Source: a bacterium
Lineage (GTDB): Bacteria; Actinomycetota; Acidimicrobiia; Spongiisociales; UBA5794
Direction of reading: 5' to 3'
Length of the DNA: 54,275 nt
NCBI GenBank assembly: GCA_024228555.1
Contig: JAAETI010000996.1
Coordinates: forward strand, 1-54,275
A program made the position numbers and the translations under genes. The notes below the pieces were generated by a model. That model ran no database searches and was not told the origin of the DNA. It saw only the letters and a program-made list of their open reading frames with translations. Positions 1 to 54,275 of this stretch are shown here, in pieces (position 1 is the first letter of the stretch; each line of letters starts with the position of its first letter).

Positions 1-2
1 CG

Positions 3-734
3 TCCTTGGTCAGAAACACTGACCACGCGGCGCCCGTCCCATCCTGTCCCGGCTGGTCCGCGGCCGATCTCACTTGGCACCTGCTCGAGGTCCAATACTT
101 CTGGGCTTCCATCGTCGCCGACCTGCTCCGCACCCCGGACAAGGTGACTGAGCTGGTACGACCGCAAGACGCCGATTTGGACGACCTGTTCGACGTGCAG
201 ACATCGCGGCTGCTCGATGCCCTGCAGGCACACGACCCGGCGGAAACGTGCTGGAGCTGGCATGCCGAGGGCCACAGCGTTGGTTGGGTGCTGCGGCGCC
301 AGGCACATGAGGCGTTGATTCACCGCGTTGATGCGGAGCTCGCCCATGGAGGCGAATTCGCTGTAGACGCAGAACTCGCCATCGACGGTGTGGATGAGGT
401 GCTCAATGTGATGCTCGACTCAAGCGATATCCCCGATTGGAGTTCGTTTGCCCCCGACGGTCGTGTAGCTGAGATCACCGTAAACGAGGGCGCATCGTGG
501 GCGCTGCGGCTCGGACGCTTCCAAGGCAAGAGCCCGCAAACCGGCAACGACTACGACGATCCGGCGCTGATAGTCGCTACGTCGATCGCATCGCCCGACG
601 CCGTGGTGCGGGGTTCGGGCCGCGACCTCAATCTCTGGTTGTGGGGCCGTGGCACTGCTGATTCTCTAGTCGTGGAGGGCGACGCCAGTGTCGTAACCCA
701 CATCCGTGCCGCAGCCGTTGCCGGCACTCAGTAG
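3..734 (+). CDS. Maleylpyruvate isomerase-family, mycothiol-dependent-type enzyme (5' partial)
   Basis: The frame is open to the left edge, so the true start lies outside the window; the TTG at 6 is only the first possible start inside it. The visible protein begins with the PVPSCPGW-x-AADLTWHL signature that follows the first helix in the DinB-like, mycothiol-dependent metal-binding family (actinobacterial maleylpyruvate isomerase-like proteins). Candidate metal ligands are the His in TWHL and the two His of the later AHEALIH segment. A C-terminal domain of about 100 residues follows, as is usual in the family. The substrate cannot be told from sequence: many members are uncharacterised thiol transferases or isomerases acting with mycothiol in the cytosol. 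The gene converges on the DsbA-like gene with a 4-base gap. Confidence 0.8.
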   Translation, partial: SLVRNTDHAAPVPSCPGWSAADLTWHLLEVQYFWASIVADLLRTPDKVTELVRPQDADLDDLFDVQTSRLLDALQAHDPAETCWSWHAEGHSVGWVLRRQAHEALIHRVDAELAHGGEFAVDAELAIDGVDEVLNVMLDSSDIPDWSSFAPDGRVAEITVNEGASWALRLGRFQGKSPQTGNDYDDPALIVATSIASPDAVVRGSGRDLNLWLWGRGTADSLVVEGDASVVTHIRAAAVAGTQ

Positions 735-738
735 CCGA

Positions 739-1293
739 CTACGGTTTCGCCAGCGTCCAGATTCCGTCATCGTTCAGCATCCGGTTCACCAAATCGAGAC
801 GTGCCACCGCATTGCCGTAGTTGGCTGCGCCCGTAGTCTTGATGTAGACCGGTGGGCCGTTGCGAACGATCGTCGGCACGTTGGTAACGCCAAGTTCCCG
901 AGCCTTGCTGGTTGCTTCCCTGAGCAACTCCAACCCTGGGTCAACGGCTCTTGCGATAACCTCGGCTCCGTCCATACCGGCCACGTGCGCAGCAACGGCA
1001 AGAGTTTCGTCCTTGCCCGGATGGTCTTTCTCTTGATAGATCAGCGTCAACAGGGCCTGAACAAAGCGTTGATGCTGTTCAGGGTGGCTCGCTCGCACCG
1101 CGGCGCACGCCGCCAGCGCACGAAGCTTGGCAGGCAGCCGCGGAGCATCCGGCTCGATGTCATCGACAAGGAATTCCTCCCACTCCAAGTGCACCGTGAC
1201 GCCACGAGTCTGCGATGCCTTGAGTGCCGTTGCATAGACCCGCCAGACGTCATAGGTCTCGAAGCTGTAGAAGATCCGTCCTGTGAAGTCCAT
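739..1293 (-). CDS. DsbA/FrnE-like thioredoxin-fold protein
   Basis: A 184-residue cytosolic protein with no signal peptide. It opens with a beta strand (FYSFETYDVWR), has a helical insertion in the middle and a TNVPT segment near residue 137 that supplies the cis-proline of a thioredoxin fold. This is the layout of the DsbA-like/2-hydroxychromene-2-carboxylate isomerase superfamily. The N-terminal CxxC of true oxidoreductases is missing: the equivalent place reads FETYDV, so it is probably not a dithiol oxidase and may act with a low-molecular-weight thiol or as an isomerase. A TAGCCT box ends 6 nt before the ATG, and no Shine-Dalgarno is visible, which suggests a leaderless mRNA. It is divergent from the exonuclease gene at 1366. 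Confidence 0.7.
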   Translation of the reverse strand: MDFTGRIFYSFETYDVWRVYATALKASQTRGVTVHLEWEEFLVDDIEPDAPRLPAKLRALAACAAVRASHPEQHQRFVQALLTLIYQEKDHPGKDETLAVAAHVAGMDGAEVIARAVDPGLELLREATSKARELGVTNVPTIVRNGPPVYIKTTGAANYGNAVARLDLVNRMLNDDGIWTLAKP

Positions 1294-1299
1294 GACGGC

Positions 1300-1305
1300 A
1301 GGCTA
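1300..1305 (-). promoter_or_regulatory. -10 box of leaderless promoter (DsbA-like gene)
   Basis: TAGCCT read on the minus strand, 6 nt before the ATG at 1293. The expected transcription start coincides with the start codon. Confidence 0.5.
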
Positions 1306-1329
1306 CCCGCCCTTCCACAGCCTTGATTC

Positions 1330-1359
1330 TTGACATCGAACATCTGTTCGGTCTAGCTT
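1330..1359 (+). promoter_or_regulatory. Promoter with TTGACA -35 and TAGCTT -10 (leaderless)
   Basis: TTGACA at 1330-1335 and TAGCTT at 1354-1359 are 18 nt apart. The -10 ends 6 nt before the ATG at 1366 and no ribosome-binding site lies between, so translation probably starts at the mRNA 5' end. Confidence 0.6.
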
Positions 1360-1365
1360 CTTGTT

Positions 1366-2997
1366 ATGGCCGTCCCCATCCAGCGCACGTTCGACGATCT
1401 AGGCACCCCCCTGCACGAAGTCGCTTTCTGCGTACTTGACCTCGAGACGACGGGCGGATCACCGGCGACTTGTGAGATCACCGAAGTGGGGGCCGTCAAA
1501 TACGTGGGTGGCGAGCTGGTCGGCACTTTCGACACGTTGGTTAACCCTGGCGCCCCGATCCCGCCAACGATCACGGTACTCACCGGGATTACCCAAGCGA
1601 TGGTCATCGAGGCACCGCTTATCGACGAAGTACTCCCCTCGCTCCTGGAGTTCATTGGAACGGCTGTCATCGTCGGTCACAACGTTCGCTTCGACATGTC
1701 GTTTCTCAACGCCGCCGCCAAACGGCTCGGGTACGGCAAGCTCCCCAACCCGACCAGCGACACCCTTGGCCTGGCCCGCCGCCTGGTGCGCTCGGAAGTG
1801 AGGAGGCTCAACCTGCAGACGCTGGCCGCTCACTTCCGCGCCAACGTCACACCGAATCACCGGGCGCTTGCCGATGCGCAGGCGACTGCCGATGTCTTCT
1901 GGGCATTGCTGGAGCGTGCCGGCACGATCGGAGTTACCCACCTGGAGGACCTGCTTCGCCTCCCGACCGCAAAGGGCTCACCTCACTATCAGAAGATCGA
2001 GCTGACCGAACGGCTCCCCCGCAAGCCCGGCGTGTACATGTTCCGTGATCGTGATGACAACATCATCTACGTGGGGAAGGCGAAGAATCTCCGCACCAGG
2101 GTTCGGTCGTACTTCTATGGCGACAACCGGCGCTCGGTCGGTCAAATGTTGCGCGATCTCACCGATATCGAATACCGCGTGTGTGCGACGGAGGTAGAGG
2201 CCGAGATCACCGAAGTGCGGTTGATCCACGCCAACATACCTCGGTACAACAGACGCTCACGGCCCGCCAAGTCACCGCAATATGTGAAGCTGACAGCCGA
2301 GGAGTTCCCTCGCCTGTCGGTCGTGAGGACCCTCAAAGCCGACGGCTGCCTCTACCTGGGACCGTTTCGCTCGCGACGAGTCGCCAATCATGTCGTCGCC
2401 GCCATCTGGGATGCGGTGCCGATTCGGCGCTGTATGACCAAGGGGGGAAAGCGAAGCCCCGCCTGTGGCTTCGCCCAATTGGGCGTTGCCTTTTGCCCCT
2501 GCGATGGGAGCGTCCCCGCCGCGGACTACCAGGAGGTCGTGGCCACATTGCGAGCGGGGATCGAAGACAATCCAGCCCAGTTGCTCGAACCGCTTGTCGA
2601 ACGTCTTCGCGAATACGCCTCAAGCTCTCGGTTCGAGGAGGCGGCCGAGCTCCGAGATCGACATAGGGCACTCTCCCGTGCGATGGACGACCGCCGCAAT
2701 TGGGCCGTGTTGCAGCAAGCAGGACTGCTCTGGGCAGAAGACAGCAACGGCGACAGTGTGTTGGTCGAACATGGCCGACTGGTGGCCTCGTGGTCACAGC
2801 ACGATCAACCACCGCTCACGACAACAGCTGCCGCCTCCCAGTCAACACATCGGGTGCCAGAGTCAGTCTCCGCTGCTGAAGAGGCGCGGCTTGTGTGGAA
2901 GTGGCTGAACCGGCCGACCGTCCAAATCATCGAGTCCACCAACCCCATTGCCACGTCGCTGTATCCCGTGTCGGCGCTGACGACACTGGCCGGTTAG
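1366..2997 (+). CDS. DEDDh 3'-5' exonuclease fused to UvrC-like GIY-YIG nuclease
   Basis: A 543-residue fusion common in actinobacteria. Residues 20-190 form a DnaQ/PolC-epsilon-type exonuclease: the DxE motif is D25/E27, the second motif has D110 in HNVRFD, and the third has H165 and D170, so all DEDDh residues are present. Residues 215-300 are a GIY-YIG nuclease domain in UvrC/Cho style (PGVYMF, then IIYVGKAKNLRTRV). A Cys-containing segment and a UVR-type motif (RFEEAAELRD, near 425) follow, but the UvrC C-terminal RNase H-like and HhH domains are absent. The likely role is DNA repair: 3' exonuclease and incision activity in one cytosolic polypeptide. The start is chosen because a good promoter ends 6 nt upstream. 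Confidence 0.9.
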   Translation: MAVPIQRTFDDLGTPLHEVAFCVLDLETTGGSPATCEITEVGAVKYVGGELVGTFDTLVNPGAPIPPTITVLTGITQAMVIEAPLIDEVLPSLLEFIGTAVIVGHNVRFDMSFLNAAAKRLGYGKLPNPTSDTLGLARRLVRSEVRRLNLQTLAAHFRANVTPNHRALADAQATADVFWALLERAGTIGVTHLEDLLRLPTAKGSPHYQKIELTERLPRKPGVYMFRDRDDNIIYVGKAKNLRTRVRSYFYGDNRRSVGQMLRDLTDIEYRVCATEVEAEITEVRLIHANIPRYNRRSRPAKSPQYVKLTAEEFPRLSVVRTLKADGCLYLGPFRSRRVANHVVAAIWDAVPIRRCMTKGGKRSPACGFAQLGVAFCPCDGSVPAADYQEVVATLRAGIEDNPAQLLEPLVERLREYASSSRFEEAAELRDRHRALSRAMDDRRNWAVLQQAGLLWAEDSNGDSVLVEHGRLVASWSQHDQPPLTTTAAASQSTHRVPESVSAAEEARLVWKWLNRPTVQIIESTNPIATSLYPVSALTTLAG

Positions 2998-3013
2998 GAC
3001 CCTTCAGGCACGG

Positions 3014-3019
3014 TACCCT
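3014..3019 (+). promoter_or_regulatory. -10 box of leaderless promoter (Cdc48-like gene)
   Basis: TACCCT followed by 6 nt and the ATG at 3026. No Shine-Dalgarno and no clear -35 are seen. Confidence 0.45.
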
Positions 3020-3025
3020 GCGTCC

Positions 3026-5017
3026 ATGAAGTTCATCGTGCGCAAGGGCTCAGACCCCATCGGAAAAGCAGACTCGGCACTCCTCACCGCCCTCGGGCTA
3101 CCAGGCGGAGGCATCGTTACCCTCGGAAAGACCCACCTCTTGGTGAGCCCCGGCGAAACCACCTCGGCCAACGCCATCATGCTTGGCGAGCGCGCTATCG
3201 CCAATGCGCAAGTCGCAGTTGGTGACTCCGTCGATGTGGTCCGCGCCCTGCTTCCTGGTGCCCGCCGCGTCGTTATCTCACAACTGGACGCCGAGATCGA
3301 CGCCCGCCATCTTGCCCGCTCCCTGCAGGGTTCTCCTGTCTCAGAAGGTGATCGAGTCGCAGTACAGACCGGGTACGGAGAAGAAGCCGACGCTGCGCTT
3401 GTCGAGGTTCGGATCACCTCAGTTACGCCAGGCCCGGCTGCTGTCGTTGGCAGCGCCACCGTTGTCCATGAAGCTGGCGAGGACACCGAGGACCTCGTCG
3501 ATCAGCCCGCAGGCGCACCCGCCGGCGAAGCTCTCACCACCGCCAAGGCCCTGCTGGCTGGGTTGGCCACAGAGACCGAGGTGATGACAGGATGGCTGTC
3601 GCTACTCACTGCACAGGGAGATCTGCCCGACACCTGGGGTCTTCCCAAAGTCGCAGGCGTACTCGTTGAAGGTCCGGCTGGCTGCGGCAAGTCCGAAATC
3701 GTGGCTGCAGCCGCCGAGACAGTGGGCGCAAACGTGCACGAGGTCTCGCTGGAACTCGTCTTCAAGCCACAGAAGCTTCTCGAGCTGCTGGAGAAGGCCG
3801 TTAAGGAATCGACACGACCATCGGTCATCTTTCTCGATCGGCTAGATGCGGTTGTCGGCGATGACGCCATGTTCCGCAATCAGGTCGCGGCAATCCTGCG
3901 CTGGTTCCTGGATGCCGTCGCCGAGCGTCCCCGTCTTGCATGTGTGCTCGGCGTCTCGTCCATTGCCAGCCTCCCGGAGTCCGTTTCGCACTCAGAATTT
4001 CTGCCGCGCACACTCAGCATCCCGCCGCCGGACCTGGAACGCCGGGCCAGATTGTTCGAAGCAGCCCTCGCCAGGGTTCCCAGCGGAGAACTCGACTACT
4101 CCCTTCTTGCCGCCAGAACCGCAGGGTTCTCCGGTGCCGACATCATGGCGGTGGTTGTTCATGCTTCCGCTCTCGTTGCCCAGAATGGTGGCCGGGTGGA
4201 CGCCGATGTTCTGATGCGGGCAGTTGAAGAGACAACCCCCTCGCTGGGAACTGCGTCACTTGGCGAAATCCCCAGCTACGGGTTCGAGCGGGTGGCCAAT
4301 CTCGATGAGGTCAAGCAGCGACTGACGGAATCGGTGATCTGGCAGATGCAGGAACCGGAGCGATTCACCCGCCTCGGTATCGAGCCACCACGTGGACTCT
4401 TGCTGTATGGACCGCCCGGCACTGGGAAGACGTTCGTGATTCGTGCCCTTGCACATGAGAGCGGTGCGGCGTTCTTCACGATCAAAGGGGCCGAACTGCT
4501 CGACAAATACGTCGGCGAGTCGGAACGAGCAGTACGAGAGGTCTTTGCTAGAGCGCGGGCGGTTGCTCCTGCCATCTTGTTCTTCGACGAGATCGATGCA
4601 CTTGCACCGGTCAGGGGCAACTCGACCAACTCAGTGACGGATTCGGTTGTTGCCGCTCTCCTCACCGAGCTTGATGGCGTATCCGATCGTGGCGACGTCT
4701 TTGCAATTGGGGCAACCAATCGACGCGACCTGGTCGATCCAGCATTGCTGCGGCCCGGTCGGCTGGAGACCCACCTGCATCTCGGTCTGCCCGCGCCGGA
4801 GTCGCGTCGTGCCTTCTTTGGCATCTCGGATGTGCCGCTCGCCGACGATGTGAACATCGATGACGTCATTGACGCAACCGAGGGGCTGTCGTTTGCAGAA
4901 CTCTCCGGCCTGCTCCGGGAGGCGGCGATCGGGGCGCTGCGCCGCGATTCGTCAGCGCTTGAGGTGACCAAGGCCGATGTCGACGCGGCTATAGCTCACT
5001 ATCAAGATCGCGGCTAG
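3026..5017 (+). CDS. Cdc48/p97-like AAA ATPase with two ATPase domains
   Basis: A 663-residue protein with an N-terminal double-psi-barrel-like region (about 1-160, Cdc48 N type) and two AAA modules. D1 has Walker A GPAGCGKS near residue 217, but its Walker B reads FLDRLD near 268, with Arg where the catalytic Glu should be. D2 is canonical: Walker A GPPGTGKT near 462, Walker B FFDEID near 518, and the DPALLRPGR box with arginine fingers after it. Family members form hexamers that unfold or extract proteins. Actinobacterial homologues occur but their substrates are poorly known. The D1 change suggests that D1 binds nucleotide structurally and D2 does the work. The 3' end overlaps the convergent hisA by 29 bp. 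Confidence 0.85.
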   Translation: MKFIVRKGSDPIGKADSALLTALGLPGGGIVTLGKTHLLVSPGETTSANAIMLGERAIANAQVAVGDSVDVVRALLPGARRVVISQLDAEIDARHLARSLQGSPVSEGDRVAVQTGYGEEADAALVEVRITSVTPGPAAVVGSATVVHEAGEDTEDLVDQPAGAPAGEALTTAKALLAGLATETEVMTGWLSLLTAQGDLPDTWGLPKVAGVLVEGPAGCGKSEIVAAAAETVGANVHEVSLELVFKPQKLLELLEKAVKESTRPSVIFLDRLDAVVGDDAMFRNQVAAILRWFLDAVAERPRLACVLGVSSIASLPESVSHSEFLPRTLSIPPPDLERRARLFEAALARVPSGELDYSLLAARTAGFSGADIMAVVVHASALVAQNGGRVDADVLMRAVEETTPSLGTASLGEIPSYGFERVANLDEVKQRLTESVIWQMQEPERFTRLGIEPPRGLLLYGPPGTGKTFVIRALAHESGAAFFTIKGAELLDKYVGESERAVREVFARARAVAPAILFFDEIDALAPVRGNSTNSVTDSVVAALLTELDGVSDRGDVFAIGATNRRDLVDPALLRPGRLETHLHLGLPAPESRRAFFGISDVPLADDVNIDDVIDATEGLSFAELSGLLREAAIGALRRDSSALEVTKADVDAAIAHYQDRG

Positions 5018-5720
5018 CGGCACGGGCAGCTTCGGCGAATGTGAATTTGTCGTCGTAGAGGGCGCGCCCCACAATCGCCGCTTCGACATCTAGAGCGGCC
5101 ACCTTCGAGATATCGGCAAGGGTGCCGACCCCACCTGATGCGATAAGGGCCAGGCTCGGTGCAAGACGGATCACGTCCTGGAGCAGCCGAGTGTCTGGGC
5201 CGGCAAGTGTGCCATCGGTGGCAATCCCGGTAGCGAGTACGCGGGAGATGCCTGCCGCAACAAGATCACCGAGAACATCGGCCAGCTTGCGACCCTCGTC
5301 GAGCCAGCCCGCACCCGTCGCCATCCCCTCTCTGACGTCGATCGCCGCGACGATCCGTTCGCTCCCGACGGCTGAAACAATGGCCGCGACAAGCGTTGGG
5401 TCCCACACTGCTGCGGTCCCCAGTACGACACGTGCTGCACCTGACTCGATGGCGAGTGTGGCGGCTTCCAAGGTGCGGATCCCACCCCCGATCTGGAAAG
5501 GGACGCCCGTCTCGCCGAGCCGCTGCCACATGTCGGTGTCCCCAAAACCATCACGCGCCCCCGCGAGGTCAACGACGTGGACAATCTCAGCGCCTGACTC
5601 AACCCACGAGACAAGTCGGGCTGCGGGATCGTCCCCAAAGACAGTTACCTCGTCGTAGCGACCTTGACGAAGGCGAACAACATTCCCATCGAGGACATCA
5701 ACTGCAGGAATCACATACAC
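4989..5720 (-). CDS. hisA: HisA, phosphoribosylformimino-AICAR ribotide isomerase
   Basis: A 243-residue (beta-alpha)8 barrel of normal HisA length. It converts ProFAR to PRFAR, the fourth step of histidine synthesis. Visible marks are the IPAVDVLDGNVVRLRQG start with the first catalytic Asp (D8), the second Asp in AAIDVREG, the phosphate-binding QIGGGIR and IASGGVG loops, and ATGIATDGTLAGPD. The start is GTG at 5720, with GGAG 8 nt upstream. It is the only his gene outside the main operon and is divergent from the TrpR-like regulator, sharing an 81-bp region with an inverted repeat. In many actinobacteria the counterpart is bifunctional PriA (HisA/TrpF); sequence alone does not settle this, and no trpF lies in the window. 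Confidence 0.92.
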   Translation of the reverse strand: MYVIPAVDVLDGNVVRLRQGRYDEVTVFGDDPAARLVSWVESGAEIVHVVDLAGARDGFGDTDMWQRLGETGVPFQIGGGIRTLEAATLAIESGAARVVLGTAAVWDPTLVAAIVSAVGSERIVAAIDVREGMATGAGWLDEGRKLADVLGDLVAAGISRVLATGIATDGTLAGPDTRLLQDVIRLAPSLALIASGGVGTLADISKVAALDVEAAIVGRALYDDKFTFAEAARAASRDLDSEL

Positions 5721-5748
5721 TATTCTCGCTCCACGGTCGTCTTATTGT

Positions 5749-5770
5749 GCTAGCGTGCTAAAACACTAGC
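5749..5770. promoter_or_regulatory. Inverted repeat, candidate operator between hisA and the his operon
   Basis: GCTAGCGT (5749-5756), a 6-nt spacer, then ACACTAGC (5763-5770); 7 of 8 arm positions pair. CTAG half sites recall those of TrpR operators, and the adjacent gene encodes a TrpR-like protein, so autoregulation and joint control of hisA and hisGDCBHFIE is the likely role. The site is inferred from position and symmetry. Confidence 0.5.
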
Positions 5771-5801
5771 TCATGTCGCCAACGAAACGAAAGGACGCAG
5801 A

Positions 5802-6110
5802 ATGGTGATGGCAACCGATGACTGGCGAAACGACGCAACCGCCGCCCTATTCGATGCCATCGTGTCGCTCCGGAGCCGCGAAGAGACGGCCCACTTCTTT
5901 CGTGATCTATGCACCCGACGAGAGCTCGAGGAAATCTCGCAACGTTGGGCCGTGGTGAGGCAGCTCGCTGCAGGCCACCCCTACCGCGAAATTGCTGCGG
6001 ATACCGGTGTCTCAACCGCAACCATCGTTCGCATCAACCAATGGCTCCGCCATGGAACCGGCGGCTACCAGGAAATGCTCGACAAGCTCGGACTCGGCCA
6101 GGAGAACTGA
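5802..6110 (+). CDS. TrpR-like YerC/YecD-family regulator, probable histidine repressor
   Basis: A 102-residue protein of the YerC/YecD family within the Trp repressor superfamily. The core runs from LFRDLCTRRELEE-like helices (FFRDLCTRRELEEISQRW, residues 30-47) to the helix-turn-helix GHPYREIAADTGVSTATI (58-75) and the final RINQWLRHG helix. AAAGGA at 5790-5795 sits 6 nt before the ATG at 5802, favouring it over the ATG at 5808. It is the first gene of the his operon, and its TGA overlaps the hisG ATG. TrpR-like proteins at this position have been proposed as histidine-responsive repressors in Gram-positive bacteria; that role is inferred here from family and linkage, with the inverted repeat at 5749-5770 as the candidate target. 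Confidence 0.85.
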   Translation: MVMATDDWRNDATAALFDAIVSLRSREETAHFFRDLCTRRELEEISQRWAVVRQLAAGHPYREIAADTGVSTATIVRINQWLRHGTGGYQEMLDKLGLGQEN

Positions 6111-6961
6111 TGACAATCCGCCTCGCCATCCCCAACAAGGGAAGGCTCCAACAACCTACCGCGCTCATGCTGAAACAAGGTGGGCTGTCCTATGAGAAGA
6201 CCGATCGGGCCCTTGCCGTCCCGGTGAGGAACATGGACCTGGAGCTGCTGTTTGTACGCACCGACGATGTCTCCGAATTTGTGGCAGATGGCGTCGCCGA
6301 CCTGGGCATTACCGGTGTCGACCTCCTTTCAGAAAGCGGCGCACAGCTGGAGGTCGTTGCAAAACTGGGCTACGGAAGCTGTCGGCTGACCGCTGCTGTC
6401 CCCAAAGCATCACCGATTCGCGACCTGGCCAGTCTGGCCGGGGCCCGCATCGCAACATCGCACCCAGCAACCACCCAACGCTTCTTCAACGAACAAGGTA
6501 TCGACGTGACAACCATCGCGTTGAGCGGCTCGGTGGAGGTTGCCCCAAAGCTCGATATCGCTGATGCGATTGTCGATCTGGTTTCGAGCGGATCAACAAT
6601 GCTCGTCAACGGGCTGCGGCCAATTGCGGACATTCTGGAATCCGAAGCCATTCTCGTTGGCCGACCGGGTGCGGCCACCGAGAACGGCACGGTCGCCCAG
6701 ATCATCCTCACCATCCAATCCGTCGTCGCCGCCCGCAGCAAGCGGTACGTGATGATGAACGCACCGGCTTCGTCGGTCGACGCTATCGAGGAACTCATCC
6801 CCGGATTCGAGGCACCAACCGTCATCCCACTCGCCCACGACCACATGGTGGCCATTCACTCTGTTGTCGACTCGGCCCGGCTCGGGCGGGTGCTGCCCGA
6901 GCTCAAAGAGGCAGGCGCAACCGGAATTCTCGTCCTACCCATCGATCAGCTGATTGCATAA
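6110..6961 (+). CDS. hisG: HisG, ATP phosphoribosyltransferase (long form)
   Basis: A 283-residue protein catalysing the first and committed step, ATP plus PRPP to phosphoribosyl-ATP. It starts MTIRLAIPNKGRL, contains GITGVDLL and the PRPP-binding loop IVDLVSSGSTM near residue 160, and has a C-terminal ACT-like regulatory domain (about 210-283, with GFEAPTVIPL). The length matches the HisG-L form, which is hexameric, feedback-inhibited by histidine and needs no HisZ. The start at 6110 is set by the ATGA overlap with the regulator gene; a longer upstream frame only runs through that gene. Its stop overlaps the hisD start (TAATG). Confidence 0.95.
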   Translation: MTIRLAIPNKGRLQQPTALMLKQGGLSYEKTDRALAVPVRNMDLELLFVRTDDVSEFVADGVADLGITGVDLLSESGAQLEVVAKLGYGSCRLTAAVPKASPIRDLASLAGARIATSHPATTQRFFNEQGIDVTTIALSGSVEVAPKLDIADAIVDLVSSGSTMLVNGLRPIADILESEAILVGRPGAATENGTVAQIILTIQSVVAARSKRYVMMNAPASSVDAIEELIPGFEAPTVIPLAHDHMVAIHSVVDSARLGRVLPELKEAGATGILVLPIDQLIA

Positions 6962-8259
6962 TGAATATCAAGACCATCACCCTCGCAGAGCTGGACAGGA
7001 ACGAACGCAACGCCCTCCTGCAGCGCTCGGCAGTGCCCGACCCGACTATGCGCGCTGCTGCCGCCACCATCGTCGACACGGTGCGCTCCGGCGGGGATGC
7101 AGCTCTCGCGACATGCAACGAAAGCTACGGCGGAGGCCTGCCATCCGGCGCTCTTCGAGTTCCTCCTGCGGAGCTGCAGAGCGCTCTCACGACCATCGCG
7201 CCTCCCCTTCGGGCCGCCCTCGAAGTAGCCGCCGTCAATATTCGCAAAGGCCACCAACCACAACGACCGGTCGACCAGTCTATGGAGACGATTCCCGGGG
7301 TTCGGATAGATCGCCGCTGGACTGCACTCCGCCGCATCGGCGTCTATGTGCCGGGCGGGCGGGCGGCCTATCCGTCCAGCCTCCTCATGGGGGTCATCCC
7401 CGCCCAAATTGCCGGGGTGGGAGAAGTCGTTGTCACCAGCCCCGCCGACGAGGAAGGCAACGTCTCCAAGACGATGCTGGCAGCCGCCGCACTACTCGGC
7501 ATCACCGAGGTCTACATCACCGGTGGCGCACAAGCGATAGGAGCTCTCGCCTACGGCACAGAAACGATCCGACCCGTCGACAAGATCGTCGGCCCCGGCA
7601 ATGCCTGGGTTACCGCAGCCAAGCTTGCGGTCTACGGCGATGTCGGAGTCGATTTGCCAGCCGGACCAAGCGAAGCGCTCGTCGTCGCCGACGCAACCGC
7701 CGATCCCCGCATCATCGCTGCGGATCTCATGTGCCAAGCGGAGCACGGACCCGAGTCGCCGGTTGCGCTTGCCACCCCCGATCGCAACCTGGCAACCACC
7801 GTCCTGGAGGAACTCGACAACCTACTCCCCCGCCTCGAACGCAATGAGATCATCAAGTCAGCCCTGAGTGACCACGGTCTCGTGATCATCACTGAGTCTC
7901 TGACCGATGCCATCGACTTCGCCAATGAGTACGCAGCAGAGCATCTCTCGGTGCACACCGCCAATGCCGAAGCCGATGCAACGCTGACCACAGCCGCAGG
8001 CTCGGTCTTCGTCGGCCACTGGGCTCCAGAATCGGCAGGTGACTATGCAACGGGAGCCAACCACGTCCTCCCAACCGGCGGCCTGGCTGCGGCCTATGGC
8101 CCGCTCAGCGTTGAGGACTGCGGCTCCTGGCGGCAGGTACAGACCTTGACGGAGGAGGGGCTTGCCACGCTCCGCCCTACCATCGCCAGCCTGGCCGATG
8201 CCGAGGGGCTCACCGCACACAAGCTCGCAGTCGAGATCCGATTCGAGGACCCACGATGA
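6961..8259 (+). CDS. hisD: HisD, histidinol dehydrogenase
   Basis: A 432-residue, full-length histidinol dehydrogenase. It oxidises L-histidinol to histidine in two NAD-dependent steps using Zn2+. Motifs include YVPGGRAAYPSSLLMGVIPA, the NAD-site region VGPGNAWVTAAK, DLPAGPSE, CQAEHGP with a zinc ligand, and AAEHLSVHT with the catalytic Glu/His pair; HVLPTGG is near the end. It overlaps hisG by 1 nt and hisC by 4 nt, so translation is coupled. In the Gram-positive order it follows hisG. Confidence 0.96.
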   Translation: MNIKTITLAELDRNERNALLQRSAVPDPTMRAAAATIVDTVRSGGDAALATCNESYGGGLPSGALRVPPAELQSALTTIAPPLRAALEVAAVNIRKGHQPQRPVDQSMETIPGVRIDRRWTALRRIGVYVPGGRAAYPSSLLMGVIPAQIAGVGEVVVTSPADEEGNVSKTMLAAAALLGITEVYITGGAQAIGALAYGTETIRPVDKIVGPGNAWVTAAKLAVYGDVGVDLPAGPSEALVVADATADPRIIAADLMCQAEHGPESPVALATPDRNLATTVLEELDNLLPRLERNEIIKSALSDHGLVIITESLTDAIDFANEYAAEHLSVHTANAEADATLTTAAGSVFVGHWAPESAGDYATGANHVLPTGGLAAAYGPLSVEDCGSWRQVQTLTEEGLATLRPTIASLADAEGLTAHKLAVEIRFEDPR

Positions 8260-9308
8260 AGGCTCCCAGGTACAAGTGGCAGCCAACAACCGCCGAGATC
8301 GCGGCGGCGGCCGGGATGGCCCCTGAGGAGGTTGAGCGCTTCGATCACAACACATCCGCGACCCCTACTCCATGGGCCGTGGAGAAGGCAGCTCTCTCGC
8401 TATCGGGACTCAACGAGTACCCGGCAGCCAATTACCGCACCCTGCGGGATGCAGCCTCGATGGTCTCTGGCCTCGATCCCGAGCAGATCGTCCCTGGGGC
8501 GGGCGCTGATGAACTGATCTTGTTGTGCGGGCGAGCGTTCTTGGATCGGGGCGACACCGCTCTTGCCACGACACCCACCTATCCGCTCTATGAGATAGCG
8601 ACGCTGCAGGCGGGTGCAGTCCTCCAGCCGGTACCCGCTTCCCCGCCGGATTTCGAGTTTCCAGTTGACGACGTAGTCAGAGCAGCGCGGGACGCCGATT
8701 TGGTCTGGCTGTGCGCTCCCAGCAACCCAATCGGCAACGCCGTTTCCGATGATGCTGTCGATGCCGTCATCGCGGCAACCGACGGATTGGTTGTCATCGA
8801 TGCCGCTTATGCCGAATTCTCTGGAACCGACTGGTCGGTGCGGGTAGCCCGGCACCACAACGTGATCGTGCTCCGCACCCTTTCGAAGGCATATGGAATC
8901 GCCGGCGCTCGAGTCGGCTATGCAATGGCCCATCCGGATCTGATCGCGGCCATCGACGGGATCCGCCCACCCGGCAGCATCTCGTCCGTGTCGGTCGAAC
9001 TGGGGATAGCTGCACTGGAAAACCCACAGTCGATGCGGGCAACAGTTGCCACGGTTCAGGAGCTTCGCGAGGAACTCACTCTGTCACTGGCCTCGCTCGG
9101 CTTGCGAGCGTTGCCATCGCAAACCAATTTCGTGCTTTGTGAGGTCGGCGCCCGTGCCGCATCGATTGCGGAACAGCTCATGGACGAGGGCCTCGTTGTC
9201 CGCAAGTTCCCGAGTGACGGTCCCCTCGCCAACTACCTGCGCTTCACGGTCCGCACCGCTTCAGCCCATACCCGACTCATCTCTGCCCTTGAAAGGTACC
9301 TGCCATGA
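8256..9308 (+). CDS. hisC: HisC, histidinol-phosphate aminotransferase
   Basis: A 350-residue fold-type I PLP aminotransferase converting imidazole-acetol phosphate and glutamate to histidinol phosphate. Seen are the substrate-facing NEYPAANY region, the GADELILLC segment, APSNPIGNAVS, VIDAAYAEF, and the PLP-lysine motif LRTLSKAYGIAGARVGYA with Lys at about 211. The C-terminal NYLRFTVRT matches the usual phosphate/carboxylate-binding Arg. The start overlaps hisD by ATGA and the stop overlaps hisB the same way. Confidence 0.95.
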   Translation: MKAPRYKWQPTTAEIAAAAGMAPEEVERFDHNTSATPTPWAVEKAALSLSGLNEYPAANYRTLRDAASMVSGLDPEQIVPGAGADELILLCGRAFLDRGDTALATTPTYPLYEIATLQAGAVLQPVPASPPDFEFPVDDVVRAARDADLVWLCAPSNPIGNAVSDDAVDAVIAATDGLVVIDAAYAEFSGTDWSVRVARHHNVIVLRTLSKAYGIAGARVGYAMAHPDLIAAIDGIRPPGSISSVSVELGIAALENPQSMRATVATVQELREELTLSLASLGLRALPSQTNFVLCEVGARAASIAEQLMDEGLVVRKFPSDGPLANYLRFTVRTASAHTRLISALERYLP

Positions 9309-9889
9309 CCAGAACCGCGTCCATCCAACGCAAGACGCTGGAGACCGACGTCCAGATCAGCATCGACCTCGATGGGACTGGCATCGTTGCCGTCTCCACC
9401 GGGGTGGGCTTCTACGACCACATGCTGACGGCTTTCGGACACCATGGCCTGTTCGACCTCGACTTGAAGACTGTCGGTGATCTCCATGTTGATGAACACC
9501 ACACAGTTGAGGACACCGCGCTCGTGTTGGGTAGCGCCATTGCAGAGGCTCTCGGCGATCGTGCCGGTATCTACCGCTACGGCTCCGCGACTATCCCGAT
9601 GGATGAGGCGATCGCTACTGCAGTGGTCGACATCGGGAGCAGGCCCTACGCCGTCGTAGACCTCCCGTTCACAACAGAGCGACTCGGCACCCTGGGCACG
9701 CAGATGATCCCGCATGCCCTCGAAGCATTCGCCCGCACCTCCGGCTGCACTTTGAATTTGTCGGCCCAGGGCAACAACGATCACCACATCGCAGAAGCGG
9801 CCTTCAAGGCCCTTGCCTACGCAATTCGGGCGGCTGTCGAGATCGATCCCCGCCGCAGTGGGATTGCCTCCACCAAAGGATCTACGTGA
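9305..9889 (+). CDS. hisB: HisB, imidazoleglycerol-phosphate dehydratase
   Basis: A 194-residue monofunctional IGPD: no histidinol-phosphatase domain is fused, as is usual outside enterobacteria. It dehydrates IGP to imidazole-acetol phosphate with two Mn ions in a 24-mer. The duplicated metal motifs are GFYDHMLTAFGHHG with DEHHTVEDTALVLG (first half) and MIPHALEAFARTSG with NDHHIAEAAFKALA (second half). It sits between hisC and hisH with 4-nt overlaps on both sides. A separate HisN phosphatase must be encoded elsewhere. Confidence 0.96.
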   Translation: MTRTASIQRKTLETDVQISIDLDGTGIVAVSTGVGFYDHMLTAFGHHGLFDLDLKTVGDLHVDEHHTVEDTALVLGSAIAEALGDRAGIYRYGSATIPMDEAIATAVVDIGSRPYAVVDLPFTTERLGTLGTQMIPHALEAFARTSGCTLNLSAQGNNDHHIAEAAFKALAYAIRAAVEIDPRRSGIASTKGST

Positions 9890-10500
9890 GCCGAATTGCC
9901 GTCATTGATCACGGGGCGGGCAACCTCGTCTCGATCGCACAGGGCTTGACCCGAGCCGGTGCCGATGTTGCCATTGTCGGCTCCCCAGCAGGGCTCGACG
10001 ACGCTGACGGCATCGTACTGCCGGGGGTGGGCACCACCGGTGCTGCCATGCGGCGGCTCCACGAGGCCGGGCTGGTATCTCCGCTGCAGAGCTGGGCCAG
10101 GCCCCTGCTCGGGATCTGCGTCGGGCTGCAGCTGTTCTTCGAGCACTCCGAAGAGGATGGCACTGATGCTCTGGGCCTGATGCCGGGCCGGGTGAGCACC
10201 CTCGAGGATCCGCCGCTCCTTCCGCACATCGGATGGAATGACGTTTCCTTTCAACCCGATCCCTTGTTTGCCAACGTCCCCTCCGATGCGACGTTCTACT
10301 TCGTTCACTCCTACGCAGTGGTCCCTGAGGACCAGGGCGTCGTAATCGCCGAGACCAGCTATGGCCAACGATTCGTCGCCGCCGCACGATCCGGCAACCG
10401 GGTAGGCGTGCAATTTCACCCCGAACGATCTGGATCGGCCGGTCTGCAGATGCTCGCCAACTTCGTTGCCGAGACCCAGAGGGCTCGCAATGCTGCGTAA
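9886..10500 (+). CDS. hisH: HisH, glutaminase subunit of IGP synthase
   Basis: A 204-residue class I glutamine amidotransferase. It hydrolyses glutamine and passes ammonia to HisF, which turns PRFAR into IGP and AICAR. The triad is visible: the nucleophile C78 in [12 protein letters not shown] and the His/Glu pair in [10 protein letters not shown] near residue 186. The start is GTG at 9886 (GTGA overlap with hisB). Its 3' end overlaps hisF by 11 nt, so the two subunits are made in step. Confidence 0.95.
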
Positions 10501-11257
10501 ACGTGTCATCCCTTGCCTCGACGTGACAGAAGGCCGGGTCGTCAAGGGCGTCAACTTCGTCAACCTCACCGACGAGGGCGATCCTGTGGAGCTAGCAACA
10601 CGCTACGTCGCAGAAGGAGCGGACGAAATCTGCTTCCTCGACATCACCGCGTCGAGTGACAACCGGGCCACGATGCTTGACGTCGTGCGACGGACTGCCG
10701 AGCACGTATTCGTACCGCTAACCGTTGGTGGTGGAATCCGTGCGGTCGCCGACATGCGGGCAGCGCTACGTGCCGGTGCGGACAAGGTTTCGGTCAACTC
10801 TGCCGCCGTGCTGGACCCAGACCTGATTGATGCCTGCGCTGCCGCCTTCGGTTCGCAGTGCGTCGTCCTGGCGGTCGATGCTCGGCGCATCGAATCGACA
10901 GGCAACTGGGAGGTCGTCATCAACGGTGGCCGCACTACAACCGGCCTCGATGCTGTGGAGTGGATTGTGGAGGCAGTCCGCCGCGGTGCGGGCGAGATCC
11001 TGCTCACATCCATGGACAGGGACGGTACCAAGGATGGTTACGATATCGACCTTCTGGAAGCCGTCCGCTCGGCCGTTTCTGTCCCCGTAATTGCATCAGG
11101 CGGGGCCGGGACCATCGAACACTGTGTTGAAGCGCTACAGCCGGGCCGGGCCGATGCCGTCCTGGCTGCTTCCATCTTCCATCGGTCCGAAATCGAGATC
11201 AGGGATCTCAAACTCGGACTCGCCAATGCCGGGCTTCCAGCAAGGATCACACCATGA
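10490..11257 (+). CDS. hisF: HisF, cyclase subunit of IGP synthase
   Basis: A 255-residue (beta-alpha)8 barrel. The start is ATG at 10490, giving the family-typical [20 protein letters not shown]; an in-frame start at 10466 would add eight residues that lie inside hisH and have no counterpart. The catalytic aspartates are D11 in PCLDV and the one in [12 protein letters not shown] near 130. Phosphate-binding loops TVGGGIR and VIASGGAGT are intact. It forms a heterodimer with HisH, using ammonia channelled through the barrel. It overlaps hisH by 11 nt and hisIE by 4 nt. Confidence 0.95.
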
Positions 11258-11862
11258 ATGAGATCAAATACGACGAGAACGGGTTGGTTGTCGGTGTCGT
11301 CCAGGATGCCAAGACCCAACAGGTGTTGATGGTTGGCTATCTGAACCGGGAAAGCCTGGAGCTCAGCAAGGAGACAGGGCGCGTCCACTTCTGGAGCCGC
11401 TCCCGCTCCGAACTCTGGGAAAAGGGAGCCACCAGCGGCAGCTATCTCAACCTCGTTGACCTTCGCACGGACTGCGACGGAGACGCGCTCCTCATTGCGG
11501 CGTCACCGGATGGCCCGACATGTCACACAGGAGACACGAGTTGTTTCTCGAGCGTATCGCCCGGTCAAGGGTTTGCCGCCTTGGAATCACTGTGGACGAC
11601 GATCACCGACCGGATCGCACACCCCACGCCGGACTCCTACACAGCCGAACTGGCTGCCGCCGGGCCCGACCTCACCGGCCGCAAGCTGGTTGAAGAGGCA
11701 ACCGAGACGCTGATTGCAGCCAAGAACCATGCCGAAGGCGATGTGGCCCAGCGAGTTGTCGAAGAGTCGGCCGATGTGGTGTATCACCTGCTGGCGCTGC
11801 TCGCAGAGCGTGAGATACCGGCTCGCGCTGTCATCGAGGAACTCGAGCGACGATCTCGGTAG
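11254..11862 (+). CDS. hisI: HisIE, bifunctional PRA-CH / PRA-PH
   Basis: A 202-residue two-domain enzyme for steps two and three of the pathway. Residues 1-110 are phosphoribosyl-AMP cyclohydrolase ([26 protein letters not shown], the metal ligands in [10 protein letters not shown], and the Cys pair around [12 protein letters not shown]). Residues 112-202 are phosphoribosyl-ATP pyrophosphohydrolase, an all-alpha MazG-like fold with [10 protein letters not shown] and [14 protein letters not shown]. Actinobacteria often keep these as separate hisI and hisE, so the fusion is a useful marker. It is the last gene of the operon; the next gene has its own -10 box. Confidence 0.94.
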
Positions 11863-11875
11863 CAACACGGTCGCG

Positions 11876-11881
11876 TACAAT
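11876..11881 (+). promoter_or_regulatory. -10 box of leaderless promoter (TlpA-like gene)
   Basis: TACAAT, 7 nt before the ATG at 11889, just after the hisIE stop. No Shine-Dalgarno is visible. Confidence 0.5.
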
Positions 11882-11888
11882 CGCCCGC

Positions 11889-12374
11889 ATGCAACGCCTC
11901 TTCATATCTGTTGCCATCGCGCTTCTTGCCGTCTCCTGCAGTGGGACCAGCGTCGATATCTCAGAAGTCCCCAAACTGCCGCCGGTGACCGCAGAAGATC
12001 TGAATGTGCTTCTTGATGGGTCGACGACCCCAGTTGTCGTAAACGTGTGGGCCTCATGGTGTGTGCCGTGTCGCTCAGAAGCGCCGTTGCTCGAGAAAGC
12101 CGCATCTTCGACTGGCGAGGACGTCTTCTTCGTCGGACTCAACGTTCGTGACGATCAGGAGGGGGCCCGCGGCTTCATTGCAGAGTTCTTCCCGGACGCT
12201 CCCATCGAGCACCTCTTTGACCCGGATGGAGGTATCCCTCTCGAACTCGGCGGTACCCGCGGCGTGCCACTCACTTTTTTCTATGCAACCGGTGGCGAAC
12301 TGATCACAGTGCACAACGGCGTCATCGACGAGCGGACGCTGGCTCTGCAAATCGACGAGATTATGAGCCGGTAG
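11889..12374 (+). CDS. TlpA/ResA-like thioredoxin lipoprotein (CxxC)
   Basis: A 161-residue lipoprotein: the N-terminal hydrophobic stretch ends in a lipobox AVSC with C17 as the lipidated residue, placing the thioredoxin domain outside the membrane. The active site is WASWCVPCR (C58, C61) and the cis-proline is in RGVPLTFF. Family members reduce or oxidise exported proteins, for example in cytochrome c maturation. It is 1 nt from, and probably cotranscribed with, an Lgt-like membrane protein (TAGTG overlap). Compare the probable selenoprotein paralogue at 14142-14753, which has U instead of the first Cys. Confidence 0.88.
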   Translation: MQRLFISVAIALLAVSCSGTSVDISEVPKLPPVTAEDLNVLLDGSTTPVVVNVWASWCVPCRSEAPLLEKAASSTGEDVFFVGLNVRDDQEGARGFIAEFFPDAPIEHLFDPDGGIPLELGGTRGVPLTFFYATGGELITVHNGVIDERTLALQIDEIMSR

Positions 12375-13093
12375 TGGAGTTCACGCTTCTCGGTGCAGTG
12401 TTTGCCGGGATACTGCCGCTCTATGCCGTTCTCTACTGGGAAGCCAAACGAGCCAATGCGGCGTCTTGCACGCGCAATCTGTGGGACGTTGCGCTCACGG
12501 CCACCATCGTCGGCGTTTTCGTGGGCCGGGTTGCCGCGATGCTCGGAGACGGTGTATACCCGCTGACTCACCCTGCAGATCTGATCATCATTCGAGGCGG
12601 TGTTGCTACCGGACCGGCCACGGTTGCCGCGCTGGCGACGGTGGCCTGGCTAGGCCGCGAAGAATTGTGGGCTGTCATGGACGGGCTGGCTGCGGCGGCT
12701 TTGGCCGGTCTGGGTGGATGGCATCTGGGTTGTGTCGTGCGCGATGCATGCCTCGGAACACCGAGCGATCTTCCCTGGGCAATTGCCCAGGAAGGGAGCA
12801 CTGTCACTCGGCACCCCGTCGAGTTGTACGCAGCACTCGCCCTTTTTGTCGCCGCCGGACTTGTCGCGCTGTGGCGGGTCAGGTCGTACCCGCGACCCGG
12901 AGTCGCTGGCGGAGTCGCCCTTGCCGTGGCGAGTGCGGTGCGGCTTGCCACAGAGCCGCTCCGACCCAACCTCGGTGGCGGCCCGATCGGCTGGTACGTC
13001 CTCGGAGTTGCGATAGGACTTGGTGTTGCGGTTTGGCTCGGCCGCCAGCCCGCACCACTCGTAGACCGCCCACCGGCCGACTCTGACGTGTAG
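12374..13093 (+). CDS. Lgt-like polytopic membrane protein, divergent
   Basis: A 239-residue protein with about seven hydrophobic segments. It resembles prolipoprotein diacylglyceryl transferase in layout: IRGGVATGPATVA occupies the place of the catalytic HGG loop, and LGTPSDLPWAI with TRHPVELYAAL matches the Lgt signature and final His. However, the HGG His is Thr and the GRIGN-type Arg region is WHLGC, so lipoprotein modification activity is doubtful. It starts with GTG overlapping the stop of the TlpA-like gene, which suggests the two work together, perhaps in electron transfer to exported thiols. It could also be a redox membrane partner evolved from Lgt. Confidence 0.65.
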   Translation: MEFTLLGAVFAGILPLYAVLYWEAKRANAASCTRNLWDVALTATIVGVFVGRVAAMLGDGVYPLTHPADLIIIRGGVATGPATVAALATVAWLGREELWAVMDGLAAAALAGLGGWHLGCVVRDACLGTPSDLPWAIAQEGSTVTRHPVELYAALALFVAAGLVALWRVRSYPRPGVAGGVALAVASAVRLATEPLRPNLGGGPIGWYVLGVAIGLGVAVWLGRQPAPLVDRPPADSDV

Positions 13094-13191
13094 GTTCGCC
13101 AGCAGCGGCAAGTGGGAGGTTCCGGGAGGACATCGTTTGGGGGGTGCGACGCCGTCTCCAGGAACCGATGTATCAGTCGCCTCTGCCGCGT

Positions 13192-13219
13192 GTCTAGTAA
13201 AGCGAGTATCGCTCTAGAC
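13192..13219 (+). promoter_or_regulatory. Nested inverted repeat in the leader of the SLH gene
   Basis: GTCTAG (13192-13197) pairs with CTAGAC (13214-13219), and inside it AGCGA (13201-13205) pairs with TCGCT (13209-13213) around GTA, leaving a 3-nt bulge. It ends 1 nt before the AAGGGG ribosome-binding site, so as RNA it could gate translation or stabilise the mRNA; as DNA it could be an operator. Confidence 0.4.
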
Positions 13220-13232
13220 GAAGGGGTCCATC

Positions 13233-14075
13233 TTGGATCAAGAACACACCATTAGCGTCTCGCGGCGCACGGTGCGGCTGGCGTTGGCGTTTGCAGTCGT
13301 GTTGGCAGTATTGGCGCCCATTGCAGTTGTTGCAGCAGGCGGGACGTTTATCGACGACGACACGTCGATATTTGAGGATGACATCGAGTGGCTTGTTGCC
13401 AACGGCGTAACGTCCGGTTGCGGCGCCGACACCTATTGCCCAGAAGACAATGTGACTCGTGGCCAAATGGCGGCCTTCATGCACAGATTGGCGACCAACA
13501 AGGTCGTCGACGCGGCGACCGCAGACAGCGCAACCAGCGCCGACTCGGCGACTGAGGCAGACACGGCGCAGAACGCCAGATTGATAGACGGGCTCGACAG
13601 CACCGATTTCGCGTTGGGTGTGGTCGAGTTCTTTGATACCACCGGAGGTTCCACCCTCACCTCAGGGAGCACCGCGACATCAGCGTCTGTAACTGTGGAT
13701 GTTCCGCGACGCTGCTCGTTGCTGCATACCGAGAGTGTTGAGGTCCTTGTCATCGCTACTGGATACATGAACTCAAATAGCGCCGCTGCATCGGTGAGCA
13801 CCTACCTGTATGCAGATGGCGTCGAAACCAACCCTAGCTTCGTGAGACTCGATCTTGATGACACATCGTCTCGGACGCCGTTTAGCACTCAATGGCTGTA
13901 CGAGGTCGAGCCTGGTGAGCACACGTTCGAGGTCAGCCAGACCAACATCGGACCTTCAGCGATCGAGGTGTGGTATCCGAAGCTGTCGGCGCAGGTAATG
14001 GGTTCAGAATGCGATTCGATAGTCGTGCTGCCGAGTGAGCCAGCGGCGAAAGACCTGTTTGATCAGCAACGCTAG
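13233..14075 (+). CDS. Secreted protein with SLH-type domain
   Basis: A 280-residue protein with an N-terminal signal or anchor segment (about 14-38, after RRTVR). Residues 40-90 resemble one S-layer-homology repeat: DDIEWLVANGVTSGC, then YCPEDNVTRGQMAAFMHRLA. The rest is a beta-rich domain after an Ala/Ser/Thr-rich linker (DSATSADSATEADTAQNAR). SLH domains hold proteins to the cell wall; the exposed part has no family that I recognise. The start is TTG at 13233, with AAGGGG about 7 nt upstream. An 18-bp terminator hairpin follows the stop and is shared with the convergent gene. Confidence 0.75.
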   Translation: MDQEHTISVSRRTVRLALAFAVVLAVLAPIAVVAAGGTFIDDDTSIFEDDIEWLVANGVTSGCGADTYCPEDNVTRGQMAAFMHRLATNKVVDAATADSATSADSATEADTAQNARLIDGLDSTDFALGVVEFFDTTGGSTLTSGSTATSASVTVDVPRRCSLLHTESVEVLVIATGYMNSNSAAASVSTYLYADGVETNPSFVRLDLDDTSSRTPFSTQWLYEVEPGEHTFEVSQTNIGPSAIEVWYPKLSAQVMGSECDSIVVLPSEPAAKDLFDQQR

Positions 14076-14099
14076 AAACGCCGAGAGACACTAACTGCC

Positions 14100-14142
14100 G
14101 CAAAGAGCGGTCGGCCGGACCTATCGGCCGACCGCTCTTTGC
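14100..14142. terminator. Bidirectional 18-bp terminator hairpin
   Basis: An 18-bp perfect stem (14100-14117 with 14125-14142) and a 7-nt loop. The stem starts with AAAG and ends with CTTT, giving a short A/T edge on both sides. It serves the SLH gene on the plus strand and abuts the TAG stop of the thioredoxin-like gene on the minus strand. Confidence 0.85.
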
Positions 14143-14753
14143 TAGATGCTCGCCAGCAGATCAAACTTCTTCCGGAGCTCTTCCTCGCCAAGTACCCCGT
14201 ACCAACTGTCGACGACAATGTCGTCGCCGCTGATCATGACCGATGCGGGCTGGCCAAGGATGTCATACAGGTCCCAGATCGACTCGTCGAGACCCCACGA
14301 GACATTGCTCGTTAGAAGCTCGTCGGCGCGCTTGGTAGTGGAATCGAGATCGCTCATGCCGGCAACTGCGATGAATCTAATGCTGTCTTGATAATCCGAT
14401 GCAACTGCATCGACGACGGGGAGTTCCCGTCGGCAGCTGCCTCACCATTCTGCCCAGAAGACCACGTACACCGGTTTCTGTTCGGCACTCAGCTCGAAAC
14501 TCGACCCGTCCGCAAGCGTCAGCGCAAAATCGGGTGCCGGCGGGCCGTCAAACGACGGTGCAGGATCGACCTCCTCGCTGGGTGCCGGGGTGGCGTCGGG
14601 GGCTTCGGTGGGTGCCGCCTCCGGGGCCGGCGTGGCATCAGTGGCCGGCGCCGCTTCTGTCGCTGCTGCGGTAACAGGTGCCACTTCCTCCTCTGCTCCG
14701 CCACAGGCGGCGAGGACGAGGACAAATACAATGGCCAATGAGCGCTTTCGCAT
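14142..14753 (-). CDS. Thioredoxin-like (TlpA family) lipoprotein, probable selenoprotein with in-frame TGA
   Basis: Read through one TGA (14442-14444), this is a 203-residue protein. It has a lipobox LAAC (C17), a Pro/Ala/Glu-rich linker to about residue 70, then a complete thioredoxin domain: APDFALTLADGS, VYVVFWAEW, the active site, an intact C-terminal half and a cis-proline in GQPASVMI. The TGA is codon 104, exactly where the first catalytic Cys of WCxxC belongs, giving U-G-S-C with C107 kept. The frame is otherwise open, with no shift and no second stop until TAG at 14142. A hairpin fitting a bacterial SECIS follows the TGA. A TAGTGT box lies 7 nt before the ATG. A recent nonsense mutation is the alternative; sel genes are not in the window. 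Confidence 0.75.
14401..14440 (-). promoter_or_regulatory. Candidate bacterial SECIS hairpin
   Basis: Starting 1 nt after the TGA, minus strand: lower stem GCAGCTGC (14440-14433) with GCAGTTGC (14408-14401), 8 pairs including one G-U; upper stem CGACGGG (14432-14426) with CCCGTCG (14420-14414), 7 pairs; loop AACTC; 3' bulge TCGAT. The apical loop starts 17 nt after the TGA, within the range known for bacterial SECIS. If the top pair opens, the loop begins with G. Confidence 0.65.
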
Positions 14754-14760
14754 GGCAGAG

Positions 14761-14766
14761 ACACTA
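14761..14766 (-). promoter_or_regulatory. -10 box of leaderless promoter (thioredoxin-like selenoprotein)
   Basis: TAGTGT on the minus strand, 7 nt before the ATG at 14753. No ribosome-binding site lies between. Confidence 0.5.
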
Positions 14767-14834
14767 GACCCTCGAAGCGGGCTATCCCGACGAATTGCGC
14801 CGATTTCAGCAGATGTTCACAATTGGAATAGTCA

Positions 14835-16541
14835 CTAGAGCGCCGACTGTTTGGCCTGCTCCTCTGCCATGAGCTCGCGACGCAATACCTTGCCGACGAA
14901 GGTCTTCGGTAGCTCATCGCGAAAGTCAATCGCCCGAGGCAGCTTGTAGCGCGCCAACCGATCTCGACAGAACTCGATCAAGTCTGCCTCGGTCAAGGTC
15001 TTGCCTTCCTCGAGGACCACAAAAGCCTTCACTCGCTGGTCCTGACCCCCCACCGGAACGCCAATGACACCCGCGTCAACAACATCTGGGTGCTCAAATA
15101 TGGCGTCCTCGACCTCGCGGGGATACACGTTGAACCCACCCGCAGCCAAAATCATGTCCTTCTTACGGTCGACGATGGCAAAACGGCCCATCCCATCCAT
15201 GACGGCGACATCACCGGTGTGTAGCCACACCTTGCCGTTCTTGTCGGTCCGCAAGACATCACGGGTGGCATCGGCCATGTTCCAATACCCCTGCATGACC
15301 TGCGGACCGCTGATGCACAGGACTCCGCGCTCCCCGGCTCCCATGACCTCGGTCTCACTGTCCTCGTCGACGATGCGGCAATCGGTGTTGGGGAGGGGCA
15401 GACCGATGAGTCCAGTCTCCGCTTTCCCATCTAGAGGGTTGGCATGCGTGACCGGCGACGCTTCACTCAGCCCGTATCCTTCGACAAGTCGCCCACCGGT
15501 TATCTCTTCGAAGTTGCGTTTCACCTCGGGCGGCAGCGCGGCGGCACCTGATATGCAGAAGTTGATAGAAGAGACATCGTATTTGCCACTGATCACGTGT
15601 CTGTGCCTGGCGATCGCTGAATAGAGGGTTGGCACTCCGGGGAAGTAGGTCGGATGATGTGCATCGATCACCTTCAGCACGTTGCCGAGGTCTCGCGCAT
15701 CCGGAATAAGCAACTGGCTGTAGCCGGCCGCAATCGAATGATTCATGGAGACCGTTGCCGAATAGCTGTGAGTAAGCGGCAAGGCCGTCAGCATTACCTC
15801 GTCGCCCTCAACTGCCTCGGGAGCCCAGGCTTTCGTTTGATGGGCATTGGCCATCATGTTGGCGTGAGTCAGCATCGCCCCTTTGGGTACGCCGGTGGTG
15901 CCGCCGGTGTACATCAACATCGCCAGATCTTGCGAAGCAACCTCAACAGGCTGCGGCGCATGATCGGTGAGGACATCCGTCCACTCAGATGTACCGGCGT
16001 CCGAGGCGATGTCGACCTTGTGACCACCCTTGCGCTCGCGCAGGATGGTGAACAGAGCCTTGAGCGGCCCCCTGAAATACTCCTTGATATTGGTGACCAC
16101 AACGTGCTCGATGGGAGTGTCGAGGCGAGCTTCCTTGACACGGTCGTACATCATCGAAAGCACAATCGCGAACCGCGAACCAGCGTCCGTAGCCTGGTGA
16201 GCAAACTCGGTAGGGGTATACAGAGGATTCGAGGGCACTGCGACTGCTCCGCATCGCCAGACTGCGTGATAGGCCATAACAAGCTGCGGACAGTTCGGCA
16301 TGAACAGCGACACCCGATCCCCCGGAGCGAGACCCCTGTCCTGGAGGCCTGCCGCAAGCCGGTCGACAATCTCGTCGACCTGCCGGTAGGTCAGTGTCCG
16401 ATCGAAGAAGATCAAGGCCGGTGTTTCCGGATACTTTTCGGCGGACCGGCGCAACAGACCGTCAAGAGGACCGTCGGGCCAGGTGACCTCGAAAGGCACA
16501 CCGTCCTGGTAGGCCTGATGCCACAACCTTGCTTCGCTCAT
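14835..16541 (-). CDS. Long-chain fatty-acid-CoA ligase (FadD-like)
   Basis: A 568-residue acyl-adenylate-forming enzyme that activates a fatty acid with ATP and CoA. The P-loop-like motif MYTGGTTGVPKGAMLTH is near residue 212, EGYGLSEASP near 358, WLHTGDVA near 438, and the catalytic Lys is in FVGKVLRREL at the C-terminus. The N-terminal region matches long-chain FadD proteins. AAGGA precedes the ATG by 5 nt. It starts 17 nt after trpD ends on the same strand, so the two may be cotranscribed, though no metabolic link is obvious. The chain-length preference cannot be read from sequence. Confidence 0.88.
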   Translation of the reverse strand: MSEARLWHQAYQDGVPFEVTWPDGPLDGLLRRSAEKYPETPALIFFDRTLTYRQVDEIVDRLAAGLQDRGLAPGDRVSLFMPNCPQLVMAYHAVWRCGAVAVPSNPLYTPTEFAHQATDAGSRFAIVLSMMYDRVKEARLDTPIEHVVVTNIKEYFRGPLKALFTILRERKGGHKVDIASDAGTSEWTDVLTDHAPQPVEVASQDLAMLMYTGGTTGVPKGAMLTHANMMANAHQTKAWAPEAVEGDEVMLTALPLTHSYSATVSMNHSIAAGYSQLLIPDARDLGNVLKVIDAHHPTYFPGVPTLYSAIARHRHVISGKYDVSSINFCISGAAALPPEVKRNFEEITGGRLVEGYGLSEASPVTHANPLDGKAETGLIGLPLPNTDCRIVDEDSETEVMGAGERGVLCISGPQVMQGYWNMADATRDVLRTDKNGKVWLHTGDVAVMDGMGRFAIVDRKKDMILAAGGFNVYPREVEDAIFEHPDVVDAGVIGVPVGGQDQRVKAFVVLEEGKTLTEADLIEFCRDRLARYKLPRAIDFRDELPKTFVGKVLRRELMAEEQAKQSAL

Positions 16542-16558
16542 GGTTTCCTTATCCGTGT

Positions 16559-17575
16559 CTAGCCGGAAAACGCCACCGCTCGATCCAGCACCGTCAGCGC
16601 ACTGCCCGAGTCGATCGACTCCGCAGCCAGACCCATTGCATCACTAAACCCTTCGGCAAGACCTGCTGCAACGATCGCCGGCGCCGCATTCACCAAAGCA
16701 ATATCCCGTTTCGGACCGCTTGCTCCAGCCAGGATCGACTTAGTGATTGCAACGTTCTCACTGGGATCGCCACCCATCAGATCCTCGATCTGGGCACGGG
16801 CAACACCAAAATCCTCTGGGGTGAACTCGGCGTGGGTGATCTCACCGTTGCGGAGCCTGTAGATGAACGATGGGCCAGTCGTAGTGAGCTCGTCGAGACC
16901 GTCCTCACCGTAGAAGACAAAAGCAGCCTTCGCTCCGAGGTTGGTAAGAACCTCGATCATGAGCTTCGCCATACTGGGGTCGGAAACACCAAGGGCATAT
17001 CGTTTTGCCCCGGCCGGATTGCACAGCGGGCCGAGAAAATTGAAGACGGTGCGAAACCCAAGCTGCCGTCGCACCGGACCCGCATGCCGCATGGCGGGGT
17101 GGTACCGGGGAGCAAACATGAAGCCAAACCCGATCTCCCTGACCATCTGAGCCGTGGTTTCCGGGCTTGCGTCGAGGTCAACCCCCAGCGCTTCCAACAG
17201 ATCAGCCGAACCTGTTGGGGAGGATGCAGCCCTGTTTCCATGCTTGGCAATCTTCACGCCAGCGCCTGCGGCGATGAACGCCGCAGTAGTTGAGATATTG
17301 AATGTTCCGGACCTGTCACCACCCGTTCCAACAAGATCAACAATGGGTTCGTCGATCTCGATGGGGCTCGCTGCGGCTCGCATTGCGGCAACGAATCCAG
17401 TCATCTCATCCGCTGTTTCTCCCTTGGAGCGCAAAACGGTCAGGAAAGCAGCGATCTGCGCTTCTGTTGCCTCGCCCGCCATGATGCTGCCCATAACGGT
17501 GTAGGCCTCGGCCTTGGTTAGATGGTGCCCGTCAAAAAGACTGGCGAATACGTCTGGCCACAAAACTGCTGTCAT
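16559..17575 (-). CDS. trpD: TrpD, anthranilate phosphoribosyltransferase
   Basis: A 338-residue enzyme of normal length that joins anthranilate to PRPP in tryptophan synthesis. The PRPP/Mg motif DLVGTGGDRSGTFNISTTAA is near residue 80, KHGNRAASSPTGSADLLEALG near 110, and the anthranilate-site Arg is in PAMRHAGPVRRQLG; FNFLGPLCNPA follows. No other trp gene is in the window, so the pathway is scattered. A TAGCGT box lies 7 nt before the ATG and no Shine-Dalgarno is seen. FadD-like follows 17 nt downstream. Confidence 0.95.
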   Translation of the reverse strand: MTAVLWPDVFASLFDGHHLTKAEAYTVMGSIMAGEATEAQIAAFLTVLRSKGETADEMTGFVAAMRAAASPIEIDEPIVDLVGTGGDRSGTFNISTTAAFIAAGAGVKIAKHGNRAASSPTGSADLLEALGVDLDASPETTAQMVREIGFGFMFAPRYHPAMRHAGPVRRQLGFRTVFNFLGPLCNPAGAKRYALGVSDPSMAKLMIEVLTNLGAKAAFVFYGEDGLDELTTTGPSFIYRLRNGEITHAEFTPEDFGVARAQIEDLMGGDPSENVAITKSILAGASGPKRDIALVNAAPAIVAAGLAEGFSDAMGLAAESIDSGSALTVLDRAVAFSG

Positions 17576-17582
17576 GGCATCG

Positions 17583-17588
17583 ACGCTA
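17583..17588 (-). promoter_or_regulatory. -10 box of leaderless promoter (trpD)
   Basis: TAGCGT on the minus strand, 7 nt before the trpD ATG at 17575. Confidence 0.45.
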
Positions 17589-17637
17589 GCAGTAGGCCCG
17601 ACATGGCCGAACTTCGGAGCAACCGGTCTGCAGGGCG

Positions 17638-18222
17638 CTACTCGCCGCGCTGCTTCAGCTCCAGATCGCCGCCACCACGGATGGCGGACTGGACGTCTTC
17701 CATATGCTCGAAGAGGGCAAGAGCAGTGTCGAACTCGAACTCAACCGAATCCAGTTCGATCGGCCCGTCGCCGGTGAAGAAGCGGACGGTTGTGTCAATC
17801 CCGTCCACGCATGCCTCACAGGTACCGGCCCCAAGCGTGTTCTTGAGTTCCCCAAAATCTGTCGCAGCTATGGCGGTCGCCAACCCTGCAACATCGGTTT
17901 GGCCGACAATCTCAGCGTCAGCGACGTTGCCGGGAACTGCAAGAACATCGGCTGGATCGGTGCGAAACACACCGAAAGAGCCGTCTGACATGACGAGGGT
18001 GGTCGTGCAGTTGGGACCCATCATGAAGCAACCACCGATCTCGGCCACAATCACCAGGGGAACCGGCTCAGCAAGAGCCGGTGCAAGCGTCGATGTTGTG
18101 GCTTCGTCCGCTGTGACGGTGGTCGGGACGGCACCGAGGTGCTCGTCCCCTCCCCCGTCATCACCGCAGGAAGCAGCAACTAGGGCCAGCGTCATCAGAA
18201 CCAAAACAGTTGTCTTCTTCAT
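17638..18222 (-). CDS. Lipoprotein of unknown function
   Basis: A 194-residue protein with a signal peptide ending in VAASC (C19 lipidated), a short Asp/Gly-rich linker (GDDGGGDEH), and then a domain of about 150 residues. That domain has four Cys in two pairs (GGCFMMGPNC and GTCEAC), which could form disulfides outside the membrane. No family is recognised. TAGCGT lies 9 nt before the ATG, and GAGG may act as a weak ribosome-binding site. It lies between trpD and whiB, all on the minus strand but with separate starts. Confidence 0.75.
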   Translation of the reverse strand: MKKTTVLVLMTLALVAASCGDDGGGDEHLGAVPTTVTADEATTSTLAPALAEPVPLVIVAEIGGCFMMGPNCTTTLVMSDGSFGVFRTDPADVLAVPGNVADAEIVGQTDVAGLATAIAATDFGELKNTLGAGTCEACVDGIDTTVRFFTGDGPIELDSVEFEFDTALALFEHMEDVQSAIRGGGDLELKQRGE

Positions 18223-18266
18223 ACCTCTATGACGCTACCGGATTCGAAAGAGGTTCCCCGTGCGTT

Positions 18267-18539
18267 CTAGGCACTACGCCGCTGCAGCGAACGCCGTTGC
18301 TTCTCGGTCAGACCGCCCCAGATTCCAAAGCGAATCCGAGCCTCGAAGGCGAAGTCGAGACAGTCTTCTTGTACGGAGCAACCCTGGCATATGCGGATGG
18401 CCTCACGCTCACCCTCAGGAGTTGTGGGAAAGAACGTCTCAGGGTCGCGATCCTTGCAGACAGCAAAGGCTGCCCAAGGGCGCTCCTCGGTTATCGGGGT
18501 CAGCAACGCAGGGTCAAAAGTTTCAGAAGTGTCATTCAT
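18267..18539 (-). CDS. WhiB-family iron-sulfur transcription factor
   Basis: A 90-residue WhiB protein. The four cluster-binding cysteines are C28, C51, C54 and C60 in the C-x22-C-x2-C-x5-C spacing of the family, followed by the GIWGGLTEKQRRSL signature and a basic C-terminus. WhiB proteins carry a [4Fe-4S] cluster sensitive to O2 or NO and usually act with the primary sigma factor; they are confined to actinobacteria and their phages, which supports the assignment of the organism. The start at 18539 is chosen because GGAGG lies 8 nt upstream; a longer frame to 18587 has no such site. The subclass is not certain. Confidence 0.93.
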   Translation of the reverse strand: MNDTSETFDPALLTPITEERPWAAFAVCKDRDPETFFPTTPEGEREAIRICQGCSVQEDCLDFAFEARIRFGIWGGLTEKQRRSLQRRSA

Positions 18540-18672
18540 GAGGCACCTCCATGAGGTGACGAACGCCATCGGATTTCGACAGCACACCTATTAGACGTCA
18601 CCGGACCCCCAGATAGTTCCCACCGCTGGAGCCATTTCTCGGGGTGCGGATCGCCCCGCCGAAGCACTACAC

Positions 18673-19164
18673 TTGCCGATCCATCTGCTCTCAGGGGGAG
18701 GACTGGCTCTGCTCTATTTTGCCTACAACGCACGAATCTCGCCGCAACAGATGGCTCAAACTGCCCCGGAGGCCGAATTTCAGTTCGTTGCTCATCTGCC
18801 GGAATGGGTGCTCGATTTCCCTATCGCCGATGAAACCTGGGGTGGTGCTCTCCCGGCCATCCGACCCGAGCCCGGCAACACCGTATGGGGGGCAGCCTAT
18901 GAACTCCACAACGCTGACCTCGCCGCACTAGACCGGGTCGAGAGCGCGGAACAGCGCACCCGCCAGACCGTTGAGGCCTTGGACCGCATCGGCAAGCGGC
19001 ATCAGGTGATTGTCCATCTGCTGGACGGCCCACCAACTACGAACAGCAACGGCTTCAAACCTTCCGCGGACTACCTGCGGCTGATGGTCGACGGCTCGCG
19101 ACACTGGAGCCTCCCCATCGGATGGATTGCTGGACTCGAGGAACATCTCGAGAACAGGGCGTGA
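18673..19164 (+). CDS. Gamma-glutamylcyclotransferase-like protein
   Basis: A GGCT-fold protein of about 150-163 residues. LLYFAYNARIS near the N-terminus corresponds to the substrate loop YFAYGSN, here with NARI instead of GSNM, and VWGAAYELHNADLAALDRVE is the family core. The expected catalytic Glu lies in the DRVES segment or nearby. Family members cyclise gamma-glutamyl amines or dipeptides to 5-oxoproline. The outer start TTG 18673 overlaps a TACACT box; a CTG at 18709, 7 nt after AGGGGGAGG, would place YFAY at the usual N-terminal position and may be the true start. The 3' end overlaps the next gene (GTGA). Confidence 0.7.
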   Translation: MPIHLLSGGGLALLYFAYNARISPQQMAQTAPEAEFQFVAHLPEWVLDFPIADETWGGALPAIRPEPGNTVWGAAYELHNADLAALDRVESAEQRTRQTVEALDRIGKRHQVIVHLLDGPPTTNSNGFKPSADYLRLMVDGSRHWSLPIGWIAGLEEHLENRA

Positions 19165-19541
19165 GCTCCCGATCCCCACTACCGCCGATCCGCTGGGGAG
19201 CAATCGCCGTAGGGGCCATGGCCGGTCTGGTGGTGGGACTGCTGGCATTCATACTCCTCGGCGTCTCCGGATTGGTGGCGCCCGATCGTGGCGAGATGAT
19301 CCTCTTGTTCGTCCAGTTTCTGTCGCTCGTTGCCGCCGGCTACGTCGCCGGCAGGCTCTCTGACTCACCAGAGGTCCACGGTGGCCTTGCCGCCCTGCTG
19401 AGCGCTTTTGTGTCGGGCTTGATCTCCCTCACGTCAACCCAGGTCCCACTCGCTGGAATCATCACCCTCACCTTGGTGGCGGCTGTCCTCGGGTCGGCAG
19501 GCGGCGTCCTCGCCCGCTGGCAACGAACCAATTCGCAGTAA
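19161..19541 (+). CDS. Small four-helix membrane protein
   Basis: A 126-residue protein with four hydrophobic segments (near residues 12-35, 42-62, 70-88 and 96-117), Gly-rich in TM2-4. It recalls the TIGR04086/DUF3792 type of small membrane proteins, but I cannot confirm a family. The start at GTG 19161 overlaps the TGA of the cyclotransferase-like gene, so the two are translationally coupled; an upstream ATG at 19122 lies inside that gene. Function is unknown. Confidence 0.65.
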   Translation: MSSRSPLPPIRWGAIAVGAMAGLVVGLLAFILLGVSGLVAPDRGEMILLFVQFLSLVAAGYVAGRLSDSPEVHGGLAALLSAFVSGLISLTSTQVPLAGIITLTLVAAVLGSAGGVLARWQRTNSQ

Positions 19542-19546
19542 CTGCT

Positions 19547-19562
19547 TGTGATCTCTTTCACA
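19547..19562. promoter_or_regulatory. Perfect CRP/FNR-type palindrome upstream of the sulfur operon
   Basis: TGTGA-N6-TCACA, an exact match to the CRP-type consensus. Its centre (19554.5) is about 60 nt before the start predicted from the TACGCT box at 19603, a spacing typical of class I activation. Confidence 0.6.
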
Positions 19563-19602
19563 TAGGGACTTTCGGCCCTGGATCAACATGCATAAGAAGG
19601 CA

Positions 19603-19608
19603 TACGCT
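19603..19608 (+). promoter_or_regulatory. Possible -10 box of the sulfur operon
   Basis: TACGCT, a TAnnnT match of the kind seen elsewhere in the window. TGGATC 18 nt upstream is a weak -35, consistent with a need for an activator. Confidence 0.4.
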
Positions 19609-19626
19609 GCACAGTGTTCACCATGA

Positions 19627-19639
19627 TGCATCTGATGCA
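19627..19639. promoter_or_regulatory. 13-bp perfect palindrome in the 5' leader of the HTH-PocR gene
   Basis: TGCATC-T-GATGCA, located about 12-24 nt after the predicted transcription start and 15 nt before the ATG. Its position suits a repressor operator, possibly for the HTH-PocR protein itself. Confidence 0.4.
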
Positions 19640-19654
19640 CTAGAAGGCGACTCC

Positions 19655-20419
19655 ATGTCACTCTTGACGACAAAGCAGGTCCAGGAACTCTTCCGGGTCG
19701 ACCGGTCCACGATCTACCGAATGGCAGAGGATGGGCGTCTCCCCGCCGTCAAGGTCGGCAGGCAATGGCGCTTTCCAGCTGATCGTGTGGAGAGCCTGCT
19801 GGGGCAGCCTGGAGAAACGGCGGCGCCCGCTGCTGCGACTACAGCCAGCAACGGTGCAGTCTCTCTCGACACCGTGCTCCCCCCTGACACTGCACAGGCT
19901 GTCGCCGACCTTGCTGCAGACTTGTTTGGAGTGATGGCCGTTGTCACCGACATGAGTGGCCGGGCCTTGACGACCGTCTCCAACCCTTGCGGCTATTTCA
20001 CTTCCGTCTTCAACGCGGTTTACACCCCGGATCGGTGCAGCGAGGGCTGGCGCCGCCTTGGCGAAGAAATCGACCTCGAGCCGCACTTCCTCCCCAGCCA
20101 CCTCGGCTTCCTATGCGCCCGCTCCTTTATCAGGATCGGTCCCAACCTCGCCGGCATGGTCATCGTCGGTGGTGTAGCCCCCAAGAGCTGGCCTCCCTCA
20201 CCCTCCGATATCGAGGCAGTCGCTCTGGAAACCGGAACCCCGGTCGAGGTCATCAACGACCACATCAAAGAGGTCTACTGGATCGACGCCTCACATCAAG
20301 ACTGGATCGTTCGCAACCTGTCCCGAGTCAGCGACCTGATTTCGCTCCTCGCCGATGGTCATGGACGACTCGTACAGAAACTCGACACAATCGCCACTCT
20401 TGCAGGAGTGGTGGCCTAG
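19655..20419 (+). CDS. Excisionase-type HTH regulator with PocR sensor domain
   Basis: A 254-residue regulator. Residues 1-50 form a MerR/excisionase-type helix-turn-helix (LLTTKQVQELFRVDRSTIYRM, ending VGRQWRFPADRVESLL). After an Ala/Thr linker, residues 70-235 match the PocR ligand-binding domain: LFGVMAVVTDMSGRALT, NPCGYF, DRCSEGW, and GFLCARSFIRIG. The three cysteines (in NPC, DRC and FLC) are at positions usually conserved in PocR domains, where they may bind a metal or cofactor. It is the first gene of the sulfur-handling operon, 16 nt before the SQR-like gene, so it probably controls that operon in response to a small molecule or redox signal. The ligand is unknown. Confidence 0.85.
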   Translation: MSLLTTKQVQELFRVDRSTIYRMAEDGRLPAVKVGRQWRFPADRVESLLGQPGETAAPAAATTASNGAVSLDTVLPPDTAQAVADLAADLFGVMAVVTDMSGRALTTVSNPCGYFTSVFNAVYTPDRCSEGWRRLGEEIDLEPHFLPSHLGFLCARSFIRIGPNLAGMVIVGGVAPKSWPPSPSDIEAVALETGTPVEVINDHIKEVYWIDASHQDWIVRNLSRVSDLISLLADGHGRLVQKLDTIATLAGVVA

Positions 20420-20435
20420 TACCAAGGAGAAGCCC

Positions 20436-21674
20436 GTGAAGCGACTGTTAGTACTTGGGGCCGGCACCGCCGGAACCATGATTGCCAACAAGCTCCGTCC
20501 CCGTCTCGACGAGCGAGAGTGGAAGATCACGCTCGTCGATCAGAATGAGACCCACTATTACCAGCCCGGTCTGTTGTTCCTTCCCTTCGGCACCTACAAG
20601 AGAGAAGATCTCGAGAAGCCAAAGCGACGCTTCATTCCTGCCGGTGTAGACCTTCATATGGGCGAGATCGACCTGGTTGAGCCGGACAAGAACCAGGTGA
20701 AGCTGGTCGACGGTACCGAACTCCCCTACGACTATCTCATCATCGCAACCGGCACTCATCCCACCCCCGATGAGACCCCTGGCCTCGACGGTGACGAGTG
20801 GTACAAGTCCATATTCGACTTCTACACCATCGAAGGTGCTGAGGCGCTCGCTGAGAAGCTCGAGACGTGGGAAGGCGGCAAGCTGGTCGTCCAGATCATC
20901 GAGATGCCGATCAAGTGCCCTGTTGCCCCGCTCGAGTTCATCTTCCTCGCAGATGCTTTCTTCGCAGAGCGGGGTATGCGCGACTCTGTGCAACTCGAAT
21001 ACGTCACCCCACTGCCTGGGGCATTCACCAAACCGGTGGCCGCCAAGTACCTCGGCGACATGCTCGACGATCGCAAGATCACTCTCGAGAGCGACTACTT
21101 CCTCGAACGCGTCGAAGGGGACGAGCACAAGCTCGTGTCATACGATGAGCGAGAGATCGACTACGACATTCTCGTGACGATCCCTGTGAACATGGGCTCG
21201 AAGTACATCGAGCGCTCCGGGCTCGGGGACGAGTTGCGCCACGTACCCGTCGACAAGCGCAACTTCCTGTCTACAAAGCACGACAACATCTTTGCCCTCG
21301 GCGATGCGGCAGCTCTCCCCACGTCGAAAGCTGGCTCGGTTGCACACTTTGCGGTCGATATCTTCACCGACAACTTCCTTGACTACATCCAGGGCAAGCC
21401 GATGCGTGAGGAGTTCGACGGGCACGCCAACTGCTTCATCGAATCCGGCAATGGCAAGGGCATGCTCATCGACTTCAACTACGACACTGAGCCGCTGCCC
21501 GGCAAGTACCCACTGCCCGGTGTCGGTCCGTTCTCGCTGTTGCAGGAGACTGAGGCAAACCACTGGGGCAAGCTCATGTTCAAGTGGGCCTACTGGAACG
21601 TCCTGCTCGAAGGTCGGGCTATGCCGATCCCTGCGCTGATGTCCATGGCCGGCAAGATTCGTGAGGAGGTCTGA
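20436..21674 (+). CDS. Sulfide:quinone oxidoreductase-like flavoprotein
   Basis: A 412-residue FAD protein of the SQR/NDH-2 family. The FAD-binding GAGTAG is at residues 8-13, a second dinucleotide region follows IIATGTHPTPDETPG, and NIFALGDAA near 286-292 is the C-terminal FAD motif. C161 in IEMPIKCPVAP and C333 in HANCFIES are candidates for the redox cysteines; the family normally uses two or three. The C-terminus has an amphipathic segment (WGKLMFKWAYWNVLL) fit for membrane contact. It would oxidise sulfide or polysulfide and reduce quinone. The start is GTG 20436, with AAGGAGA 5 nt upstream; longer starts lie inside the regulator gene. The next gene overlaps its stop. Confidence 0.85.
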   Translation: MKRLLVLGAGTAGTMIANKLRPRLDEREWKITLVDQNETHYYQPGLLFLPFGTYKREDLEKPKRRFIPAGVDLHMGEIDLVEPDKNQVKLVDGTELPYDYLIIATGTHPTPDETPGLDGDEWYKSIFDFYTIEGAEALAEKLETWEGGKLVVQIIEMPIKCPVAPLEFIFLADAFFAERGMRDSVQLEYVTPLPGAFTKPVAAKYLGDMLDDRKITLESDYFLERVEGDEHKLVSYDEREIDYDILVTIPVNMGSKYIERSGLGDELRHVPVDKRNFLSTKHDNIFALGDAAALPTSKAGSVAHFAVDIFTDNFLDYIQGKPMREEFDGHANCFIESGNGKGMLIDFNYDTEPLPGKYPLPGVGPFSLLQETEANHWGKLMFKWAYWNVLLEGRAMPIPALMSMAGKIREEV

Positions 21675-22435
21675 TGACCACCGCAGCCCCAGCCCGTTCT
21701 GAGGAGCTGGAAGCCAAGATCGATGCGTTGACCGAGCAGGTCGCATTTCTCGCTGCAGAGGCTCACGAGGCGCGACGTCGTCGCGAGGTGTGGGCCGAGC
21801 TCCAGGAGGACGCGATGCCGATAGCCGGCGACGTGCTCGAGGTTGTAAGCAAGGAACTCGATGAGCTCAGCGCCGATGTCCAGATCTCGGACTTCACCGA
21901 CTTGCTGCGTCGGCTGGTGCGTGTAGCGCCGATTCTCGACAGCGGGCTCAGGTACTTGGAGATGTTCTCCGAGTTGTTCGAGGACATGATGCCACTAACC
22001 GAGCACGCAATGGACGTCGCAACGGATCGTCTGGTCACTCTCGACAAGAAGGGCTACTTCACCTTCGCTAAGAGCGGTCTGCACGTTGTCGACCGAGTCG
22101 TCACCGGATTCAGCGAAGAAGATGTCGAAGCCCTTGGCGACAACGTCGTCCTCATCCTCGAGACGGTGAAAGAGATGACACAGCCAGAAGTCATGGCTGT
22201 TCTCTACCGGATGATTGAGGCGGTGCAACGTCAGCAGCAGCATATGGCCGAAGAGCCCGAGGATGCGCCCAGCTTGTTCTCCCTCGCCAGGAAGATGCGA
22301 GATCCCGAGATCCGCCGCGGGATGGGACGAGCTCTCAACACACTGCGCGCTGTATCCGAGGTCGAGACCGGCCCACCTCGCAAATTCGTAGTAACCCACG
22401 ACCAATCAGAAGACCAAAACGCAGGAGGAAAGTAA
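21674..22435 (+). CDS. DUF1641 protein
   Basis: A 253-residue mostly helical protein. Residues 8-40 are coiled-coil-like (EELEAKIDALTEQ, HEARRRR), and the core from about 60 to 210 matches DUF1641, with repeated hydrophobic helices such as TDLLRRLVRVAPILDSGLRYLEM. There is no signal peptide or clear TM helix. DUF1641 genes are often next to SQR-like or formate/sulfur genes, but no biochemical role is known to me. It begins at the A of the SQR TGATG overlap and ends in the TAATG of the DsrC-like gene, so the three proteins are likely made together and may form a complex. Confidence 0.8.
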   Translation: MTTAAPARSEELEAKIDALTEQVAFLAAEAHEARRRREVWAELQEDAMPIAGDVLEVVSKELDELSADVQISDFTDLLRRLVRVAPILDSGLRYLEMFSELFEDMMPLTEHAMDVATDRLVTLDKKGYFTFAKSGLHVVDRVVTGFSEEDVEALGDNVVLILETVKEMTQPEVMAVLYRMIEAVQRQQQHMAEEPEDAPSLFSLARKMRDPEIRRGMGRALNTLRAVSEVETGPPRKFVVTHDQSEDQNAGGK

Positions 22436-22749
22436 TGGCCACAACAACCATCGCAGGAGCCGAAGTCACCGTTGACGAAGAAGGCTTCATGACCGAGTAC
22501 GAGCAGTGGAACGAAGAGATCGCCGCCGCACTGGCAACCAACATCGGCATCGAGCTCGGTGAAGACCACTGGCAGGTAATCAAGTTCCTCCGCGAGGACT
22601 ACAAAGAGCAGGGCGAAACCCCAATGTTGCGTCGTGTTTCCAATGTTGGTGGCGTCTCCACGAAAGAGCTCTTCCAGCTCTTCCCGAAGAAGCCAGCCAA
22701 GAAGATGTCCTATATCGCCGGTGTGCCAAAGCCACACGGTTGCGTCTGA
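22435..22749 (+). CDS. DsrC/TusE-family sulfur-carrier protein
   Basis: A 104-residue protein with the DsrC/TusE fold: VDEEGFMTEYEQWNEEIA, DHWQVIKFLREDY and the C-terminal arm ending GVPKPHGCV. The penultimate Cys (C103, CysA) carries sulfur as persulfide. The second arm cysteine of true DsrC (CysB, 11 residues earlier) is Ser92, so intramolecular trisulfide chemistry as in sulfite reduction is unlikely; it resembles TusE or DsrC-like transfer proteins. It probably receives sulfane sulfur from the DsrE-like partner encoded next. It overlaps the DUF1641 gene by 1 nt and the DsrE-like gene follows after 28 nt. Confidence 0.88.
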   Translation: MATTTIAGAEVTVDEEGFMTEYEQWNEEIAAALATNIGIELGEDHWQVIKFLREDYKEQGETPMLRRVSNVGGVSTKELFQLFPKKPAKKMSYIAGVPKPHGCV

Positions 22750-22777
22750 TACCTCGAACAGCACAGGAGTAGCACAT

Positions 22778-23311
22778 ATGACAACCGCTCAAGAAGCACC
22801 GTCGATGGTTCCGGACTTTGGTGACGACGACACAGATCGCACGATCTGCTTCATCGCCTCCAAGGGCACCCTTGACATGGTCTATCCGTCCCTGGTGATG
22901 GCAAACGCCGCGCTAGGTGAGGGTATCGAAACCCACATCTTCTTCACCTTCTGGGGGATGGACATCATCACCAAGAAGCACCAGGAGAACCTCCAGTTCA
23001 CCTGGATGGGTAACACCGCCATGCATCCTCCCGGCAAGAAGCTGCACATGCCCCAGGGCGCAGCCGGTCTTCCCGGTATGACCAAGATGGCAACCAAGAT
23101 GATGAAGAAGCAGATCGCCGATCTCGACGTACCAGAGGTGCCCGAGTTCGTGCAGATGATCGCCGACGCCGGCGGACATCTGTGGGCCTGCAAGATGTCG
23201 GTCGACATGATGGGCCTGGAGAAGGACGACATGATCCCCGAGGTCGAGGACATCATCTCCGCTACCGACTTCATTGAACTGTCCGATGGCGCCCAGGTGA
23301 TCTTCACCTAG
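22778..23311 (+). CDS. DsrE/DsrF-like (DsrE2-type) sulfur-relay protein
   Basis: A 177-residue protein of the DsrE2/peroxiredoxin-like family. TICFIASKGTLDMVYPSLVMANAA and HIFFTFWGMDI form the Rossmann-like first half; GGHLWACKMSVDMMG contains the conserved persulfide Cys C138. A Met/Lys-rich stretch (MTKMATKMMKKQIADL) separates the two. Such proteins bind sulfane sulfur and hand it to TusE/DsrC or TusA-like carriers in the cytosol or at the membrane face. The start at 22778 has GGAG 10 nt upstream; an earlier in-frame ATG at 22634 is inside the DsrC-like gene. It is the last gene before hairpins at 23348-23430. Confidence 0.88.
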   Translation: MTTAQEAPSMVPDFGDDDTDRTICFIASKGTLDMVYPSLVMANAALGEGIETHIFFTFWGMDIITKKHQENLQFTWMGNTAMHPPGKKLHMPQGAAGLPGMTKMATKMMKKQIADLDVPEVPEFVQMIADAGGHLWACKMSVDMMGLEKDDMIPEVEDIISATDFIELSDGAQVIFT

Positions 23312-23347
23312 GCGATCTCGAGCTCGGTTCCGCCGAACACGCAACCC

Positions 23348-23391
23348 GCCCCTAGGGCGATCCCGCACAAACTTGCGTCCCGAGACGCAAG
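23348..23391 (+). terminator. Two hairpins after the sulfur operon
   Basis: CGCCC-CTA-GGGCG at 23348-23360, then CTTGCGTC-CCGA-GACGCAAG at 23372-23391 (8-bp perfect stem). Neither has a T tract. They may aid termination or protect the mRNA 3' end. Confidence 0.45.
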
Positions 23392-23401
23392 GCAGGATGA
23401 T

Positions 23402-23430
23402 GACGGGGCCTCAATGAGGCCCCGTCTCTT
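23402..23430 (+). terminator. 11-bp terminator hairpin
   Basis: GACGGGGCCTC (23402-23412), loop AAT, GAGGCCCCGTC (23416-23426), followed by TCTT. This is the strongest terminator candidate for the sulfur operon and separates it from the DUF302 gene, which starts 20 nt later. Confidence 0.8.
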
Positions 23431-23450
23431 GTATCACCATCGGAGTAAAC

Positions 23451-23843
23451 ATGGCTGACTACGTATTCTCGACAACAACCGCCGGGCCCATCGCCGACGC
23501 AAAGGAACGCGTCGTCGCCGCGCTTGCCACCGAGGGGTTTGGGGTCCTCACCGAGATCGATGTCTCGGCGACGATGAAGGCAAAACTCGATGTCGATGTT
23601 GATCCATATCTGATTCTCGGCGCATGCAACCCGCCGTTGGCCCACCGAGCCATCACCGCTGAACCAAGCATCGGGGCACTCCTCCCCTGCAATGTCGTGT
23701 TGCGCCAGTCTGAAGGCGCAGTTGTGGTGGACTTCATGGATCCAGCATCAGTGCTCACCTTGGTTGATCGTGACGGTGTCGCCGAAATCGCTGCCGAGGT
23801 TCGCACCAGGCTCGACCGAGTCCGCTCCCTGGTCTCGGGCTAG
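23451..23843 (+). CDS. DUF302 protein
   Basis: A 130-residue cytosolic protein of the DUF302 family: VVAALATEGFGVLTEIDV, then LGACNPPLAHRAITAEPSIGALLPCNVVLR, with two conserved cysteines in GACNPP and LLPCNV. DUF302 genes commonly sit next to DsrE, SQR or thioredoxin genes, and it may bind sulfur or a metal through those cysteines; this is inferred from context. GGAG lies 5 nt before the ATG. It is separated from the DsrE-like gene by terminators, so it may be expressed on its own. Confidence 0.85.
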   Translation: MADYVFSTTTAGPIADAKERVVAALATEGFGVLTEIDVSATMKAKLDVDVDPYLILGACNPPLAHRAITAEPSIGALLPCNVVLRQSEGAVVVDFMDPASVLTLVDRDGVAEIAAEVRTRLDRVRSLVSG

Positions 23844-23875
23844 AACGATCGGTGGTTTGGGGGTACGCTCTCCTC

Positions 23876-24281
23876 GAGTCAGGCGGACGGCCGCGACCGG
23901 AGCAATCCGGCCGAGGAAAGTCCGGACTCCGCAGGGCATGGTGCTGGGTAACACCCAGGCGGGGCAACCCGATGGAACAGTGCAACAGAAAGCAGACCGC
24001 CTGTGCGAACCCTATCGGGTTCGTTGGCGGAACCTTCGGTTCCGCTGCGAGCCTTGTAGTTAGTGCAGGTAAGGGTGAAACGGTGGTGTAAGAGACCACC
24101 AGCGTCTCGGGTGACCGGGGCGGCTAGGTAAACCCCTCCAGGAGCAAGGTCAAGCAGGGAGAGAGCTGCCCGCTCGCTAACCCCAGGTAGACCGCACGAG
24201 CCTTGTCAGTAATGCATGGCCCAGATAGATGGTCGTCGCCGGTCTCTTGACCGGTACAGAATCCGGCTTACAACCTGACTC
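23876..24281 (+). ncRNA. rnpB: RNase P RNA (class A)
   Basis: The catalytic RNA that matures tRNA 5' ends, about 406 nt. The 5' end GAGTCAGGCGG pairs with 3' CCTGACTC (P1). Conserved core blocks are GAGGAAAGTCCGGACTCC, the ACAGAAAGCAGACCGCC block, GGTAAGGGTGAAACGGTG with the GUAAGAG that follows, and AGATAGATGGTCG near the 3' side with GGTACAGAATCCGGCTTAC before P1 closes. The length and blocks fit bacterial type A RNase P RNA of actinobacteria. The exact ends are set from P1 pairing only. Confidence 0.95.
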
Positions 24282-24284
24282 GCA

Positions 24285-24312
24285 AAAGGAGCCCCCACTC
24301 GGGGGCTCCTTT
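24285..24312 (+). terminator. rnpB terminator
   Basis: A 12-bp perfect stem (24285-24296 with 24301-24312), loop ACTC, ending in TTTC. It begins 3 nt after P1 closes. Confidence 0.9.
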
Positions 24313-24343
24313 CACATCTCCACCCACTTGATTTCAAGACGGG

Positions 24344-25186
24344 TTATTCATCACCCCAACCGCTCACCACGGCGTATGCACCCGATGAAGCTGTTCCCTC
24401 ATCGGAGTGATGTTGGAACATGGCCAAAAACGCAGCGCGCGGATTGTGACCGTTCGACAGGGGTTCGAGGGTGATACCGAGCCGGAATTCTGCGCCGGAC
24501 GGGTGTACAACACGGACAATAACCTCTTCCAGGTCTTCGTCCTCTTTTTCGATGGCCACACGCCATCGATCCATGTCTGCGGGGTGACACATCGCGACCA
24601 AGGGGACCCCGATCACCTCCGCCAAAGGAAGACCGAGCATGTCGGCCGCATCCTCTTCCGCAAAAACAACTGCGCCTTCGTTGTCGAGGATGGCAACAGC
24701 CGTCGGGCCCTCAGCAGTGTCACCGGTCGCGGCCGGCGTCGGTTGGGGATCTGGTGACTGACCGGGCGCCACTCGGTTCTCAGCATGATGGCGTTGGATG
24801 GCGAGCTGGACCGACCTGGCGAGAGCATCGGCAGTCACGGTGCCCTTGACCAGATAGTCCTGGGCACCGCGACGAACCGCCCGTAGAGCCAGGTGGTCGT
24901 CCTTGTGAGCGCTCAGCACGACGATCGGCACGTGTGCTGCATGCAGCAATAGCGCATCAACGGCTTCGAGACCGTCGGCATCGGGAAGCACCAAGTCGAG
25001 CAGAACACAATCGGGGGCAGACTCGACGATGGCGTCAAGTGCTGACTCAAGCCGTTTCACATGACGAACTGGGGCTTCATCACCCCATGCCTCGCTGAGC
25101 ATCGTCAACACGAGGCGGGCGTGAAGAGTGTTGTCTTCGACCACCAGAAGATCTGGTGGACCACCGCTCGTCTGTTCTTGTTCCAT
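24344..25186 (-). CDS. Response regulator with C-terminal PAS domain
   Basis: A 280-residue protein. Residues 12-135 are a receiver domain: acidic VVEDN near 16-20, phospho-acceptor D64 in VLLDLVLPDADG, Ser/Thr in VVLSAHKDD, and Lys in YLVKGTV. After a Pro-rich linker (about 145-160), residues 165-265 form a PAS domain (AVAILDNEGAVVFAEEDAADMLG). There is no DNA-binding or output domain, so it may act as a relay or adaptor. The start at 25186 has GGAGG 8 nt upstream; an upstream ATG to 25252 lacks one. No kinase gene is adjacent; the orphan kinase at 35016 is a possible partner. Confidence 0.82.
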   Translation of the reverse strand: MEQEQTSGGPPDLLVVEDNTLHARLVLTMLSEAWGDEAPVRHVKRLESALDAIVESAPDCVLLDLVLPDADGLEAVDALLLHAAHVPIVVLSAHKDDHLALRAVRRGAQDYLVKGTVTADALARSVQLAIQRHHAENRVAPGQSPDPQPTPAATGDTAEGPTAVAILDNEGAVVFAEEDAADMLGLPLAEVIGVPLVAMCHPADMDRWRVAIEKEDEDLEEVIVRVVHPSGAEFRLGITLEPLSNGHNPRAAFLAMFQHHSDEGTASSGAYAVVSGWGDE

Positions 25187-25214
25187 CGCGAAAGCCTCCG
25201 GGAGTTTTGCGCCT

Positions 25215-25249
25215 CTCAAGGATTCGGCTGATCTTGCCCGATCCTTGAG
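25215..25249. promoter_or_regulatory. 9-bp inverted repeat upstream of the response regulator gene
   Basis: CTCAAGGAT (25215-25223) and ATCCTTGAG (25241-25249) are exact complements with a 17-nt loop. The repeat lies 29-63 nt before the response-regulator ATG and after the aquaporin gene end. It could be an operator or a leader hairpin. Confidence 0.35.
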
Positions 25250-25348
25250 CAATAGTCACTGTATTCCCGACGAACAGAAATATCGACACGAGACGCGAGC
25301 TACCTGGGTTCTTGCCATATGTAGCCGGGACCCTGAAGGAATGCGTTG

Positions 25349-26008
25349 TCACTCGGGTGCGTCGACGAACTCCCCCGCGGTAACCAGGCGATACATAACC
25401 CAGCCGATGGCAGCACCCAACATGGGTCCAACGATGTAGACCCAAATGTCGGCGTACTCGTTGCCGATGATCGCCGAGCCAAGCGTACGCCCTGGATTGA
25501 CCGACGCTCCGGTCAAATGTGCGGACGCCAGGTGGATTCCGACCAGTGTCAACGAAATCGCGGCAAACACCGTGCCTTGGTACTGCTGGCTTTTGGTGAC
25601 CGCAAGAATCACCCCAACAAACACTGCCGTGAGAATGATCTCAAGCAGTAGGGCGCTGCCAACATCGATGCTGGCGACCGTCGCCGTCCCGGCAACTGCA
25701 TCCTGATCCGAGGCCAGCAGCAAACCGAGACCGGCCACCACAAACCCGGCCAGCTGAGCCACCCAGTACTTAACCATCGTGGTCGAGTCGATCCGCTTGT
25801 CAAGGTACGCACCGAGACTCACCGCCGGGTTGAAATGCCCTCCGGATACTTCACCGAACGCATACAGGCCTGCGAGTAGCGCCAATCCGAACCCGAACGC
25901 AATGACGATGAGGTCACCACCGCTCGACAGAATGCTCAATCCACCAAGAAACAGGAGCACAAACGCGCCAAGGAACTCGGCGAGCAGAGCTCTCATACCC
26001 TTATCCAT
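25349..26008 (-). CDS. Aquaporin (MIP family), AqpZ-like
   Basis: A 219-residue six-TM channel protein. The first NPA box is GGHFNPAVSLG near residue 64. The second reads ASVNPGRTLG near 180, NPG in place of NPA, with the selectivity-filter Arg retained. The His in LVGIHLAS before the second box fits a water-selective filter. The start at 26008 follows AAGGAG by 6 nt; a longer frame to 26239 runs into the neighbouring gene. It would move water, perhaps other small neutral solutes, across the membrane. Confidence 0.88.
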   Translation of the reverse strand: MDKGMRALLAEFLGAFVLLFLGGLSILSSGGDLIVIAFGFGLALLAGLYAFGEVSGGHFNPAVSLGAYLDKRIDSTTMVKYWVAQLAGFVVAGLGLLLASDQDAVAGTATVASIDVGSALLLEIILTAVFVGVILAVTKSQQYQGTVFAAISLTLVGIHLASAHLTGASVNPGRTLGSAIIGNEYADIWVYIVGPMLGAAIGWVMYRLVTAGEFVDAPE

Positions 26009-26119
26009 CTCCCACTCCTTCTCTATGAGCCACACGTTAGACCCAAGAACCCCCCTTTTGGTTTCGCAATTGATCGTGTTCGGGAGGCCTAATCTGACCG
26101 TCCGATCGAAAGGAACGCT

Positions 26120-27112
26120 GTGACCCGATTCGCCTACTTCTGTGGACATGAGCAATGGCAGCCCGAGGTTCTGGTGGAGCACGCAGTGCTCGCCGAACAG
26201 GCCGGCTTCGACTTCCTCGTCGTTTCGGAGCACTTCCATCCCTGGGTAGATGACACCTCCGCATCGGGATACGCTTTCTCAACCATTGGCGCGATGGCAC
26301 AGGCAACCGAGCGTGTCGAGATCTCGACAGGCGTGACCACACCGCTCTTTCGCTACCACCCTGCGGTAGTCGCCCAGGCTGCGGCCACCCTCGACCGCTT
26401 GTCCGGTGGTCGCTTCCACCTTGGAGTCGGTACCGGCGAAAACCTGAACGAGGGCCCGCTCGGTCTCCCCTTCCCCAAATATGCCGAGAGGGCTGCGCGT
26501 ATGGGCGAAGCCCTGCAAATCATGCGACGCTTGCTTGACGGCGAGAAACTCGACTTCGCCGGCGACTACTACAAGACAGATCACGCCAAGCTGTACAGTC
26601 CACCTGTTGGTCGAGTTCCAATCTGGCTGGCCGCCGGTGGCCCGAAGTCCGCCGCTCTGGCTGCCCGACTCGCCGACGGAATCATCACCAGTGTCAAGCA
26701 GCCGGAGGTCACAGTGGAGCGTGTGACCGGTCCTGCAGGAGCCGCCGCGGCCGACGCCGGCCGCAGACCGCTGCCGGTTATGGCGTCACGCTGGTCGATA
26801 CGGGCTGAGAACCAGGATGAGGCGTGGGAGGCGCTTTCCGCTTGGCGGGGCCTGCGTGCTCCCGGTCGTCTCGAGGCGGTTGACCCTGCGGTACTGCGCA
26901 AGCGGGCCGACTCCATGGACCGCGATGAGATTCTGTCGATGTACTCGCTGGTCTCGGAGGCTACCGACTACGTCGAGGTGTACCGGCCGCTGATCACGGA
27001 ACTCAACGCCGACGTTGTCACGATCCAAACGACAACCCTCGACCAGCCGGGCACAATCAAGATGCTGGGCGATGAAGTACTCCCGGCGTTGCGGGCGCTG
27101 AGCGATAGTTAG
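26120..27112 (+). CDS. F420-dependent LLM-class oxidoreductase (TIGR03557-like)
   Basis: A 330-residue luciferase-like TIM barrel. The opening FAYFCGHEQWQPEVLVEHAVLAE and the VVSEHFHPWVDDT segment match the TIGR03557 group, relatives of F420-dependent glucose-6-phosphate dehydrogenase; VGTGENLNEG, the phosphate-binding region, and WLAAGGPKSAALAARLADG are also present. F420 is a cofactor of actinobacteria and archaea. The substrate is unknown. The start is GTG 26120, with AAGGA 7 nt upstream. It is divergent from the aquaporin gene and its 3' end overlaps the convergent lipoprotein gene by 4 nt. Confidence 0.85.
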   Translation: MTRFAYFCGHEQWQPEVLVEHAVLAEQAGFDFLVVSEHFHPWVDDTSASGYAFSTIGAMAQATERVEISTGVTTPLFRYHPAVVAQAAATLDRLSGGRFHLGVGTGENLNEGPLGLPFPKYAERAARMGEALQIMRRLLDGEKLDFAGDYYKTDHAKLYSPPVGRVPIWLAAGGPKSAALAARLADGIITSVKQPEVTVERVTGPAGAAAADAGRRPLPVMASRWSIRAENQDEAWEALSAWRGLRAPGRLEAVDPAVLRKRADSMDRDEILSMYSLVSEATDYVEVYRPLITELNADVVTIQTTTLDQPGTIKMLGDEVLPALRALSDS

Positions 27113-27762
27113 CCCTCAACAAGCTGACGCATGAACTCGTTGCCAAAGACAAGGTCTGAATTCGACTCGTCCAGAACTATCGCCGCATCGAGCGCCGGGA
27201 TAACGACGGTGCGGTAGGCATCTGCTATCGGTATGGCGTTGTCGCCGGACAACGCGCTCTCGAGGTAGTCGCTGAGTTGATCGACCAAAGCTGGCCCAAC
27301 CGTCGCCGCATGGTCCACGCGCCAGCCTGATTCGGACCGCCGCAAGACAACCAGACCCGTTGTGTCGTCGAGCGAAACCGCAACGCTCGTGTAGTCGGGC
27401 TTCCCCGTGATCGGCATTTCCTCGCCAACCACAAGACTCTCGAGCGTTCCCCCGCGGATGGATGCGAAATCGTCACGGAAGGTGGTCCAGTAGCCGGTGG
27501 CGAGATCCTCTGTGAAACCCCCGTTCAACAGACCGACAAGCTCGTTGGAACTGATGCTGTTTTCGACACCCGCCACGACGGCTAGTCCAGTCGGCTCGAC
27601 AAGATCGGCGACTGCTTCCACATCTCCGGCCATGACCGCTTCGAGCCATAGGCTGGTCACAGTCGCCGGTTCCAGGAGGGGTGCGGTGACCGTTGGCTCG
27701 GAAGGATCGCTCGAACAGGCCGCGGCCAGCAGAGCCAAGATAACGATGAGTGAGGTTTTCAC
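27109..27762 (-). CDS. Lipoprotein of unknown function
   Basis: A 217-residue protein with a signal peptide ending in LLAAAC (C16). The mature part starts Ser/Asp/Pro-rich and contains a segment of about 120 residues (ATVTSLWLEAVMAGDVEAVADLVEP and WRVDHAATVG) that recalls NTF2/SnoaL-like or DUF4878-type lipoprotein domains, without a firm match. Start GTG at 27762. A TAGCCT box lies 6 nt upstream. It converges on the F420 enzyme gene with a 4-nt overlap. Confidence 0.7.
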   Translation of the reverse strand: MKTSLIVILALLAAACSSDPSEPTVTAPLLEPATVTSLWLEAVMAGDVEAVADLVEPTGLAVVAGVENSISSNELVGLLNGGFTEDLATGYWTTFRDDFASIRGGTLESLVVGEEMPITGKPDYTSVAVSLDDTTGLVVLRRSESGWRVDHAATVGPALVDQLSDYLESALSGDNAIPIADAYRTVVIPALDAAIVLDESNSDLVFGNEFMRQLVEG

Positions 27763-27768
27763 CCCCGC

Positions 27769-27774
27769 AGGCTA
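27769..27774 (-). promoter_or_regulatory. -10 box of leaderless promoter (lipoprotein)
   Basis: TAGCCT on the minus strand, 6 nt before the GTG at 27762. It is back to back with the TauE/SafE promoter. Confidence 0.5.
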
Positions 27775-27806
27775 CCGCCCGAAACGCGCTACCTGGCCCG
27801 TCGCCC

Positions 27807-27812
27807 TACACT
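27807..27812 (+). promoter_or_regulatory. -10 box of leaderless promoter (TauE/SafE pair)
   Basis: TACACT, 6 nt before the ATG at 27819. Confidence 0.45.
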
Positions 27813-27818
27813 CGCCTG

Positions 27819-28178
27819 ATGCCCGTCTCGACCACTCGTGCCATCCTCCTCGGCGTTCTTGCCGGTCTCGTTGGCGGGGTCTTTGGAGTCGGTGGTGGCG
27901 TGATTGTGGTCCCCGGCCTCGTCCTCTGGCTCGGCTTCAGCCAGCACAAAGCTTCAGGGACCTCGGTGGCAACGATCATCGCCTCCGCCGGTGCGGCTCT
28001 GCTTGCGTTTGCACTCGATGGGTCTGTGGATTGGCAGGGCGCAGCCTTGATCACAATCGGAGCCGTCGTTGGCGCAGCAATCGGGACTCGCATCATGCAC
28101 CGCATTCCCGCGCGAGTTCTGAGCCGAGCCTTTTCCGTGCTGTTGATCGTTGCCGCCGTCCGGATGGCGATCACATGA
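27819..28178 (+). CDS. TauE/SafE-type half transporter, first subunit
   Basis: A 119-residue protein with three to four TM segments, about half the length of usual TauE/SafE sulfite exporters (about 250). The LAGLVGGVFGVGGGVIVVPGLVL motif is the repeat signature of the family; SQHKASGTSVATI follows. It overlaps the next gene, which encodes the other half, by ATGA. The two halves would combine in the membrane to give a full transporter of sulfite, sulfonate or similar anions. The substrate is inferred from family. Confidence 0.85.
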   Translation: MPVSTTRAILLGVLAGLVGGVFGVGGGVIVVPGLVLWLGFSQHKASGTSVATIIASAGAALLAFALDGSVDWQGAALITIGAVVGAAIGTRIMHRIPARVLSRAFSVLLIVAAVRMAIT

Positions 28179-28531
28179 TCGAGGTAGCCGGTTTCGTGTT
28201 GCTGGGGCTGATCACCGGCGTTATTGCCTCGACGCTCGGCGTCGGTGGCGGCATCATCTTTGTTCCGGCGCTTGTTGTCTTCTTCAGCTTCGAGCAACAT
28301 CTGGCTCAGGGCACTTCGCTCGCAGTAATCGTGCCAACTGTGATCGTCGGCACCTGGCTTCATGCCAAGAGGGAAAGAGTCGACACGAAAGTCGCGGTGC
28401 TCGTCGGCACCGGTGGTGTCGTCGGAGGTCTCGTCGGCTCCCAACTAGCGCTAGGGCTCGATCCCGACTTGCTGCGCCGGCTGTTCGCCGCGTTGCTGGT
28501 TCTCATGGCGTTGCGAATGCTCACCAGCTGA
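28175..28531 (+). CDS. TauE/SafE-type half transporter, second subunit
   Basis: A 118-residue protein carrying the second TauE/SafE repeat: LITGVIASTLGVGGGIIFVPALVVFF, then EQHLAQGTSLAVIVPT, and a Gly-rich last TM region. It matches the partner gene in size and motif, so the pair looks like an ancestral single-repeat state or a later split. The start ATG at 28175 overlaps the previous stop by ATGA. The 3' end overlaps the convergent YdjM-like gene by 11 nt. Confidence 0.85.
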   Translation: MIEVAGFVLLGLITGVIASTLGVGGGIIFVPALVVFFSFEQHLAQGTSLAVIVPTVIVGTWLHAKRERVDTKVAVLVGTGGVVGGLVGSQLALGLDPDLLRRLFAALLVLMALRMLTS

Positions 28532-29063
28532 CATCGCCATCGATCGGCGCATCCACCCGACCCGTCCGCAGGAACTCCCTGCGGTTGGCCGGATCGCGGA
28601 GGCGGGCGGCCGACCACAGATAGGCGAGGTAGGTAAAGCCGGCGGCTTCCGTCACCCAGACCTTCCAGTCGGTGAGGATGGACGAGACATACGATCCGGC
28701 TGTCTCCGGGCCGGCCGGGGTGAAGCCGCTACCGAGTAGCGGCCACCACAATGTCTCCGGGTCAAGCCACATCGCGTCGAGCAAGATGTGGAACAGCAGA
28801 CCAATGGCGAGAGGCATCCACATCCTGCGAGGTCGCCCCCGCCGGGTGGTGAGGACGACGCCGACCATCACGACTGCGGCTAAGACCAACCCGTGGGTGA
28901 ATAGCCGCACGCCCCCGAAGGCGTCATAGAAGGCAAGGCCGATGGGGGTATCGATCAGATCCGGGAGCAGCGCCCCCAGAAGCAGCATCCTGAGATCCAT
29001 ACGATCATCACGGAATGAGTACCGAGCGATCGCAATGGTCGCTCCGGCGTGCCAGAAGAGCAT
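28521..29063 (-). CDS. YdjM-like membrane protein (LexA-binding, metal-dependent hydrolase type)
   Basis: A 180-residue protein with four to five TM segments and the His/Asp pattern of the YdjM/PF04307 family: HAGATIAIARY, LLPDLIDTP, FTHGL, and LFHILLDAMW. These residues could bind a metal for an unidentified hydrolase activity in the inner membrane. It lies 7 nt after the zinc-ribbon gene and belongs to the nif3-like/zinc-ribbon/YdjM operon. The function is inferred from family only. Confidence 0.75.
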   Translation of the reverse strand: MLFWHAGATIAIARYSFRDDRMDLRMLLLGALLPDLIDTPIGLAFYDAFGGVRLFTHGLVLAAVVMVGVVLTTRRGRPRRMWMPLAIGLLFHILLDAMWLDPETLWWPLLGSGFTPAGPETAGSYVSSILTDWKVWVTEAAGFTYLAYLWSAARLRDPANRREFLRTGRVDAPIDGDVSW

Positions 29064-29070
29064 GCCGGTC

Positions 29071-29781
29071 TCAGATAACCAGAATGCGCCTGCAGTGGAT
29101 GCACCGTGGCGGATCGGTGCGCTTGGCGTCGAGAACTTCGGCAGCGGTCAGCTTGAGATGGCAGCCTCCGCACATGCCGTCGGTCAAGGCACCAACGGCC
29201 ACTCCCTCTTTCGTGTTCCGCAGTTGGTCATAGAGGTCAAGTAGGCCCTCATCAACCTGGGCAACCATCTCGGTTTTCCGAGATTCCTTTGCGGCCAGCT
29301 GGGCGTCGATCCCCCGCCATGCTTCCTTGATGACGCCGCCAACTTGGGCAACGGCTGCGGTGGCTTCTTCGAGGCGACCTTTTAGGTCGGTGACGGCAGC
29401 CTCCTGAATCTCGCGGCTCTCCATCAGTTCCAGAACACGCGTTTCGGCTTCACCGCGCTGACGAGTCAGCATCTCGACTTCTCGGCGCAGGTAGTCGGCA
29501 TCGCGGGCGCTCATCCCACCTGCATAGAGCCGATTCTGCTCTGCATCGAGGCGACCGACATTGATTTCGAGTTCGCCTTCAGTCTTGTCGAGCTCGAGCG
29601 AGGTGTCCCGCAGCACCTGCTCGGCGTCGGCAAGCTCGCCAGTTAGTCCTTCATGATGACCATGGGCCTTGCGGTACTCCTCCAACTCCGGCAGAGACTG
29701 CCGCTCATGGAGCAAGCGGTCGATCTGAAGATCGACTTCTTGCAGGTCGAGCAGGTCGGCGAGACTCCGCAACTCCTCCAT
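29071..29781 (-). CDS. Coiled-coil protein with C4 zinc ribbon
   Basis: A 236-residue cytosolic protein. Residues 8-175 are long heptad-rich helices; the C-terminal 45 residues hold a zinc ribbon with CGGC and CIHC pairs (MCGGCHLKL and PPRCIHCRR). This is the CT398/DUF164-like zinc-ribbon family, usually next to nif3-like genes. It may bind nucleic acid or a protein complex. AAGGA is 9 nt before the start. It follows the Nif3-like gene by 2 nt. Confidence 0.82.
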   Translation of the reverse strand: MEELRSLADLLDLQEVDLQIDRLLHERQSLPELEEYRKAHGHHEGLTGELADAEQVLRDTSLELDKTEGELEINVGRLDAEQNRLYAGGMSARDADYLRREVEMLTRQRGEAETRVLELMESREIQEAAVTDLKGRLEEATAAVAQVGGVIKEAWRGIDAQLAAKESRKTEMVAQVDEGLLDLYDQLRNTKEGVAVGALTDGMCGGCHLKLTAAEVLDAKRTDPPRCIHCRRILVI

Positions 29782-29783
29782 GG

Positions 29784-30863
29784 CTACCGTTCCTTCCAGG
29801 GATCACTATCAACGTCTGTCATATCGATGGTGGCACCGACTAAATCTGCGACAGCAGAGTACAACGCCTTGACCCCCGGCCGTTCGGTTGCGGCGTGACC
29901 GGGGTCGATGACCGCCATGCCCCTGGCAACCGCATCCCGCGCTTGGTGATGGTTGATGTCGCCGGTAACGATGGCATCCGCGGCAACCGAACCCACGAAG
30001 GACCCTCCAGAGCCCGGCACAACGGCCACAGTCCGGACAGACGAGTCACCGGCGACACGCACGACACCACCAAGTCGATCACGCACCAGATCGGCGAAGG
30101 TACTGGCGTCGGTTGGTTCCGCCAGCACGCCCACTCGACCGATGAACCCTGCGTTCGACTTGGCCTCGTACACGTCATAGGCAGGCTCCTCGTACGGGTG
30201 GGTACGTACCAGTGCGGCGACGACGGCGCCAACGCAGCGGGATGGCGCCACCATCTCCACTCTCGTTTCTGGAATGCGGTTGGACTCACCGACTGACCCA
30301 ATTGCAGGCGTGGCAGTCTCATCCGGATCGAAAGCGCCAACACCGGACGTGCGAAAAGAGCAACCCGAGTATGCGCCAATTCGGCCCGCCCCAGCTGCCG
30401 CCATGGCCGCAGTGAGCGTCTCAACGGCCTCCGCAGGCGTAAAAGTGACAATCTTCACTGCATCCTCGGCCCAGGCCGGCCCAAACCCGGTGGTTTCGCC
30501 TACGCCAAGAGCCGCGGCAAGCGAATCCGCAGTTCCGCCCTGAGCCATGTCGAATGCAGTGTGCACGACAACCACCGCGACCCCGTTGGCGATCAGACGG
30601 AATGCTCGCCCCGCCGGGCTGGAACCAGCGACAAGACGTGTTGTCGGGCGAAACAGCAGCGGGTGGTAGACAACTGCCAGATCGACAGCCTCGCCGACCA
30701 ATTGGTCGGCGACAATCGGGGTCACCTCGTGGCACACCGCAACCCGCTTTGCCGTTGCCCCCGGATCGCCGAGTTGCAGACCAACAGGGTCCCAATCCGC
30801 TGCTTTCGTCAAACGGAATGCTGATTCGAGTTGAGCAGCAATATCGCCAACAGTCTTCGTCAT
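29784..30863 (-). CDS. Nif3-like dinuclear metal-centre protein
   Basis: A 359-residue protein of the NIF3/YqfO type, with the long insertion domain in the middle (about 120-230), which here includes SRCVGAVVAALVRTHPYEEPAYDVYE. Metal-binding clusters appear at VVYHPLLFRP and VVVHTAFDMAQGG in the N-terminal part and ITGDINHHQARDA with IDPGHAATE at the C-terminus. Members form hexameric rings with two metals per subunit; their enzymatic role (possibly GTP cyclohydrolase-like or phosphoesterase) is not settled. A TAGCAT box is 7 nt before the ATG. It leads a three-gene operon. Confidence 0.9.
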   Translation of the reverse strand: MTKTVGDIAAQLESAFRLTKAADWDPVGLQLGDPGATAKRVAVCHEVTPIVADQLVGEAVDLAVVYHPLLFRPTTRLVAGSSPAGRAFRLIANGVAVVVVHTAFDMAQGGTADSLAAALGVGETTGFGPAWAEDAVKIVTFTPAEAVETLTAAMAAAGAGRIGAYSGCSFRTSGVGAFDPDETATPAIGSVGESNRIPETRVEMVAPSRCVGAVVAALVRTHPYEEPAYDVYEAKSNAGFIGRVGVLAEPTDASTFADLVRDRLGGVVRVAGDSSVRTVAVVPGSGGSFVGSVAADAIVTGDINHHQARDAVARGMAVIDPGHAATERPGVKALYSAVADLVGATIDMTDVDSDPWKER

Positions 30864-30870
30864 GCTAGTG

Positions 30871-30876
30871 ATGCTA
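30871..30876 (-). promoter_or_regulatory. -10 box of leaderless promoter (Nif3-like gene)
   Basis: TAGCAT on the minus strand, 7 nt before the ATG at 30863. Confidence 0.45.
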
Positions 30877-30910
30877 CCGCCCGGCGACCGGAGTCCAGTT
30901 GGCGGGGGAA

Positions 30911-31477
30911 TCAGCGTGCGGCGCCTGCCGGCCTACGGCCGAGACGCTTCACTACCCGAGCAACCCCGGACTCGACTGTTGTCCCCCCGAAGCCACGCTT
31001 GAGCAGCACTCGCTCGATCGCATGATTGTCAGACAGATAGAGCGCTTCGAATTCCTCGATGCCTCGCTCCAGCCCGGCGATTTCGAGGACATCGAACATC
31101 GCGGTCGCCAATCCGAGCGACCGCCACTCAGGCTTGACCGCGACCGCAACCTCGGCAAGCCCCTTCCCGGCGGGCTCGAACCTGGCTATTGCGATCCCCT
31201 CGCCATTGTGGAAAGCGGCGATCGCAAACCTGGTTTCGTAGTCAAGCTCGGTCAAATAGCGAAGTCTCTTGCGGTCAAGCCGCATCGCAGCATTGAAGAA
31301 CCGTTGGTAGAGCGTGTCGGTGTCAGCGGCGCTCGCCTCGTGTGCGAGTAGCGGTGCGTCGCCGGGCACGACAGGACGAATATGAGCTACGCGCCCATCG
31401 CAAAGTGTGACCTGCCGCTCGTAGTCGTAGGGATAACCGGCCGGCAGACCTGAGTGTGGTTGCAGTGGTGTGATCAT
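30911..31477 (-). CDS. GNAT-family N-acetyltransferase
   Basis: A 188-residue acetyltransferase. The acyl-CoA-binding signature RSLGLATAMFDVLEIAG (a variant of Q/RxxGxG/A) is near residue 125, AEVAVAVKPEWR is the preceding beta strand, and YLSDNHAIERVLLKRGFG is the last motif of the fold. The N-terminal VTLCDGRVAHIRPVVPGDAPLL is typical of protein acetyltransferases related to Pat-type GNATs. The start at 31477 has AGAGG 5 nt upstream; a longer frame to 31525 would run through a palindrome. The acceptor is unknown. Confidence 0.82.
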   Translation of the reverse strand: MITPLQPHSGLPAGYPYDYERQVTLCDGRVAHIRPVVPGDAPLLAHEASAADTDTLYQRFFNAAMRLDRKRLRYLTELDYETRFAIAAFHNGEGIAIARFEPAGKGLAEVAVAVKPEWRSLGLATAMFDVLEIAGLERGIEEFEALYLSDNHAIERVLLKRGFGGTTVESGVARVVKRLGRRPAGAAR

Positions 31478-31505
31478 TCTGGCCTCTAGCACCATTGTAA
31501 GCATT

Positions 31506-31525
31506 GTGCTTGCAATTGCAAGCAC
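31506..31525. promoter_or_regulatory. 20-bp perfect palindrome upstream of the GNAT gene
   Basis: GTGCTTGCAATTGCAAGCAC, exact dyad symmetry over 20 bp, 28 nt before the GNAT start. A related TTGTAAGCA copy lies just before it. Such a symmetric site suggests a dimeric repressor; no candidate regulator gene is adjacent. Confidence 0.5.
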
Positions 31526-31563
31526 TGTCGCTCTTCAACAGAACAGTCGGCAGATAGAGTCCC

Positions 31564-32523
31564 TCAGTAAGCCTCAGGGACGAATGTTTGGTCCGACATG
31601 GGCGGCCTCACATACCCCTCGTTCTCCTGCCGGGGCGGCAGCTCGATCGGTCGTGGGGTGAGATCGTCGTAGGGGATGACGCTGAGGAAGTGGCTGATAC
31701 AGTTGAGTCGAGCTCGCTTTTTGTCGTCGGCGTTAACCGCATACCAGGGAGCCTGCTTGATGTCGGTGTGGGCGAACATGATGTCCTTGGCCCTGGAGTA
31801 TTCCACCCAGCGGCTGCGCGACTCGAGATCCATAGGACTCAACTTCCAACGCTTACGGGGGTCCTTGATCCGGGAGCGGAAACGCCGCTCCTGCTCCTCG
31901 TCGCTCACGGAGAACCAATACTTGACGAGAATGATGCCGCTACGTACCAACATCCGCTCGAACTCCGGGGCGGTGCGCAAGAACTCTTGGTATTGCTGCT
32001 CCGTACAAAACCCCATCACGGGCTCAACCAGGGCACGGTTGTACCAACTGCGATCGAACAGGACAATCTCACCAGCCGCGGGGAGATGTGCGGAGTACCG
32101 CTGGAACCACCATTGCGTCTTCTCTCGCTCCGTTGCGGTACCGAGGGCTGCCACCCGAGCAACGCGTGGATTGAGCCGCTCCGTGATCCGCTTGATCACA
32201 CCGCCCTTGCCGGCAGCATCACGACCCTCAAAGATCACGACGACTCGCAACCCTTCGCTCTTGACCCACTCCTGGAGCTTCACGAGCTCCATCTGAAGCC
32301 GCTCCAGTTCCTTCTCGTAGAACTTCTTGTCCAGCTTCTTGCCAACCTGCTCCTCGACCTTTGATTCAGGATGAAGAACGGAGTCGAGAATCGACGATCG
32401 AGTGCTGACTTCCACGGGTTCGGTCAGAGAATGCACAGGGGCACTGACCTCAGCCTCGGATTCGGCCTCAGCGCCCTCGGCTAATTGCGTTCCTTCGGCC
32501 AACTCGTCGACGTGATCGGACAT
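31564..32523 (-). CDS. Polyphosphate kinase 2 (PPK2) family protein
   Basis: A 319-residue PPK2 enzyme that uses polyphosphate to phosphorylate nucleotides or the reverse. The Walker A motif FEGRDAAGKGGVIKRI is near residue 120, the lid and Walker B LFDRSWYNRALVEPVMG near 180, and KYWFSVSDEEQERRFRSRI and WKLSPMDLESRSRW follow. The first 70 residues are an acidic, Glu/Ala-rich N-terminal extension. The start at 32523 has GGGAG 6 nt upstream; a longer frame to 32709 lacks one. The motif set resembles class I PPK2 (ADP/GDP), but class is uncertain. Confidence 0.9.
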   Translation of the reverse strand: MSDHVDELAEGTQLAEGAEAESEAEVSAPVHSLTEPVEVSTRSSILDSVLHPESKVEEQVGKKLDKKFYEKELERLQMELVKLQEWVKSEGLRVVVIFEGRDAAGKGGVIKRITERLNPRVARVAALGTATEREKTQWWFQRYSAHLPAAGEIVLFDRSWYNRALVEPVMGFCTEQQYQEFLRTAPEFERMLVRSGIILVKYWFSVSDEEQERRFRSRIKDPRKRWKLSPMDLESRSRWVEYSRAKDIMFAHTDIKQAPWYAVNADDKKRARLNCISHFLSVIPYDDLTPRPIELPPRQENEGYVRPPMSDQTFVPEAY

Positions 32524-32739
32524 GGGTTCTCCCGGTTGTGACCCGCTCAGGATACCGAAACTAGACGTCGGAACGCCAAATTCATCAATCGGCGACAGAA
32601 CTTGCCAATGATCAGGCAACTCGCACTGATACTTCCCACAACAAAAACCCAAAAAAGAAGTAAACCAAGACGACCCCCGCGGCGAGTAACTACTCAGAGT
32701 GGCAATCACGCTACATAGCCTTCGAGATGGAGATCAGAT

Positions 32740-34119
32740 ATGAGACGACGCGAGATACTCGTCTTTGTTGCAGCTTTTGCGGTTGTACTGCTTGGTGGTG
32801 CAGCCCTAGCCCAGGTCGGCACCTTTGCGAGTTCACCGGATTCCGATGCCGCGACCCTCAGTGCAGCAGCGACCGATGAGAAGCCGGCAGAAACTGTGGC
32901 ACCTGCGATAGAAGAAGATACGAAACCGACTACCAACCCAGTCGACGTCGTATCGGAGAAGCTGACAGAGCAGGACGAAAAGGAACCGGCGGATCCTCCC
33001 AAGGACGAGGAGCCACCGGCAGACCCTCCGAAGGACGAGGAGCCACCGGCGGATGACGACACCACCCCCCCGCCCCTTGCCATCTTGTTCCCGGAAAACG
33101 AACAGCACTTTGACGAGAAACTGGTCGCCTTTGAGGGCGAAACCGAACCTGGAGCCAGGGTGCTAGCCGGCCGTTACGAAGCCGACGTGGACAAGGAAGG
33201 CAACTGGCGTATCGTTCTCATCCTCAATCCGGGTGGCAACGTTGTCACCTTCAAGGCCAAGGACGCCGCAGGCAATATGACCGAGAAGTCGATCAAAGTC
33301 TTCCTCGACGCCGAAGAGCCAACCGAAAAGGAATTCAGCGCCCACCAGAAATGGGAAGTTGTCGACGGTCATCCCGCCGAGAACAAGTACTACGGCACCG
33401 GCACACCGGGAACCACCGTCTGGGTCGGATCCGAATATGGCGACGGTTCCGTCAAGATCGGCGAGAACGGCGAATGGAAGTTGTACGTCAAGTTTGCAGA
33501 CGCACCGTGCAACAAGACGTTCACAGTCGTAGTCGAGAACGAAACGAACCGCCGCGAATTCCGGATGAAGTACGCCTGCGCCAGCCACGAATTCAGCGCA
33601 ACTCAGAAGTACGGTGAGAACACCGATCCTTGGACCAAGTTCTACGGTACCGGCAACCCCGGTGACACGATTTGGGTCGGGTCCGAGTTTGGCACCGTCG
33701 AGACTGTGGTCGAAAGCAACGGCGAATGGTTGGCCAAACTCCACTTCAACGACAACCTGCCCGCCAACAAGGAAATCGGGATTGTCATCGAATCCTCCAG
33801 TGGCGATCGGGCAACGTTCGGCTTCTACTGGATCGTCAAGGACCACGAAGAGGTCGAGTTCACCGCCAACCAGAAGTATGGCTCCTGCGGGGAGGCGGTC
33901 CCCTACGACAAATTCTGGGGTACTGCAGCTCCTGGTGCGACGATCTGGGTCGAGTCACCGTACGGCGGCGGAACCACTACGGCCGACAGTGCGGGCAAGT
34001 GGCAGATCACAGTTCAGTTCCCAGAAGCTCCCGTTGGCGAGGCCTTCACCGCAGTGATCGAGTCGTCCGACGATGGACGGGCAACATTCAGCTTCATCAG
34101 AACTGGAGAAGACCACTAG
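32740..34119 (+). CDS. Secreted protein with Pro/Glu-rich linker and tandem Ig-like repeats
   Basis: A 459-residue protein with a signal peptide or anchor (residues 1-25). Residues 50-108 form a low-complexity Pro/Glu/Asp/Lys linker with two copies of DPPKDEEPPAD. Residues 110-190 form a bacterial Ig-like domain (FEGETEPGARVLAG, NVVTFKAKDAAGN), and three further repeats of about 80-90 residues start near 33331, 33589 and 33855, each with a F-S-A/T-x-Q-K start, Y/WGTG-PG-T-x-W-V-x-S core and a NGEW or AGKW turn. It is probably surface-exposed. The function is unknown; adhesion or wall binding is plausible. GGAG is 7 nt before the ATG. A terminator hairpin follows. Confidence 0.82.
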   Translation: MRRREILVFVAAFAVVLLGGAALAQVGTFASSPDSDAATLSAAATDEKPAETVAPAIEEDTKPTTNPVDVVSEKLTEQDEKEPADPPKDEEPPADPPKDEEPPADDDTTPPPLAILFPENEQHFDEKLVAFEGETEPGARVLAGRYEADVDKEGNWRIVLILNPGGNVVTFKAKDAAGNMTEKSIKVFLDAEEPTEKEFSAHQKWEVVDGHPAENKYYGTGTPGTTVWVGSEYGDGSVKIGENGEWKLYVKFADAPCNKTFTVVVENETNRREFRMKYACASHEFSATQKYGENTDPWTKFYGTGNPGDTIWVGSEFGTVETVVESNGEWLAKLHFNDNLPANKEIGIVIESSSGDRATFGFYWIVKDHEEVEFTANQKYGSCGEAVPYDKFWGTAAPGATIWVESPYGGGTTTADSAGKWQITVQFPEAPVGEAFTAVIESSDDGRATFSFIRTGEDH

Positions 34120-34142
34120 TTCCTCGAGACAGCGTGATTCCT

Positions 34143-34172
34143 TCAGGGGGCGTCGGCAACGGCGCCCCCTGA
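34143..34172 (+). terminator. 10-bp terminator-like hairpin
   Basis: TCAGGGGGCG (34143-34152) with CGCCCCCTGA (34163-34172), 10-nt loop. No T tract; the position after the stop at 34119 fits a terminator. Confidence 0.65.
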
Positions 34173-34262
34173 GCTTGTTCACAGAATCTTTGCTTGCAAG
34201 GCACCGTCAGTCTGGGAGTATTGCACCCGAATCGGAACACCTCGGCGCGGTAGTGCGTTGAA

Positions 34263-34275
34263 GGTATCCAATACC
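34263..34275. promoter_or_regulatory. Short palindrome upstream of msrA
   Basis: GGTAT-CCA-ATACC, ending 14 nt before the msrA ATG and immediately before GAGGGG. Possible operator or overlapping promoter element. Confidence 0.3.
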
Positions 34276-34289
34276 TGAGGGGACAGAGC

Positions 34290-34931
34290 ATGTGGTTCCA
34301 GAAATCCAAGATGCCAGAAGCAGACAACGCCCTTGAGGGCCGTGACACGCCAATCGCCGTAGGCGGCACGCACTTCGTCAACGGCAACACCATCGTTGCC
34401 CCGTTTGTGGAGGGCATCGAACTGGCGTACTTCGCAATGGGCTGTTTCTGGGGCGCGGAGCGCATCTTCTGGCAGATGCCAGGGGTCTACTCGACTGCGG
34501 TCGGCTACGCAGGTGGCCACACGCCGAACGCAACCTATGAAGAAGTGTGCTCCGGCCGTACCGGCCACACCGAAATCGTGCTCGTTGCCTTCGATCCGGG
34601 TCAGGTCTCGTATGGCACCCTTCTGCAAGCCTTCTGGGAGGGTCACGATCCCACCCAAGGGATGCGCCAAGGCAACGACGTTGGCACGCAATACCGATCA
34701 GCGATCTACACCACAAGCGACGCACAGCTCGCCGAAGCGACCGCCAGCAGAGACGCCTATCAGACCAGCCTGAGCGCAGCGGGCTACGGACCGATCACAA
34801 GCGAGATCGATGTTGCGCCGATGTTCTACTACGCCGAGCAGTACCACCAGCAGTACTTGGCCAAGAATCCGAACGGCTATTGCGGCATCGGCGGGACCGG
34901 TGTTTCGTGCCCGATCGGCCTGGCCACATAG
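34290..34931 (+). CDS. msrA: MsrA, peptide-methionine (S)-S-oxide reductase
   Basis: A 213-residue enzyme that repairs S-epimer methionine sulfoxide in proteins. The catalytic motif [13 protein letters not shown] carries C52; [27 protein letters not shown] and the [23 protein letters not shown] block are the family hallmarks. Recycling cysteines are probably in the tail, [11 protein letters not shown], giving a two-step disulfide relay to thioredoxin. An N-terminal extension of about 40 residues precedes the core, and there is no signal peptide. GAGGGG precedes the ATG by 7 nt. Confidence 0.96.
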
Positions 34932-35015
34932 CCCACCCGCTCCGCTAACCCTGCCGTCACCGCTGCCGACTGGATCTAGAAGCACTGTTGAGTTCGTCGG
35001 CGCTGAAAGGAAGCG

Positions 35016-36164
35016 ATGGCAGAGGCAATTGCGCCTACCCATTCTGATGCTGACGGTCGCGCCCCTGCAGAGTCGCTGGCGCGTCAGGCGGCGCTGCTCG
35101 CCGACGATGCGCTCATGACCAGCGTGGCCGACAGCGCCCAGACCTACATTGCCATTCTCAACCAGCAACGTCAGATTGTGTTTGCGAATCGCACCCTGCT
35201 CGAGGCGTTCGATCACGACACTGGCCAGGCAACGGGAAAACGGATGGGAGACCTACTCGAATGTCAGAACGCAAACACCAACACTGCAGGTTGTGGAAGC
35301 ACCCCGTTTTGCACCGCGTGCGGTGCCGACACCTCGATTCGCGCCTCTCGAACCGGTGGCGCCCAAGAGCAGGAATGCCGAATCACCCGGAAGGATGGCG
35401 ATCCGATTGAGTTGCGTGTCTCCGCAACATCGTTTGACATCCAGGGGGAGGATTTCATCCTCTTCACTGGAGTCGATGTTGGAGACACCAAACGTAGGGA
35501 GACCCTCGAACGAATCTTCTTCCACGACATCATGAACACCGCAACGGGCATGCGGGGCCTGTCTGCCATGGCCAAGACCGCACCTGCCGAGGACAAGGAT
35601 GAGATGCTCGAACTGCTGGAAGCCACCTCGGATCATCTGATCGACGAGATCTCGGCGCAACGGGAACTGCTCGCCGCCGAATCCGACGAACTCGTCGCTC
35701 GGCCCCAATCCGTCAACTCGCGACAATGGCTTCTCGACATCGCCGGCATCTACTCGTCCCACGATGTTGGTACCGGCAAGGTGATCACCATCGCCGCCGA
35801 CAGCGACGAGATCACCTTCATCTCAGATCCCGTTCTCCTGGGGCGGGTGGTCGGCAATCTTGTCAAGAACGCGCTCGAAGCCACCGCCCCTGGCGGGGTC
35901 GTTGCGATCGCATGCTCCAAGTTGGGATCTCGAATCGGGTTCTCGGTCCACAACAGCGGCAAGATTCCACACCGCAACCAGCTGCAGATCTTCCAGCGAT
36001 CGTTCACAACCAAAGGAGTCGGTAGAGGTCTCGGAACCTACGGTTCCCGTCTGCTGACGGAGCGATACCTGGGCGGCGATATCGCCTTTGAGAGCAACGA
36101 CGAGGACGGGACCACCTTCACGGTGAGCTACCCGTGCGTCCCAGTCGAGGACTCATCGGAATAG
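35016..36164 (+). CDS. PAS-domain sensor histidine kinase
   Basis: A 382-residue soluble kinase with no TM segment. Residues 35-155 are a PAS domain carrying four cysteines C83, C93, C99 and C102 (DLLECQNANT and GCGSTPFCTACGA), a cluster that could bind a metal or Fe-S centre for redox sensing. The dimerisation helix has H170 in FFHDIMNTATGM. The ATPase part shows N box LVGNLVKNALEAT and the GRGLGTYGSRLLTERYLGG G box. It probably autophosphorylates on H170; no regulator gene is adjacent. AAGGA is 5 nt before the ATG. Confidence 0.85.
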   Translation: MAEAIAPTHSDADGRAPAESLARQAALLADDALMTSVADSAQTYIAILNQQRQIVFANRTLLEAFDHDTGQATGKRMGDLLECQNANTNTAGCGSTPFCTACGADTSIRASRTGGAQEQECRITRKDGDPIELRVSATSFDIQGEDFILFTGVDVGDTKRRETLERIFFHDIMNTATGMRGLSAMAKTAPAEDKDEMLELLEATSDHLIDEISAQRELLAAESDELVARPQSVNSRQWLLDIAGIYSSHDVGTGKVITIAADSDEITFISDPVLLGRVVGNLVKNALEATAPGGVVAIACSKLGSRIGFSVHNSGKIPHRNQLQIFQRSFTTKGVGRGLGTYGSRLLTERYLGGDIAFESNDEDGTTFTVSYPCVPVEDSSE

Positions 36165-36230
36165 CCGCGGTCTCGCGGTCAGTTCCGATCGGTAGAGTCT
36201 GCTTGGTTGTCAACAATCTGGAGCGGAGCG

Positions 36231-37739
36231 ATGGCGGATAACGGCAAGGGCAAGGAAGAGACGAGCGAGGCCGAAGACGAGAAGGCCCAAGAAGCTCCCC
36301 CTGCCCACCACGAGGAGATCTCGACCGAGACGACCCACACCGTGTCCATCGCGGGCAAGGCGGTCGAATACACCGCAACGGCGGGGCGGGTGATCCTCAC
36401 AGAGGAGGAAGGCAAGAAGAAGGCGTCGTTCTTCTTCGTCTCCTACACACGCAACAAGGTCAAGGACACCTCAAAGCGACCGATCGCATTTGCGTTCAAC
36501 GGAGGGCCTGGCTCGTCATCTGTGTGGCTCCATCTCGGTGCGTTGGGACCGCGCCGCGTCCACCTCGACGACAACGGCATGCCATACCCCCCTCCGGGGC
36601 GACTCGTCGATAATGAGCACTCCCTTCTCGATGTCACCGACCTTGTGTTCATCGACCCGGTCGGTACCGGATTCTCCCGAGCCATTCCCAACGAGAAGGC
36701 AAAGAAGTTCCACCACTTCAAGAAGGACATCGAGGCGGTGGGCGAGTTCATCCGCGTCTATCTAACCCGTCATCAACGCTGGGGATCGCCCAAATTCCTC
36801 GCAGGCGAGTCCTATGGAACAACCCGGTCAGCCGGCCTGGCAGGCCATCTCTATACGCGCCATGGGATCACGTTCAATGGCTTGTTACTGATTTCGTCGA
36901 TCCTCAACTTCCAGACCGCTGGCTTTGACGGAACCACGGGTACCTTCCGCCGCGGCAATGACCTCCCCTATTTGGTCTTCCTCCCGACCTATGCAGCCAC
37001 CGCCTGGTACCACGGGAAGCTGGCAGCCAAGGACCAGAAACGACCGTTGCGGGAACTGCTGGACGAAGTCGAGCAGTTTGCGTCAAACGAGTACGCACTG
37101 GCTTTGTTCCAGGGCAGCAGCCTTCCCGAGGACAAGTTCAAGAGGATCGCAAAGAAGGTTGCCCGGTACACAGGGCTCTCCGAGCGGTACGTCTCTCGAT
37201 ACGACCTACGTATCGAGATCCTTCGATTCTGCAAAGAGCTGCTGCGCGAGGAAGGTCGCACCGTTGGCCGCATTGACGCTCGCTACACCGGTATCGACAG
37301 ATTCAAAGATGGCGATTCCTTCGAGGCCGACCCCAGCATGGACGCCACCATGGGTGCATACACCTCGGCGCTCAACGCCTATATGCGCGATGAACTCGAG
37401 TACGAGAGTGACCTGCCCTACGAGATCCTCTCGGCTGAGACGTGGCAGAACTGGGACTACGAGGACTTCAAGAACGCCTACGTCGATGTGTCAGAAACGC
37501 TGCGCAGCACCATCACCAGGACCAAGTTCATGAAGGTGTTTGTGGCAAACGGGTACCTGGATCTGGCAACGCCGTACTACGCCACCGAGTTCACGTTTAA
37601 TCACCTCGGACTCGACGAGAGCCTGCGCGACAATGTCACGATGGAGTACTACGACGCCGGCCACATGATGTATGTCCACATCCCGTCTCTTGAGAAATTG
37701 GCGGACGACATGAGGACTTTTGTAGACAATGCATCTTGA
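36231..37739 (+). CDS. S10-family serine carboxypeptidase-like protein
   Basis: A 502-residue alpha/beta-hydrolase peptidase. The oxyanion motif FNGGPGSSSVW is at 89-99, the nucleophile S194 is in AGESYGTTR, the Asp is in ANGYLDLATP, and the His in YDAGHMMYVH near the C-terminus, so the triad is complete. There is no signal peptide; the first 35 residues are Glu/Lys/Ala-rich and hydrophilic. Bacterial S10 homologues are poorly studied, but the secreted and vacuolar members release C-terminal residues at acid pH. The start at 36231 has GGAG 7 nt upstream; a start at 36207 has none. Confidence 0.85.
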   Translation: MADNGKGKEETSEAEDEKAQEAPPAHHEEISTETTHTVSIAGKAVEYTATAGRVILTEEEGKKKASFFFVSYTRNKVKDTSKRPIAFAFNGGPGSSSVWLHLGALGPRRVHLDDNGMPYPPPGRLVDNEHSLLDVTDLVFIDPVGTGFSRAIPNEKAKKFHHFKKDIEAVGEFIRVYLTRHQRWGSPKFLAGESYGTTRSAGLAGHLYTRHGITFNGLLLISSILNFQTAGFDGTTGTFRRGNDLPYLVFLPTYAATAWYHGKLAAKDQKRPLRELLDEVEQFASNEYALALFQGSSLPEDKFKRIAKKVARYTGLSERYVSRYDLRIEILRFCKELLREEGRTVGRIDARYTGIDRFKDGDSFEADPSMDATMGAYTSALNAYMRDELEYESDLPYEILSAETWQNWDYEDFKNAYVDVSETLRSTITRTKFMKVFVANGYLDLATPYYATEFTFNHLGLDESLRDNVTMEYYDAGHMMYVHIPSLEKLADDMRTFVDNAS

Positions 37740-37743
37740 GCTA

Positions 37744-37770
37744 GATCGGGCCCAGACTTGGGACCCGATC
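37744..37770 (+). terminator. Terminator-like hairpin after the S10 peptidase gene
   Basis: GATCGGG (37744-37750) with CCCGATC (37764-37770), extended inside by CCCA (37751-37754) with TGGG (37759-37762) and a bulged A. It starts 4 nt after the stop. No T tract. Confidence 0.6.
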
Positions 37771-37816
37771 GCTATGTTTAGGCCGCAGGGCGAGATGAGG
37801 TGGAGGGCAATCCGCA

Positions 37817-38272
37817 GTGAGTAGCGAGACCTACGACGCAAGTCGTGGAGCAGATCGACGAGAACAACGCACTCCGCTCTACTTCCCCGAGCGACGTGCG
37901 GGCTTCGAGCGACGCAATCGTGCAGGGTGGCGCGGGACGTATCAGGAGAGCCTCCGAACCTACCGCGACAACCCGTCGACCTTCATGCTGGTTCTGGCAA
38001 CGATCGTCGTGTTCAACTACATCGACTATCAGTTGACGGTCCGCATCCTTGGTGCCGGTGGTGTCGAGCTGAACCCTTTGATGGCAAGACTCTTCGCCCT
38101 CAGTCCAATCGCGGCGGTCACTGCCAAGCTAGGAGCGGTGGGCGTGTCGATGCTCATTCTGTTGTCATTGCGACAATATCGCAGAACATTGGAAGCTTCA
38201 CTGCTTTTGCTTGTCGCGTACACCGCCCTCATGTTCTACCACGCCGGCTTGGCCATCCAGCCTCTCAGCTAG
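37817..38272 (+). CDS. DUF5658-like small membrane protein
   Basis: A 151-residue protein. The first 50 residues are Arg-rich and hydrophilic (PERRAGFERRNRAGWRG). Then come three TM segments (about 58-77, 88-112 and 122-145), with FNYIDYQLTVRILGAGGVELNPLMA between, the pattern of DUF5658. Function is unknown. The start is GTG 37817, with GGAGG about 10 nt upstream. Two more membrane-protein genes follow in the same direction. Confidence 0.75.
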   Translation: MSSETYDASRGADRREQRTPLYFPERRAGFERRNRAGWRGTYQESLRTYRDNPSTFMLVLATIVVFNYIDYQLTVRILGAGGVELNPLMARLFALSPIAAVTAKLGAVGVSMLILLSLRQYRRTLEASLLLLVAYTALMFYHAGLAIQPLS

Positions 38273-38383
38273 AGGGTGCCGAACCCGCATCAGGGTTTAC
38301 CCCCGAGCCGATCCGACGGCCTCAGGGTTGGTTGAGGGAGACACCCAATATCGCCCCGATCCTGGATTGGGCACGATGGTGTC

Positions 38384-38833
38384 ATGGAAACAACACACAC
38401 CACCCAAGAACCAATCATCAAGCGCCTCCAACGTCCCGACGAGGGTCGAGTCCTCGGCGGGGTGGCGGCTGCGCTAGCCAACCACACCAAGGCATCCGCC
38501 GGTCTGATCCGGCTCGGCTTTCTCATCACCGCTCTGTTCGGTGGTTTCGGGGTCGTGCTCTACGCAGCGGCCTGGGCACTCATACCGGGCCAGGGTGAAA
38601 CTGAATCCGCCGCCGAGCTGTGGCTACGGAACCTGACGACGCCCGGCAAACGAGCTGGAGCCTTCTTCATCGGCCTGGCCGCCCTTGTCATCCTGGCCGG
38701 AGCTGCTCCAGCCACGGTGCTAGCTGCAATCGCCCTGCTTGCGGCAGCTGCCTTGCTGTCGTCCGAACGATCCCCTTTCCCTGGCTCTACCACCGCCGTC
38801 GCCGTTAACCCGGCCGGCGAAGAAACGGAATAG
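38384..38833 (+). CDS. PspC-domain membrane protein
   Basis: A 149-residue protein. The PspC domain spans about 10-70: LQRPDEGRVLGGVAAALANH, then LIRLGFLITALFGGFGVVLYAAAWALIP, with an RLxR-like N-terminal helix and one TM. A second pair of hydrophobic helices (92-110 and 112-130) follows. PspC proteins take part in phage-shock and envelope-stress responses, sensing or relaying membrane damage. The gene precedes a membrane protein gene by 3 nt. No clear Shine-Dalgarno or -10 was seen for its ATG. Confidence 0.85.
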   Translation: METTHTTQEPIIKRLQRPDEGRVLGGVAAALANHTKASAGLIRLGFLITALFGGFGVVLYAAAWALIPGQGETESAAELWLRNLTTPGKRAGAFFIGLAALVILAGAAPATVLAAIALLAAAALLSSERSPFPGSTTAVAVNPAGEETE

Positions 38834-38836
38834 AAA

Positions 38837-39535
38837 ATGCGTATCACCAAACTTGTCGCAGCCGTCATCGGTGTGCCGATGATCATCGGAAGCTTTGCAC
38901 TCGCCGTCGGTGGCGGGATTGCGCTGGCGGTCCCCGATGACGATGGCTGGATATCCACCGGACCGGTACGGATGAGAACCGATGCTGCAGCCCTAGTCGG
39001 CGAAGACATCGAAATCGACTTTGGGGAGCACTTCACCGACGGACGAACCTTCATTGGATGGGAAGCTATCCCCGCCCGTCTCGAGATCGACAGCCGCAAC
39101 GACAAGAGCGTGTTTGTGGGCATCGCGACTCAGGATGACGCCAGGGCATATCTGCAGGGTGTCGCCGTTGACAGAGTCGTCTCCTTCGACAACCACCCCG
39201 AGCTAAGGCATGTCGACGGAGCATTCGTTGCCTCGCCACCCGCCTCCCACGACATCTGGGTTGCGTCGAGCGTTGACGGAAGGCTCGATTGGGATGTCGC
39301 CGGTGGTGATTGGGCGATCGTCGCCTTGAACGCCGATGGCTCGCCCGGTGTTGATGTTTCGCTGAACGGGTCGGCACGTGTGCCGTTTCTAGGAGCAATT
39401 GGCATCGTCCTGATTGCCGTCGGGTTGGTTGGGATGACCACCGGCGGCTTCCTCATCTACTACGGAGTTCGTCAGGTGCGGGTACCCGTTGCTCCAGTGA
39501 CACCTCCGGTGCCGGAGTCGCCGATCACCGGCTAG
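38837..39535 (+). CDS. Two-TM protein with large external domain, PspC-linked
   Basis: A 232-residue protein with TM1 at about 8-30, an external domain of about 150 residues (35-180), and TM2 at about 188-215 with a short Pro-rich cytosolic tail. The external part is beta-rich with several Asp. No family is recognised. It starts 3 nt after the PspC stop (TAG-AAA-ATG), so the two are cotranslated and may act together at the membrane. The 3' end overlaps the NfeD gene by 4 nt on the opposite strand. Confidence 0.7.
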   Translation: MRITKLVAAVIGVPMIIGSFALAVGGGIALAVPDDDGWISTGPVRMRTDAAALVGEDIEIDFGEHFTDGRTFIGWEAIPARLEIDSRNDKSVFVGIATQDDARAYLQGVAVDRVVSFDNHPELRHVDGAFVASPPASHDIWVASSVDGRLDWDVAGGDWAIVALNADGSPGVDVSLNGSARVPFLGAIGIVLIAVGLVGMTTGGFLIYYGVRQVRVPVAPVTPPVPESPITG

Positions 39536-40038
39536 CTGTGCTCCCCCAGATGCACGGGCGGGTCATCGGACTCGTCCGTGCTCTGCGTTTCGTCGCCAGC
39601 GCTGGGCACCACAACGACTGCGTTGCCCCGAACCTCGACAACGCGGACTTCTGTCCCCGTCGCAATATGGGTGGAAACTGTTAGCGCTCTCCAAGACTCA
39701 GTCTCGATACGGACCCGACCGGCCACCGCCTGACTGATGTCCGAGGTCACCACACCAATCGCATCGGTGTACCGACTCCCCCCGGCCCGAACGATGTTTG
39801 TGTCGTGGCCCGATGCATTCGCAAGCCGACGCAATAACACCAACGATGCAAGAGAAATCAGAGCGAAGACGGCAAGGGACCACACCATGTCCACACCAAC
39901 CGCAACGAGTACCGCGGCCACGATTGCACCAATGGTGAAGGGCAACAGGTACATCGTGCCGGATACCATCTCGCCGATCCCCGCCATCGTCCCGATGGCC
40001 AGCCAAAGCACAAGCCCAATGTCGATCGCGTCAAGCAT
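39532..40038 (-). CDS. NfeD-like membrane protein
   Basis: A 168-residue protein: three to four N-terminal TM segments (residues 6-80) with MLDAIDIGLVLWLAIGTMAGIGEMV, then an OB-fold-like NfeD C-terminal domain with GVVTSDISQAVAGRVRIETESW and GTEVRVVEVRGNAVVV. NfeD proteins associate with SPFH/stomatin-type proteins (floT, qmcA); no such gene is in the window. A TACGCT box is 6 nt before the ATG. Confidence 0.82.
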   Translation of the reverse strand: MLDAIDIGLVLWLAIGTMAGIGEMVSGTMYLLPFTIGAIVAAVLVAVGVDMVWSLAVFALISLASLVLLRRLANASGHDTNIVRAGGSRYTDAIGVVTSDISQAVAGRVRIETESWRALTVSTHIATGTEVRVVEVRGNAVVVVPSAGDETQSTDESDDPPVHLGEHS

Positions 40039-40044
40039 TCCTGA

Positions 40045-40050
40045 AGCGTA
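40045..40050 (-). promoter_or_regulatory. -10 box of leaderless promoter (NfeD-like gene)
   Basis: TACGCT on the minus strand, 6 nt before the ATG at 40038. It matches the TACGCT box at 19603. Confidence 0.45.
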
Positions 40051-40170
40051 CCGAGGCTGAAGACAGCCACCAAGCCGATCTCTGGTCTTGCGGTGGATTC
40101 GGACGCAAGCCTGCGCATGGGCGCCGACGTTGGACGGCGCCGCCAGAACTGATCGGCGCCCTGACGTGCT

Positions 40171-40199
40171 TCGGGGGCCGGCGACGAGCCGGCCCCCGA
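40171..40199. terminator. 12-bp hairpin after the MscS-like gene
   Basis: TCGGGGGCCGGC (40171-40182), loop GACGA, GCCGGCCCCCGA (40188-40199). A strong GC stem 19 nt past the minus-strand stop; no T tract. Confidence 0.65.
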
Positions 40200-40217
40200 T
40201 CAGCGTGTCATCGATTG

Positions 40218-40883
40218 TCAGTCGTTGCGAGGAGCCAGATAGCGGCCCCAGTACTGCTTGGCGGTGTCGATACCGCCAACGCCAAACGCAATGGCGAAGG
40301 CCACACCCAGTGCCGCGGCGAAGATCTTGACGATGTCCTCAGCGAAGTGGATGTTGAGTAGATCCAACGCGGCTAGAACACCGGCTAGCAGAATCAATAC
40401 GCGTGTCACTGTCGCCAGCCAGGGCACCTCGCGCCGTGTGGCAAATGGCTGAACAAGATCGGCAACGAAGTTGGCAATAGCTGCGGCGATCACGACCAAT
40501 GCGGCGGCAACCACGATAAGCGGCAGCACTGCGATCAGACGTTCCAGCAGCTCTTCGATCGGCCGGATCTCCAGAACACGGAAGACCACCAGCCACAACA
40601 CCAACATCAGGAACGCATAAGCGACCATTGTCAGCACAGCGGCCGCATTGGTGTCTGTCGGCTCCAGCGCCGACGTAATGCCGGCTTTGTCAAACACCGA
40701 TTGGACCGGCGAGGTTTCGAGCAGTTTCTTGACCCAGCCAATCACCGTCTTGAGAATCCAGCGACCAACAACAAGCACCAGTAGTGCTACCAGGATCCTC
40801 GGGATCCACTCACCAAGGGTGGTTCCAACCGATGCAAACGCCGACTGTAGGCCGTCAACGAGATTGTCCCATGCTTCTGACAT
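40218..40883 (-). CDS. MscS-like conserved TM helix protein
   Basis: A 221-residue protein with four to five TM segments in two pairs, the second ending ALGVAFAIAFGVGGIDTAKQYWGR. This is the pattern of the conserved-TM-helix (PF05552) family, related to mechanosensitive channels but without the large cytosolic vestibule. Some members help form small mechanosensitive or osmotic channels. The start at 40883 has GGAAGG 4 nt upstream; a frame from 40994 is longer but lacks one. Gene order with NfeD suggests a shared membrane-stress theme, but this is inference. Confidence 0.78.
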   Translation of the reverse strand: MSEAWDNLVDGLQSAFASVGTTLGEWIPRILVALLVLVVGRWILKTVIGWVKKLLETSPVQSVFDKAGITSALEPTDTNAAAVLTMVAYAFLMLVLWLVVFRVLEIRPIEELLERLIAVLPLIVVAAALVVIAAAIANFVADLVQPFATRREVPWLATVTRVLILLAGVLAALDLLNIHFAEDIVKIFAAALGVAFAIAFGVGGIDTAKQYWGRYLAPRND

Positions 40884-41007
40884 AAGGCCTTCCTTCCATC
40901 CTTCTCCGTACTCTTGGAACCCTACCTCGGCTGACGCTGGATTTTCAGAAGCAAGGGGTGGTCCGATGTCGAAGTGCGTCCCGGTTGATTGCATTGTCGC
41001 CGCTGCC

Positions 41008-41034
41008 TAGCCTGCCTCGATGTCCGTCAGGTGA
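41008..41034 (+). promoter_or_regulatory. Promoter -10 and four-codon leader reading frame upstream of the MFS gene
   Basis: TTGATT (40985-40990), 17 nt, TAGCCT (41008-41013), then 6 nt and an ATG (41020) that begins ATG-TCC-GTC-AGG-TGA. The mini-frame's stop overlaps the GAGGA ribosome-binding site of the MFS gene. Confidence 0.5.
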
Positions 41035-41045
41035 GGATCTGCTTC

Positions 41046-42710
41046 GTGAATCAATCAACCCGCCCATCTCCGGCACGGCAACAGGGCGCAGTCCTCGCTG
41101 TGCTTGCCGCCGCGATGTTTGTCTATGTCATCGACACGACTCTGATGAACGTCTCGATCTCGGCACTGGTCGAGGATCTCGACACGACGGTTGGATCAGT
41201 TCAGACCGCGATCACGCTGTACACGTTGACGATGGCGTCATTCATGCTCACCGGTGGAAAGCTCGGCGACATCTGGGGCTCAAGAAGGGCATTCCAAATC
41301 GGGCTAGTCATCTACGGGATCGGCACCACGATCACTGCGCTCGCACCGACCATCGGGTTTGTGATGTTCGGATGGTCGATCCTCGAAGGGCTGGGCTCAG
41401 CGCTGATAGTGCCTGCCATCAACACCCTCGTTCGAGGAAACTTCGAAGGCTCAAAACGGGCGTCGGCATACGGGACCCTATTCGGTGTCGCCGCCGCCGG
41501 CGCAGCGTTCGGCCCGCTCATCGGCGGCTGGGTCACGACCGCGCTGAGTTGGCGGGTCGCATTTGCTGTCGAGGCACTCATCGTCCTCGCAGTGTTGCTT
41601 GCGGCGAGATTCCTGCAAGACGCACCGGCCATCGTCCCAAAACCAAAGCTCGATCTGGTCGGGGCCGGGCTATCGGTGGCAGGGCTCGGGGTGTTCGTTT
41701 TCGGCATCTTGCAGACCTCGACTCGGGGTTGGAACGACCCTCTCGTGATTTCGATGATTGCCGCCGGCATCGTGTTGATCGGTGCATTCGGGTTGTGGGT
41801 CAGAAACCGCGAGGCCGCCGACCAGCCGGCATTACTTCATCCCTCGATCTTCCGGCATCGCAGCGCATCAGCCGGACTACCGATCCTGGCTACCCAAACC
41901 TTCGCTCAAGCCGGTCTTCTGTTCTTGATCCCGCTGTTCACCCAGTCGGTCCTGGGATTTGATGCGCTCGAGACAGGGCTGACCCTTCTCCCGCTGTCAA
42001 TCGGGGTACTGGCCACGTCCACGCTGACGCCGTCACTCGGTCAGAAAATCTATCCCAAGTACATCATTCAGGCAGGACTGGTATTGCTCTTCATCGGTGG
42101 TTTCATTCTGGCGACGTCGTTGGAGGGCGCAGCTGAAGGAAGCGACATGGCGCTCGGTCTGCTGGTGGGTGGTGCCGCCATCGGCTTGATCGCAGGCCAG
42201 TTACCAAACCTCATCCTCAGTGGGGTGGATGCAGATGAGGCCAGCGAAGCATCGGGACTGCAGGGAACATCCCAGAACCTCGGGATGGCGCTCGGCACTG
42301 CTGTCATCGGCACGGTGATACTCACCGTGGGCCTGTCGTCGATCAGTGATCGGGTGGGCGAGAGCGACGCGATTCCGGATCCGTTGCGGGTTGAGATCGA
42401 GACTGCGCTAGCCGGCGGACTCGATGCCGCCGATGTCGACAGAGTCGACCAGGCAATTGCTGCAACACCCGCTGATGTGCAGGCCGAGATCCAGACGATC
42501 TACCGCGATGCCACGCTGGACGGATTCCAGGGCGCCATCTTGGCGGGGGGCATGGTGGCGCTGTTTGGTGCAGTGCTCGCCTTTTGGTTGCCGAAGAAGA
42601 AACTCGAAAGCGAAAGCGTTGAGGAAACGTTGCAACAAACGGTCCGCAACCCCACGATCCCTGCGTTGCAGCTGGAGATGGATGATCTGGCAGAATCGAA
42701 GCGAGCATGA
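41046..42710 (+). CDS. MFS exporter, DHA2 (14-TM) family
   Basis: A 554-residue transporter with about 14 hydrophobic helices. The opening AAMFVYVIDTTLMNVSISAL carries the DHA2 motif D1-like Asp-Thr-x-x-x-N; GGKLGDIWGSRRAFQIGL is the loop 2-3 motif A; and AAAGAAFGPLIGGWVTTALSWR is motif C, found in drug/H+ antiporters. The extra loop near the C-terminus (LPDPLR...IQTIYRDAT region) is external. It probably expels drugs or other small molecules using protons. The start is GTG 41046, with GAGGA 7 nt upstream. A four-codon leader frame precedes it. Confidence 0.87.
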   Translation: MNQSTRPSPARQQGAVLAVLAAAMFVYVIDTTLMNVSISALVEDLDTTVGSVQTAITLYTLTMASFMLTGGKLGDIWGSRRAFQIGLVIYGIGTTITALAPTIGFVMFGWSILEGLGSALIVPAINTLVRGNFEGSKRASAYGTLFGVAAAGAAFGPLIGGWVTTALSWRVAFAVEALIVLAVLLAARFLQDAPAIVPKPKLDLVGAGLSVAGLGVFVFGILQTSTRGWNDPLVISMIAAGIVLIGAFGLWVRNREAADQPALLHPSIFRHRSASAGLPILATQTFAQAGLLFLIPLFTQSVLGFDALETGLTLLPLSIGVLATSTLTPSLGQKIYPKYIIQAGLVLLFIGGFILATSLEGAAEGSDMALGLLVGGAAIGLIAGQLPNLILSGVDADEASEASGLQGTSQNLGMALGTAVIGTVILTVGLSSISDRVGESDAIPDPLRVEIETALAGGLDAADVDRVDQAIAATPADVQAEIQTIYRDATLDGFQGAILAGGMVALFGAVLAFWLPKKKLESESVEETLQQTVRNPTIPALQLEMDDLAESKRA

Positions 42711-42729
42711 CGCGGGCTGGTGCCCGGGT

Positions 42730-42735
42730 TAGGTT
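42730..42735 (+). promoter_or_regulatory. -10 box of leaderless promoter (potassium channel)
   Basis: TAGGTT, 6 nt before the ATG at 42742. No ribosome-binding site is visible. Confidence 0.45.
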
Positions 42736-42741
42736 GGCGTC

Positions 42742-43095
42742 ATGATTGTGTTGCTGGCAATGCTCAGAAGCTTTGCGATCACGCTCAGGAAGGGCCTTGC
42801 CGATCCCAAGTTCCGGGCGATGGCGTACCTGGTGGCCTTGTTGCTGCTGATCGGGACAGTCTTCTATACGACCTACGAGGATTGGACAGTGCTCGACTCC
42901 CTGTACTTCTCAGTCATCACGCTGACGACTGTCGGCTTTGGCGACCTGGCGCCCACAACAGCGCTAACGAGGAGCTTCACAATTCTCTACATCCTGATGG
43001 GTCTCGGCATCCTTTTCTCGTTCTTGTCATTGGTCGCCGGACACGCAGCGGAAGCCCGCATGGAACGGCAAGAGCATAAGAAGGATAAGAGCTAA
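42742..43095 (+). CDS. Two-TM potassium channel protein
   Basis: A 117-residue KcsA-like channel. TM1 spans about 27-45, the pore loop 50-68 ends in the selectivity filter TVGFGD (63-68), and TM2 is about 75-97; the C-terminus is a short Arg/Lys/Glu-rich tail. No RCK/TrkA domain follows, so gating would be by voltage, pH or another protein. It would conduct K+ as a tetramer. The leaderless -10 box supports the start. Confidence 0.88.
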   Translation: MIVLLAMLRSFAITLRKGLADPKFRAMAYLVALLLLIGTVFYTTYEDWTVLDSLYFSVITLTTVGFGDLAPTTALTRSFTILYILMGLGILFSFLSLVAGHAAEARMERQEHKKDKS

Positions 43096-43198
43096 CCCGG
43101 AACGGGCGCCCAACATGCCGCGGCTCTGCGCTTATCGCGGCCATACGTAGGGCCGACCGAAACTGATCGACCCCATGCGGTCGCAGGTTCGGGTCTTG

Positions 43199-43405
43199 CT
43201 AGCTCTCGAACTTGAAGGAGACCGAGAGCCTCACTCGATACGCCTCGATCCGTCCGTCATCACCGATGGTGACGTCGAATTCCTTTACCTCTCCGATGCG
43301 CATATCGCGCAGCGAGCCCGATGCCTTCTCCACTGCAGCCGAGGCAGCGTCCTCCCACGAATCCGGGCTGGTGCCCACGATTTCGATGACCTTGTACACG
43401 GACAC
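43199..43405 (-). CDS. Dodecin
   Basis: A 68-residue flavin-binding protein of the dodecin family. VYKVIEIVGTSPDSWEDAASAAVEKAS and GEVKEFDVTI, IEAYRVRLSVSFKF match the family; 12 copies form a shell that stores FMN/riboflavin or lumichrome and CoA. The central Trp (W17) that stacks on flavin is present. GGAG lies 5 nt before the GTG start. Confidence 0.93.
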   Translation of the reverse strand: MSVYKVIEIVGTSPDSWEDAASAAVEKASGSLRDMRIGEVKEFDVTIGDDGRIEAYRVRLSVSFKFES

Positions 43406-43662
43406 GTTGTCTCCTCACGTTTGCCAGCACTACCAGCCACTCTACGGTTTCGCAGGGCCTCCTACTAGTGGGCTCGGAGCAGAGTGTTCAACCCAACCCA
43501 TCATCTTTCTCGGTCAGGCTCATCTCGCTAAGGAGTCGGTCGATGTCTGGGCCGATCATCGGTGCTCTGGACTTTCGGTTGCGGGGAGGTGCTTACGACC
43601 GGCCACCGAGACGTCTCGGAGGAGGGGCCAGACAAGACCGGCGACCGGTCGCAAGCAATTGG

Positions 43663-46600
43663 TCATGGCACGTACTCGAAGGACCCAACGTCACATGCCG
43701 CATCGCGAACGATGCCACGTTGGTCTACGACCGGACATGCGCCGTTGTCGGCTGAATCGATGGCCGGGCTGCCGGAGGCAAGCGCATGAGTGAACGTCGG
43801 CCCACCGTTGTCCGCAAGCGGACCGAGCAGCGCATCGGTTGACGATTGGTCGGTTGTCCCGTTCGGGTTACACGAGCCGTCGCTGATGACGTTGGAGCCG
43901 CCCGACGTAATCGTGGCTGCGCCGCCGCCCTCGATCGCACACGCAAACGCCCCTCCGAAGCCCTCCATCACGCTGTTGGTCAGTGTCATGTTGGCAGGGG
44001 CACCGAAGGTGGCCACGAGGATCCCCGAGGCTGTTCCCGCAGGTGCGATGTTGCCAGAGAACGTGGAGTTGGTAACCGTCAGCTGGCCGTCGGTGTGGAA
44101 TATCCCACCGCCGTGCCATGCCGTCGATGTGTTCCCACTGAACGTGCTGTTGACGATGGTCGAGTCGCCGAGCGAACGGAGACCTCCGGCGACATCGGCA
44201 CCGACGTTTCCGCTCACTGTGCTTCGGGTGATGTTGATCGTGCTGTTGAAGAACCCGTAGACACCACCGCCGGGCTGGCTAACGGTTGCGTTGCCGACCA
44301 CCGAGCTGTCGGTGAGGTTCAGCGTTGCCCCGTCTCCGTTGTAGATGCCACCGCCGCCGAGATCAAAGTTTGGACCGGTGGCGCTTGTCTCGGTGTTGTC
44401 CCGCACGACCACTCGATCAAGGTTGAGCGTGCCGAAGTTGAGGACACCGCCGCCCTGGGGGGCGCCTGCGCCGTCGGCGATAACCAGGTCGTTCATACCG
44501 ACAACCGCACCACCGTCGACCTGGAACACCCTCGAGGCGTTACCACCGCTGACCACGACGCCCGGCGCCGCCGAAGCGTCGACTGTGACAGACCTGCCGA
44601 TGGTGAGTTGCCCTGACGTCAACGTCAGCGTGCCGCCCGCCAAGCCAGGATCGAAGGTGATCGCGCCATCGTCGGCGATCAACGAGAGTGCCTCACGCAG
44701 CGAACCGGGCCCGCTGTCATCGAGGTTGGTCACCACCAGATCAGTGGGTGGCGGGAATGGCGTGCGACGTACCAGATCGATCTGGTACGTGCCGGCCGCC
44801 GGGTACGGCAGCTCAAAGCCGTAACCCCAAACCTCATCGAGGCCGAGACCGTCGTCGGGTGCACCAGCCGGCTGCTCGTCGCTGCGGACGAAGTCAGCAA
44901 TCGGGATCGACACCTGCTGCCAGCCGGCAACACTGTCGGTGAACGTGGTCTCGAACCGTTCCGCTGTATCCGGACCTTCGTAGACTCGCACGTAGTCCAC
45001 CAGGTACTCCTGTGGGTACACGTTGGCTGGATCGGGCGTGCCTCCGAAGTTGCCGCCAATCGCAAAATTGAGCAACAGGAAGAACGGTTTCTCGAACACC
45101 CACGGACCGGGAACGTCAGCCGGTGCCACCTGGTGGTACTGGATACCATCGACGTACCAGGTGATCAGGTTCGGCTCCCACTCGACGGTGTAGGTGTGGT
45201 AGTCGTTGTAGACAGGTTCACCGAAGTCGTAGATGCCACCGATGCTGCCGCCACCGTTGTAGCCGGGACCGTGGACAGTACCGAAGATCTCGTTCGGGAG
45301 CCGACTTACGTACTCCATGAAGTCGATTTCGCCTGCGCCAGGCCACGGGTTGTAGGTGATGTCGGTGCCGAGGCTCCAGAAAGCCGGCCATAGGCCGTCC
45401 CCTCCCGAAGGAACTTGCAGCCGTGACTCGATGCGGCCGTAGGCGAACTCTGCCTTGTGCTGGGTGAGGAGACGGGCCGACTCGTAGGCACACGGCCCGT
45501 AGTAGCACTCACGCCCGGGATCGGCTTCGTCGAGGGTGATCACGAGGTTGCCGTCACCGTCGGTCGACGAGTTGTCTGGATCGTCGGTGTAGTACTGCAA
45601 TTCCTCGTTGCCCCACCCGTTCTTACCATCGGGGGTTACGTCGCCGATCTCGTAGTTCCAATTGGCCGGATTCGGCGGAGCGCCCGCCGGACCGTCGAAC
45701 TCATCGCTCCACGCCAGGGTCCAGCCCGACGGGCCAGGGTCGGGGGCGCGGTTGTCCTTCAGGTTGATCGTGATTTGCTCGCCACTCCCGGTTCCGTTGA
45801 ACCAGAAATCGAGAGTTTCGGTCCCAGTCCAATCCTGGCCGAGGGCGAAGTCGTGACCGATCGAACCAAGCCCGACATCGTCCAGACGCTTGATGGCCTT
45901 GGTTGCTGCTTGCCATGCCTTTCGGTAGTGCGTCACCGCATGGGCGAAATTGTGACGCAGAACGTGATGCCGTGCCCGCGCAAGCTCCGTCTCTGCCCTG
46001 GCGATCTGGCCTGCATCGCCGCCGTTTTGGATGGCGACAGCTAGCGCCAGCGTCGCTAGCTCGGCATCAACATCGAGGAGCGCATCGATGGCGTCGTGAG
46101 CGGCAGCGTGCTCCGGCCCGTCCGGAACCTTCACGAGTGCCGCGACAGCTTGGCGCTCTCTGTCGAAGACCCTATCGCCGACCTTTGCATCGAGGAAGAA
46201 CCCGTTGACCCAGAAGTCCGGGTTCAGGCTGCGCTCAATGCGATCGATCGCCTTCTCTATCCATTTTGTGGCTCTTGACGTGCTTGCCGGCAGCAGTGCC
46301 TCGAGGTCGGCGATCACGTCCTGCTTGATCGTGGAGTAGCCGGGTCCGCTGCTTGGGGTTGACGCGGTGAGGACGTTCTCGACAACATCCTGACCGGGCC
46401 GCTCGTTGGCGGATCCGATCTCGACACGTCGGGCCTCGAAGTCGACCAAGCCGCTACCGCCCCACTGGAAGGCGCCCTGCTCGAAGTCGTCGAGCAACTC
46501 CGGGTCGAACGGGTCATCATCCTGGATCAGGACCGAGCCCTGGAACAAAGCACCCCGCTCAACATCCACCGGATTGGAGAGCCGGATTACGACCCGTTTG

Positions 46601-48750
46601 TCCCCCGTGAACTTGGTGTTGTGGAATGTCTCGACCGGGAAACTCAGCTCGTTGGCGCCACCGTTGACGAACGTCAACGTGCCGCTGGTTGGGGTGTAGT
46701 CCTCGCCGGGCACAGCGTTACCGATCTCGGTCGTGTAGTCGATGCTGACCTGAGCTGGATCGTCGGGACCCATCGGTCGGGTGAGCTTGACCGCAACGTC
46801 GCCGGTCGTGCCCTCCGGAATGAAGTTGTTGTTGAGCGCAAATTGAGCAGCCAGCGCCGGCGGCTCAGCTACGCCATAGACGGCGACCTCATCGAAGTAG
46901 AACGTCTGTGGCCCGCCGGTGCCCAGAGCCCCGAACGCATAGCCATGCATCTCGAACAGGCCTAGCCCGTCGTTTGGTGCGCCATTGCCGATCTCCTTGC
47001 GGGTGAACGAACTGAACGGAAGCTCGTATAGCTTCCAGCCGTCGAAGTCATCGGTGAACGCCACAGTCCAGCGCTCGGCATCGTCGGACGTCGAACCAGC
47101 GGTTCGGTTGTCGAGAATGTCGATGAACATCCCAGCACCCGAATTGTTGCCGTCAAACCAGAACGAGATGCCTTCGCTCGTCGACCAGTCCTGGGGCACC
47201 CACGTGTCGACTGCGGCATTCTCGAACGCATGGATGTAGCCGGCAAATGATGTCGAGTCGATGTTCATCGTCAACACATTGTTGGGCGTGCCGACCGCAG
47301 GAAGCGTCGGTGCGGGCGGTGTCCCCTCTGTGAGGATGCCGATGCTGCTCCCGGCACCTTGGAACGTGTAGAACCCAAGTGGGGATCCATCGCCATCGGC
47401 ACCGCTGGGCAGGCCACTCTCAAAGTCGTCAATGATCGTGCCGAAGTCGGGGACGATCGGCTCGATGCTGAAGGCCCAGTAGTCGGTGCGGAGGTTCACA
47501 TCGCTGCCGTTGCCGATCACAACCATCAGCGCGTTGATCAGTTCGCCGTTGCCACCACGGGCGGGCGGAGTCGGGTCGAGCACACCATTGCCGCCGGTGA
47601 AGAACGAGTTGTCGTCGAAGAAGTCATCGAGCGGTATCGAAACCAGCTGCCACCCACCACCGGCGACCGCACACGGTCCAGTCGCCGAAACGACACAGTT
47701 GTACTGGAATTCGTCGTCATCGGGTGCGTTCGCTGCACCGTCGGAGTTGTCGTCCTCCTGAAGATTGATTTCCAGCGTGTAGTCCTGCCCGGCGTCCGGG
47801 TTGATCCAGAAATTGAAGTATTCGGTGCCAGAGGCGTCGGTCAGGCTTGTCCGTCCGAATCCGCCATAGAAACCGGCAGCTCCACCCGAGCCCCAACCGG
47901 TCTCCAGCGAGAATGCACCACCGAGCGCCGGGGGCAGATCGGAGTTGTTGGCGGTTATCCCGCCGCCACCGACAGAGCCGTCGAACGAGAACCAGCCATT
48001 AGCGAGCGGATCGCCGTGCTCCATGTCGTCGTAGACCACGACGTCGAATGCGGCCGGGGCACCAGAGGTGAAGCTGATGTGGTCGAAGTCGATCTCGATG
48101 TTTGTGGCGGCGCCTCCTTCAACGCCACCGAACACGATGACGAACTCGTCGACGTTGCCATCGAACACTCCGTTACCGCCGGTTCCACGATCGAAGAAGC
48201 TGCTCAGCGGCGCACTCAGCAATGTCCAGTCGTCGTCGAAGTCGCTTGCGCTGAATGTGGTGTCGAGTCCGATTGAATCCTCGGCACCATTGGTCCAGCC
48301 GTCACCATTGGTGTCCTCACGCAGAGTGAGTTCGAGGTTGTACTGGTCGACGGTGGTGTCGCTTTGCTGGTAGACCCACATATTGAGCCATGGGTCGGCA
48401 GGGAGGACGACCTGAGCAGCGTTGTCGAGATTCTTGAAAGCACCGCCGTAGAAGCCGCTCGCTGTGCCGTTGCCTCCCCAACCGGTGCTGAAGTAGTACA
48501 AACCCTCGGCGGGCCGGTCGTCGGCGGTACCACCGCCACCACCCGCAGCGTTGCCACCAAAGAAGCCCCAATCCGAAGCGTCATTGTCTTCGAAATCGTC
48601 GAATACGTCGCCGGGAGCAGTTGGAACCGCGGTCGCCACCGTCGGAATAGCCAGCAGCAGTGCTGCGATCATCGACATCACAATCAGCAGATTGACGTTC
48701 TTTGCCCTTGCTTTGGACGTTGCGCGCGTCGTCGGTGCGTACTGAGTCAT
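43663..48750 (-). CDS. Very large secreted GH16 beta-glucanase with CBM11-like, Calx-beta and beta-helix domains
   Basis: A 1695-residue exported protein. The N-terminal signal ends near A41. Three CBM-like beta-sandwich modules follow (about 48-230, 235-435, 440-630), then a Calx-beta repeat (633-743), then a fourth CBM11-like module broken by an all-helical insert (808-955) and by the GH16 domain (1010-1255). GH16 has GEIDFMEYVS with nucleophile E1141, D1143 and acid/base E1146, so it is probably active on beta-1,3 or mixed beta-glucans. After the module resumes (1260-1330), residues 1335-1695 form a parallel beta-helix of choice-of-anchor type with repeated Asn/Gly ladders. GGGAG precedes the ATG by 5 nt. 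The 1158-residue protein encoded next may process the products. Confidence 0.88.
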   Translation of the reverse strand: MTQYAPTTRATSKARAKNVNLLIVMSMIAALLLAIPTVATAVPTAPGDVFDDFEDNDASDWGFFGGNAAGGGGGTADDRPAEGLYYFSTGWGGNGTASGFYGGAFKNLDNAAQVVLPADPWLNMWVYQQSDTTVDQYNLELTLREDTNGDGWTNGAEDSIGLDTTFSASDFDDDWTLLSAPLSSFFDRGTGGNGVFDGNVDEFVIVFGGVEGGAATNIEIDFDHISFTSGAPAAFDVVVYDDMEHGDPLANGWFSFDGSVGGGGITANNSDLPPALGGAFSLETGWGSGGAAGFYGGFGRTSLTDASGTEYFNFWINPDAGQDYTLEINLQEDDNSDGAANAPDDDEFQYNCVVSATGPCAVAGGGWQLVSIPLDDFFDDNSFFTGGNGVLDPTPPARGGNGELINALMVVIGNGSDVNLRTDYWAFSIEPIVPDFGTIIDDFESGLPSGADGDGSPLGFYTFQGAGSSIGILTEGTPPAPTLPAVGTPNNVLTMNIDSTSFAGYIHAFENAAVDTWVPQDWSTSEGISFWFDGNNSGAGMFIDILDNRTAGSTSDDAERWTVAFTDDFDGWKLYELPFSSFTRKEIGNGAPNDGLGLFEMHGYAFGALGTGGPQTFYFDEVAVYGVAEPPALAAQFALNNNFIPEGTTGDVAVKLTRPMGPDDPAQVSIDYTTEIGNAVPGEDYTPTSGTLTFVNGGANELSFPVETFHNTKFTGDKRVVIRLSNPVDVERGALFQGSVLIQDDDPFDPELLDDFEQGAFQWGGSGLVDFEARRVEIGSANERPGQDVVENVLTASTPSSGPGYSTIKQDVIADLEALLPASTSRATKWIEKAIDRIERSLNPDFWVNGFFLDAKVGDRVFDRERQAVAALVKVPDGPEHAAAHDAIDALLDVDAELATLALAVAIQNGGDAGQIARAETELARARHHVLRHNFAHAVTHYRKAWQAATKAIKRLDDVGLGSIGHDFALGQDWTGTETLDFWFNGTGSGEQITINLKDNRAPDPGPSGWTLAWSDEFDGPAGAPPNPANWNYEIGDVTPDGKNGWGNEELQYYTDDPDNSSTDGDGNLVITLDEADPGRECYYGPCAYESARLLTQHKAEFAYGRIESRLQVPSGGDGLWPAFWSLGTDITYNPWPGAGEIDFMEYVSRLPNEIFGTVHGPGYNGGGSIGGIYDFGEPVYNDYHTYTVEWEPNLITWYVDGIQYHQVAPADVPGPWVFEKPFFLLLNFAIGGNFGGTPDPANVYPQEYLVDYVRVYEGPDTAERFETTFTDSVAGWQQVSIPIADFVRSDEQPAGAPDDGLGLDEVWGYGFELPYPAAGTYQIDLVRRTPFPPPTDLVVTNLDDSGPGSLREALSLIADDGAITFDPGLAGGTLTLTSGQLTIGRSVTVDASAAPGVVVSGGNASRVFQVDGGAVVGMNDLVIADGAGAPQGGGVLNFGTLNLDRVVVRDNTETSATGPNFDLGGGGIYNGDGATLNLTDSSVVGNATVSQPGGGVYGFFNSTINITRSTVSGNVGADVAGGLRSLGDSTIVNSTFSGNTSTAWHGGGIFHTDGQLTVTNSTFSGNIAPAGTASGILVATFGAPANMTLTNSVMEGFGGAFACAIEGGGAATITSGGSNVISDGSCNPNGTTDQSSTDALLGPLADNGGPTFTHALASGSPAIDSADNGACPVVDQRGIVRDAACDVGSFEYVP

Positions 48751-48895
48751 GTGGGCTCCCTAATCCCCGGCTACCGGCACCCGGCAGCATCACGGCGTCT
48801 GGCCGCCCACCCTATCGGAGCCTCGCGGCCTATGGCCGAATACCGACCACAATTCTGAATCCGCCCACCTCCCACGACTCAAGTCAGAGGGCTTG

Positions 48896-51800
48896 TCACC
48901 GGCGCGTTATCAAGGAATCCGGGACAGAAACCTCGATGGACTCAATCTCACCGCCGCGTTCGAAGACCGCGCCACTTGTCGACCGGTCCAAAGTCATTCC
49001 GGAGAAGGTAGAGACGCTGCCGCCGCGACGTTTCACCAAGGCCGTTCCCTCACCGCCACCGAAGCGATAGATGATGGGGATCTGGCAATACGTGAAAGCA
49101 AGCGCGTCAGAAGGAACCTCCAGAGTCTGGGATCGGCCAACCACGTCGCAAAATGTCCAGCCCCGCGGCTGTGTAAGGAACTCCCTGCGACGTAGCAAAA
49201 CCGGATCGAATCTGACCGTTCCAGCTTCGATGCGCACGCCCAACTCACCCCAACGAGTGAGTATCTCTTCTTTGACTTGACCGGTCATCCCCGGCTGTTG
49301 CGCCCCCATATGAGCGGGTGAGTGAGAGTAAGGGTCCGTAGGGAACGCACCATATTGGGCCGGACTCTTCTCAGAGCTGAGCCCACTCCGCACCCGGTAA
49401 TAGGCCTCGGCCAAACCGACCTGGAGGTCTGCGGATTCCCCTGCGGTGCGTGCCTGCCAGAAGGCCTCCTGTACCGCCAGCAGCAGCTTTGTGACCATAT
49501 GCCAGTAGATAGAGCCAAGCCCCTCGAACTTGTACATCGATCCGGACCGACCCGTGAAACGCTTGTGATGAAACACGTCTTCGAAGAGCTCTTCTACCAG
49601 GCCACGATGGAGCTCGACCAGATCGGCCCAAGCTGGCTGTGCGCCGAGATGCTCGAGCACATCGCCAAGGCTCGCCAGGTCGGGGATCGTCGGAGCGAAA
49701 CGGTAGACGCCGAGAGCGTCCCGCTCGATGAGCGTCGTAGCGTTGACGTCGACTAGCGCCGCGAGCAGCGGATTGGCCTCAACATCCCCAGCCGGCAGCG
49801 TGTTCCTGTCGAGAAAACTCGGCAGCATTCGTGCCGGATACAGCATGAAACTGTTCTGATCTGGTCGATAGAGCGGGCTTTCGTATAGGGCATCAACGAT
49901 GGCCAACACATCGTGAGACGTCGCCAAGCCGGAACTCATCGCCGCGACCTGTCCCTCGAGCATGACAGGGAGGTGATCGATGGACATCTTCCGGTCCTCG
50001 TCCAACCCGTTGACAAGGTTGTATGAGTGGTACAAGCCGGATTCCTGCCGATTGGCCCGGATGCTGTGGTCTGCGTAGTTGCGCGCCACCCGACAGAAGT
50101 CCATCACAGTGTCAGCATCTACCGTGGCTCGGCCAGACAGCCCGCGTTCGTAGACCCTCGCCCGGTACTCGGAGTAGGCAGCTCCCAGCAGATCCAGCAG
50201 TTCCTTGCGCGTACTCTCGTCTACGGTGGGTTGCTCGAGACAGTTTCGGTGGGTTTCTAGTGCTACCAGCGTCTGTTCCAACCATGTCACGACCTCGGCC
50301 GAGATGGCGAGGTCGGTCCCCGCAAAGGAGTCGAACAGTCCCTCGCAGAAGGCGAGGTAGCGGCGCAGGTACGCCAAGGTGACCATCGAGGTCCCGTAGC
50401 CGACCAGGGCATTGTTGGCGTCATTCCACTCTGGTCGTTGCGTGTTCATCCAGATGCCGCCATCGACGACCAGATTGCCCAGCTTGGCCAACGCGGGGAC
50501 CAGAAGCTTCTCGGCCAAGGTCACGTGTAGGACGTTGCCATGATCATCCGTCAGTAGCTTTCCGTCGGATCCGATCGTCGCGGTGCGATCGTCCAGCTCG
50601 CGGGCCCGGTCGCGGTCGAAGTCAATGGTGTTCTTGCTGTCGCCAAGGATCGCCTCGTAAGGGCGGAGCCGGTAGGGCACATCCGCATAACTGAACACCT
50701 GTCGGTTCACCATCGACAGCAGCGCATTTGCATCGAAGGAGTGCAGATTCTCGAGCAGCCGGAGCAGATAGACGATCTGGTGATCGCCCCAGTATCCGAT
50801 GTTGCCCCACGGATCATCTGGATCGGGCACCTCCCAATCAATACCGTCACCGGTGATTCGATACGGGTTGAAACCGTCGACGGTCGAAGCATTCACGAAC
50901 TTGGCAACGACGCTGGTCAGATAGTCGGGGAAGCTAAAACAAAGCGCTTCCCAATTCTGGAAGATGTCGCGCCAATTGCCCTGGTAGTCGAGGATCTGGT
51001 TGCCGTCGTCGTCTTGAACGTTGATGGCGAACGTGTTCCAAGGCCGACTGGGGTCACCGTGTCTGCGACTGAAGGTGAGGGGTAAGTATTCGTGGCAGAG
51101 GCGTTCCAGATCCGGATCGTTTCTCTCAGCGGCTTGGGAGATCAGATCTCGGCGACCGATGCGCTCGCCGAGCGACTCCAACCATGAACGGTGAACACGA
51201 TAGACACCGTGGTTCCGATCACCGATGAACCGCGCCAAGTCGGCTATAGGCACAGCACCGTTGCTCACAAACACGCCTCCCCGCATGCAGTTGAACAGGG
51301 TGTTGGCGAGATGGTGGGTCGTAGCGATCCGGTCATCGGTGCATTGCTCGCCGTCTGCCGTGGCAATGAGATCACGCAGGCGCATAGAGCCTTGATCAAC
51401 GTCCGCGACAACTTCCCGCGTCAGATCAGAGCCGTCAAGCAGTTCGGCGCGGCGGCTCTGAACCTGAAGCTGCGTCTGATGGACGTCGGCCACGATGAGC
51501 CATGACTTGGGACTGTCGTCGCGGAACTCGATGGTCGAGTTGATCAGGTAATTGCTGCGAGTCCCCTTTGCAAGACGCTCGCCGTTGAGGGTTTGCCCTT
51601 TCCGAAAAGCTACGACTGCATCATCGGTAAGCATGACTTGCGAGTCCGGCAGGCCAATCGAAAAGACAATGTTGGCGTGCAACGATTCGGCAGGCTCAGC
51701 GCGGTCGTGGATACGTGACTCGAGCGAATAGATAGCCATCGTTGTCGATGGATCTAGTTCATTGCGGCGATACGCTTCCACGAGCGTGCTGCGCTCTTGC

Positions 51801-52372
51801 TGCAAACCGAGTGGGACGTTCGCCGGCATGACGTTGAGAAGCCCGTCCAGGACTTCGATACTGGTGGGGGCCGTCGGCTGGCTCCTAATGAGGGTCGAGG
51901 TTCGAACGAAGCCGTATTCGGCAGAGGTGCGCCATTTGTAGCGGAACGTGAGCCCGAGGTCGTCGCGGGTTTCCTCGAACACGACTGTGTCACCGAGGAG
52001 GCTCTTGTAGATGTTGCGTGTGACCGCGGTCACCGCCGCCGTCGCGGCAAAGGGCTCCCAGATCACCACCGAGCCGTCATGAACAAGACGCAGCAACGTG
52101 AATGGCCCCGTCGATCCGCCGGCCCGATACAGCCGATCGTCCGTTTCGTATGGGAACAGGGATCGTTCCGGCTCCACCCGACCGGCAGCGAGACCACCGC
52201 CACTCGACACATACATCCAATGGTCGGAGTTGCTGACAATGCTCATCAGGAACGGGGACATGCGATCGAAGCCACCGATGCGATACATCTCGACACCGTC
52301 GAGATCAGCAAGCTGACCCGTCACTGGGTTCACGTTCTCATCGCAGGATGCTTTGCTTTGGCCGTGGGTCAT
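48896..52372 (-). CDS. Large cytosolic glycoside-active (alpha/alpha)6-type protein, possible beta-glucan phosphorylase
   Basis: A 1158-residue protein without a signal peptide. The first 330 residues form a beta-sandwich-like N-terminal domain (MSPFLMSIVSNSDHWMYVSS, SLFPYETDDRLY); the middle and end are helical, as in GH94/GH149/GH161-type phosphorylases, with YQGNWRDIFQNWEALC near 478 and VDGGIWMNTQRPEW near 660. I cannot identify the family from motifs, and no catalytic Asp is assigned. It lies 145 nt from the GH16 gene on the same strand, which suggests intracellular breakdown of laminarin or related oligosaccharides. Phosphorylase against hydrolase is open. The first codon overlaps the stop of the HIT remnant. 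Confidence 0.6.
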   Translation of the reverse strand: MTHGQSKASCDENVNPVTGQLADLDGVEMYRIGGFDRMSPFLMSIVSNSDHWMYVSSGGGLAAGRVEPERSLFPYETDDRLYRAGGSTGPFTLLRLVHDGSVVIWEPFAATAAVTAVTRNIYKSLLGDTVVFEETRDDLGLTFRYKWRTSAEYGFVRTSTLIRSQPTAPTSIEVLDGLLNVMPANVPLGLQQERSTLVEAYRRNELDPSTTMAIYSLESRIHDRAEPAESLHANIVFSIGLPDSQVMLTDDAVVAFRKGQTLNGERLAKGTRSNYLINSTIEFRDDSPKSWLIVADVHQTQLQVQSRRAELLDGSDLTREVVADVDQGSMRLRDLIATADGEQCTDDRIATTHHLANTLFNCMRGGVFVSNGAVPIADLARFIGDRNHGVYRVHRSWLESLGERIGRRDLISQAAERNDPDLERLCHEYLPLTFSRRHGDPSRPWNTFAINVQDDDGNQILDYQGNWRDIFQNWEALCFSFPDYLTSVVAKFVNASTVDGFNPYRITGDGIDWEVPDPDDPWGNIGYWGDHQIVYLLRLLENLHSFDANALLSMVNRQVFSYADVPYRLRPYEAILGDSKNTIDFDRDRARELDDRTATIGSDGKLLTDDHGNVLHVTLAEKLLVPALAKLGNLVVDGGIWMNTQRPEWNDANNALVGYGTSMVTLAYLRRYLAFCEGLFDSFAGTDLAISAEVVTWLEQTLVALETHRNCLEQPTVDESTRKELLDLLGAAYSEYRARVYERGLSGRATVDADTVMDFCRVARNYADHSIRANRQESGLYHSYNLVNGLDEDRKMSIDHLPVMLEGQVAAMSSGLATSHDVLAIVDALYESPLYRPDQNSFMLYPARMLPSFLDRNTLPAGDVEANPLLAALVDVNATTLIERDALGVYRFAPTIPDLASLGDVLEHLGAQPAWADLVELHRGLVEELFEDVFHHKRFTGRSGSMYKFEGLGSIYWHMVTKLLLAVQEAFWQARTAGESADLQVGLAEAYYRVRSGLSSEKSPAQYGAFPTDPYSHSPAHMGAQQPGMTGQVKEEILTRWGELGVRIEAGTVRFDPVLLRRREFLTQPRGWTFCDVVGRSQTLEVPSDALAFTYCQIPIIYRFGGGEGTALVKRRGGSVSTFSGMTLDRSTSGAVFERGGEIESIEVSVPDSLITRR

Positions 52373-52639
52373 GGCTTCTTCTCGTCGGTCGCACGCATCT
52401 TATTGCCAGCAATCCGAAGCCAGGTTGGACACACGCTGCCAGGTCGTCGGCGGTGAGGTCGAACAGGTCGGTTGCGTGCGAACCAGGGATCACAAGGACG
52501 TGGCCAGAGGTCACAGGGTTAGTGTCCATGAACGCGATCGCCTTTTCGCTTTGAGCAATCGTGGTCGATGAGACCTCGCCTGCGACGATTCCGAGAAGAT
52601 GCAGTCCTTGTTTGGTGCTGGTTGATGGGTCCCTGTCAT
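52372..52639 (-). pseudogene. HIT-family gene, frameshifted and truncated
   Basis: From ATG 52639 the protein starts MTGTHQPAPNKDCIF, then one base is missing inside the Cys codon expected for the DCIFC motif (near 52593). In the next frame it continues GIVAGEVSSTT, FMDTNPVTSGHVLVIP and DLFDLTADDLAAC, all HIT-like. The catalytic HxHxH half is absent, and the reading frame changes again before a stop that overlaps the next gene. It is therefore non-functional as read, unless the base losses are sequencing errors; the missing His motif argues for real decay. Confidence 0.65.
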
Positions 52640-52651
52640 AGTCCAATTGTC

Positions 52652-52885
52652 TCACGGACTCTTGTTGCTGTCGCGTTGAGTCAGTTGCCCAGCCAATTCG
52701 ACCAGAGCCTTGGCGGTTGCCTTGGTGTCCGGTTCGACCTTGCGATGATCTTGACTCGGCGTCCATTCCTGGTGACAACAACCCGCGACACCTTGCAGCA
52801 GTTCATCGTTTCGCGAACCAAAGCAGGTTGACCTGTGCGCTGAAAGCACCGCTAGCACGGGGTGCGTTGTCTCGCTCGCCGTCAC
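52652..52885 (-). CDS. Possible small protein of unknown function
   Basis: A 77-residue frame with GTG start and coding-like third-base choice in its C-terminal half (KVEPDTKATAKALVELAGQL). It is followed 12 nt later by the start of the HIT remnant on the same strand. No ribosome-binding site or family match was seen; it may be an artefact or part of a decayed region. Confidence 0.3.
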   Translation of the reverse strand: MTASETTHPVLAVLSAHRSTCFGSRNDELLQGVAGCCHQEWTPSQDHRKVEPDTKATAKALVELAGQLTQRDSNKSP

Positions 52886-53029
52886 CGGTCACTACGAAGC
52901 AGCCGCGGACCAGATTCCCGACGACGCGGCATCCCGAGGCTCGAGTCCGCGCTGCTGGCCACTCCAGATCGCCGATTGCGACCTCTGGTGCGCGAATAGC
53001 TAGCCAGGGCTGCCGGAGGGCTTTAGGAC

Positions 53030-54234
53030 GTGAGGAACCACTCGGACCAGTACATCGCAGTCGGCTTTGCGCTGTTTGTCATCTTGGGTGTCGCCTATGT
53101 GTTGTACCGGCCGCGGGTGCAGCAGTCCAAGCAATACCAGGCGACTGTGGTGCCGCTGGCAAACATCATGGATGTCGGGTTCATCGTGCTGTCGCCCGCG
53201 GTCGTGCTATTGGCGGATTCTCTGCTCCCTTGGTGATGCTCGGTGTGTGCCTTGTGGCGATAGCGGCCGGTTTCGTGATGGCTTACAACATTCGGCACTA
53301 CGAGCCACTGCGGGATACAGAGGACCCTGTCACCAAGGTCGAGCGAACCGCACAGTGGGCACTCCTGGGCGCCTCGGTTGTCAACATCGCCTACTACACG
53401 CTGCTGCTCATGGCGCTCTTCCTGTTGCCGTTCGATGCATTCACGACGGGTCGCCAGGCGTTCTGGGGCACGCTCTACCTGACTGCAATCGCCATTGTCG
53501 GCTACTTGGGAGGGATGGACTGGCTCAACAAGCAGGGGGATCGAACCACGGCATTCAACCTGGCCGCCGTCTTTGGTGTCTTGGTTGCCTTCTTGATCTA
53601 CAACGTGCAGGAGACACTCGGCGGTCGCTGGGCGCTTGGAGAATCACCGACACCGGGGGTGGAGGAGTTTCGCAAGATCATCGGGCTCTTTGCCGTGGTG
53701 CAGGGTTTTGAGGCGGCCCGATACATCGGGATTCGGTTCAGCGCCAAGCAACGGATCTCCACGATGCGGATCGCCCAGGGCATCGCCACGATTGTCTTCG
53801 TCGGGCTCATAGCCTCAATCCTGGTGCTCTTCTTGCCCCCGGGAGGAGTTGAGCCCGACGGCACCGCCATCTTCGTTGTGTCGGACAAGGTCGGCGCATC
53901 CATGCCCTACCTGCTGCTGCTCGCCGCGATCGGTAGCCAGACCTATGCGATCATCGGCGCCACCTCGTCGCGTAGCGACATGCTCGTCAGCGCCAAAGTC
54001 CCGCGACGCGTCAGCTTCCTCGTCATCCTCATACCCGCCATCCTCGTCGTGATCTTCACCGACGTGAACGTCGTCGTGAACCTCGCCTCGCGAGTGTTCG
54101 CCGCCTACTTCCTGACCCAGGCGTTTCTCGCAAGCATCCTTGCCCGCCGCAAGAGCGACTGGGGAGCTCTGGCCGGCTCCACGGTTGTGGGCCTGGCCAT
54201 GGCCACGATCCTGATCTTCGGCCTGCCTCTCTAG
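53030..54234 (+). pseudogene. Polytopic membrane protein, frameshifted near residue 65
   Basis: From GTG 53030 (GGAGGG 9 nt upstream) the frame gives an N-terminal TM (YIAVGFALFVILGVAYVLY) and the start of a second (IMDVGFIVLSPAVVLLA), then stops at 53236. The neighbouring frame continues at about 53220 with APLVMLGVCLVAIAAGFVMAY and runs to 54234 with about nine more TM segments. Together they read as one transporter-like protein of about 400 residues; one missing base near 53215-53228 explains the split. The family is not recognised, though APC-type permeases are possible. The final TM region ends IFGLPL. Confidence 0.65.
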
Positions 54235-54254
54235 CTGCGGAGGTGGTGTGACCG

Positions 54255-54275
54255 GTGAACACCGAGGAAGACAAA
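54255..54275 (+). CDS. Possible start of a gene cut by the right edge
   Basis: GGAGG at 54239-54243 is followed by several GTG codons (54246, 54248, 54255); the one at 54255 opens NTEEDK and is 11 nt from the ribosome-binding site. Only seven codons are visible, so the frame is uncertain. Confidence 0.25.

Follow-up and report, generated by a model that had tools for sequence, protein, structure and literature searches.

We predict that a minus-strand gene in an acidimicrobial genome (assembly GCA_024228555.1, contig JAAETI010000996.1) encodes a lipoprotein with a TlpA/ResA-like thioredoxin fold, and that its in-frame UGA, codon 104, is almost certainly read as selenocysteine (Sec). The gene lies in a stretch of 54,275 nucleotides (hereafter, the window). 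The Sec reading rests on the frame and the position of the UGA within it, the sel genes and tRNA-Sec of the genome, the retention of TGA in all orthologues read in detail, a constrained and covarying hairpin downstream, and natural replacements of the codon by Cys. An earlier sequence-only reading had called the gene a probable selenoprotein, and that call was borne out by the sel genes and tRNA-Sec, the conservation of both the TGA and the 3′ half, and the SECIS-like covarying hairpin. The features within and next to the gene are as follows.

14142..14753, minus strand: predicted selenoprotein gene, TlpA/ResA-like thioredoxin-fold lipoprotein; 203 codons plus TAG, with one in-frame UGA read as Sec
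14703..14705, minus strand: Cys17, lipobox cysteine (LAAC); at least 90% conserved in alignment A1
14442..14444, minus strand: UGA codon 104, predicted Sec at the first (nucleophilic) position of UxxC; TGA in 61 of 61 orthologues
14433..14435, minus strand: Cys107, resolving Cys of UxxC; invariant in alignment A1
14414..14432, minus strand: conserved core of the predicted SECIS hairpin, 7-bp stem CGACGGG/CCCGUCG with a 5-nt loop; begins 9 nt past the UGA
14247..14249, minus strand: Pro169, probable cis-proline, after invariant Gln168 in the alignment
14100..14142, no strand: probable bidirectional terminator, an 18-bp inverted repeat between converging genes, read in the sequence

Gene and protein

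Translation of the minus strand from 14753 to 14142 gave 203 codons with a single internal TGA and a TAG at the end. The single TGA of the frame, codon 104, was thus confirmed to occupy the site of the first catalytic Cys, as the sequence-only reading had stated without naming the strand; the plus-strand translation of 14142-14753 was not that of the selenolipoprotein. The context of codon 104 was VYVVFWAEW*GSCRRELP (asterisk, TGA; motif FWAEW-U-GSC), in which the UGA aligned with the first Cys of WCxxC, and orthologues with Cys exist. By inspection, the N-terminus, MRKRSLAIVFVLVLAAC, comprised a putative signal sequence and the lipobox LAAC with Cys17, followed by an Ala/Pro/Thr-rich low-complexity linker of about 50 residues. 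When the TGA was read as a residue, residues 70-180 matched the Pfam families AhpC-TSA (4e-9), Thioredoxin (5e-9), and Redoxin (2e-8), all over the Pfam cut-offs, in agreement with the earlier claim of a full thioredoxin domain. The Cys107 and cis-proline that had been pointed out after the TGA also held: Cys107 was invariant, and Pro169 is probably the cis-proline, a role that we infer from the thioredoxin fold. The thioredoxin fold, the WCxxC-type site with U for the first C, and this probable cis-proline place the protein in the TlpA/ResA-like class.

Conservation of the UGA across an order

A protein search of 99 related genomes recovered full-length relatives, most of them with exactly one TGA. 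We read 61 orthologues in detail and found the TGA at this codon, the preceding W, and the C three residues after it in every one (61/61 each), and the thioredoxin domain continued past the TGA with the full 3′ half kept. Under translation table 11, the frame stops at the UGA and leaves a 103-aa ORF, as would be seen if the TGA were an ordinary stop or a sequencing or assembly error, the gene then being a pseudogene or encoding a truncated protein of 103 residues. This explanation is vanishingly unlikely, given that genomes assembled independently of one another share the TGA, that a conserved domain follows it, and that the hairpin downstream is constrained. A pseudogene or sequencing error was rejected because different species keep both the TGA and the 3′ half, and no decayed, truncated frame was seen among relatives; the earlier arguments that the TGA does not fall on this codon by chance and that the 3′ half is intact therefore stood. 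Standard annotation ends the gene at the UGA, so that in these genomes the protein is either truncated or overlooked.

Within Acidimicrobiia, a single order has the predicted selenolipoprotein in most of its members. In a class-wide draw of 296 genomes, a close match was found in 75, all in the same order; among these, the match in one genome (G270) was a more distant Cys paralogue (L171). In a phylum-wide draw of 396 genomes, only weak matches (82-99 bits) occurred outside the order, compared with at least 211 bits inside it. Close relatives were thus seen, in the class and phylum draws, only in this order, which is probably GTDB UBA5794: the named records with good matches were metagenome-assembled genomes of Acidimicrobiia and other Actinomycetota, including UBA5794, together with a small number filed under Acidobacteria or simply as bacterium. 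The family signature is FWAEWUxxC(R)RELPV, and the domain has an invariant QP shortly before its end. Searching plasmids by tblastn gave only partial matches with less than 60% identity. Three of the weak matches outside the order, from more distant Actinomycetota, were themselves Sec-containing TlpA-like lipoproteins (L192, WESWU; L193, WAPFU; L194, WAPWU), and another weak match, L196, closely resembles L192 but has Cys.

Selenocysteine machinery

The source genome is a 5.4-Mb draft in 1027 contigs with an estimated completeness of 98%. On contig C574 it encodes selA (422 bits, over the cut-off) and, immediately after it, selB (310 bits, both parts). A selD gene (396 bits) lies on contig C141, and contig C519 carries a tRNA-Sec, which ARAGORN called as tRNA-SeC with anticodon TCA. 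Hence selA, selB, selC, and selD, for which the sequence-only reading had suggested looking, were all present in the same genome. Among the 59 genomes that were at least 90% complete, 46 had both the TGA gene and selA, 1 had the TGA gene without selA, 9 had selA only, and 3 had neither (Fisher p 0.02, with relatedness ignored). In other words, selA accompanied the TGA gene in 46 of 47 such genomes, and the exception (G027) has a tRNA-Sec.

As a separate observation, the selD gene of the source genome (L010; C141, 26188-27111, minus strand) is itself predicted to encode a selenoprotein, with an in-frame TGA in SHGAG-U-ACK. This sequence matches the selenophosphate synthetase motif UxxK listed in PMC13188914.

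A conserved hairpin after the UGA

In the source genome, the predicted hairpin spans 14397-14444 (−27.3 kcal/mol, z −3.3). Its core stem lies 12-30 nt from the U of the UGA, the position expected of a bacterial SECIS element being taken from PMC1088965, and the loop is AGUUG in most sequences. The core CGGG-AGUUG-CCCG was held at synonymous sites across orthologues: Arg at +5 was CGG in 61/61 (33% elsewhere in the same genes), Pro at +8 was CCC in 60/61 (34% elsewhere), and Leu at +7 was TTG in 47/61 (9.5% elsewhere). The stem also covaried. With the U of the UGA numbered 0, pair 13-29 was formed in 84 of 87 distinct Sec sequences, compared with an average of 61.6 and a maximum of 70 in 5000 shuffles that ignored relatedness, and its types were G-C (54), A-U (24), G-U (3), C-G (2), and U-A (1). 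Pair 14-28 was formed in 81 of 87 (shuffle average 70.9, again with relatedness ignored). Both sides of the stem had changed in L180 (CUACGGG/CCCGUAG) and L081 (GCAAGGG/CCCUUGC). The folding energy of the family was modestly low relative to a synonymous-codon null (mean z −0.89; control window, −0.09). At the gathering threshold, Rfam gave no SECIS family match over the window, its only match being an RNase P RNA.

Natural replacements by cysteine

Homologues were also checked, as had been proposed, for Cys or TGA at this codon, and an orthologue with a Cys codon was found in five genomes (G076, L084; G292, L167; G212, L168; G248, L170; G257, L169). In the first four, there was no tRNA-Sec match and no SelB over the cut-off; G257 is an exception, as it has a Cys orthologue yet keeps both tRNA-Sec and SelB. 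The stem was mostly broken in the five Cys genes and also in a Cys second copy (L085, in G079). Decayed hairpins, together with a missing tRNA-Sec in four of the five Cys genomes, are what would be expected if a real Sec codon had been replaced. In the tree, the Cys rows were nested inside the Sec clade, requiring five changes, at least two of which were forced by well-supported branches. Because of this nesting, Sec appears to be ancestral in the clade and to have been replaced more than once, with the tree being poorly resolved.

These replacements also bear on whether the UGA is read as another amino acid, either through a general change of the code or as Cys or Trp by a suppressor tRNA. 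The UGA does stand where Cys is expected, and insertion of Cys would yield a working protein. Nevertheless, this reading is very improbable: each gene has a single in-frame TGA, a true tRNA-Sec is present with SelA, SelB, and SelD, the downstream hairpin would be needed for Sec only, and TGC is the codon found in the Cys orthologues whose genomes lack tRNA-Sec. A general code change was rejected on conservation and because TGA is the terminal stop of many orthologues. Reading UGA 104 as Sec, we expect that SelB and tRNA-Sec would decode it under the direction of the hairpin just downstream. Because Sec has been replaced by Cys in nature, mostly in genomes lacking tRNA-Sec, Sec and Cys forms of the enzyme could be compared directly.

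Relation to known selenoproteins

The sequence-only reading considered an extracytoplasmic UxxC lipoprotein of the TlpA type unusual, which was overstated, as there are precedents in PMC13188914 and in NCBIfam NF041057. The UxxC selenoproteins in PMC13188914 include ‘thiol-disulfide isomerase-like’ (cd02966), ‘Prx-like thiol:disulfide oxidoreductase’ (PF00578), and ‘redoxin family’ (PF08534) proteins, and the Sargasso Sea study (PMC1088965) in part also lists UxxC selenoproteins whose domains are TlpA-like, AhpC/TSA, or redoxin. The cd02966 and PF08534 selenoproteins share with the present protein the TlpA-like thioredoxin fold, Sec at the first position of UxxC, and a bacterial SECIS after the UGA; going by their descriptions, they are set apart from it by its being an order-wide acidimicrobial lipoprotein family with its own signature and invariant QP. 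The Rcas_1661 family thioredoxin-like (seleno)lipoprotein (NF041057, listed as DsbG-like in PMC13188914) is likewise a Sec-containing thioredoxin-like lipoprotein, but our protein scored 23.7 bits against a cut-off of 190 and is not a member. It is also not a member of the ResA-like WAxxUGC family (NF041054; 26.1 bits against 300), its motif being UxxC, not UGC. It is probably a new subfamily or family within a kind of selenoprotein that was known before. We found no paper on Acidimicrobiia selenoproteins among the open-licence papers searched, and our search for TlpA or lipoprotein selenoproteins in Actinobacteria returned only reviews and unrelated papers. The family adds a predicted order-wide, Sec-dominant extracytoplasmic selenoprotein to Actinomycetota.

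Structure and probable role

Given an alignment of 27 relatives, AlphaFold modelled a loose linker and then, from residue 71, a confident thioredoxin domain (block pLDDT 93-98). In Foldseek, the nearest PDB folds were DsbF of Mycobacterium tuberculosis (Mtb; best match), ResA (TM-score up to 0.90 by target length), the pneumococcal Etrx lipoproteins, and TlpA; by sequence, the top PDB matches were Etrx1 and Etrx2 (72.5 and 67.3 bits). The fold and active-site layout are common to ResA, StoA, TlpA, and CcmG, but these have Cys, whereas the predicted selenolipoprotein has Sec, lacks the CEPC motif, and comes from a genome in which ResB was not found. The pneumococcal proteins are likewise lipoprotein thioredoxins of a monoderm, but their active site has Cys.

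We propose that the protein would be exported and anchored by a lipid on Cys17, presumably at the outer face of the membrane, with the flexible linker as a spacer. Sec104 as nucleophile and Cys107 as resolving residue would then reduce, or exchange, extracytoplasmic disulfides or oxidised thiols, with electrons most likely crossing the membrane via CcdA/DsbD-type carriers. Two CcdA/DsbD_TM proteins are encoded in the genome, one of them beside another CxxC lipoprotein. Their presence, together with no ResB in a genome estimated to be 98% complete, favors a CcdA-fed extracytoplasmic thiol-disulfide reductase. Taken alone, we hold this role to be about evenly balanced, with the reductase direction and the CcdA-type donor both putative.

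More specific roles were weighed against the fold and sequence relatives. A ResA-type function, that is, reduction of apocytochrome c for haem attachment, would fit with ResA being among the nearest folds and sequence relatives and with the CcdA-like carriers, but it is unlikely: the failure to find ResB argues against cytochrome c maturation, the CEPC motif is absent, and the score against the ResA model (NCBIfam NF002854) was 52.5 bits for a cut-off of 170. Also improbable, though somewhat less so, is that the protein oxidises or isomerises secreted proteins, like DsbF/DsbE of Mtb. DsbF was the best structural match, and monoderm actinobacteria fold exported proteins oxidatively, but selenol nucleophiles are usually associated with reduction. 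In a more restricted version of the reductase explanation, the protein would donate electrons to enzymes of surface repair or peroxide reduction, much as the Etrx lipoproteins of pneumococcus serve a surface methionine sulfoxide reductase (Msr). The Etrx matches, the shared lipoprotein nature, and the resistance of Sec to over-oxidation make this a tentative possibility, against which no Msr or peroxidase gene was present among the annotated neighbours.

Neighbourhood

The neighbours of the predicted selenoprotein gene were compared across 60 related loci.

16559..17575, minus strand: anthranilate phosphoribosyltransferase-like (trpD), upstream; kept in 47/60 loci
14835..16541, minus strand: AMP-binding (acyl-CoA synthetase-like), upstream; seen in only 6/60 loci
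12374..13093, plus strand: prolipoprotein diacylglyceryl transferase (LGT) family, convergent; matched in 21/60 loci
11889..12374, plus strand: CxxC thioredoxin-like lipoprotein (WASWCVPC), an ordinary Cys paralogue, convergent; matched in 27/60 loci

None of the neighbouring genes names a substrate. The CxxC lipoprotein and LGT-family matches were not always adjacent at related loci, and these neighbours and trpD may be incidental. At 11889-13093, the CxxC lipoprotein gene is followed by that of the divergent LGT-family protein, an arrangement recurrently convergent to the selenoprotein gene. An S-layer homology domain protein is encoded at 13233-14075, between the LGT and selenoprotein genes (matched in 2/60 loci), and the RNase P RNA, of bacterial class A, is located at 23875-24286 of the window.

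A broader picture can be offered tentatively: a cell-surface, Se-dependent thiol relay might be an ancestral core trait of the whole acidimicrobial order, in which CcdA-type carriers would feed one to three UxxC lipoproteins, which would work together with the CxxC lipoprotein and the LGT-family protein encoded convergently; other TlpA lipoproteins containing Sec would have arisen on several occasions across Actinomycetota.

Two further observations concern gene copies and relatives. Four genomes (G225, G254, G282, and G301), all of one genus-level group (f2 g47), carry three tandem copies of the selenoprotein gene (L172-L175), each with a TGA. Additionally, a second lipoprotein family (L086-L091), about 30% identical and found mostly in family f7, has its TGA in WAPHUPTCRREAP and a longer stem (CGUCGGGA/UCCCGACG).
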